Assembly (NCBI GenBank): GCA_021295755.1
Contig: JAGWBT010000014.1
Location: 1-35,721 of the forward strand
Direction of reading: 5' to 3'
Length of the DNA stretch: 35,721 nucleotides
Source: Candidatus Poribacteria bacterium
GTDB taxonomy: Bacteria; Poribacteria; WGA-4E; PCPOR2b
Positions 1 through 35,721 of this stretch are shown here, piece after piece. Under the pieces are notes generated by a model that did no database searches, was not told where the DNA came from, and saw nothing but the letters and a program-made list of their open reading frames with translations. The translations under genes were made by a program, and so were the position numbers. Every line of letters starts with the position of its first letter. The stretch's first letter is position 1.

Positions 1-613
1 TCTTTGACATCAATTTCAACCTTGTAGGTTGTCTCGTTGACCATTTCCTGTCCTGCAACTGCGGTCAACGTTGCTGTCTGGCCGGCCACAGTTGCAACCC
101 AGTTGAGGTCGGTGCCCGCTTCATCGGTTAGTTTAATGGTGCCTGTGACGGGTTCGTCAAAATCGAACCGGAGACCGACCCCATTGATAAGCGCAGGATC
201 TACATCTGTATCGCCATAGGAGACTGTCCCACTCGTAATTGACGGAGGTACAACGTGAGCATGTTGAATTTCATAAGGACCAACTGTTTTAGAACCCTTT
301 GAACCGTCTCGGTTTTTCCACTCAATGTGTAGCATTACAGATTCCTCAGGTAAAGCAGGCTGTGCGCTCTATTTCCAATTGAGACCCGAACCTGTGGCGG
401 GTGTATCGTTGACCGTCACTGCTACAACTCCCTCATTAAACGTCAACGTGAACTCTGTGCGTGGGGGAACATACAAAACTCTACCAGCGTTTGTACGTGT
501 TGGTGGATCCATCACAACCTCTGTCGCAGAGGGGGGTCCAACATCATCTTCTGATTGCCGTGGATCCGTAACCTCTTCAGATAGATCGTCACCACAACCA
601 CTGATTATACCGA
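1..613 (-). pseudogene. Ig-like-domain lipoprotein, decayed tandem copy (runs off left edge)
   Basis: Reading minus strand, translation from about 613 gives a lipobox-like GIISGC, then an acidic/proline linker (EEVTDP...), a first Ig-like module (PPRTEFTLTFNEGVVAV) and a second one (LRFDFDEPVTGTIKL) that is still open at the window edge. It is a diverged copy of the neighbouring lipoprotein at 605-1325. No start codon or signal peptide precedes the lipobox: the copy begins abruptly in the middle of the lipobox, out of frame with the preceding copy. An in-frame TAG interrupts the first module after LNWK, where the intact copy reads LNWSAS. After the TAG the frame stays open to position 1. I read it as a non-expressed remnant of an unequal duplication. 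Function of the family is unknown beyond cell-surface Ig-like folds. Confidence 0.7.
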
Positions 614-1271
614 AGTAATCGTCGTCCGTAGAGCATTGCCAGCCCCATCATGGAAATCAATTTCAATCTTGTAGGTTGTCTCATTTGCAAGTTCCTGTCC
701 TGCAACCGCGGTCAACGTTGCTGTCTGCCCCCATACGTTTGCAATCCAGTTGAGGTCAGCACCTGTCTCATCGGTCAGCTTAACGGTTCCTGTGATGTCT
801 TCGTCGAAGTCAAACCGGAAGCCGCCGCCACTGATTGGAGCAGGGGCGACATCTACAGTTCCATCAGCTACCGTGCCATCCGTGATTCTCGGCGGCGTTG
901 TATCCGGGGCCCCTAACAGTATAAGGACCAACCACATGAGAGCCGGAACTACCGTCTCGGTTTGTCCAGCTAACGTTTAGGGTCAGGATTTGACCGTCTC
1001 CTTCCTGTAGCGCCAGCGATGCACTCCAGTTGAGGCCGGCTCCGGTGGCTGGGACACCATTGACTGTCACCGCTACAGCAGCCTCCTCGAAGGTCAGCAA
1101 AAACTGGGTATTGGGGGGAATTTCCCCACCCGCAGGAGGATCTACGAGAAATGGGGGTCCTGTGTGCGGAGGGACATCATCAGTTCGTGGAGGTGTGTCC
1201 CTGCTTGTTGTTGGATTGGACGGGTCCGTAACCTCTTCAGGTGGATCGCCATCGCAACCACCGATTATACC
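1..1271 (-). repeat. Direct tandem duplication, unit about 650 bp
   Basis: Positions 1-611 and about 650-1271 align along their whole length with scattered substitutions and small indels. Matching landmarks are GATTATACC at 603-611 and 1263-1271, and TCAATTTCAA near 9-18 and 656-665. The duplication junction falls inside the lipobox codons, so the left copy lost its promoter, start and signal peptide. Divergence is substantial, so the event is not recent. Confidence 0.75.
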
Positions 1272-1325
1272 GATAATGAGCATCCCAAATGTGATTAGGA
1301 TGGTAGTTCTTAACATTCTGTGCAC
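605..1325 (-). pseudogene. Ig-like-domain lipoprotein with a +1 frameshift
   Basis: The product starts MHRMLRTTILITFG, a short basic and hydrophobic signal peptide ending in the lipobox GIIGGC, so it should be a lipid-anchored envelope protein. A Pro/Thr-rich linker follows (about residues 24-60), then an Ig-like module (PPAGGEIPPNTQFLLTFEEA, about 62-130). The frame then runs off into a nonsense tail after VGPYTV, while a second Ig-like module (TPPRITDGTV... FDFDEDITGTVKL) continues in another frame to the TAA at about 605. The switch lies near 908-925, where the strand reads AGGGGCCCC. Removing one G restores VGPYTV-R-APDTTPPRITDG, matching the layout of the duplicated copy. It could be a true pseudogene or a homopolymer error in the assembly. 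SbsA/Big-type Ig domains are the closest fold I recognise; the ligand is unknown. Confidence 0.7.
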
Positions 1326-1976
1326 TGTTTTTTCCTTTCTGTGGAGTTTTTCCCACCAATAACTTTCTCTCTATATCAAACCTTTAACTGTGTGAAGTTC
1401 CAAACAGAAGAAAATCATCCGAGAGCTTGAATGTCAAGGTTGTGGTCGTAGAAAATGTGCCTTCTGATGGAGTTAGTTGATAGCTAGCAGGTAAAACATC
1501 CTGAGAAAGTGCAGACACGATAGATAATACCAATTCTGACAAAGGATAACGTATTGTTGAAACGTGAAACGTAAAACGTGAGGCGAGGAGGCGGGGGAGT
1601 ATGGCGGCGAGAGAAAGGGGAAGCGAGGAGGCGAGTTAAAAAACACGCTCCCTCACATACTCACACACCCGCTCCCATAAACCCTCTTTCCCACAAAACT
1701 TGATGCGACACAATTATTCAGAAACGGTATAAGATCGGCTCGATGATCCGATTCCGCTAATCATGTTCACCGGATTGCCTAGCGGTCAAATCCCTTATTT
1801 TTTCCTTGATTATTTCCTTATAATCGCCTATCATCCCCGAAAAATTAAGGCGCAAAGATATACGAGAAATAGAAGCTAGGGATGCGTAGGCATGCTGCGG
1901 GAAGGCACTAAAGCGAAATATAGAGGTTCATGTCAAAAGAAAGTGCAAAGCACGAATCGGAAGGGAAATAACAGCG
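1326..1976. other. Intergenic region with repeat debris
   Basis: No convincing gene. It holds a GTGAAACGTAAAACGTG heptamer run (about 1563-1579), a purine-rich stretch with repeated GCGAGGAGGCG (1581-1634), and at about 1929-1954 a solo CATGTCAAAAGAAAGTGCAAA motif that matches the left end of the family C element at 17621. It contains the unmapped promoters of the divergent lipoprotein and acetyltransferase genes. Confidence 0.5.
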
Positions 1977-2795
1977 ATGAATGCATCAAACCTTATTGAG
2001 GAACTTCGTCCGTGGCTGGACGAGAAGATTGGGGCAAAACTGGATTTGCTAGGTTCAGAACCGATACCGGTAGTTAAGACTGAGGAAGGAGCGTCAAGCC
2101 CGCTATTCGCGGCAAGAGTTGGTGAGCGCGGTCTTGTCACAACGGAAAGGAAGTGGCTCGAACAACTTAAACCGATCGTCGCAAACCTGAGTTTGGATGA
2201 GTTGTTCTCGACATTCGGCGGGTATGAGCTTGCGCGTGTATTGTTGCCTGATGGCTGCGGGGTGTGGGGACCGAGTTGGTTCTACGTCGGTGACGAAAAC
2301 TGTTTTCGGGATGCGGGGGATGACCGTCCTGTGCAGTTGTCTGCGGAAGAATTGGCTGAAACGGTCGATCATCGTATTTTCTGGCACTGCTTTGAGGATG
2401 AGGCGATGACTGGTTTCGGCATCTTCGAGGACGGTAAGTTAGTGTCACTTGCAGCGGTTCAGGCTGAAGATGACCGTGTTTGGGAAATCGGTGTTGATAC
2501 TGCGCCGGAAGCTAAAGGACGTGGGTTGGGGCGTGCCGTGGTCAGTGCAGCTGGACGTTGGATACTGGAAAATAATCGGTTCGTCTTTGCTTCAACTGCC
2601 CCTTGGAATGTCCGCTCTGCTCGCACACTTAGATCGGTGGGGTTGCAATTTATTATGTCGGTGATGATAGGAACCCCCGGACCGTTTTATGCAGCGCCGC
2701 AGCCGCTCGGCACTCCATATCCCGGCGCCGAGGTGTATAACTACTATCCCGACTGGGCTATCAATAAAGAGATCAAACCACCGCTAAGAGATTAA
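1977..2795 (+). CDS. GNAT-family N-acetyltransferase
   Basis: A 272-residue protein with a C-terminal GNAT fold that would transfer acetyl from acetyl-CoA to an unidentified amine. The acetyl-CoA pyrophosphate-binding motif A is clear at about residues 171-192 (IGVDTAPEAKGRGLGRAVVS, the Q/RxxGxG/A loop being KGRGLG). It is preceded by the beta strand pair around 146-165 and followed by the conserved NxxSxxxxxxxGF-like segment (WNVRSARTLRSVGLQF, about 208-223). The first 130 residues are not a GNAT domain and may set substrate specificity or dimerisation. GGAAGGG about 12 nt upstream supports the ATG. It stands alone, with a family A repeat 50 bp after its stop and a convergent AAC(3) gene beyond. 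Substrate cannot be told from sequence. Confidence 0.8.
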   Translation: MNASNLIEELRPWLDEKIGAKLDLLGSEPIPVVKTEEGASSPLFAARVGERGLVTTERKWLEQLKPIVANLSLDELFSTFGGYELARVLLPDGCGVWGPSWFYVGDENCFRDAGDDRPVQLSAEELAETVDHRIFWHCFEDEAMTGFGIFEDGKLVSLAAVQAEDDRVWEIGVDTAPEAKGRGLGRAVVSAAGRWILENNRFVFASTAPWNVRSARTLRSVGLQFIMSVMIGTPGPFYAAPQPLGTPYPGAEVYNYYPDWAINKEIKPPLRD

Positions 2796-2845
2796 TCAAC
2801 CGTTGGCACGAGTTGGCGAGGATATTGAGTTCATTTGTTCATTAC

Positions 2846-2964
2846 AGGACTTACGCAAATTTAGCACACGAGAGGTAGATTTTTTATTTTTAACCCCCTA
2901 AATCCCCCTTGTCAGGGGGACTTTGGAAAATCAGGGGGACTTATGAGCCCGCTGCGTAAGTCCT
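2846..2964. repeat. Family A MITE-like element A1
   Basis: Perfect 12-bp terminal inverted repeats, AGGACTTACGCA at 2846-2857 and its complement at 2953-2964. The interior has AATTTAGCACACG, an AT tract, then AACCCCCTAAATCCCCC and two AGGGGGACTT blocks that can form a CCCCC/GGGGG hairpin. No coding capacity. It sits between the convergent GNAT and AAC(3) genes. Confidence 0.8.
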
Positions 2965-3041
2965 AAGTTCTAAATTAGCATCACTGGTTAATCAGCGCAA
3001 GGGCTGTAGGTGCGCGTCTTTAGATAAGGAGAAGGGTTGCT

Positions 3042-3812
3042 TCAACCCGTTGGCCGGCTGTGGAGGTGTTTAGGAAGGCGTGTCTTCAGATAAGGGTCGG
3101 GATTTGTCTTGACTTCACGCAAGAGGGTATGGATATATGCCTGAATGCGAAAGAGTCGGCAGTTAGAATTTCCCAGCAATCCCCGGTCCAGGTTTCCTAC
3201 TTCGTCCCAGAATTCTCCAAGTAGCGGTCGATCCAGCGCGGGATAAGGCATTTCGGAATCCCGTTCAAGCAACTCATGCCAATAGAGGACTTCCACGAAG
3301 TGAACATACGTCGAAGTGTTGTAGTCAACACCGAGCATGAGCAGTTTTCCGTCGGCTTTATAAGCCTTCTGCATTGGGGAGTGTGTGCCGTAAGTTTTCC
3401 CCCACGGCTCATGGTCCCACGGTGATTTGTATCCCTCACGGCTGAGGTGGGTGCTCACAAACGCTTTCGCATTTTTCCCCCGTGCAGCGACCGAGTGGGA
3501 GTAGTGGTCGGAGCGGTAGGTGTTGGGCATCTGGCGGAAAAACTCGGTGAGCCATCCGACAGTGGACGGTGTCTTTTTGATGTTCCATGTGCTCACCCGC
3601 AACTCTCTTCCATCGAGGAGATTGAACGAGGGCATCAAGATGAGTCCCTCTGGTCCAACGGCATTCTCAAGCGCGCTGACCACAGTTCCTGCCCCACCCT
3701 CGACAGGTCCAAGACTTTTAAAGGAGGAGTGAATAAAGAGCGTATCCCCGAATTCAACGCCCAGGTTTTTCAGGTCATGTGTAAGTGTTTCACGTGTGTG
3801 TGGTGTTTTCAT
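3042..3812 (-). CDS. AAC(3)-family (Antibiotic_NAT) N-acetyltransferase
   Basis: A 256-residue member of the aminoglycoside 3-N-acetyltransferase fold, close to the usual 260-280 residues. Family blocks in order are GDTLFIHSSFKSLGPVEGG (22-40), GPEGLILMPSF (53-63), HSVAARGKNA (106-115), SPWDHEPWGKTY (130-141) and SPMQKAYKADGKLLMLGVD (145-163). The block containing HFVE (171-174) is the usual catalytic His/Glu area. Members use acetyl-CoA; many environmental homologues acetylate unknown amines rather than clinical aminoglycosides, so resistance cannot be assumed. AAGG lies 6 nt before the ATG. It is divergent from the SelA-like gene, with only 37 bp between starts. Family recognition is firm; substrate is not. 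Confidence 0.85.
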   Translation of the reverse strand: MKTPHTRETLTHDLKNLGVEFGDTLFIHSSFKSLGPVEGGAGTVVSALENAVGPEGLILMPSFNLLDGRELRVSTWNIKKTPSTVGWLTEFFRQMPNTYRSDHYSHSVAARGKNAKAFVSTHLSREGYKSPWDHEPWGKTYGTHSPMQKAYKADGKLLMLGVDYNTSTYVHFVEVLYWHELLERDSEMPYPALDRPLLGEFWDEVGNLDRGLLGNSNCRLFRIQAYIHTLLREVKTNPDPYLKTRLPKHLHSRPTG

Positions 3813-3849
3813 GGTAGCCTTATAATAACTGATCAGATTGGAAATATCT

Positions 3850-5018
3850 ATGGGAATTTACGAACAATTTGGAGTTACACCGATTATTAATGCCTCCGGA
3901 GCGGTGACTCGTCTCGGCGGTGCACCGATGCCCGATGAGGTGTTGAATGCGTTTAATAAAGCTGCCCGTGTGTCGGTGCCGCTTGAACAACTTCAGGCAG
4001 CTGCCTCCAGAGTTATTGCGGACGCGACTGGAACGGAAGCCGGTTTGGTTTCCGCCGGCGCTGCGTCCGCCCTGACTTTGGGCAGCGCTGCAATCTTGAC
4101 AGGCTACGACTTGGAACGAATGGAGCAGCTGCCGCACTGCGACGGATTTCCCAACGAGTTTATCGTTGCCCGCGAGCAGCGGAGCGGGTACTTGTTGAGG
4201 TCGGCTTCAACGAAATCGTCGCAAATGCAGGCGTGCGTCGAACTGAAGCGTGGGAGTATGAAGCTGCCTTTGGACCGAATACGGCAGGCGTCCTCTATGT
4301 ATATAGTCCGACCTCCAGACCTCCGCTCGAAGAGGTTGTTGATGTTGCACATCGGCATCAACTGCCTGTATTGGTAGATGCAGCGGGTGAACTTCCGCCG
4401 CGTAGCAACCTCAAGTCGATTGCGGCGACGGGGGCAGATTTGGTAGCGTTCAGCGGCGGCAAGTCCATTCGGGGTCCCCAGTCAACAGGGATTCTCTGCG
4501 GCCGGCGCGATCTCATTGGACCTGCCATTGTACAACTGTTGGATATGGACGACCATCTAGAACTCTGGAATCCACCGGCATCGCTCATTGACAAGGCAAA
4601 ACTCCGTGGCATCCCACGACACGGTATAGGGCGCGGCTTTAAGGTGTCAAAGGAGGAAATTATCGCCCTGCTTGTGGCGTTGCAGCTTTTCACCTCTGGC
4701 GCTTACGATGAAGAAGTCCCCAAGGCACATGCACGCCTCAACCGGATCGTGGAAAAGTTAAACGGTTCGCCCGCGGAATGCAGCCTCCGTGATAAAAAAG
4801 ATGGTGAAAGTCTCCCACTGCTGGAAATCACGATTGATGAAGTGGCTGTTGGTCGAGAGGCGATGGAGATCTGCCAAAGTCTCCGGAGCGGTGTCCCACC
4901 GATTTATGTCAGCCACGGTAGTCTCCGAGAAGGGAAATTGCTGATTAATCCATTGCACTTGAACGACACCAACACCGAAACGCTTGCCGAGAGGATTCGC
5001 CAAGAATTAAATCCTTAA
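3850..5018 (+). pseudogene. SelA-like PLP-dependent lyase/transferase, frameshifted
   Basis: The protein starts MGIYEQFGVTPIINASGAVT, the standard start of COG1921 fold-type I enzymes (SelA-like, including D-glucosaminate-6-phosphate ammonia-lyase relatives), so I prefer the ATG at 3850 over 3838. Frame 1 is good through NEFIVAREQRSGY (about 4200). The family sequence resumes in another frame at VLVEVGFNEIVANAG (about 4185-4230) and continues to the TAA at 5018. That second part holds the PLP lysine region AFSGGKSIRGPQSTGILCG and the DAAGE segment that contacts the cofactor. The junction seems to lack about ten residues, so this is more than a one-base slip. It is either a deletion-plus-frameshift pseudogene or an assembly fault. 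It is not SelA itself: the N-terminal SelA domain is absent and the length of about 390 residues fits the shorter relatives. Confidence 0.75.
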
Positions 5019-5053
5019 AATTAGGGCAGAAACCGAGTTATTGGCACGTACGA

Positions 5054-5072
5054 GCGGGGCAAGATGCCCCGC
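5054..5072. repeat. GC-rich hairpin in the 82-bp gap
   Basis: A perfect 7-bp stem GCGGGGC / GCCCCGC with loop AAGAT lies between the SelA-like gene and the peroxiredoxin-like gene. It is followed by CTACAG and no T tract, so it is not a classic terminator. It resembles the other interspersed CTAC-flanked hairpins in this window. Confidence 0.5.
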
Positions 5073-5099
5073 CTACAGTTTTATGAAGTAAGATAAATT

Positions 5100-5582
5100 A
5101 TGCCACGAAAAAACAAGATTCTCAACATCGGTGATAAGGCGCCGCTATTCACATTGATCTCTGTTCAGCGTGAGACCGTGAGTCTTGAGTCGTATCTCGG
5201 TCAACAGCCTGTCATCCTCGCCTTCTTTCGCGGAACGTGGTGACCGAACAGCCGTCGCCAGTTAGGAGACCTACAGCGCAACAGTAGTGAATACACAGAC
5301 TTGGGGGCTGCGGTGCTTAGCATTGTTGGTCAATGGCCCCGTGAGGTGCGTCGATATGCCGAAACGCATGACATCACCTTTCCGCTGCTCACGGATAAAG
5401 AGCGAGAGGTGATTAAAAGCTATGGGGTGTACCACTGGCTAGGCCTTGATGCGTATAATATCGCTCGCCCTGCGACATTCGTGATTGATAAGGATTTAAT
5501 TATCCGGTTCATGTATATTGGCTCACATCAGTTTGATCTCGCTAAACATGAGGATATCGTCGCAGCCTTGAAAGCACTTTAA
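5100..5582 (+). CDS. Peroxiredoxin/thioredoxin-fold protein with in-frame UGA at the redox Cys (candidate selenoprotein)
   Basis: Read through one TGA, this is a 160-residue AhpC/TSA-like protein. It opens with IGDKAPLFTL (10-19), has the strand-loop QPVILAFFRGTW (36-47), then codon 48 is TGA, followed by PNSRRQLGDLQ (49-59), VLSIVGQWPREVRRYAE, ITFPLLTDKEREVIKSYGV and the cis-Pro segment ARPATFVIDKD. In this family the segment normally reads RGTWCPxCRRQL, so the TGA falls exactly on the peroxidatic/redox Cys and the resolving position is Ser51. The 113 codons after the TGA are intact and family-like, and a SECIS-like hairpin lies just downstream. Against recoding: TGA is an ordinary stop for several neighbours, several neighbouring genes carry inactivating lesions, and no sel genes are in view. 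No good Shine-Dalgarno is visible. Without recoding, translation would end at residue 47. Confidence 0.55.
5256..5278 (+). promoter_or_regulatory. Candidate bacterial SECIS-like stem-loop
   Basis: Stem CGC (5256-5258) with GCG (5276-5278), an internal loop, then UAGG (5263-5266) with CCUA (5270-5273), and a 3-nt apical loop AGA with G at its second position. The loop lies 23 nt after the UGA at 5241-5243. Bacterial SECIS elements are small hairpins inside the coding sequence, about 16-37 nt past the UGA, with a G near the start of the apical loop. The fit is by eye; short stems of this sort also arise by chance. Confidence 0.4.
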
Positions 5583-5594
5583 GATAATCACAAC

Positions 5595-5750
5595 TATAGT
5601 AGACGTTAGAATTAGTTAGACACTCCGAATACACAGCCAACCCCCTAAATCCCCCTTATCAGGGGGACTTTGAAAATTTCGCGCAGGTTGGAGTTGTCCG
5701 TTCCAAGACCAGGATTGGTACATGTCTACTTATTTTTAGAATTCACGATA
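5595..5750. repeat. Family B MITE-like element B1
   Basis: Imperfect terminal inverted repeats of about 28 nt: the left end (5595-5623) has TATAGTAGACGTTAGAATTA, and the right end (5723-5750), read in reverse complement, starts TATCGTGAATTCTAAAAATA. The interior carries ACACAGCCAACCCCCTAAAT and a CCCCC/GGGGG hairpin. It ends 14 bp before the glycerophosphodiesterase start, so it makes up that gene's whole upstream region. Confidence 0.65.
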
Positions 5751-5764
5751 AAAAGAGGACTCAG

Positions 5765-6445
5765 ATGATTTTAACGGGACACAGGGGCGCAGCAAAACTT
5801 GAACCAGAAAATACACTGTTATCCATGCAGAAGGCGATAGATCTCGGTGTTGATCAGATAGAGATTGATGTGCATCTCACAAGCGATCAACACTTGGTGG
5901 TCATCCATGACACCACTGTGGATCGGACAACCGATGGACAGGGGGCAATCGCCGATTTTACGTTAGCAGAAGTGAAACAGTTGGACGCCGGCAAAGGGGA
6001 GCGTATCCCCACGCTACAGGAGGTGATGGATCTGGTGCGTGGGAAGGTGATTCTCCAGATTGAGCTGAAAGGTCCCGACACCGCTGGGCCGGTTATCCAA
6101 GCAGTCATACAGAACGACATGGAAAACGCGGTGCTTCTGACTTCGTTTATCCATGAACGGCTACGCGAAGCGCGTCAGCTTAATCCGAATTTGAGGCTAG
6201 GCGCATTGTGGGCGGATCCACCTCCCGATGCGTGTGAACAGGCAATTGATATGGGTGCGGAAGCGATACATATCCAACATCTGAACATTGACCCTCCGCT
6301 TGTTCAGCAAGCACATGCACACGGTCTCAAGATTCGTGCGTGGAATCCTGACACGGTTGAGGAGATACAGCGTGTTATCGATCTGGGGGTTGACGCCATT
6401 GGATCGAATCGTCCGGATCTGTTAATTGCGGTTGGACGCTCGTGA
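5765..6445 (+). CDS. ugpQ: Glycerophosphodiester phosphodiesterase
   Basis: A 226-residue GDPD-family TIM barrel that hydrolyses glycerophosphodiesters to sn-glycerol 3-phosphate and an alcohol. The catalytic set is visible: His6-Arg7 in TGHRG, Glu33 and Asp35 in QIEIDVHLTSD, and His48 in VVIHDTTVDRTT. The IELKG segment (about 97-101) supplies the further metal-binding Glu/Lys, and the barrel closes with IRAWNPDTVEEIQRVIDLGVDAIGSNRPDLL. There is no signal peptide, so it is probably cytosolic and UgpQ-like rather than the periplasmic GlpQ type. GAGG lies 6 nt before the ATG and directly follows element B1. The stop is TGA. The symbol is by family resemblance only. Confidence 0.88.
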   Translation: MILTGHRGAAKLEPENTLLSMQKAIDLGVDQIEIDVHLTSDQHLVVIHDTTVDRTTDGQGAIADFTLAEVKQLDAGKGERIPTLQEVMDLVRGKVILQIELKGPDTAGPVIQAVIQNDMENAVLLTSFIHERLREARQLNPNLRLGALWADPPPDACEQAIDMGAEAIHIQHLNIDPPLVQQAHAHGLKIRAWNPDTVEEIQRVIDLGVDAIGSNRPDLLIAVGRS

Positions 6446-6486
6446 TTCTAGCTGCTCAATACAAGAAAACTGAATACCCAAGTGTG

Positions 6487-7440
6487 TCAAAGGTCAACGT
6501 AGGAGGTATGTAACAAAGTTTTAACTCGGTCCCACTGTCCTAGCGACGAAGCACGCATAGCCATGAGTGTGGGAATTAGGCTAAGGTGCTCATCAGGTAA
6601 TTCGCAAATTTCCCGATACCCGTGCAAAAGAGCGTTGCACCGTTGTTGAAAACCGGGCCTTTCCCAAGGTCCCGCTAATATAACCGCCAGATCGTAAAGA
6701 TAGTATCCAAACCCACAGTCATCAAAATCAATAGGCAAAACTGCCTCAGTCGTGAAGAGTACATTGCCGAAACTCAAGTCCGAGTGAATCAATCCAAATT
6801 GGTCGGGACTTTTCCCAAACCGCTGTTCGACTTCCTGTAACTGTTCATGCAGCCTTCGTAGATACTCCTGAACGTCCTCTGGCAATTGCTTATAGGTAAC
6901 AGCCTCCTCCCCAAATATATTATCGGTTCTTAGTACGCTGGTAGAATCGTAAAGCGGTCTATCTAGTTCAAAAGCAGGCGTCCAGTGTTGAGCGTGATGG
7001 TGGAGTTTGGCAACTAGTTGTCCAAGCCTATAAAAGTGATGCGGTGAACGGTGATCTTGAGGAAGTATCTGCCCCTCAAGCCAAGAGAGAACTGTCACCG
7101 GATAAGGCGCCGGCATCCCGATTTGCTCCCCTACCACAATCATTTTTCCATCGAGGGAACGTTGTGGTATCTGCACAGATACTGTTGTCTCGTGAACAAG
7201 TGCCTCAAGCCAAGCTAATTCTGACGCTACTGCTGTCCGTGACCTTGCCCTGTGAATCCGCACCAGAAATCGTCCACGATCGCAGTCCAGACGAAACGTC
7301 GTATTCACGAGATGCTGTAGAAGGGTGAGCCGGTACTGGTTAAAACCGAATTTTTCTAGCGCAGCGTCAGCAAGTTTACGCAATCGATAAACCTGCTCTT
7401 TCTCTGGTAAATCCTCAAAATTATTACCGTTCAGGACCAT
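6487..7440 (-). CDS. APH-family (aminoglycoside phosphotransferase-like) kinase
   Basis: A 317-residue protein-kinase-like small-molecule kinase. The Brenner motif HSDLSFGNVLF gives His219, Asp221 (catalytic base) and Asn226; the metal-binding DFG-equivalent is IDFDDCGFG with Asp238. The N lobe has TTFRLDCDRGRFLVRIHR, in which the ATP-contacting basic residue is expected. The hinge region VTVLSWLEGQ and LGQLVAKLHHHA are also family-typical. It resembles SrkA or homoserine kinase type II-like members; the phosphate acceptor (antibiotic, sugar, amino acid or protein) cannot be assigned. The start region has only a weak GAGA ribosome-binding site. It is convergent with the glycerophosphodiesterase, with 41 bp between stops. 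Confidence 0.8.
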   Translation of the reverse strand: MVLNGNNFEDLPEKEQVYRLRKLADAALEKFGFNQYRLTLLQHLVNTTFRLDCDRGRFLVRIHRARSRTAVASELAWLEALVHETTVSVQIPQRSLDGKMIVVGEQIGMPAPYPVTVLSWLEGQILPQDHRSPHHFYRLGQLVAKLHHHAQHWTPAFELDRPLYDSTSVLRTDNIFGEEAVTYKQLPEDVQEYLRRLHEQLQEVEQRFGKSPDQFGLIHSDLSFGNVLFTTEAVLPIDFDDCGFGYYLYDLAVILAGPWERPGFQQRCNALLHGYREICELPDEHLSLIPTLMAMRASSLGQWDRVKTLLHTSYVDL

Positions 7441-7526
7441 TTCTGTTTCTCTGTGCTGGCATTATCCTGCCACAAATTGACCACAAGATTTGATAATGTG
7501 AGGAAGTTCGCTTATTTCAATACATC

Positions 7527-7657
7527 TATAGTGAATCTTAGAATTAATGAGACACTCCAAACCGGTGCGGTTAGGAAACCGCACCTACCGGCCCCGATAA
7601 ATCGGGATTGCTGCACAGAGGGGCGAAAGTGTCTATTTATTTTTAGAATTCACCATA
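7527..7657. repeat. Family B MITE-like element B2
   Basis: Left end 7527-7555 (TATAGTGAATCTTAGAATTA...) and right end 7629-7657 are inverted copies matching at about 22 of 29 positions. The interior differs from B1: it carries a GTGCGGTT/AACCGCAC hairpin (7564-7583) and a CCCGATAAATCGGG hairpin, so these ends have been reused around different cargo. It lies about 90 bp upstream of the APH gene start. Confidence 0.65.
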
Positions 7658-7696
7658 ATCCCCACCCTCAAGCAAAAATTCAGCAATTTGATTCTC

Positions 7697-7964
7697 AGGC
7701 CTTACACAAATTTAGCACACGGCGTGAGATTTTTTTTGGCTCATGTAAAAAGAGAATGCAAAATATGAAGTGAAGGGCCCCTTCGTCCCCCCTTAATCCC
7801 CCCACAAGCGGGGGGAGAGTAACCCCTGATAAATCGGGTTGCAAGTGTTTGTGGCTTTTGCTGCACTAATTCTTAACATGAGCGTTTTTTTAACCCCCTA
7901 AATCCCCCTTGTCAGGGGAACTTTGGAAGATCAGGGGGACTTATGCACCAACTACGTAAGTCCT
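7697..7964. repeat. Family A element A2, carrying a nested family C element
   Basis: Degenerate family A ends (AGGCCTTACACA at 7697-7708; ACGTAAGTCCT ending 7964). From about 7738 to 7884 a second element is inserted in the AT tract. It has inverted ends GGCTCATGT and ACATGAGC, with TGCA-containing subterminal sequence on each side. Removing it leaves an A1/A3-like sequence (AGCACACG, T tract, AACCCCCTAAAT). Flanks ATTCTC (7691-7696) and ATTCTA (7965-7970) look like a 5-6 bp target duplication. The element ends 6 bp before the M16 stop codon. Confidence 0.7.
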
Positions 7965-7970
7965 ATTCTA

Positions 7971-9236
7971 TTATTTTTCATGATATGGTCCCGCGATTGC
8001 GATACTGCACAGATCCGGATGTAGATATTTCTGGGCAACAGCGTTCACTTGTGCACGGGTGATATTCCGGTAAATTGATTCATGCCGCTCAGGATAGCCG
8101 AGTCCCAACCCGTACAACTCTGCGGTTAGGAGCACTGCGGCGAGCCCCCTATTCGTTTCAAGGGTGAGCGCGAAATTTCCGACAATTAGGTTCTGCACAT
8201 CTGAGAATTCTTCTTCTGTGATACCATCGGATTTCATCAATTCGATTTCGTGCAGGATGCTTTCAATGGCTTTATCCACGTTGGCGGGATTGACACCTGC
8301 ACTCGCATGGAAAAGCCCTTCGCCGATTGATGGAGTGAATGAGCTCCAGACGCTGTATGCGAGACCTTGTACATCGCGCACACGACCAAATAGGCGGGCA
8401 ATCCCTGCGCTTCCACCCAAGACAGCGTTCATGAGATTAATCGTGTAAAAGTCTGGATTCGTTCGGGTAATTCCTTTGTGCCCCAACTCGATATTTGCTT
8501 GCGACTTGTCCATCATCGGTTGGACTACAATTTGTTTTTCACCATATTCCACCGCTGGAATCATGAAGGGTGGTTTTTCGCCATTTACGCTCCAATCCCC
8601 GATTGCGGCGTCGATTTTTTCAATAATCGCCTGTGTCTTCACATCGCCGACAATCGCTAGGAGGAGCGAATCGGGTCGATAATAAGACGCATGGAAATCA
8701 ACGAGTGCCTCCCTTTGAATGCCTTTGACCGATTCCTCCGTCCCTTGCACGCGCCAATGGTAAGGGTGTCCGTCGGGATAAACAGCCTCTCGAAGCAACC
8801 GATCTGCAACATCATCAGTTTCATCTTCCCACGCTTTCAGCCAGCTATAAACCTGACGCCTATGTTTTTCAATCTCTTCTTGCGGAAAGTTAGGAGCACG
8901 TAGGATGTCCTTAAGCACGTCAAGCACTCGATCAAAATCCTTTGACAGTAGGCGCCCCTCAATGCTCACTGTCTCGGTACTGGCCGCAACGCCTATATTT
9001 GCCCCGACAGATTCGGTCTCCTCGGCAATTTGCTCCCATGTCCGGTTTTCGGTTCCTTTCGTCAGCATATTGGCAACGACATCTGAAAGCCCGTAGAACC
9101 CTTGTCGGTCATACATGCTGCCCGCTTTTAGTCGTCCACTGATCGCAACCGTTTGATTGAAATGGTTCTCTTGGACAAGCAGCGTCAGACCGTTATCAAA
9201 GACGTGCCGTGTGGGTGGCGGCTGATGGTTATTCAT
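7971..9236 (-). CDS. M16-family peptidase homologue, predicted non-catalytic subunit
   Basis: A 421-residue insulinase/processing-peptidase-fold protein. It aligns with its upstream neighbour, but where the zinc motif HxxEH should be it has GLSDVVANMLTKGT (49-62), so both His ligands and the Glu are replaced (Asp52, Ala55, Asn56). The C-terminal half keeps the M16 substrate-binding features, including the R/Y pair region (GRVRDVQGLAYSVWSSF). Bacterial M16B enzymes often work as a heterodimer of an active and an inactive subunit; this is the inactive one. Its ATG overlaps the stop of the active subunit gene by 4 bp (ATGA), which implies translational coupling and a one-to-one complex. There is no signal peptide, so the complex is probably cytoplasmic. 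Confidence 0.85.
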   Translation of the reverse strand: MNNHQPPPTRHVFDNGLTLLVQENHFNQTVAISGRLKAGSMYDRQGFYGLSDVVANMLTKGTENRTWEQIAEETESVGANIGVAASTETVSIEGRLLSKDFDRVLDVLKDILRAPNFPQEEIEKHRRQVYSWLKAWEDETDDVADRLLREAVYPDGHPYHWRVQGTEESVKGIQREALVDFHASYYRPDSLLLAIVGDVKTQAIIEKIDAAIGDWSVNGEKPPFMIPAVEYGEKQIVVQPMMDKSQANIELGHKGITRTNPDFYTINLMNAVLGGSAGIARLFGRVRDVQGLAYSVWSSFTPSIGEGLFHASAGVNPANVDKAIESILHEIELMKSDGITEEEFSDVQNLIVGNFALTLETNRGLAAVLLTAELYGLGLGYPERHESIYRNITRAQVNAVAQKYLHPDLCSIAIAGPYHEK

Positions 9237-10585
9237 CTTTCAATTCCTCCTTGGATCTGACACAGACGGGGGTGCCTCGTATGATGCAGAGCGGGTGCAG
9301 TATCTTCACCGGATGTACCGCCATGTCCCGGTGAAATTGGTTGAAAATATCCAACTGTGCGGTTATTTTCAGTGAGATATTTCTGGGCAGCTTCACGAAT
9401 TTGTTCGCGGGTGACAGCCCGAATGTTGTCGAGGTAGGCATCAAGGTATCTGTAATCGTAGACCGTTTCGTAGTAGCCGATCTGCGCCGCTTGACTTGAA
9501 ACGCTGTCGAGGGAGAAGATGAAGTGTGCTTCTGTTTGGTTGATTGCCTTTTCTAGTTCCGCCTCTGTGAGCACCTCATTCTGGATCCGGTCTATCTGCT
9601 CTAGAAGTACCTTTTCGAGTGTGGGAGGATCAACACCGACCTGTGCTTCTGCGAATGTCCAAGCCAGTCCCGCATCTTTGGAAAAATCTGGATAGAAATA
9701 GGCGGAAGTTGCCAATTGCTTATCAACCAAGGCGCGGTAGAACCGTGAAGTTTTCCCCATACTCAACACGGTGCTAATTACTTCTAGTGGATAGAAGTCT
9801 GGGTCCCCGGCCGCAGGGATGTGGTAGACAATAGCGACATAAGCGAGCGTTCCTTCCTTGCGAACCGTTACCCGTCTTTCACCGCGCTGCTCCGGTTCGA
9901 CCGTCGAGGGCCCCGTGATCGGTTCCCCAATAGCAAGCGGACCAAAGTGAGTTTCAACCTGTTTCATCAAATCAGTAGTATCAAAGTCTCCAACGAGGAC
10001 AAGGGTTGCATTGTTCGGCACGTAACGTTGGCGGTAGTAGTTGTAGAGGTCGTCGCGGGTCATTGTTTTGAGGTCTGAGGGCCAACCGATGATACCCCAC
10101 TGATACGGGTGCGCCTTGTACGCAGTCGCCTGCACCTCTTCCCTCAACACGAAATGGGGTGTATTCTCATATCCCTCACGTTCCGAAAGAATTACCGTGC
10201 GTTCCGCTTCGACCTCCTCCGGATCAAACACGCTGTTCTGCATCCGATCCGATTCCAAAGCGAGCGCAACCGAGATTTTATCCGCGGGTAGGGTCTCATA
10301 GTACGCAGTATAGTCGTTGCTAGTAAACGCATTCCATCTGCCGCCGTTGCCTTCAATGAAACGCCCTAGTTCCTCTTTCGAGAACTTCGGTGTACCTTTG
10401 AAAAGCATGTGTTCAACCCAGTGGGAAACGCCTGTGAGTCCGGGACGTTCATTCCGCGAGCCGACTTTGTACCAGATATAACTGCTAGCGACAGGGGCTG
10501 CGTGCACCTCTTTGGTCAACACTTTCAATCCATTAGATAATTGATGTTCGATGATTTCAGATCGGGATTCAATCTGTTTGGTCAT
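9233..10585 (-). CDS. M16-family zinc metallopeptidase, catalytic subunit
   Basis: A 450-residue protein with an intact inverted zinc motif HWVEH at 55-59 (GVSHWVEHMLFKGT) and the third ligand Glu at about 135 in ERTVILSERE, typical of M16B processing-protease-like enzymes. It keeps NAFTSNDYTAYYETLP and the C-terminal R/Y region (SMGKTSRFYRALV). It would degrade or process peptides together with the inactive homologue encoded directly downstream. AGGAGG lies 5 nt before the ATG. The gap to the aminotransferase gene upstream is only 16 bp, so the three genes are probably one transcript. The last 35 or so residues are low in conservation. Confidence 0.88.
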   Translation of the reverse strand: MTKQIESRSEIIEHQLSNGLKVLTKEVHAAPVASSYIWYKVGSRNERPGLTGVSHWVEHMLFKGTPKFSKEELGRFIEGNGGRWNAFTSNDYTAYYETLPADKISVALALESDRMQNSVFDPEEVEAERTVILSEREGYENTPHFVLREEVQATAYKAHPYQWGIIGWPSDLKTMTRDDLYNYYRQRYVPNNATLVLVGDFDTTDLMKQVETHFGPLAIGEPITGPSTVEPEQRGERRVTVRKEGTLAYVAIVYHIPAAGDPDFYPLEVISTVLSMGKTSRFYRALVDKQLATSAYFYPDFSKDAGLAWTFAEAQVGVDPPTLEKVLLEQIDRIQNEVLTEAELEKAINQTEAHFIFSLDSVSSQAAQIGYYETVYDYRYLDAYLDNIRAVTREQIREAAQKYLTENNRTVGYFQPISPGHGGTSGEDTAPALHHTRHPRLCQIQGGIER

Positions 10586-10601
10586 AATAGCCTCCTTTCG
10601 C

Positions 10602-11780
10602 TTATAGCACGGCCAAGATTGCTTCTACAACATAATCCAAGTTCTTGGGTGAAAGTCCTGCCACATTCAGGCGACCGTTTGTCGGCATATAGATAGCATA
10701 TTCGTCGCGTAATCTATCCACGGCGTTTTTGGAAAGCCCGGAATAAGAGAACATCCCGCTCTGCTTGTACATGAAGTTGAAATCTATCGAACTACTGCCT
10801 GCGTTCAAGCCTTCAGCCAACGCCTTACGCATGCCGGAGATTCGTTCCCGCATGGTCGCAAGCTCGGTTTCCCACTCCTGTCTGAGGGGGTCAGAGGCGA
10901 GGACAGCCGCAATGATGCGGGAACCGTGAAGGGGTGGGTTGGAGTAGTTGGCACGGATGATTCGCATGACTTGAGATTTAACCCGTTCGGCGGTTGCTGT
11001 ATCAGTCGTAACAACATAGAATCCGCCGATTCGCTCCCCATAAAGCCCAAAGTTTTTGGAATAGGAGTTTGCGACTAGCATCTGATGTCCATCAGCAAGG
11101 AAGTGGCGGACTGCCATTGCATCCTCATCGATACCACGTCCAAAACCTTGATAAGCGAAGTCGAACACCGGCAGCAGCTCCTGCCTCTTGATGGCTGCGG
11201 AGATTTCCTCCCAATCCGCTGGGGTTGGATCGAGTCCGGTTGGGTTGTGGCAACAGGCGTGAAGTAGGATTGGGCTTCCACTAGGGATGGAGGTGATCGC
11301 TTCGATCATGCGCGACTTGGTGAATTCCCTGTGCTGTGCATCATAGTACGGATATGACGCGACCTCCAGGCCAGCCTTTGCAAAAACTTGATTGTGGTTT
11401 GCCCAAGTGGGATCGGGAACGTAGATGACTTCGCTTTCGATATGGACAAGGAACTCGCCAGCGAGTCTCACACCGGCGGTCCCACCGGGTGCCTGTGCCC
11501 CGAAGATATTGTCTTGCTCAGTATTGAATACCAATCTAATGGATCGCTGTACATATTCCGGGTTGCCATCTTGAGAAAGGTACTCCTTATCCATGCCCTG
11601 AGCCAGAATTTGCTGCTCTGCTCTTTTGACCGCTGCAAGCACAAGCGGCTGGAGATCATCGGTCTTGTAGGCACCGATGCTCAGGTTCACTTTATTCGCC
11701 CGTGGATCCGCCTTGAAAGCCGCGTTAAGCCCCAAGATAGGGTCGGGTGGCGCCATTTCTACCGTGTCGAAGAATTTCAT
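10602..11780 (-). CDS. Class I aminotransferase, aspartate/aromatic amino acid type
   Basis: A 392-residue PLP enzyme of the AspC/TyrB branch. It starts FFDTVEMAPPDPILGLNAAF, with VNLSIGAYKTDDLQP. The cofactor sites are HNPTGLDP (178-185), Asp207 in FDFAYQGFGRG, and the Schiff-base Lys242 in NSYSKNFGLYGERIG, with Arg250 for PLP phosphate. The substrate carboxylate Arg lies near the C terminus. It transfers the amino group between aspartate or an aromatic amino acid and 2-oxoglutarate. TAGGAG lies 9 nt before the ATG. It is 77 bp after the threonine synthase gene; aspartate is the precursor of threonine, so this placement fits an amino-acid module. AspC and TyrB specificity cannot be separated by eye. 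Confidence 0.88.
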   Translation of the reverse strand: MKFFDTVEMAPPDPILGLNAAFKADPRANKVNLSIGAYKTDDLQPLVLAAVKRAEQQILAQGMDKEYLSQDGNPEYVQRSIRLVFNTEQDNIFGAQAPGGTAGVRLAGEFLVHIESEVIYVPDPTWANHNQVFAKAGLEVASYPYYDAQHREFTKSRMIEAITSIPSGSPILLHACCHNPTGLDPTPADWEEISAAIKRQELLPVFDFAYQGFGRGIDEDAMAVRHFLADGHQMLVANSYSKNFGLYGERIGGFYVVTTDTATAERVKSQVMRIIRANYSNPPLHGSRIIAAVLASDPLRQEWETELATMRERISGMRKALAEGLNAGSSSIDFNFMYKQSGMFSYSGLSKNAVDRLRDEYAIYMPTNGRLNVAGLSPKNLDYVVEAILAVL

Positions 11781-11857
11781 GGTTGTATACTCCTAATTTT
11801 TCGCATTTTGACCGGGCTGGTCAAGAAAAAGAGGGTGACAGTTTGGAATGGCGTCGT

Positions 11858-13090
11858 CTAAAGTGTTGTCATCAATTTCCGGAATGCGTTCAGTTGTGGT
11901 TGAATTACATGCGGTTCGGGCACTCGGCCCTCAAGCGCTTCGATGGTCTTCAGTCCGTTGCCGGTGATACTGACAACAATCCGCTCATCTCGACTGATGC
12001 GTCCACTTTCAATCAGCTTTTTCGCTGCCGCGAGTGTAACACCGCCCGCTGTTTCCGTGAAGATGCCTTCTGTCGCAGCAAGAAGCTTCATTGCTTCGAC
12101 AATCTCACCATCGTTCGCATGCTCCCCGTGTCCACCCGAATTCCGCACCGTATCAGCAGCATAAATCCCGTCAGCGGGGTTGCCAATCGCGAGAGATTTG
12201 GCAATGGTATCCGGTTTAACGGGCTTAACAAAATCGCTGCCGTCTTTGACCGTCGTGACAATTGGACCACAACCTTCAGCCTGTGCCACGTGGATACGGG
12301 TTTGTGGCTTGTCGATCAGTCCTAGCATATGAAATTCCTTCAACGCCTTGCCCACCTTTGTGATGAGCGATCCACCCGCTGCGGGTACAACGATGTGATC
12401 CGGTGCTTCCCAACCGAGTTGCTCAAGGATTTCATAGGTAAATGTCTTGGAACCTTCTGCGTAAAATGGGCGGATGTTGATATTGGCAAACGCCCAAGGA
12501 TAGACGCCTGCGACCTCGCTGCATAACCGGTTGACATCATCATAGTTTCCCGCAATTCCGACCACCGTTGGGGCGTAAACGAGCGAAGCTACTACTTTTC
12601 CCATCTCAAGATCAGCGGGAATAAAGATGAAGCAGTTGAGGTTTGCTATTGCAGCGTTTGCGGCGACGGAATTGGCTAAATTGCCGGTCGAGGCGCACGA
12701 TACGGTATCGAATCCAAACTCCTTCGCCTTACTTAGCGCAACTGCAACGACACGATCTTTGAAGGATAGGGTTGGGTGACACACAGAATCATCCTTGATA
12801 TAGAGTGCTTCTACACCAAGCAATGCTTCTAGATTTTTGGCTCGAATTAGCGGGGTGAATCCCGAATGGAATCCATCGGTCGGTTCACCATCAATCGGCA
12901 GTAGATCGGCATACCGCCAGAGGCTTTCGGGACCGGCCTCAATAGATTCTCGTGAGATTGACTTCTGGATTACCTCGTAGTTGTAGTCTACCTCAAGTGG
13001 TCCAAAACAGAACTCACACACGTGGAGTGGTTCTTTGGGATACTGCCTTTCACATTCACGACATTTCAATCCCAGTACTTTTTCGGTCAT
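11858..13090 (-). CDS. thrC: Threonine synthase
   Basis: A 410-residue PLP enzyme converting O-phospho-L-homoserine to threonine. An N-terminal zinc-ribbon-like segment holds CREC (10-13) and CEFC (25-28). The PLP lysine is Lys111 in HPTLSFKDRVV, and CASTGNLANSVAANAA is the substrate/cofactor loop; the phosphate-binding glycine loop is PAAGGSLITK. This is the archaeal/plant-like Cys-rich type found in many bacteria. I chose the ATG at 13090 (MTEKVLGLKC) because GGAG sits 8 nt before it and because homology begins there; an upstream ATG at 13159 would add 23 unmatched residues. It is first in a minus-strand run with the aminotransferase and M16 pair. A strong terminator at 13194-13228 separates it from the S9 peptidase unit upstream. 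Confidence 0.9.
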   Translation of the reverse strand: MTEKVLGLKCRECERQYPKEPLHVCEFCFGPLEVDYNYEVIQKSISRESIEAGPESLWRYADLLPIDGEPTDGFHSGFTPLIRAKNLEALLGVEALYIKDDSVCHPTLSFKDRVVAVALSKAKEFGFDTVSCASTGNLANSVAANAAIANLNCFIFIPADLEMGKVVASLVYAPTVVGIAGNYDDVNRLCSEVAGVYPWAFANINIRPFYAEGSKTFTYEILEQLGWEAPDHIVVPAAGGSLITKVGKALKEFHMLGLIDKPQTRIHVAQAEGCGPIVTTVKDGSDFVKPVKPDTIAKSLAIGNPADGIYAADTVRNSGGHGEHANDGEIVEAMKLLAATEGIFTETAGGVTLAAAKKLIESGRISRDERIVVSITGNGLKTIEALEGRVPEPHVIQPQLNAFRKLMTTL

Positions 13091-13193
13091 GTTCGTCTCC
13101 GTTGGTTCAAAAGATAAGAAAGATTTGCTATCAAACAGTCGGTCAATTTTACGAGACAATGTCGATTGACCGTTTCATTAAAAATGTAGACAA

Positions 13194-13228
13194 TAAAAAA
13201 GCCTATCATCACGGCTGTGACAATAGGC
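13194..13228 (-). terminator. Rho-independent terminator
   Basis: On the minus strand the stem is GCCTAT, a mismatch, GTCAC, loop, GTGAT, a mismatch, ATAGGC, followed at once by TTTTTTATTG. That is about 11 paired bases plus a U tract. It ends the transcript of the S9 peptidase and the small ORF after it, and insulates thrC. Confidence 0.8.
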
Positions 13229-13271
13229 AATTCTGTAAAGCATATATGTTAAAAACAATCCCAATTCATGA

Positions 13272-13583
13272 CTAAATCTGCCTATTTTCACTTCGCCTCG
13301 CACGCATGGACACCACACCAGCAGCAATGCCCATGCCCGGCATGTACATGGTCATGATAGCAAAGTGAGCAATTGGGGGAAAGTTGAAGTGAGATTGTCG
13401 CATCTTTCTAATTCGTTTACCTGTTTGGTTCATCAGTTCATTAAGAGCAATTGTAGTAGAAGCAATATACCTACTAATAGCAAATTGGATTATTTTATTA
13501 AAAGGTCGTTTAATTTTAGCATACGCTCCCACATAAAGGCAAGGGAAAATTAACAATCGTTGGGGTTTAATGATTAACGGCAT
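13272..13583 (-). CDS. Small hypothetical protein, possible
   Basis: About 103 residues from an ATG that overlaps the S9 stop codon as TGATG, to a TAG 44 bp before the terminator at 13194-13228. The product is basic (KIKRPFNKIIQF, GKRIRKMRQSH), with a weakly hydrophobic stretch MTMYMPGMGIAAGVV near the C terminus. The region is more AT-rich than its neighbours, there is no independent ribosome-binding site, and I recognise no family. Position in the transcript is the only support; it could be 3' UTR. Confidence 0.3.
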   Translation of the reverse strand: MPLIIKPQRLLIFPCLYVGAYAKIKRPFNKIIQFAISRYIASTTIALNELMNQTGKRIRKMRQSHFNFPPIAHFAIMTMYMPGMGIAAGVVSMRARRSENRQI

Positions 13584-15517
13584 CACGGCAGGTTCTCAAT
13601 CATCACTGGTTTTATGGCGTCCGCGGGTATAAAGTCAAAGACCTGCGCGTAAAAGTAGAATTCCGCTTCAAGTGATCGCTGGATATTCTCACTGCGGCGG
13701 AATCCGTGCTGTTCGCCTTCAAACGGAACATAAGCGACAGGCAACCCTTTCGCCTGCAACGCTTCGACCATCATCTCCGCCTGATTGGGCGGCACAACTT
13801 TATCTTCAAGTCCCTGAAACAGAATTAAGGGGCATGAAAGACGATCCGTAAAATGGATCGGTGAGCGCTCTCGGTAGCGATCCCGTTCTTCAGGATAGGG
13901 TCCAATCAAGCTATCCAGATAGCGGGATTCAAATTTATGTGTGTCCCTCGTCATCGTCTCAAGGTCGCTGATCCCGTAATAGCTGGCACCCGCTTTGAAA
14001 ACGTCCCGGAATGTCAACGCCGAGAGTGTTGTGTAGCCGCCTGCACTTCCGCCTCGAATTGCCAACCGATTACCGTCCACAAATCCGTTTTCGGCGAGGT
14101 ATCGCGCTCCGTTCGCACAATCGTCGACGTCAACAAGCCCCCATTGACCGTTAAGCCGCTGGCGATAGGCGCGACCGTAGCCGCTGCTACCCCCATAGTT
14201 CACATCAAGGACAGCAATCCCCCGGCTCGTCCAGTATTGAATCTCTAGGTCGAGCGCAGTCGAAGTTGCTGAGGTAGGACCTCCGTGGCTGATGACGAGG
14301 AGCGGGGGCAGATCATCGGTCGGTGCGGTGTAATCACAATTTTGTGGCGGATAAAAGAAGGCGTGGGCACTCAGACCACCTTCGGTTGGAAACTCAATCG
14401 CTTGTGGAGTTGAGAAATATCCAGCATCAATCTCTATCTCACTTGCGCGGCATACGACCTCGAATTGTCCCGTGGCAAGGTCAAGGCGGACGATTGACGC
14501 TGGCTCCGTCGCCGAACTGGCGTTGAAAAGGACTCCGCCGGGGATGACTTGCAGGTTGGTAATTGATGTGTAGGGCGTATCAATCTGATCGAGACTTCGT
14601 GTTACGGTATCCAAAAGTACTAGATGCCAGATACCATCCTGCGTGTAGGTGCAGATAATCTGATTGGCAGAGACAAACCGATAAGTGGACATACCAAATA
14701 TCCACTGCGGTCTCCCGAACTCTGCCTCCATTTCACATACCGGTTCGACGGTTCCAGCTTGATAGCGATAGAGATTCCACCAGTTCGTTCGGTCAGAAAC
14801 GAAGTATAGCGTACCATCTGGCGACCAATCTGGCTGAAAGATCGATTCATCAATACCACCTGCCACACATTCGGTGTGACTCAGAGATCCATCTGTGTTG
14901 ATCTCACCGATCCAAAGTTCAGTGCCATCCCATGGCATATTCGGATGGTTCCAAGTCAGCCATGCCAGACGCGTACCATCGGGACTCAAGCATGGCGAAG
15001 AATAAAAATCGTTGTCGCAGACGAGTATCTGCCCGCTGTCTCTGCCATCCAATGGGAGGTCTACCAATGTGTTGACGGCTTCATTCTCGGTATCGGTATG
15101 GTCTTCACGGACATAGATTAGACGGTTCCGTTTGACGTCGACAATGCCATCGGCATAGCGTAGATCTGCGTCGGGGGTAATCGGTTGCGGTTCTGATTCG
15201 CACGTTTGACGGTAGATGCGCTGATCTACGAAGTTAGAGAAGTAGACCACCCCTTCACTGACAACGAGTGCCGCCCCACCGTACTCATGGACGCGTGTTC
15301 GTGCGCTGAAAGTGGGTGGAGTCACATCGGTCGTTTCTCCGTCCGGGGTCCGTCGAACAATGACATAGCGACCGTTCTCGGTCGGACGCATCTCAATCCA
15401 ATAGATATCTTCTTCATCGGCTAGGGCTTCTATTATCCAGCGCCCTTCTGTCGAAATGAGATTTGCGCTAATTGGGGATTTCCAAGAGCCGTAGGGTGCC
15501 ACCTGCGGTTGCGTCAT
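13583..15517 (-). CDS. S9-family (prolyl oligopeptidase-type) peptidase
   Basis: About 644 residues: an N-terminal beta-propeller (with TolB/DPP4-like blades such as LSPDGTRLAWLTWNHP and WSPDGTLYFVSDR) and a C-terminal alpha/beta hydrolase. The catalytic triad is clear: Ser492 in RGGSAGGYTT, Asp573 in GLEDKVVPPNQAE and His605 in EQHGFRR (numbers from the first of two ATGs). The oxyanion region is VISHGGPTSAT. It probably cleaves short peptides, as in acylaminoacyl-peptidase or dipeptidyl-peptidase relatives. There is no signal peptide, so it is likely cytoplasmic. AGGAGG precedes two consecutive ATGs; the second (15517) has the better spacing. The upstream region carries the family F repeat also seen upstream of the alcohol dehydrogenase. 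Confidence 0.88.
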   Translation of the reverse strand: MTQPQVAPYGSWKSPISANLISTEGRWIIEALADEEDIYWIEMRPTENGRYVIVRRTPDGETTDVTPPTFSARTRVHEYGGAALVVSEGVVYFSNFVDQRIYRQTCESEPQPITPDADLRYADGIVDVKRNRLIYVREDHTDTENEAVNTLVDLPLDGRDSGQILVCDNDFYSSPCLSPDGTRLAWLTWNHPNMPWDGTELWIGEINTDGSLSHTECVAGGIDESIFQPDWSPDGTLYFVSDRTNWWNLYRYQAGTVEPVCEMEAEFGRPQWIFGMSTYRFVSANQIICTYTQDGIWHLVLLDTVTRSLDQIDTPYTSITNLQVIPGGVLFNASSATEPASIVRLDLATGQFEVVCRASEIEIDAGYFSTPQAIEFPTEGGLSAHAFFYPPQNCDYTAPTDDLPPLLVISHGGPTSATSTALDLEIQYWTSRGIAVLDVNYGGSSGYGRAYRQRLNGQWGLVDVDDCANGARYLAENGFVDGNRLAIRGGSAGGYTTLSALTFRDVFKAGASYYGISDLETMTRDTHKFESRYLDSLIGPYPEERDRYRERSPIHFTDRLSCPLILFQGLEDKVVPPNQAEMMVEALQAKGLPVAYVPFEGEQHGFRRSENIQRSLEAEFYFYAQVFDFIPADAIKPVMIENLP

Positions 15518-15617
15518 CATCTCCTCCTTGATTTTTAAAGATTTGATTTAAGTAGAAATTGAGGAGTAGTGTAGTAGAAAACAAGCTGTAGATCAAGGTG
15601 AAAAAAAATACTTTATT

Positions 15618-15824
15618 AGGGCGTGTTGACATTTTGATGCTGCGAATTCGGCAAACACTGTAAGCATCGGGCAATCTGACATAAGTAGCGCAAACTGTTA
15701 GTTTGTAGGAGGAAATCACAATCTAACAGATTGCGGTACAAAAGACCACTTTTATGGAATAATTTTTTGAAAAGGAAATTTCCTGATGAAAAACGGAGTT
15801 GGGTTTCACCCTATCTGTTTATAA
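15618..15824. repeat. Family F repeat, copy F1
   Basis: AGGGCGTGTTGACATTTTGAT starts a block that matches 35237-35320 at about four of five positions. The homology then resumes at ATCACAATCTAACAG (15714) and ends with TTGGGTTTCA near 15810. It contains the small palindromes CAAACTGTTAGTTTG and CAATCTAACAGATTG. It lies about 100 bp upstream of the S9 peptidase, in the promoter position. Confidence 0.65.
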
Positions 15825-15863
15825 CCTTTGGTGCTAGTTTAGTGAGAAAGTTTTTTCCACATT

Positions 15864-16260
15864 GTTCAAGAGTTCATTGGTTCATTAGTCGGTTGGTTGA
15901 TTCATTCTTCTTATGTTCCCCCTTTGGATACACATGTCGCCCCGCTGGGGCTTTCGGGTATTTGTTTATCGGTGTGCTATAAACATATCGCCCCTCTGGG
16001 GCTAAATGCTCCGTCTTATGTGTGTGTTCCGCTGAATCTGTTTTAATCTGTGATTTGGACAAAATGTACATTGTGCTCCTCTGGAGCACGGGACTTGGGG
16101 CATGTCGCTCGGCTATAGACATGTCGCTCCTGTGGAGCGAGAAGACGCCGTCCATAGTTCGCTGGTTGCCCCGATTGGCAGATTAGGCAATCTGCCGCCA
16201 CGATTACAGGACTTGGGGCATGTCGCCCCGCTGGGGCTAACGGATTTGGTCTGATATTCA
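15864..16260. repeat. Cluster of GC hairpin repeats
   Basis: Gene-free. It starts with a TTCATTGGTTCATTAG run (15873-15888) and then holds six short hairpins: GCCCCGCTGGGGC (15939-15951 and 16225-16237), GCCCCTCTGGGGC (15990-16002), GTGCTCCTCTGGAGCAC (16073-16089), TCGCTCCTGTGGAGCGA (16124-16140) and GGCAGATTAGGCAATCTGCC (16177-16196). Most follow ACATGTC or ACATATC. Stem bases differ between copies but stay paired. No coding signal. Confidence 0.7.
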
Positions 16261-16347
16261 GCGAATCGTATTTCAGTAAACCTGTGCGTTCAGAGTTAGA
16301 TAAAGTCGCACAATCCCTCAGAAATGCTTTGTGATTGTAGATCTACC

Positions 16348-16513
16348 AGGATTTACGCAAATTTAGCACACGGGGGTAGATTTTCGATTTTTAACCCCCT
16401 AAATCCCTAACTCCCTAAATCCCTAACCCCCTAAATCCCTAACCCCCTAAATCCCCCTTGTCAGGGGGACTTTGGAAACTCAGGGGGACTTATGAACGCG
16501 CTGCGTAAGTCCT
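16348..16513. repeat. Family A element A3 with telomere-like tandem repeat
   Basis: Ends AGGATTTACGCA (16348-16359) and TGCGTAAGTCCT (16502-16513). The interior matches A1, except that the CCCCTAAAT block is expanded to about five tandem units of CCCTAAATCCCTAAC (about 16395-16460). Flanks ATCTACC (16341-16347) and ATCTACA (16514-16520) look like a 7-bp target duplication. It ends 31 bp from the ABC permease stop codon. Confidence 0.8.
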
Positions 16514-16544
16514 ATCTACATTATTTGTACGTGAGGCGCGATGT

Positions 16545-17591
16545 TTACTTGTGCTTGTTAGCCCGCCTGTCCTCATACATGCTAAACCCCAAAACAAGAA
16601 GGAGTACGGTGGCTTGTGTTACCCACGTCAGTTTTGAAGGGACCTGGGCGATTATCTGCATTTCCTCGGAACCAGCCTGCAGCAAACCGAAGAGCAACGC
16701 CGAAAAGATAACGCCAATCGGATGCAGTCTTCCGAGCAGCGCAACGGCAATGGCCGTATAACCATATCCCGGCGCATTTTGATAGAGTCGATGGGGACTC
16801 AACCCCATCAACTCAATAGTTCCTGCTAGTCCTGCTAACCCGCCGCTGATTAACATAGCGATGATGATGTTTCGAGAGATGTTGATGCCTGCGACCCGTG
16901 CAGCAACTTGGTTCTGTCCGACCGCGCGTATCTGATAGCCAAGGACCGTGCGAAACAGGACCCAGTATAAGATAGCGGCAAGTATAAGTGCAAGGATAAT
17001 CCCTAAGTGAAATCTGTTGTGTGGAATCCATTCTTTTGGAAGTAGACGGGGTAGCACAGCGTTTGCTGCGATTCTTTCGCTTTGTTGATATGCTCGCGCC
17101 GCTTCTTGCAAGGGTCCACCATCTATAGAGTAACGGACTAGTTCAAGTGCAATGAAGTTGAGCATGATGGTGCTGATGACCTCTTGCACGCCCCGATAGG
17201 CTCTGAGCAATCCGGCGACTGCCCCCCAAAATCCTCCCGCGATGCATCCAAGTACCAGAACCAGAGGGATAAAGAGAAGTGGTGGCAGGTTGGTAATTGA
17301 TGTTCCGATCCATGTGGTGACAAGTGTGCCGATGAGGTATTGTCCTTCTGCTCCGATGTTCCAAACACCACACCGAAATGCGAACGCTACAGCCAGCCCC
17401 GTCAGTAGGAGTGGACAGGTTTTAACAAACGTTTCCGTCACCTCCCGCATTCCCCCCAACGCCCCCTGATACATAGCGACAAATGCCTTTATCGGCTGAT
17501 AACCACACACGAGCATAATGAGCGCATTGATGAAAAGGGCTAAGAGAGTGATGAGGATTGGAAAAAGGATCTGGGTGGATTTGATGCGCAT
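16545..17591 (-). CDS. ABC transporter permease, BPD_transp_2 (nucleoside/sugar) type
   Basis: About 348 residues with eight to ten hydrophobic segments, starting MRIKSTQILFPILITLLALF. The family signatures are FAFRCGVWNIGAEGQYLIG, GVQEVISTIMLNFIA and YQIRAVGQNQVAARVAGIN, as in the YufP/BmpC-like nucleoside importers. It would form half of the membrane channel for a nucleoside or related solute. Normally the gene sits with an ATPase, a second permease and a lipoprotein; none is here. I use the ATG at 17591, because the upstream GTG at 17648 and the 19 codons after it lie mainly inside the family C element at 17621-17764 and its edge. No good ribosome-binding site is visible. It may be a relic of a larger operon cut by element insertion. 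Confidence 0.8.
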   Translation of the reverse strand: MRIKSTQILFPILITLLALFINALIMLVCGYQPIKAFVAMYQGALGGMREVTETFVKTCPLLLTGLAVAFAFRCGVWNIGAEGQYLIGTLVTTWIGTSITNLPPLLFIPLVLVLGCIAGGFWGAVAGLLRAYRGVQEVISTIMLNFIALELVRYSIDGGPLQEAARAYQQSERIAANAVLPRLLPKEWIPHNRFHLGIILALILAAILYWVLFRTVLGYQIRAVGQNQVAARVAGINISRNIIIAMLISGGLAGLAGTIELMGLSPHRLYQNAPGYGYTAIAVALLGRLHPIGVIFSALLFGLLQAGSEEMQIIAQVPSKLTWVTQATVLLLVLGFSMYEDRRANKHK

Positions 17592-17620
17592 TAAGATTGG
17601 AAGGACGACAAAAGAACAGG

Positions 17621-17764
17621 GCTCATGTCGAAATAAAGTGCAAAACACAAAAAGCGTAAAACGTGATGCGTAAAACGTGAAAGGACTTTGTTCATTGGTT
17701 CATTAATAAACCGGTGAGCTCATGAACTTAATCGGTTTCGGTTGCACAATTTCTTAACATGAGC
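17621..17764. repeat. Family C MITE-like element with heptamer and TTCATT repeats
   Basis: Inverted ends GCTCATGTCGAAATAAAGTGC (left, 17621 onward) and, on the right (ending 17764), the complement of GCTCATGTTAAGAAATTGTGC. Inside are GCGTAAAACGTGATGCGTAAAACGTG, then TTTGTTCATTGGTTCATTAA and a GTGAGCTCATGAAC palindrome. AGAACA occurs close to both outer flanks. It lies directly upstream of the permease start. Confidence 0.7.
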
Positions 17765-17879
17765 GAAGAACAAAAGGGAAGAAAATGAGGAAGGTCTGGT
17801 GGAGAAGGGAAGACAGACAAACTCCCAATCATCCCTTCTTCCAAATCTGAAACAGCGTTCTGCAAAAGTTAAAATATGT

Positions 17880-18022
17880 AGGACTTACGCAGCTGCACGC
17901 TCAAAGCCAACCCCAGAAATGGGCGCGCAAGCCCCGATAAATCGGGATCTTCGGAACGGGACGTGGCAGGTGTTTCTGGTTACGGCATACGGAGTATACC
18001 TCCTACCTTTTGCGTAGGTCCT
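17880..18022. repeat. Family A element A4
   Basis: Ends AGGACTTACGCA (17880-17891) and TGCGTAGGTCCT (18011-18022). The interior (GCTGCACGCTCAAAGCC, and a CCCGATAAATCGGG hairpin) is unlike A1-A3 and related to A5 and A7. It ends 14 bp before the stop codon of the oxidoreductase beta subunit. Confidence 0.75.
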
Positions 18023-18036
18023 AATATAGTTACATC

Positions 18037-19083
18037 TCACTCAACAACCCACGTATCGCCCTCATTGAGTAGGGCATCCAGATTGCCTTCTCCCATCCGC
18101 TTTTTAGCGCTGTTGATCTGTTCGGTCATCATACCTTCATAGCAGGGGTGCTCAACGCTCCGAAAGATGCCGATTGGATGAGGTAACCCCGGCACTTCCG
18201 TCATACGACTGAGGAAGTACGCCAATGTTCGATCTTCGGCGAACTGATCATGGGTAATCAGGTTTTCGGTGGTGGGCACACCATCGGTCAAAGAGATCAC
18301 CTCGGGCTTAAATCCGTTCAAGCAGATCCCCTTGTCACTGTCCTTTCCAAAGACTAGGGGTTGACCATGTTCTAAAAACACCGTATTTTCGGCTTTCGTT
18401 TCCTTTTCGGTGTAGGTAAAGAATGCACCGTCATTGTAGACGTTACAGTTCTGATAAATTTCGACGAATGAGGTGCCTTTGTGGTCGAAAGCTGCCTTGA
18501 TGACATTTCGGAGATGTTCGGGATCTCTGTCAAGAGATCGAGCAACAAAGGTTGCTCCAGAAGCGAGCGCCAGACTGATCGGATTGAAGGGGTTGTCAAT
18601 CGATCCCATCGGCGTTGAGTAGGTTTTTTTGCCTTGCTCAGAAGTCGGAGAATATTGCCCTTTCGTGAGTCCGTAGATACGGTTGTTGAACAGCAACACG
18701 TTGATGTCAAGATTGCGGCGCATCAGGTGAATAAAGTGGTTGCCGCCGATTGACAACGCATCGCCATCACCGGTGATTACCCAAACTGATAAGTCAGGGT
18801 TAGCAGTTTTTACACCTGCAGCGATAGTGGGTGCGCGACCATGGATGGTATGAAAGCCGTAAGTATTCATGTAATATGGGAAACGACTTGAACAGCCAAT
18901 ACCGGAGATGAAGACGAAATCTTCCTTCGGGATACCTAGGTCTGGCAGAATCCGTTGGGTTTGGGCGAGAATGGAGTAGTCCCCGCACCCTGGGCACCAG
19001 CGAACATCTTGATCAGAGGTAAAATCTTGCTTTGTTAGCGTCTGGACAGCAACTGGTATTGGACTGGAGGTTCTATTTTTCAT
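18037..19083 (-). CDS. korB: 2-oxoacid:ferredoxin oxidoreductase, beta subunit
   Basis: A 348-residue TPP-binding subunit. WCPGCGDYSIL (about 29-39) is the conserved CxxC start of these subunits, and GIGCSSRFPYYM and THGRA-like HTIHGRAPTIAAGVK follow. The TPP/Mg motif is GDGDALSIGGNHFIHLMRRN ... LLFNNRIYGLTKGQ. With the alpha subunit it oxidatively decarboxylates a 2-oxoacid, most likely 2-oxoglutarate, with CoA and reduces ferredoxin (a reductive-TCA-type or anaplerotic reaction). Its ATG overlaps the alpha stop by 4 bp. No separate 4Fe-4S delta subunit is present, as in KorAB-type enzymes. Pyruvate or another 2-oxoacid cannot be excluded. Confidence 0.88.
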   Translation of the reverse strand: MKNRTSSPIPVAVQTLTKQDFTSDQDVRWCPGCGDYSILAQTQRILPDLGIPKEDFVFISGIGCSSRFPYYMNTYGFHTIHGRAPTIAAGVKTANPDLSVWVITGDGDALSIGGNHFIHLMRRNLDINVLLFNNRIYGLTKGQYSPTSEQGKKTYSTPMGSIDNPFNPISLALASGATFVARSLDRDPEHLRNVIKAAFDHKGTSFVEIYQNCNVYNDGAFFTYTEKETKAENTVFLEHGQPLVFGKDSDKGICLNGFKPEVISLTDGVPTTENLITHDQFAEDRTLAYFLSRMTEVPGLPHPIGIFRSVEHPCYEGMMTEQINSAKKRMGEGNLDALLNEGDTWVVE

Positions 19084-20918
19084 GCGGCACCTCTTAACAA
19101 CTCATCAATTTTAGATTCAACTTCAAATACGTGAAACGGTTGTCCTTGGATCTTATTGAGACCGACGGCATCTACCAGATACTCTGCGCGAATCAGTAGG
19201 CGCAATTGCCCCAAGTTTAGTTCAGGAATGAGCACGCTTTTGAAACCTTTCATAATGTCGCCAATCTCTTTGGGAAGTGGATTGAGATAGCGCAGGTGTA
19301 CATGCGATACGGATTTGCTTTCCACCTGTTTATGTTCAACGGCTGTTCTGACTGCCCCGAAGGTTCCGCCCCAACTCAACACAAGGAGTTCCCCGCTTTC
19401 TTCACCATATATTTCTGTGGGTGGAATATCGTCTGCAATACGAGCGACTTTTTCTGCTCTGAGATGAACCATCTGCTCATGGTTATCGGGGTCATAACTG
19501 ACATTCCCTGAGCCGTCTTCTTTTTCCAAACCACCGATCCGATGTTCCAAACCGGGAGTGCCCGGAAGTGCCCAAGGACGTGCTAGCGTTGCTTCATCCC
19601 GCAAATAAGGTTCAAACCCGTTGGTGTCGGTCGGAAAATCCACACCAATTGCCGGCAGATCTGATACCTGCGGAATGAGCCAAGGTTCGGCACCAAAGGC
19701 AATATAAAGATCTGACATAAAAATCACTGGCGTCATGTATTTGATAGCGATTCGGCAAGCTTCATAGACCGTTTCAAAGCAATCGGAGGGACGTGAAGCA
19801 GCAATCACGGGGAGAGGTGATTCGCCGTTTCGACCATAAAACATTTGCAGAAGATCCGCCTGTTCGGTTTTTGTGGGCATACCTGTCGAGGGGCCAGCTC
19901 TCTGAATATTGCAGACAACGATTGGCAGTTCGGCGATCATAGCGAGGTTAATCGCTTCTGCTTTGAGGGCAATGCCGGGCCCGCTACTTCCAGTGGCACC
20001 TAACGCTCCACTGAACGCTGCGCCAATTGCCACACCGACCGCTGCAATTTCATCCTCCATCTGCATTGTTTTAACCCCGAAATTTCGATACCTTGCTAAT
20101 TCGTGGAGGATAGTGCTTGCAGGCGTAATCGGATAACTGCCGTAAACCAACTGTAATCCAGATTTTTGAGAAGCAGCAACCAATCCCAGTGCGGCTGCCA
20201 TATTCCCCTCGATATTGCGATATTTCCCCGGTGCAAATTTGGCTGGCTTGATTTCATAAGAGGTCGCAAACTGCTCCGTAACTTCGCAATATATATTGCC
20301 AGCTTTCAATGCAAGTGTATTGGCTTCGATGTATTGTGGCTTTGTGGCAAACTTCTCCTCGAGCCACTGAAACGCATAGTCCATTGGGCGGTTATACATC
20401 CAACACACCATCCCAAGCGCGTAAAAGTTCTTGCACCGATCGACCTCGCGCTGCGTGAGACCTGTGTCTTTCAATGCTTCTCTGGTGAGGCGAGTCAGTT
20501 CGATCGGGAATACCTGAAATTGTGTCAACGAACCATCTTCAAGGGGATTACTATTATATCCAGCGAGTCTGAGGTTGCGTGGGGCGAAATTATCTGTATC
20601 GACGATAAGGATTCCGTTCGGTTTGAGTTTATCAACGTTGACCTTCAGTGCTGCTGGATTCATCGCCACGAGAACATCACAGAGATCACCGGGCGTATGA
20701 ATCGTCAAACTGGAAAAGCGGAGCTGGAACCCCGAAATCCCAGCCAACGAGCCGGCAGGGGCACGAATCTCCGCAGGATAATCCGGCAACGTCGCAACAT
20801 CATTCCCTGCGATTGCGGAAGCCTCGGTCATTTGCGTTCCAATGCTCTGCGCGCCACCGCCAGAATCGCTCGCAAACAGAATCGTCGCCTCCTCTATCGA
20901 TTGTTTCTTTTTTTTCAT
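19080..20918 (-). CDS. korA: 2-oxoacid:ferredoxin oxidoreductase, alpha subunit (gamma-alpha fusion)
   Basis: A 612-residue fusion. Residues about 1-190 are the gamma domain (ILFASDSGGGAQSIGTQM, LCDVLVAMNPAALKVN). The rest is the pyrimidine-binding alpha domain (GNMAAALGLVAASQKSG, YGSYPITPASTILHELARY, MQMEDEIAAVGVAIGAAFSG, ATGSSGPGIALKAEAINLA), ending in a transketolase C-like domain with the LRYLNPLPKEI segment. The YPITPAS motif contacts the 2-oxoacid or CoA in this family. I start at the ATG at 20918, which has GAAGGA about 9 nt upstream, rather than at 20969. The gene follows two CBS-domain genes with a 47-bp gap and overlaps korB, so all four are probably co-transcribed. Confidence 0.88.
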   Translation of the reverse strand: MKKKKQSIEEATILFASDSGGGAQSIGTQMTEASAIAGNDVATLPDYPAEIRAPAGSLAGISGFQLRFSSLTIHTPGDLCDVLVAMNPAALKVNVDKLKPNGILIVDTDNFAPRNLRLAGYNSNPLEDGSLTQFQVFPIELTRLTREALKDTGLTQREVDRCKNFYALGMVCWMYNRPMDYAFQWLEEKFATKPQYIEANTLALKAGNIYCEVTEQFATSYEIKPAKFAPGKYRNIEGNMAAALGLVAASQKSGLQLVYGSYPITPASTILHELARYRNFGVKTMQMEDEIAAVGVAIGAAFSGALGATGSSGPGIALKAEAINLAMIAELPIVVCNIQRAGPSTGMPTKTEQADLLQMFYGRNGESPLPVIAASRPSDCFETVYEACRIAIKYMTPVIFMSDLYIAFGAEPWLIPQVSDLPAIGVDFPTDTNGFEPYLRDEATLARPWALPGTPGLEHRIGGLEKEDGSGNVSYDPDNHEQMVHLRAEKVARIADDIPPTEIYGEESGELLVLSWGGTFGAVRTAVEHKQVESKSVSHVHLRYLNPLPKEIGDIMKGFKSVLIPELNLGQLRLLIRAEYLVDAVGLNKIQGQPFHVFEVESKIDELLRGAA

Positions 20919-20965
20919 CCATCTATCCTTCTTTCTATTTATACCTGTCCTCACAAAGGCAGGAC

Positions 20966-21508
20966 TCACGCTCCTTCACGGGCTTGCATCGCGTCATTAT
21001 CCGGTTTTGGCGGCAGGGTCAGCACCTCTTGTGGAAAATGTTCAACAAGATAAGAGATAATGTGACGAATTGACACAATGCCAACCGGCTGGTTTTGTTC
21101 GTTCACGATGGGTATATGGCGGTAACCACCTTTCGCCATATACAGTATCGCTGTATCCAGGGAATCTGCTACCTGTGCGGTCTGCGGGTCGGCTTTCATA
21201 AATTGTTCAATAGGAACTTGTGTCAAATCGCCTACCGGTTTGTTCAGAATTTTTAGCAGTACATCCCGCTCACCGAAAATTCCTTTGAGAACGCCATCGG
21301 AGACAATGAGGATGGCACCAACCTTATTGTCGAGCATTCGATCGATAGCTTCTTGTGTGCTCCCTCCTGTGTCAATTGTAACGGGGGGATGCATCAAAGA
21401 GTGAAGCGGAACATGAATTTCGTGAGGACTCAAGGTTTTTGATGGCTCATCGGGGGTTTCCTCATCCATGATAGCCATTTCTTCTTCAACGATTTCTTGG
21501 TAAAGCAT
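20966..21508 (-). CDS. Tandem CBS-domain protein
   Basis: A 180-residue protein with two CBS motifs forming one Bateman module: MHPPVTIDTGGSTQEAIDRM ... GAILIVSDGVLKGIFGERDVLLKI (about 38-90) and FMKADPQTAQVADSLDTAIL ... HIPIVNEQNQPVGIVSIRHII (about 103-150). The GIFGERDVL and GIVSIRHI segments carry the usual nucleotide-contact positions. CBS pairs sense AMP, ATP or related adenosyl ligands. No effector domain is attached, so it probably acts by binding a partner. GGAGGG lies 6 nt before the ATG, inside the end of the upstream CBS gene (3-bp gap). The likely partner is the 2-oxoacid oxidoreductase encoded next. Confidence 0.85.
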   Translation of the reverse strand: MLYQEIVEEEMAIMDEETPDEPSKTLSPHEIHVPLHSLMHPPVTIDTGGSTQEAIDRMLDNKVGAILIVSDGVLKGIFGERDVLLKILNKPVGDLTQVPIEQFMKADPQTAQVADSLDTAILYMAKGGYRHIPIVNEQNQPVGIVSIRHIISYLVEHFPQEVLTLPPKPDNDAMQAREGA

Positions 21509-21511
21509 GGT

Positions 21512-21952
21512 TCATCCCTCCTTGCCTTCCTCCAAAAACGCAGCAACATAGTTCGCGATATCCTTACTTGATACCACACTAGCGGGATATACCCCTTCAT
21601 CTTCATCGGATTCTCCAACCAGCAACGGAATATGACGGAAGTGCCCGAGGTGCATAAGGTTCAAGGCAAATGCCATTGAATCAGTGGGGCGCAACGATTC
21701 CGGCGATGGCGTCATGATATCATCTACTTGAACCTCGTCGGGGTTCTCCCGCACCTCGGAGATGTGAACGAGTAAATCCCGCTCCGTGATAATGCCGGTG
21801 AGCCGCTCCTGTGCATTAACAACTAACACACACCCAAATCGCCCTTCCTGCATCAGGTCGATAACTTCCGAAATAGGTGTCCCCATCTCCACAGTGCAGG
21901 GTTGATTGAGGTTCAGTATGCTAATCGGTAAAGATAAGGTTTGCGCGTCCAT
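21512..21952 (-). CDS. Tandem CBS-domain protein
   Basis: A 146-residue stand-alone Bateman module. CBS1 covers about residues 18-68 (CTVEMGTPISEVIDLMQEG ... LTGIITERDLLVHI) and CBS2 about 78-140 (MTPSPESLRPTDSMAFALNL ... ASVVSSKDIANYVA). An acidic insert ESDEDEG sits in CBS2 before the last strand. GAAGGGAG lies 6 nt before the ATG. It is first of the four-gene run with the second CBS protein and korAB. The two CBS proteins differ enough that a heterodimeric sensor is as plausible as two separate ones. Confidence 0.85.
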   Translation of the reverse strand: MDAQTLSLPISILNLNQPCTVEMGTPISEVIDLMQEGRFGCVLVVNAQERLTGIITERDLLVHISEVRENPDEVQVDDIMTPSPESLRPTDSMAFALNLMHLGHFRHIPLLVGESDEDEGVYPASVVSSKDIANYVAAFLEEGKEG

Positions 21953-22145
21953 GGTTTTCTCCCTTCAATCAACGACTGAATCAGTTATGTCTCTTTTAGA
22001 AAACTGGTTACGTGAGTCATCGGTAATCGTGTGCAAATGGTAGCATACACTTCGTCATTTTGCAAGTTGAAATGGGTCAAAGTAGGCATCTGTAAATGAA
22101 TAATTGGGCACAGTGACTCCAACAAAAGGGTCAGTGTTTATTATT

Positions 22146-22534
22146 AGGATTTACGCAGTTGAACGGTAAAGGTCAATCCTTTCCGCTAGTCCCGATATTC
22201 GGGATTCTCGTGGCATGGAACCTACCTCTCCGTTTCAATGGCCACCGGCACGATTTGGTGATTTGGCAGGGCCCTGTCAGGTCCCAGAAAAAAATTCAAC
22301 CCCACATCGGGGGTCCATCATTGGCGGGTGTCTCTCTGAACCCCGATGGGCCCTATCTCCAGGGCGTTTGTAGATTTTTACCACTCGACAGAAGGGGCGT
22401 GTAGACGGCCTGCTGCCCTGCCAAATACGCCCTGTTTATGAGCCATGTTTCACTTAAATGGCAACATAACCTCGCTAAATGTCAGAGATTTGGCAAGTTC
22501 CTGACAGGTCAAAACTCTAAAATGCGTAAATCCT
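22146..22534. repeat. Family A element A5, long form
   Basis: Perfect 12-bp inverted ends AGGATTTACGCA (22146-22157) and TGCGTAAATCCT (22523-22534). At 389 bp it is the longest copy. The left subterminal GTTGAACGGT is shared with A7. The interior contains TCCCGATATTCGGGA, GGCAGGGCCCTGTCAGG and other short palindromes, and no open frame that looks like a gene. Confidence 0.75.
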
Positions 22535-23094
22535 GCGTTTATTTTTTTATAACTACGCTAGTTACTAGTTGTGGTGCCGTTGTCTGTTTGAATCAGGTGT
22601 TTACATCCCGAAAATCCAAGCTTAACACATTTCGATTTGTCGGCTGTACTAATTCTTAGCATGAGCCAAACTACTTTGGTTGATGACAATTATATCACCA
22701 CGTTAATCAACTGTCCACAATAAAAAGAAATGGACGCAGAGGGATTAAATTCTCCCATATTATTGCCTCGATAGATCACCGATAAATCGGGACAGGCGGG
22801 ACAGGTTCCGACTTGTCGGAATGCTCCTCGATACATCAGGGCAGGCAGGAACGGCACGGGATTCAAAGCCATCTGAATCACGGATAAGCGCGGATAAAAG
22901 ACACCTATGACAACTGGCATAAGCGCGCGCAATGAATTGCGCTACTACAAACAACGGGGCATGAGCTATAACGGAGAACTAAATGTCTCTATCCTAACCC
23001 GCGGGGATCACAGATTAGGAAATCTGTGGCTACGATTGTCTAACTCCTATGATAGATGCAATTGCCTTAGCGGATTCAGTTTTTCAACTTGGCT

Positions 23095-23123
23095 TTGACA
23101 ACTGACAGGATATATGATAAAGT
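23095..23123 (+). promoter_or_regulatory. Possible sigma70-type promoter
   Basis: TTGACA (23095-23100), 17 bp, TAAAGT (23118-23123), about 100 bp upstream of the TPP enzyme start. The -35 is perfect and the -10 weak, so this is a tentative call. Confidence 0.35.
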
Positions 23124-23220
23124 GTCTAAAATAACTCGCTGACAATTATACTTGCCGTGTGTGCATCGTAGATAGCAAACCCACATAGTTTTGACTGGAA
23201 TCATAGGAGAGAAAAATATA

Positions 23221-24780
23221 ATGATCAAGATGACCGGAGGTCAAGCACTGGCAAAATCGCTGTACCGAGAAGGGGTACGGGTAGTGTTCGGATTGCCCGG
23301 TGCAGGGCAGTATGAAGCGATTGATGGCATTTACGAGGAACCGGAAATCCGCTACTTCACGACTCGGCACGAACAGGCAACCACCCACATGGCGGACGGA
23401 TATGCCCGTGTCAGTGGAAACATTGCAACGGCGTTGGTGATTCCGGGGGCGGGTGTGTTGAATGCCTCTACCGGCATCGCAACGGCTCATTCCGTATCTT
23501 CACCCATACTGGTGGTGACCGGTAGACATGACCAGAGCAGTAGCGACGAGATGCCTTCGATACAACAGATCACCAAGTGGGCAGCGCGGGCGGCTAACCC
23601 CGCTGATGTTCCGGTGGTCATCCATGAAGCGTTCCGCCAGTTGAAAACGGGTCGTCCACGTCCCGTCTATATTGAGGTTCCGCATGAGGTGTTGGCAGCG
23701 GAGGCGGAGGTCAAGCTATTTGAGCCGGTGTCATACGACCCGCCTGTTGGCGATTCGGAGCACATCGCCCAAGCGGCACACCTTCTCACAGCGGCAAAAC
23801 GTCCTGCTATCTGGGCTGGGACCGGTGTGCAGCGTTCAGGAGCTTCAGAAGCACTCCAAGCGCTGGCGGAGCATCTTCAGGCACCGGTGGTGACGGGTCG
23901 TGAGAGCAAAGGGGTAATATCAGACCGTCACCCGCTTTCTCTCGGTATGGGGGAACTCCGGTTTGATCCGCTCCGAAAATGGCTCGCACAACGGGATGTT
24001 ATTCTCGCTGTGGGAACAACAAGGAGTTTCAGTGGAGACACCGATAAGCAACGAACCGTTCGGATTGATATAGATGAGGCGGAGATCGAGCGTACAGCTA
24101 ACAACTGTCTCAGCATTTTGGGGGACGCACGCTGCTGTTTGGAAGCGATTTATCGTATCGTTTCAACTACAGTGTCTGCGCGTCCAAGCTGTGGGGGAGA
24201 GGTACACGCTATCAATGCTGAACGGTTTGATCCAAAGATTCAACTCCAACCGCAATGGGGATTTATGCAGGCAATCCGGGCGGCGATTCCTGACGACGGT
24301 ATTTTCATTCAAGGCATGAACCAGATTGGATATTACAGCCGTAGCTACTATCCGGTGTATGAGCCGAGAAGTTACCTCATTTCGGCGGGTAATCTCGGTG
24401 TTGCGTTTCCAGTGGCACTTGGCGCGAAGCTAGCGAAACCGGATAAGGCGGTGGTAGTTGCCTCCGGTGATGGTGGTTTCCTGTACAATTCTCAGGAGCT
24501 GGCGACCGCCGTTCAGTATGGCATCAATGTGGTGGTGATTGTGTTCAACGACAACGCTTATGGAAACGTCCTCCGCGCCCAAATCGAACAGTTCGACGGG
24601 CATATATTGGGAACACAACTGTACAATCCGGACTTTGTCAAGTTAGCCGAAGCGTACGGTGTGCATGGTATCAGGGTGCATGACGCCGGGCAGTTGGAAT
24701 CGGCGTTACGTGAGGCGCTGGCGGCTGATGCGCCACGGGTTATTGAGGTGCCTGTTGGTAGAATGGACCGGCAATATTAA
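23221..24780 (+). CDS. Thiamine-diphosphate-dependent enzyme, acetolactate synthase/decarboxylase-like
   Basis: A 519-residue three-domain TPP enzyme. The N-terminal PYR domain has FGLPGAGQYEAIDGIY and the catalytic Glu51 in TTRHEQATTHMADGYAR. The central domain (about 185-320) has RPAIWAGTGVQRSGAS. The C-terminal PP domain has the TPP/Mg motif GDGGFLYNSQELATAVQYGI (416-435) through FNDN (442-445). Such proteins are acetolactate synthases or 2-oxoacid decarboxylases (benzoylformate- or oxalyl-CoA decarboxylase-like); no regulatory small subunit is adjacent, so a catabolic decarboxylase or carboligase is more likely than ILV biosynthesis. I start at 23221 (MIKMTGGQAL), which follows AGGAGAG, rather than at 23191. 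The substrate is not assignable from sequence. Confidence 0.82.
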   Translation: MIKMTGGQALAKSLYREGVRVVFGLPGAGQYEAIDGIYEEPEIRYFTTRHEQATTHMADGYARVSGNIATALVIPGAGVLNASTGIATAHSVSSPILVVTGRHDQSSSDEMPSIQQITKWAARAANPADVPVVIHEAFRQLKTGRPRPVYIEVPHEVLAAEAEVKLFEPVSYDPPVGDSEHIAQAAHLLTAAKRPAIWAGTGVQRSGASEALQALAEHLQAPVVTGRESKGVISDRHPLSLGMGELRFDPLRKWLAQRDVILAVGTTRSFSGDTDKQRTVRIDIDEAEIERTANNCLSILGDARCCLEAIYRIVSTTVSARPSCGGEVHAINAERFDPKIQLQPQWGFMQAIRAAIPDDGIFIQGMNQIGYYSRSYYPVYEPRSYLISAGNLGVAFPVALGAKLAKPDKAVVVASGDGGFLYNSQELATAVQYGINVVVIVFNDNAYGNVLRAQIEQFDGHILGTQLYNPDFVKLAEAYGVHGIRVHDAGQLESALREALAADAPRVIEVPVGRMDRQY

Positions 24781-25085
24781 CTAGGCGCGTGAAACGTGAA
24801 GGCCATTTGTTCATTAGTACATTGGTTCATTGGTTCATTACTGAGGGGTGAGAAACGAGTCTTTTTGAAAGCTCACCGCAGAGAAAAGCGCGGAAGGGTA
24901 GGCTGCCTACCCAATACGCAAAAATAGGCACACCTAGACTTTTCGTTTTTCGCTGGTTTCATTTTCAGAGATGATTTGCCATACGATTGACGGAGTTGAG
25001 GCTTGTCTAGAACAAGAATTTCCCCAATATCTGCCATGGCAGAATGGGGAAGAAAATCTCACTTACAAGAAAAGGAGAATTTGTT
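24781..25085. repeat. Intergenic region with family C debris
   Basis: Immediately after the TAA comes GCGTGAAACGTGAAGG (24786 onward) and TTTGTTCATTAGTACATTGG / TTCATTGGTTCATTAC, the internal motif of the family C element. The rest has no recognisable gene; AAGGAG just upstream of 25086 serves the VOC gene. Confidence 0.55.
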
Positions 25086-25517
25086 ATGAGTACCTTACTT
25101 CATGTGGGAATACGCGCTTCCAACCTTGACCGCTCAATCCGTTTCTGGCGGGATGGTCTGGGATTGCAGGTTGCCCAACAGCGCGGAAGCCGCTATGATC
25201 TGACGGACGGTTATCACAATTTCGCTGTGTTCCAACACCAAGGCGAGGAACGGCCAGCGCATCTAGGTGGAATGCTCGATTACCTGCATATCGGTGTCGG
25301 CGTACCTGATGTTGCAGCAGCGGCGAAACGGCTACGGGAGATGGGATACGAAATTTTCTCTGACGGTTTGGGCGGTAAAGAGCCGCTGGACCCGGACAAT
25401 CTCGAAGAGCTCGCATTCAAGGTGGAAGATCCGGACGGGATTACCGTCGATGTCAACGGCACTGATACAAATTGGCCCGGTACGACACTACACCCGAACG
25501 TGAAACGTAAAACGTGA
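25086..25517 (+). CDS. VOC (glyoxalase/dioxygenase fold) protein
   Basis: A 143-residue vicinal-oxygen-chelate protein with two beta-alpha-beta-beta-beta modules. The first is LLHVGIRASNLDRSIRFWRDGLGL, the second LDYLHIGVGVPDVAAAAKRLREMGYEI, ending ELAFKVEDPDGITVDVNGTD. Metal-ligand candidates are His6, the His in YLHIGV and the last-strand acid. It could be a glyoxalase I-like isomerase or a ring-cleavage relative; the substrate is unknown. AAGGAG is 8 nt before the ATG at 25086, which I prefer to 25044. The C-terminal NVKRKT and the TGA stop are encoded by a GTGAAACGTAAAACGTG repeat, so the natural C terminus has probably been replaced by repeat sequence. Confidence 0.8.
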   Translation: MSTLLHVGIRASNLDRSIRFWRDGLGLQVAQQRGSRYDLTDGYHNFAVFQHQGEERPAHLGGMLDYLHIGVGVPDVAAAAKRLREMGYEIFSDGLGGKEPLDPDNLEELAFKVEDPDGITVDVNGTDTNWPGTTLHPNVKRKT

Positions 25518-25565
25518 AACGTGAAAAGAATTGGTTGATTGGTGCATTAAATGAACTAGTGAACT
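25498..25565. repeat. Heptamer repeat of family C type overlapping a gene end
   Basis: AACGTGAAACGTAAAACGTG followed by AAACGTGAAAAG, then TTGGTTGATTGGTGCATTAA and AACTAGTGAACTC. This is the same order of motifs as in the 17621 and 28970 copies. Its first 20 bases lie inside the VOC reading frame. Confidence 0.65.
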
Positions 25566-25578
25566 CTTTGCGACAGCC

Positions 25579-25620
25579 TCACCGGCTTGCTTCAAAGGTT
25601 GAGAACCGGTGAAAGTTTTT
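25579..25620 (+). terminator. Possible rho-independent terminator after the VOC gene
   Basis: TCACCGG (25579-25585) pairs with CCGGTGA (25606-25612) across a 20-nt loop, followed by AAGTTTTT. The stem is good but the loop is long. Confidence 0.45.
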
Positions 25621-25638
25621 CCGAATAGGACGTGAAAA

Positions 25639-26574
25639 ATGACTGACTATCGTTTCAAACTCGGTATGTACCTCCCTGAATTGCGCCTTCCCTTCGATGA
25701 GGCCTTGGCAAAGGCAAAGGATATTGGCGCAGAGTATGTTTGGTTTAATAGTCTACCTGATGAACCGCCGATCGCTGAGATGAGCGATGCTGAGATAGAT
25801 CGCATGGGGGAGCGCGTTGCACAACACGGTCTAGAGATCTTCGTGATAGGTGCGAGCAACCCTTTCAAGGGCCTTCATCTAACCGATTTGGATCTGGACA
25901 CGTTGGAGACACACCCGGCATTTCGCAAGGAGTTTGATAACTTTAAGCGTTCCCTACAGGTTGCCGTTCGTCTGGGGATACCTGCGGTGAATATTTTCAC
26001 ATTCGCTTGGCCCGGCGAGTACACCGCTGGTAAGCCGACTTGGCCCATGCGCTGGCGGACGCGGGGAGGTGTCATCGCCGATATTGACATGGAAAAGCTG
26101 ATAAAGGCATTCTCGATGGTCGCCGAGGCAGCAGAAAAATACGACGTTGATGTCGCTCTCAGTATGATGCCTTGGAACTATACCAATACGACCGGCAACT
26201 TCCGCCGTGTCGCCGAAGCCGTCGGTTCAAAACGGCTTAAGGTCATGTGGGGTCCCGCAGATAACACAAACTGTGGTGAATCGGATACAGCGACGACTGG
26301 TTTTGACAATGTGCGTCCGTACTTGCATGGGCTCCACCTGAAAGATCTACGTGTAATTGATGGACTGAATCTCAATTTCGAGTATTGTCCTATCGGTGAG
26401 GGTGACGTTGACTACCTGACGGTGTTGCGCAACCTGCGCGATCATCGCTGCGATGCGGTGCTATCGGTCGCGACGCATTTCAAACCTCCCAGCGGCTCCG
26501 CTGAAGAAGCAATGCGCATCAATTACGCGAATCTCAAGGCACTCATCCACAAGGTTGAAGCTGAAGCGGTGTAA
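25639..26574 (+). CDS. Sugar phosphate isomerase/epimerase-like TIM barrel
   Basis: A 311-residue xylose-isomerase-like (AP_endonuc_2) TIM barrel. It starts RFKLGMYLPELRLPFDEALAKAKDIGAEYVW. Metal-site acids and His would come from VALSMMPWNYTN (strand 5), KVMWGPADNTNCGE (strand 6), YLHGLHLKDLR (strand 7) and the final strand. The usual Glu at the end of strand 5 (xLxIExxP) is replaced by the SMMP segment, so metal binding may be altered. The pathway is unknown; such proteins usually act on inositols, 3-keto sugars or other sugar derivatives. AGGACG lies upstream of the ATG. It shares no tight spacing with its neighbours. Confidence 0.78.
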   Translation: MTDYRFKLGMYLPELRLPFDEALAKAKDIGAEYVWFNSLPDEPPIAEMSDAEIDRMGERVAQHGLEIFVIGASNPFKGLHLTDLDLDTLETHPAFRKEFDNFKRSLQVAVRLGIPAVNIFTFAWPGEYTAGKPTWPMRWRTRGGVIADIDMEKLIKAFSMVAEAAEKYDVDVALSMMPWNYTNTTGNFRRVAEAVGSKRLKVMWGPADNTNCGESDTATTGFDNVRPYLHGLHLKDLRVIDGLNLNFEYCPIGEGDVDYLTVLRNLRDHRCDAVLSVATHFKPPSGSAEEAMRINYANLKALIHKVEAEAV

Positions 26575-26587
26575 CCCCAAAAGAGTG

Positions 26588-26618
26588 CTATAAACATGTC
26601 GCCCCGCTGGGGCTAAAT
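26588..26618. repeat. GC hairpin repeat of the ACATGTC-GCCCC type
   Basis: GCTATAAACATGTC followed by GCCCCGCTGGGGC (26601-26613) and TAAATG. This is the same unit as at 15977-16006 and 15931-15951, here 14 bp after the upstream isomerase stop. Confidence 0.65.
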
Positions 26619-26723
26619 GAACCAACGCACCAACTTATGTCTCACGCTTCATACTCGGTTTCTGACCGGAGAGCGCATCAATAATTGTAGACTAGCACCA
26701 GTGGTCACTAGGGAGATAGTGGA

Positions 26724-27557
26724 GTGTCTTCTAAAAAATTGACGAATTTCGACCGCCTGTGTGTTCACACGGTAACAACCAAGCCGTGGTCGATTGAACA
26801 GATTATCGAAAATTATCCGAAAGCCGGGGTGAAAGCAGTTTCCGTTTGGCGCGATCTTCTGGCAAACCGGGATGCTGCGAAAATTGGCGAGCAGATTCGG
26901 GATGCCGGAATGGAGATCGTCTCCCTCGCGCGCGGTGGATTTTTCACAGGTAGAACCGAAACTGAAATCCAAGCCTCTCTTGATGACAATCGACGGGCGA
27001 TTGATGAAGCTAGTGCATTGGGAGCACCGCTGGTTATCCTCGTGTGTGGTGCGGTGCCCGGACAGCTAATCCAGAGATCGCTTGCTCAAATCCAAACCGG
27101 CTTGGAAACCATCCTGCCTTACGCCGAAGAACATGACGTGAAATTGGCAATCGAACCGCTCCACCCCATGTATGCCGATTCGCGTTCTGCTATTTGTACC
27201 TTGAAGACCGCCAATGATTTTGCCGAGAGGTTCAACTCTCCCTATATCGGCGTTGCGGTGGATGTCTTTCATCTCTGGTGGGATCCAGATCTGGAAAACG
27301 AATGCAAACGTTGTGGCGAGCATGGCAACCTGTTTGCTTTTCACATCTGCGATTGGAAGCCAGACATGGAGGATATGCTCAACGATAGAGGCTTGATGGG
27401 CGAGGGTGTTATCCGGGTTCGGGAGATTCGCTCTTGGGTGGAAGCTGCTGGATTTAGCGGATTCCATGAAGTTGAGATTTTCTCCAATCGTTTGTGGGAA
27501 AGCGATCAGAAAGAGTTGCTTGAACGCATCAAGCAGGCGTATCTGGAATATGCTTGA
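26724..27557 (+). CDS. Sugar phosphate isomerase/epimerase-like TIM barrel
   Basis: A 277-residue xylose-isomerase-like TIM barrel, starting at GTG (VSSKKLTNFDRLCVHTVTTK) after GGGAGA. The metal-site residues expected of IolE/IolI/3-dehydroshikimate dehydratase-like members are present: Glu in VKLAIEPLHP (strand 5), Asp and His in VAVDVFHLWWDPDL (strand 6), His in FAFHICDWKP (strand 7) and Glu in GFHEVEIFSN (strand 8). An intact metal centre makes a hydroxy-sugar isomerase, epimerase or dehydratase likely. It is 149 bp after another barrel of the same fold that has a degraded strand-5 acid. Family A element A6, nested in a B element, starts 42 bp after its stop. Confidence 0.82.
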   Translation: MSSKKLTNFDRLCVHTVTTKPWSIEQIIENYPKAGVKAVSVWRDLLANRDAAKIGEQIRDAGMEIVSLARGGFFTGRTETEIQASLDDNRRAIDEASALGAPLVILVCGAVPGQLIQRSLAQIQTGLETILPYAEEHDVKLAIEPLHPMYADSRSAICTLKTANDFAERFNSPYIGVAVDVFHLWWDPDLENECKRCGEHGNLFAFHICDWKPDMEDMLNDRGLMGEGVIRVREIRSWVEAAGFSGFHEVEIFSNRLWESDQKELLERIKQAYLEYA

Positions 27558-27576
27558 CCTCCAATATTTACATCAG

Positions 27577-27925
27577 GTAGTGAATTCTATAATTACTTAG
27601 GAGTTACGCACTTCAGGTTGGAGTGAACGCAGTACTTCCTTCAATAATCGTAGACACAGGTTGCCTAACCTGTGATCCGAAAAATCGAAAGTCAATCGTA
27701 GACAGCCCGATTCAATCCCCGATAAATCGGGACAGACGGGACAGGCGAGATGATCCGAGCGCAGATTAGGCAATCTGCGCTACTTTATGTCAACTGCGTA
27801 ACTCCTTTTACTTATACACCTTCGATGCACAGCCAACCCCCTAAATCCCCCTTATCAGGGGGACTTTTGAGATCGTGCTAAGGGGAGCTACTGGTGAACG
27901 TCTGCTTATTTCTATTATTCACCAA
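27577..27925. repeat. Family B element B3, split by family A element A6
   Basis: The left part GTGAATTCTATAATTACTT (27581-27599) is a family B end. It resumes at 27807 as TTTACTTATACACC and continues through CACAGCCAACCCCCTAAAT and a CCCCC/GGGGG hairpin to TATTATTCACCAAG near 27925. Its right end lies 36 bp before the TolB-like start codon. Confidence 0.6.
27600..27806. repeat. Family A element A6, inserted in B3
   Basis: Perfect 12-bp inverted ends AGGAGTTACGCA (27600-27611) and TGCGTAACTCCT (27795-27806). Flanks ATTACTT and TTTACTT match at 6 of 7 bases, as expected for a target duplication. The interior holds a CCCGATAAATCGGG hairpin and the hairpin GCAGATTAGGCAATCTGC (27761-27778). Confidence 0.8.
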
Positions 27926-27961
27926 GGGTTGTGTCCTAAGAAAACAGACAGAGGGAGATAA

Positions 27962-28888
27962 ATGAAAATATTACAGTTGTTATTGAGCGTAGTTCTGGTT
28001 TATGCACTCGTAATTGGTATCTGTTGTGCGGCTGAACATAAATCCAGGCTGAAAGGACAGATTGTATTCTAGTCTGACCGCGACGGCAATGTTGAGGTCT
28101 TTCGCATCAACGCCGATGGCAGTGATTCTGTGCAGATTACTCATACCGAACCAGGAGATGAAAACCAGCCGGTCGGCAACTACTGTCCAGCGTATTCTCC
28201 TGATGGCACAAAAATCGTTTTCAACCGGCGTGGCAAAGGCTCAGCCGACACCCTCTTTGTGATGGACACCGATGGAAAGAACCTTGTCCAGCTTACGAGT
28301 CAAGATAATCCCGATTACCTTCCCAATTACTCGCCCGATGGCCAGAAAATTGTGTTTACCGGCGAACGTGATGGGAATGCAGACATCTACGTCATTGATG
28401 CCAATGGCAGAAATCGGACACAGTTGACGAATGACGAACACAGAAACTGGTATGCGAGCTACTCTCCGGACGGCAAGTACATCGTCTGCAGCTCGGATCG
28501 CAACGGGATCGAGGACATCTGGATAATGGAGAACGACGGCAGCAATAAGAAAAAGCTGACAAGCAACGATAACAAGACCGCTCACGGTCCCGCCTTCTCA
28601 CCTGATGGCAAGACGATTCTGTTTATGAGCGACATTCAGAGCAAGTTTGGGGAGAAGATGCAGATCTGGACAATGGACGTCAATGGAAAGAACCTCACGT
28701 GCCTCACGTCGAGGGACGCGTATCATTCAGGCGTAGATTACAGTCCAGATGGACGGCACATTGCGTATAAGTCAAACTGGGACGGGTTTTGGAACATCTA
28801 CGTAATGGATGCAGATGGTAGCAACATTGTGCAGGTTACGCATGAAACGGGTGAGGACTTGAACACTCGTGGGGGCTGGAAACAGTGA
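27962..28888 (+). pseudogene. TolB-like beta-propeller protein with in-frame amber codon
   Basis: Read through one TAG this is a 308-residue exported propeller. A hydrophobic signal sequence (MKILQLLLSVVLVYALVIGI, possibly with a Cys for lipidation) is followed by five or so TolB/WD40-like blades of the type YSPDGQKIVFTGERDGNADI. The TAG at 28070-28072 is codon 37, in the first blade: QIVF-stop-SDRDGN, where family members have any residue followed by SDRDG. The frame is otherwise clean, and GAGGGAG precedes the ATG, so the start is real. A single base change (for example from TAT, TAC or TGG) would explain it. It is a recent pseudogene, a sequencing error or, less likely, a suppressed amber. 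The role of such propellers here is unknown, probably periplasmic protein or glycan binding. Confidence 0.75.
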
Positions 28889-29378
28889 GGGAACTCCGGG
28901 ACAGTTCCGGTGTGAAATAGAAGAGATGTATTCATCACTGGTGCCATTTTGGAACTGTCCGTACAAGACGTGAAACGTGATGCGTGAAACGTGAAAGTGC
29001 TTTGTTCATTGGTTCATTAATAAACGAGTGAACTCGTGAACTCAATCGGTTTCGGTTGCACCATTTCTTTATATGAGCCAATGTGAAACATGAAGCGTGA
29101 CATGTAAAAGGAATGTGTCCATAGGTTCATTCGTTCATCGATAAACTAACGGTTGAACGATGTGGAAACGCCATTCTCACCACCTACCACCAAGAATTAT
29201 TGTACTATATTTTCATCTGGATCAATACAAAAAGGAGCGCAGTTCCATTCCCAGAAATACTCCGAATATCGTATAGGATTTAGACTGATTCACCTGACAC
29301 GCTAGAATGTGATGCATGTATATTATTGTAGCACGACACGGTTGATATTTCATGGGATCTCCACTGCGAAGATTGTCG
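28889..29378. repeat. Intergenic region with two family C derived blocks
   Basis: 28970-29079 matches 17654-17764 at roughly nine of ten positions (GTGAAACGT heptamers, TTTGTTCATTGGTTCATTAA, ATCGGTTTCGGTTGCAC, ATATGAGC end) but lacks the left terminal GCTCATGT. A second, more degraded block follows at 29084-29160 (GTGAAACATGAAGCGTGACA, GGTTCATTCGTTCATCG). The remaining 200 bp before the amidase show nothing recognisable. Confidence 0.65.
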
Positions 29379-30296
29379 ATGACTGTACGTGAAATTCAAC
29401 AAACAGGCCCCTACTGCTACACCTACTCCCCCTTCCATCCGCCCATTGCCGAGGTAAAGCCCGGCGAGACGGTCTGCATCCATACCGTAGACGCGTTTGA
29501 AAACAAGCTGACGCCCGAAGTGGAACACTTTGCGGATGTCTGTACCTATCCCTTTTTAAATCCGCAGACGGGTCCCATCCTCGTCGAAGGCGCAGCGCCT
29601 GGGGATACACTTGTCGTAAAAATCCACGCCATAGAACCTACGCGAGACCATGCGGTCACTGGAACGATACCGTACTTTGGGGGACTGACCTCCACACGGT
29701 TAGATCCGATGCTTCAGGATGCGCTAGAGGAACAGTGGCTTTTCCTGCCTCTTGAGGGAGCCGGCATCCGCTTCGATGAAAAGCGGGTAATCCCTTACGA
29801 ACCTTTTATGGGGACGATGGGAGTCGCCCCGGAGATTGAAGCCATTAATGCGTTGACTCCCGATTATTATGGTGGAAACATGGATTGCGTGGATACGAGT
29901 CCTGGGAACGAGGTGTGGTTTCCGGTGTTGGTGGACGGGGCACACTTCTTCACTGGCGATGCACATGCTAGCCAAGGCGACGGCGAACTCACTGGAGTTG
30001 CGCTTGAGATTCCGGCGAAAGTAACGGTAACTCTTGATCTGAAGAAAGGGTATTCAATTGGTTGGCCTCGGATTGTGAGCGATGATTTCATTATGGTGGC
30101 TGGCAGTGCAAGACCGCTAGACGCGGCAGCGCGCATCGCCTGGGTGGAACTCATAGACTGGATGGTAGCCGATTATGGATTTGATCGGATGAGAGCGTAT
30201 CACTTCCTCGGGCAGGTTGGACAGATGCGATTGGGCAATATGGTGGATCCGAAATTTACTATGGTCGCGAAGTGTCCGCGGAAGTATTTGTCGTGA
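29379..30296 (+). CDS. Acetamidase/formamidase family amidohydrolase
   Basis: About 305 residues of the FmdA/AmdA fold, which hydrolyses formamide, acetamide or similar short amides to ammonia and the acid. Typical segments are VKPGETVCIHTVDAF, GPILVEGAAPGDTLVVKI, NMDCVDTSPGNEVWFPV and the highly conserved GDAHASQGDGELTGVALE, ending with AYHFLGQVGQMRLGNMVDP, close to the usual C-terminal end. The start is uncertain: MTVREIQQTG at 29379 begins with the conserved part, while an ATG at 29352 would add nine residues; neither has a strong ribosome-binding site. No amide or urea transport genes are adjacent, so the physiological amide is unknown. Confidence 0.85.
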   Translation: MTVREIQQTGPYCYTYSPFHPPIAEVKPGETVCIHTVDAFENKLTPEVEHFADVCTYPFLNPQTGPILVEGAAPGDTLVVKIHAIEPTRDHAVTGTIPYFGGLTSTRLDPMLQDALEEQWLFLPLEGAGIRFDEKRVIPYEPFMGTMGVAPEIEAINALTPDYYGGNMDCVDTSPGNEVWFPVLVDGAHFFTGDAHASQGDGELTGVALEIPAKVTVTLDLKKGYSIGWPRIVSDDFIMVAGSARPLDAAARIAWVELIDWMVADYGFDRMRAYHFLGQVGQMRLGNMVDPKFTMVAKCPRKYLS

Positions 30297-30319
30297 GCAG
30301 TTAAAACACATTGTTGAAT

Positions 30320-30475
30320 TATGGTAGATTTTAGAATTACTTGGACACTCCAAATACACAGTCAACCCCCTAAATCCGCCAACTCCCCTGACAAGGGTTT
30401 CCCCCTGATAAGGGGGGCTAGGGGGTTAGGGGATCTTCTCCCTTGTCTTTCCCCTCTTATCAGAGGTAAGTCCTA
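30320..30475. repeat. Composite of family B left end and family A right end
   Basis: TATGGTAGATTTTAGAATTA (30320 onward) with GGACACTCC and ACACAGTCAACCCCC is a family B left half. C-rich and G-rich blocks follow (CCCCCTGATAAGGGGG, GGGGGTTAGGGG). At 30465-30475 GTAAGTCCT matches a family A right end. It lies about 40 bp before the ComM-like start. Confidence 0.55.
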
Positions 30476-30513
30476 GAATTGAGCCATTATGCGAAAAAAG
30501 GAGACTATTGGAT

Positions 30514-32046
30514 ATGCTTGCCAGAGTTTTGAGCAGCGCTGTGATGGGGATTAACGCTTATATCGTCGAGGTCGAGTTAGATATTTCCGATGGATTGCCC
30601 GCTTTCGCAACGGTTGGTCTTCCAGATAATGCTGTCAAAGAGAGCCGAGAGCGCGTCACCGCTGCGATTAAGAATTCGGGGTTCTACTTTCCGCCCAGCC
30701 GAATTACAGCCAATCTCGCTCCCGCCGATGTTCGGAAAGAGGGTTCTGCATTCGATCTGCCCATTGCGTTGGGTGTGATGACAGCGACTGGACAGATTCA
30801 AACTGACAATCTTGAGCGGATGTTGGTTCTGGGTGAGCTAGCGCTCGATGGGAGTGTTCGGTCGGTGCCTGGCTGCTTGCCGATGGCAGCCATTGCGAAA
30901 GAGAATCAGTTCAAGGGTGTTATTCTGCCGAAGGCGAATGCGAAAGAAGCAGCGGTTATTGAGGGCTTGGCGGTTTATCCGGTAGAGTCCTTGCAGGGAG
31001 CGGTTGAACACCTGAACGGACAAAATACAATCCCACCCTTCCAATACAACATTCGGGAATCATTTGGCCAGCATTCAGCGTATCCCGTAGATTTTGTCGA
31101 TGTCAAGGGACAGGAACATGTCAAACGGGCGATTGAAGTCGCCGCAGCGGGTGGGCATAACCTCATCATGATCGGTCCTCCCGGTTCCGGTAAGACCATG
31201 ATTGCCAAACGTATTCCGACCATTCTGCCGGATATGACGCTGGAGGAAGCATTAGAGACGACGAAAATTCATAGCATTATGGGACTGCTTGGAAACGATG
31301 TCCCATTGATAGCGACGCGACCTTATCGTTCGCCTCATCACACAATCTCGGATGCTGGACTGATTGGCGGTGGCAAGTTTCCACGTCCCGGTGAGGTGAG
31401 TCTTTCTCATCACGGCGTTCTGTTCTTAGACGAATTGCCCGAATTCCGCAAGAACGTCTTAGAAGTGATGCGCCAACCACTTGAGGATGGACGGGTAGCA
31501 ATCGCCCGCGCCGCCGCATCCTATACCTATCCCGCTAATTTTATGCTTGTCGCAGCAATGAATCCGTGTCCATGCGGTTTTTTCGGGGATCCCAGCCGTG
31601 AATGTCGATGTTCGCGACAGCAGATCCAAAATTACATCTCCCGCATTTCAGGTCCCTTACTGGATCGAATCGATCTACAGGTAGAGGTCCCAGCGGTCAA
31701 GTATAGAGATTTGGCAAGTGATTTTTCAGGCGAACCATCGGCGAGTATCCGTGAACGGGTACAGCGGGCACGACATATCCAGCAGGACCGTTTTACGCGG
31801 GCGCCCATTTATTGCAACGCCAATATGGAATCCCGCCATCTCCGCGAGTTCTGCAAAGTTGAAGACGCCGCACAGGAGCTGCTGCGCGTTGCCATCACAC
31901 AGTTGGGTTTGAGCGCTCGTGCCTATGACCGCATCTTGAAAGTCGCGCGGACAATTGCAGATCTTGCAGACAGCCCAACTATTGAGGCGGAGCATATTTC
32001 AGAGGCGATTCAGTATCGGAGTTTGGACAGAAGTTTCTGGAATTGA
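30514..32046 (+). CDS. comM: YifB/ComM-family AAA+ ATPase (Mg-chelatase-like)
   Basis: A 510-residue ComM/YifB protein, the normal length. The N-terminal ribosomal-S5-like/Lon-protease-like domain is clear ([55 protein letters not shown]). The AAA+ core has Walker A GPPGSGKT (221-228), Walker [12 protein letters not shown], and the Cys-rich [18 protein letters not shown] insert, followed by the Mg-chelatase C-terminal domain ([21 protein letters not shown]). ComM is a hexameric helicase that aids branch migration in natural transformation and recombination. I take the ATG at 30514, 10 nt after AGGAG. It is monocistronic in this window. Confidence 0.93.
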
Positions 32047-32071
32047 CAAAACAGGTACATCCGAAGTTCGA

Positions 32072-33079
32072 CTAGACCTGAACGGGTAATTCGGGCACAT
32101 ATTGATATTCCGGCTGCGTCCTCTGCTTCTTCACGATTATAATAATCTGCTTCCAAGCTGTCAGAAGCCCTTTAGGGCAATGCGGAAGTTCGGACTTGAT
32201 TAACTTATGCAGTTTCCCGAGGTTGTAGCAGGGTACCGAAGCATACATATGGTGTTCGATGTGATAGTTCATGTGCCAATAGAGAAAGGTAAGAAATGGA
32301 TTCAGAATTATGGTTCGGGTACAGAGTCGGAAATCGGGTACATTGTCCGCAAGCCCTGCATGTTGGGTGCCGTTGCATAGATATCGCAGCCAGCCGCCGT
32401 AGAATGGCGCAAAGGTGGTCAAGATTGGCAGCATCCAGAGGCCAAAGTAGAACGAGAGTCCTACAATAAGAATATGTCCTAAGAGAATAACACGGGGCCA
32501 ACTAAAGAGATGACGTCGCCTAGGTGAGTTCGATTCGGTAAAAAGGTGCGTTTCCCAGTCACCTGTTAGCGTACCGAAACTGAGACGGATGGTTGTGTAG
32601 AGGGTGCTATAGAATGTCCATGGGCTTATAACGGCATTCTTGAGAAAACCCTTGACTGACAATTCCACTGGCAGCACAACTTCAAGGTCGTCCGGAGGAT
32701 GTAAAGTGTATTTGTGGTGTTCTCCGTGGCTTGCCGAAAACATACCATGATTGCGCCAGACAAGAAAGCAGAAAAATCGATAGAAGAATGTATTCAGGGC
32801 CCTCGTCTTGAAAACACTGTTGTGAGAGAGTTCATGGGAACCATTACCAAGAAACGCGTAGAATGTCCCGTGAAAAAACAGAATCAGGAACAGTACACCT
32901 AGCGGGAACCTGCCTTGAGCATATATGGCGGCAGTTCCTGTCAGCACAACCAACCCTAGATGGCCGAGTACCTCAAGCCATCCTTTCCAGTCGCTGCGTT
33001 GATTGAGGGACTTAAGTGTTTCACGGTCTAATCGCGATCTGTACCAGGTGATTTTTCGTTTATTTTCGTCGTTATACAT
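32072..33079 (-). CDS. Membrane fatty acid desaturase
   Basis: About 335 residues with the three His boxes of membrane di-iron desaturases: HELSH (about 82-86), HGEHH (118-122) and HIEHH in YWHMNYHIEHHMYASVPC (about 273-277). Hydrophobic segments (LEVLGHLGLVVLTGTAAIYA, FPLGVLFLILFFHG, and the pair after the second box) place it in the inner membrane. It would introduce a double bond into an acyl chain or a related lipid using O2, so the organism is aerobic at least at times. ATG at 33079 has AGAGG about 12 nt upstream; the ATG at 33088 has it too close. It converges with comM, with 25 bp between stops. The last box type HxxHH and the short N terminus fit acyl-lipid desaturases; regiospecificity cannot be read. 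Confidence 0.85.
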   Translation of the reverse strand: MYNDENKRKITWYRSRLDRETLKSLNQRSDWKGWLEVLGHLGLVVLTGTAAIYAQGRFPLGVLFLILFFHGTFYAFLGNGSHELSHNSVFKTRALNTFFYRFFCFLVWRNHGMFSASHGEHHKYTLHPPDDLEVVLPVELSVKGFLKNAVISPWTFYSTLYTTIRLSFGTLTGDWETHLFTESNSPRRRHLFSWPRVILLGHILIVGLSFYFGLWMLPILTTFAPFYGGWLRYLCNGTQHAGLADNVPDFRLCTRTIILNPFLTFLYWHMNYHIEHHMYASVPCYNLGKLHKLIKSELPHCPKGLLTAWKQIIIIVKKQRTQPEYQYVPELPVQV

Positions 33080-33123
33080 GGGGTACATTTCCTCTGGGTT
33101 TGCTAGTGCTTGTACCGTACGTA

Positions 33124-33246
33124 TAGGGTCATTTAATTTTTCAGCTTTCTGTCGGTTCTGTAGGATAAATCACCATTGGGGAGTCGCACCTACAATGAGA
33201 TGTCGGGATTCGGAGATCCCTCCTACAGGAGAATTAAATGACCCTA
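33124..33246. repeat. Inverted-repeat element G
   Basis: A perfect 15-bp inverted repeat, TAGGGTCATTTAATT at 33124-33138 and AATTAAATGACCCTA at 33232-33246, bounds a CCTAC-flanked GGGATTCGGAGATCCC hairpin. A second, degraded copy follows (TAGGGCTATTCAG at about 33258 to AAATGACCCTA ending near 33345). Both lie in the divergent gap between the desaturase and the small membrane protein. Confidence 0.65.
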
Positions 33247-33357
33247 GAATGCTGCTAGGGCTATTCAGTTTTCGGTTTTTTAACCATTTTGCTTGAGAAG
33301 TTGCAACCGGGAGATCGCGCCTACCGTGGGCTATAAATGACCCTATGCCAGCCCATC

Positions 33358-33386
33358 TTGACAACTAATCATCTATTTGCTATAAT
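33358..33386 (+). promoter_or_regulatory. Consensus sigma70-type promoter
   Basis: TTGACA (33358-33363), exactly 17 bp, TATAAT (33381-33386). Both hexamers and the spacing match the consensus. Predicted transcription starts near 33393, about 30 nt before the small gene at 33425. Confidence 0.75.
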
Positions 33387-33424
33387 TGCATCAATCATGT
33401 AATTGGTGTAATTAGGAGAGTGTC

Positions 33425-33649
33425 ATGGAATGGGCTCAAACCATTGCTATTATCAGTGCTGTTTTTGTTGCTACAGGGTTAGTCATTGCTTCAATCAATA
33501 TAGGGTTATCTGGTGTCAATAAAAGAGTTGATGAGGCGGTCAAGCGAATTGATGACGTTCACAAGCGTGTTGATGATATTGTATTACAACTCTCTGAAAT
33601 AAGACAGGCTTTGTGGGGGATTGTTTCAACAAAAGGAACTGATGACTAA
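33425..33649 (+). CDS. Small membrane-anchored coiled-coil protein
   Basis: A 74-residue protein of unknown function. Residues about 5-28 (QTIAIISAVFVATGLVIASI) form one transmembrane helix. Residues about 30-62 (NKRVDEAVKRIDDVHKRVDD, IVLQLSEIRQAL) form a heptad-patterned coiled coil with regular V/I/L positions. The N terminus is short and uncharged, and the C-terminal helix is charged, so the coiled coil probably faces the cytoplasm. GGAG lies 7 nt before the ATG, and a perfect sigma70-type promoter precedes it, so expression is well supported. Such small proteins often oligomerise or scaffold a membrane partner, and some type I toxins are short membrane proteins, but nothing here decides between roles. 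A family A end begins 3 bp after its stop. Confidence 0.7.
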   Translation: MEWAQTIAIISAVFVATGLVIASINIGLSGVNKRVDEAVKRIDDVHKRVDDIVLQLSEIRQALWGIVSTKGTDD

Positions 33650-33652
33650 GAC

Positions 33653-33711
33653 AGGACTTACGCAGTTGAACGGTCAAAGCCCTGTAGTTCGGCGATGAAT
33701 CGCCGCCCCGA
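33653..33711. repeat. Family A end A7, solo
   Basis: AGGACTTACGCA (33653-33664) with the A5-type subterminal GTTGAACGGTCAAAGCC. No matching right end is found. The sequence runs to about 33711, where the broken GIY-YIG reading frame starts. Confidence 0.65.
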
Positions 33712-33999
33712 TTAACTTTCACGTTCGTTGAGAGATTCGCGATCACATTCTTCAAGAATTTGTCAATCAAACCGTTTTACCATAGCGAGCTTGGAGCCTT
33801 GACGAAATAGGAATGCTCCGCTGTTTGAGAAATGTTGCCGAATACGCTCCTCGATCTGAATTGATTGACCGATGTAACTTCGGTTTGTGCGTTTATGGAA
33901 TACGCGATATATTCCAATAGTATCTGTCCCTTTCTTCCTCCTTATGGAATTGGGAGGAGGTATAATTGTGTAGTCTGTGTGGCGTCTTAGGGGGCTCAT
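33712..33999 (-). pseudogene. GIY-YIG nuclease-domain protein, interrupted and truncated
   Basis: From the ATG at 33999 (GGAG 6 nt upstream) the frame gives a short leader and then the GIY-YIG core: TIGIYRVFHKRTNRSYIGQS with the following Arg-containing helix IQIEERIRQHF. After 78 codons a TGA (33763-33765) interrupts it, but the same frame continues QILEECDRESLNERES, which is the conserved region of this family that carries the catalytic Glu (NERE). A TAA at 33712-33714 then ends it where repeat A7 begins. So the gene carries a nonsense codon and has lost its 3' end to repeat sequence. Small stand-alone GIY-YIG proteins like this are often homing or mobile nucleases. Confidence 0.7.
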
Positions 34000-34051
34000 T
34001 GGTTACTCCGTTTGTAAAAGCCTAAATCTACATAGTTCCAAAGCGAATTTA

Positions 34052-35209
34052 CTAAAACGCCGCCTTGAACAGATCGCTCATATCCACTTCGGAGCAAGGA
34101 CGTGGATTGAATTTATGGCAGTGGTCGAGCATAGCGTCCTTGGCGATTTTCGGAATGCGCTCCCATTTCAACCCTGCGATCCCCAACCCCTTCGGTATCG
34201 CAAACTCCTCGTTCAGCGATCGGATTTCAGCAACAGCGGCGTCTGCGGCATCCCCCGTTGACATGCCCGACGTTTCAACCCCAAGTGCTGCGGCGATGTC
34301 TGCGTACCCATCGACAGCATGAGACCTGTTGAATGCCATTACGTCCGGTAGCAGGATTGCGTTGGCAATCCCGTGGGGGATATTGGCTTCCGTTGAGAGC
34401 TGATGCGCGAGCGAATGGACGGCACCCAGTCCTTTCTGAAATGAGAACGCCGCCATTGCGGAAGCGATTAGCATTTCTCCGCGTGCCTTGACATCGTTGC
34501 CATGGTGGTAGGCTTGGCGGATGTTTTTGCCGAGTATCTTCAACGCTTGCAGCGCGACACCTTCGGCAATAGGGTGATACCGCGTCGCTACATACGCCTC
34601 AACACCGTGCGTTACGGCGTCCATGCCTGTCGCTGCCGTCAAACCGGGAGGCATACCTACCGTCAGTTCCGGGTCGAGCAGTGCGACAGACGCCATGTTA
34701 TGCGGCGTACCAACCGCGCGCTTTCGATGCCCCTCGGTGGTGCTTCCAGACGTATCGGTGATGATTGACCCTTGCGATACTTCGCTGCCTGTGCCTGCCG
34801 TTGTTGGTATACAGATGAGCGCGGGAAGATTGCTGCTAATGCGATCAATCCCACCTGCATCAAGGTAGTAACTTTCTAACGGCGGTTCGTGGGTTGCCAG
34901 GATACGAATTGCCTTAGCGGCATCCATAACACTTCCACCCCCGACCGCAATTACCACATCGCAACCTTCAGCTCGATAAGCCTCCAGCCCTTCGAGGACG
35001 CTGAGGTCCGTCGGGTTCGGTTGAACTGCGTCGAAAATTGCGGAATCGATCTGTGTCTTCTCTAACGGTTCAACAGTTTTTGATAAAATGCCAGCGTTTG
35101 TCACCCCTTCGTCTGTAACAATGAACGGCTTTTTCCCGTCGAAAGCACGGACATGTTCCCCTAAGTTTTGTATTGCGCCAGCACCAAATTGGATTGATGG
35201 GGGTGCCAT
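34052..35209 (-). CDS. Iron-containing (type III) alcohol dehydrogenase
   Basis: A 385-residue Fe-ADH. The N-terminal NAD(P)-binding domain has VIAVGGGSVMDAAKAIRIL (86-104) and PTTAGTGSEVS (135-145). The metal ligands are Asp197 and His201 (TGMDAVTHGVEAY), His265 (GAVHSLAHQLS) and His279 (IPHGIANA). It would interconvert an alcohol and an aldehyde or ketone with NAD(P)H; candidates are lactaldehyde or propanediol, butanol or other short alcohols. I start at MAPPSIQFG (35209), which follows GGAG by 6 nt; an upstream ATG extending to 35311 would translate family F repeat sequence. It stands alone, with repeats on both sides. Confidence 0.88.
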   Translation of the reverse strand: MAPPSIQFGAGAIQNLGEHVRAFDGKKPFIVTDEGVTNAGILSKTVEPLEKTQIDSAIFDAVQPNPTDLSVLEGLEAYRAEGCDVVIAVGGGSVMDAAKAIRILATHEPPLESYYLDAGGIDRISSNLPALICIPTTAGTGSEVSQGSIITDTSGSTTEGHRKRAVGTPHNMASVALLDPELTVGMPPGLTAATGMDAVTHGVEAYVATRYHPIAEGVALQALKILGKNIRQAYHHGNDVKARGEMLIASAMAAFSFQKGLGAVHSLAHQLSTEANIPHGIANAILLPDVMAFNRSHAVDGYADIAAALGVETSGMSTGDAADAAVAEIRSLNEEFAIPKGLGIAGLKWERIPKIAKDAMLDHCHKFNPRPCSEVDMSDLFKAAF

Positions 35210-35236
35210 TTGTTCTCCGTTTCTGGATTTTTCGCT

Positions 35237-35512
35237 AGGGCGTGTTGACATTTTGATATTGCTAATTTGGCAAATGCTATAATCATCGGCAATCTGCCAA
35301 ATGTAGCACAAACTGTATGAAGATTAATTTTTTAATTCGGTAATTTCCGAGCGGCGTCCGGTGCGGTTGGAAACCGCACCTACCGGGCCTGGGGGAAAAT
35401 ATAGAATTACCCAATTATTTTCTGAAACCTCATACAGTTTGTGTTGCTAAGATCACAATCTAACAGATCGTGGTACAAAAGAATACCTTGTTGGGTTTCA
35501 TTGTATCTATAA
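35237..35512. repeat. Family F repeat, copy F2, with a nested element
   Basis: Starts AGGGCGTGTTGACATTTTGAT like F1 at 15618. The match is broken at about 35320 and resumes at GATCACAATCTAACAG (35451 onward), ending near TTGGGTTTCA. It is 28 bp upstream of the alcohol dehydrogenase start, so it holds that gene's promoter position. Confidence 0.65.
35308..35442. repeat. Small inverted-repeat element inside F2
   Basis: Perfect 13-bp ends ACAAACTGTATGA (35308-35320) and TCATACAGTTTGT (35430-35442); the pairing continues imperfectly for about 40 nt. It carries a GTGCGGTTGGAAACCGCAC hairpin (35361-35379), also seen inside element B2. F1 has only the short palindrome CAAACTGTTAGTTTG at this site. 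Confidence 0.65.
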
Positions 35513-35580
35513 GCAGGTGTTGTTGAATGACCGGGCCTCTATATTTCTGTAGGTCAATTTTCCAAAATCAACGGTTAGGT

Positions 35581-35600
35581 GTCGAGATGTGAATCTCGAC
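35581..35600. repeat. Hairpin GTCGAGAT/ATCTCGAC
   Basis: A perfect 8-bp stem with loop GTGA, flanked by TAGGT and CTACAGG as in the other CTAC-flanked hairpins of this window. Confidence 0.55.
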
Positions 35601-35645
35601 CTACAGGTCCTCCGTTGCCGGTGAGATGGCTTCTCGTACCATATT

Positions 35646-35721
35646 TATGGTAGATTTTAGAATTACATAGACACTCCTAATGCACAGCCAACCCCCTAAA
35701 TCCCCCAACCCCCCTAGCCCC
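35646..35721. repeat. Family B element, left half, cut by window end
   Basis: TATGGTAGATTTTAGAATTA, then AGACACTCC and CACAGCCAACCCCCTAAAT, as in B1 and B3. The window ends inside its C-rich interior. Confidence 0.6.

Follow-up and report, generated by a model that had tools for sequence, protein, structure and literature searches.

Prokaryotic selenoproteins comprised 119 families and subfamilies in a 2026 review (PMC13188914), whose entries include PF00578 proteins with UxxC/UxxU or TxxU sites and a UxxS protein under cd02970; a differing redox motif is counted as a separate subfamily in such reviews (PMC13188914, PMC2398784). The Prx-like thiol:disulfide oxidoreductase selenoproteins (UxxC/UxxU; PMC13188914, PMC2398784) share the PF00578 domain and Sec at the N-terminal motif position with the protein described here, which in contrast has a UxxS site and lacks a second Cys. 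UxxC members of that group occur in the same genomes as the UxxS protein, but their SECIS elements lie at another position and have a GGC/GGA-type loop instead of the AGUU loop of our gene. A peroxiredoxin-like UxxS protein (cd02970/PF13911, MDX2448127.1; PMC13188914, PMC9312934) shares the motif and the AhpC/TSA superfamily and could be the same family or a separate one, the present protein scoring 104 bits against PF00578 and 16 bits against PF13911 (cut-off 27). Glutathione peroxidases (UxxT; PMC1088965) are thioredoxin-fold selenoenzymes with Sec in the first and a hydroxyl residue in the fourth motif position and with resolution by an outside thiol, as is likewise proposed here, but a Pfam scan of our protein gave no GSHPx match and the family is therefore a different one. 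The overall fold is common to the AhpE and Bcp 1-Cys/PrxQ peroxiredoxins (1xvw, 3hjp, 2ywn), which carry T-x-x-C(P) and Arg where our protein carries Sec-x-x-Ser and Pro. Measured against a canonical peroxiredoxin, the AhpC/TSA fold and domain are present, whereas the PxxxT/SxxC(P) motif and the catalytic Arg are replaced by Sec48, Ser51 and Pro124 at those positions. Enrichment of SelA and SelB has been reported in sponge symbionts (PMC5649159). An open-literature search returned no paper combining 'Poribacteria' and 'selenoprotein', and the gene is a solid example, apparently not described before, of a well-known phenomenon, the use of an in-frame UGA as Sec.

The window, that is, the whole stretch of 35,721 nucleotides that was analysed, is contig C14 of a draft MAG of a sponge-symbiont member of the Poribacteria (5.03 Mb, 96% complete, 4.7% contaminated). 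The features discussed below are as follows.

3838..5018, + strand: SelA-like (by eye) PLP-enzyme gene, upstream neighbour, with a frameshift near 4233-4377
5100..5582, + strand: predicted selenoprotein CDS, AhpC/TSA fold, 160 residues, stop codon TAA included
5241..5243, + strand: predicted Sec codon TGA (codon 48); TGA in 56/57 loci, TGT in 1/57; selABCD in the genome
5250..5252, + strand: Ser51 codon AGC of the UxxS motif; Ser in 57/57 loci, aligned with the AhpE/Bcp peroxidatic Cys
5254..5270, + strand: candidate bacterial SECIS GUCGCC-AGUUA-GGAGAC, loop at 5260-5264, conserved across orthologues
5256..5278, + strand: hairpin of the original prediction, CGC/GCG plus TAGG-AGA-CCTA, foldable (-3.2 kcal/mol)

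A single in-frame TGA at codon 48 interrupts the otherwise open frame 5100-5582, which translates as MPRKNK...RGTW-TGA-PNSRRQL...LKAL-TAA; the 47 codons before and 113 after the TGA that had been counted earlier correspond to 47 codons followed by 112 sense codons and the stop. The N-terminus MPRKNK is conserved in relatives, the PF00578 (AhpC-TSA) match is full-length and runs across the TGA (E 9e-30, residues 10-137), and Cys is absent throughout the product. The original prediction had proposed a selenoprotein here, and its proposal is borne out by the presence of selABCD, by TGA in 56/57 loci and by purifying selection downstream. As the genome contains the complete Sec-inserting machinery and 56 of the 57 related genes have the in-frame UGA, the UGA at 5241-5243 is almost certainly read as selenocysteine.

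The genes selA, selB and the tRNA-Sec gene (selC) were found clustered in that order on contig C53. We assigned selA (481 codons) from reading the ORF beside selB and not from a family search, whereas selB gave a TIGR00475 match above the cut-off; the tRNA-Sec has the anticodon TCA (UCA-type tRNA) and scored 76.6 bits against a cut-off of 47. The selD gene, on contig C104, itself has a TGA within its frame where Sec is normally found (TCG-U-AAK), so that all four sel genes named in the original prediction are present. Contamination was discounted as their source because the single-contig congener G008 has both the UxxS gene and tRNA-Sec, and because tRNA-Sec was found in 73/85 genomes of the phylum. 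Nor has the genetic code changed globally, since TGA is the normal stop codon for 13 of the 24 larger ORFs in the window. This count also bears on the idea that the TGA is recoded as Trp or Gly, or that the downstream part restarts independently, for which the open frame and nothing else speaks; homologues have Cys at the codon 48 site, and the PNSRRQL segment immediately after the TGA is nearly invariant, yet the next usable start in the ORF list is a TTG at 5301, making recoding or restart very improbable.

A single scan of genome contigs supplied 56 orthologous loci, which together with the window make 57. TGA stands at codon 48 in 56 of the 57 and TGT in the remaining one, L091; because the orthologues are related, these counts are not independent. 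All seven of the closest full-length orthologues (69–93% identical) keep the TGA, and the remaining phylum genomes give the same picture at this codon. Both halves of the gene are intact in the close relatives, where degraded downstream halves would have spoken for decay, and a search of homologues through the stop for Cys or UGA yielded the 56 TGA and one TGT codons together with a distant CPxC homologue, RGYWCPVCQRQL. Within the genus dN/dS after the TGA is approximately 0.06–0.11 and is similar before it; purifying selection on the part beyond the TGA is strong, and the doubt about chance decay voiced in the original prediction was well placed. That the TGA is a true stop or a pseudogene mutation, leaving a dead gene or a 47-residue peptide, would agree with its terminating most window genes, but this reading is refuted by the conservation of the codon in 56/57 species-level loci, the low downstream dN/dS and the complete Sec machinery, and we rejected it as extremely improbable. 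We gave just as little credence to a sequencing or assembly error for TGC or TGT: the source is a draft MAG and the adjoining gene has a frameshift, but the same TGA is present in 55 further assemblies, single-contig genomes among them, and this explanation was also rejected. The proposed identity of codon 48 as Sec is well supported.

The TGT of L091 looks like a Sec-to-Cys change, since its species (G027) retains tRNA-Sec and its neighbours in the tree have TGA. L091 also retains the full SECIS-like hairpin, which would then be a relic left by a recent Sec-to-Cys change; alternatively, the TGT is a sequencing error. In the tree the UxxS clade was supported at 99/97, and copies from Latescibacteria and Gemmatimonadota nest inside the Poribacteria (98/99), which suggests that these may have been acquired by horizontal transfer. 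These MAG orthologues (L136 and L137, with URRS and UKRS sites) contain an internal duplication-like insert. As to an origin of UxxS from UxxC, the tree gave no resolution there (weak support, long branches). A nearly universal Sec-dependent protein is hereby documented for the Poribacteria, a group of sponge symbionts, in a gene that gene callers taking TGA as a stop would truncate or overlook.

The candidate SECIS at 5254-5270 begins 10 nt past the UGA, with the apical loop beginning 16 nt past it, and has a stem of about six positions, of which the window version forms 5 pairs with one mismatch. Its AGUU loop is invariant, spanning 4 nt in most orthologues and 5 nt (AGUUA) in the family of the window, and offers a concrete, testable SECIS-SelB contact; the same CC-AGUU-GG loop recurs after the Sec-UGA of the genome's selD and of a UxxD selenoprotein gene. 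The loop is protected at synonymous sites. Gln54 is encoded by CAG in 56/56 sequences (CAG usage elsewhere 54%) and Leu55 by TTR in 56/56 (28% elsewhere in the gene), while Ser51 uses only AGY and Arg52/53 only CGY codons, bar one exception each; Gln59, a few codons downstream, is free (23 CAG, 32 CAA). Hairpin energy was below the synonymous-codon mean in all 56 sequences, with single p<0.05 in 25/56 and a median of 0.053, single-sequence values that cannot be multiplied because the sequences are related. The 17-nt core in the window is weak on its own (-3.8 kcal/mol, p 0.21), its relatives ranging from -3.5 to -12.9 kcal/mol. Under the published bSECIS model (loop 3-9 nt, stem 4-16 bp, 16-37 nt from the UGA, G within the first two loop positions, free energy <= -7.5 kcal/mol; PMC13188914) the window element agrees in loop (AGUUA, G second), stem and spacing (16 nt), and its core lies outside the energy limit. 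RNAalifold over all 56 sequences in one register returned no consensus structure, which is likely due to the 4-nt loop in most sequences as against the 5-nt loop in the window's family, a difference found by hand. The hairpin at 5256-5278 that had been put forward as the SECIS does fold, but only the nearest relatives preserve its base pairing, and it was therefore rejected as the SECIS core. Judged from sequence and conservation, the hairpin at 5254-5270 would act together with SelB and Sec-tRNA(UCA) to have the UGA at 5241 decoded as Sec.

The predicted structure of the product (pLDDT 88.5) has residue 49 at a helix start, and its best PDB matches were Bcp4 and AhpE (TM 0.86-0.90), the range over 1xvw, 3hjp and 2ywn being TM 0.83-0.90; the solved relatives of the protein are Bcp and AhpE peroxiredoxins. 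In the AhpE/Bcp alignment Sec48 falls on the Thr of TxxC, Ser51 on the peroxidatic Cys and Pro124 on the Arg, whereas against a TlpA-like protein of the same genome (WCSPC...GIPCTYYID) Sec48 falls on the first Cys and Pro124 on a Pro. The TGA had been placed at the catalytic Cys, and this holds for the thioredoxin-type N-terminal Cys of a CxxC site but not for the classical peroxidatic Cys, as that residue of true peroxiredoxins aligns with Ser51. The CPxC pattern expected of the family was recovered, with same-class homologues carrying UxxC (RGGWUPFCRTQL) or CxxC sites, the latter including the natural CPVC of RGYWCPVCQRQL. UxxS occurs in all 56 UGA loci, and this invariance makes Ser51 a genuine family trait; the Ser noted in the original prediction is real, but is not the one-off oddity it had seemed.

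The predicted peroxiredoxin-type fold would have Sec48 opening helix 1 at the N-terminal Cys position of CxxC, from where it could react with an oxidised substrate, either a peroxide or a disulfide, to give a selenenic acid or a mixed selenenyl-sulfide that would then be reduced by an outside thiol. An external thiol is proposed because Ser51 replaces the partner Cys and no further Cys is available in the protein. We infer from the sequence a single-selenol enzyme reduced in this way, and the substrate and reductant chosen for Sec48 are deduced on the same footing. Overall, we hold with high confidence that the best explanation of 5100-5582 is a selenoprotein gene; its Sec48 probably serves in a single-selenol oxidoreductase/peroxidase with an external thiol.

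Whether such an enzyme acts on peroxides is less certain, a peroxidase role being only slightly favoured by us. The protein could also be a selenoprotein that acts as a thiol:disulfide (thioredoxin-like) reductase or isomerase on protein disulfides and not as a peroxidase, in keeping with a Sec that occupies the thioredoxin-type site, a Pro124 that stands at the cis-Pro position of thioredoxin-like proteins, relatives with UxxC and CxxC sites and a weak similarity to ResA. Without a second Cys, however, the usual route of mixed-disulfide release is gone, and the overall fold is nearest to the AhpE/Bcp peroxiredoxins; we consider disulfide reduction possible, though less probable. Rather tentatively, the peroxidase-type enzyme may belong to a phylum-wide single-selenol subfamily built on a scaffold like that of AhpE, where Sec for Thr and Ser for the peroxidatic Cys would give a chemistry convergent with that of glutathione peroxidases, and in which a lineage-specific AGUU-loop SECIS would be common to several selenoproteins. 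A Cys-free protein with a single Sec also provides a clean test of selenol action without a resolving Cys.

A conserved redox or other functional operon was looked for around the UxxS gene across the orthologous loci and none was found. Conservation of the flanking SelA-like and glycerophosphodiester-phosphodiesterase-like genes is largely confined to the genus, and other genomes have different neighbours. The SelA-like gene at 3838-5018 is intact (~406 codons) in congeners, its frameshift in the window being an assembly error or a recent mutation.

The genome of the window looks rich in selenoproteins. A Prx-like candidate with a UxxD site (FWRGAY-U-PKD; L007, G000:C33:4837-5193, and L140-L144) has a TGA and a SECIS-like hairpin, GUUCUCC-AGUU-GGAGAAU, that are identical in six genomes, and its motif is absent from the 2026 review (PMC13188914). 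One further gene (L004/L006, G000:C33:31696-32517) encodes two peroxiredoxin domains, each with an in-frame TGA in a TxxU site (FTGG-U). Two loci (L002, G000:C118:7187-7654; L003, G000:C39:13458-13928) are UxxC Prx-like selenoprotein candidates, one of which is a probable lipoprotein with preceding repeat domains.
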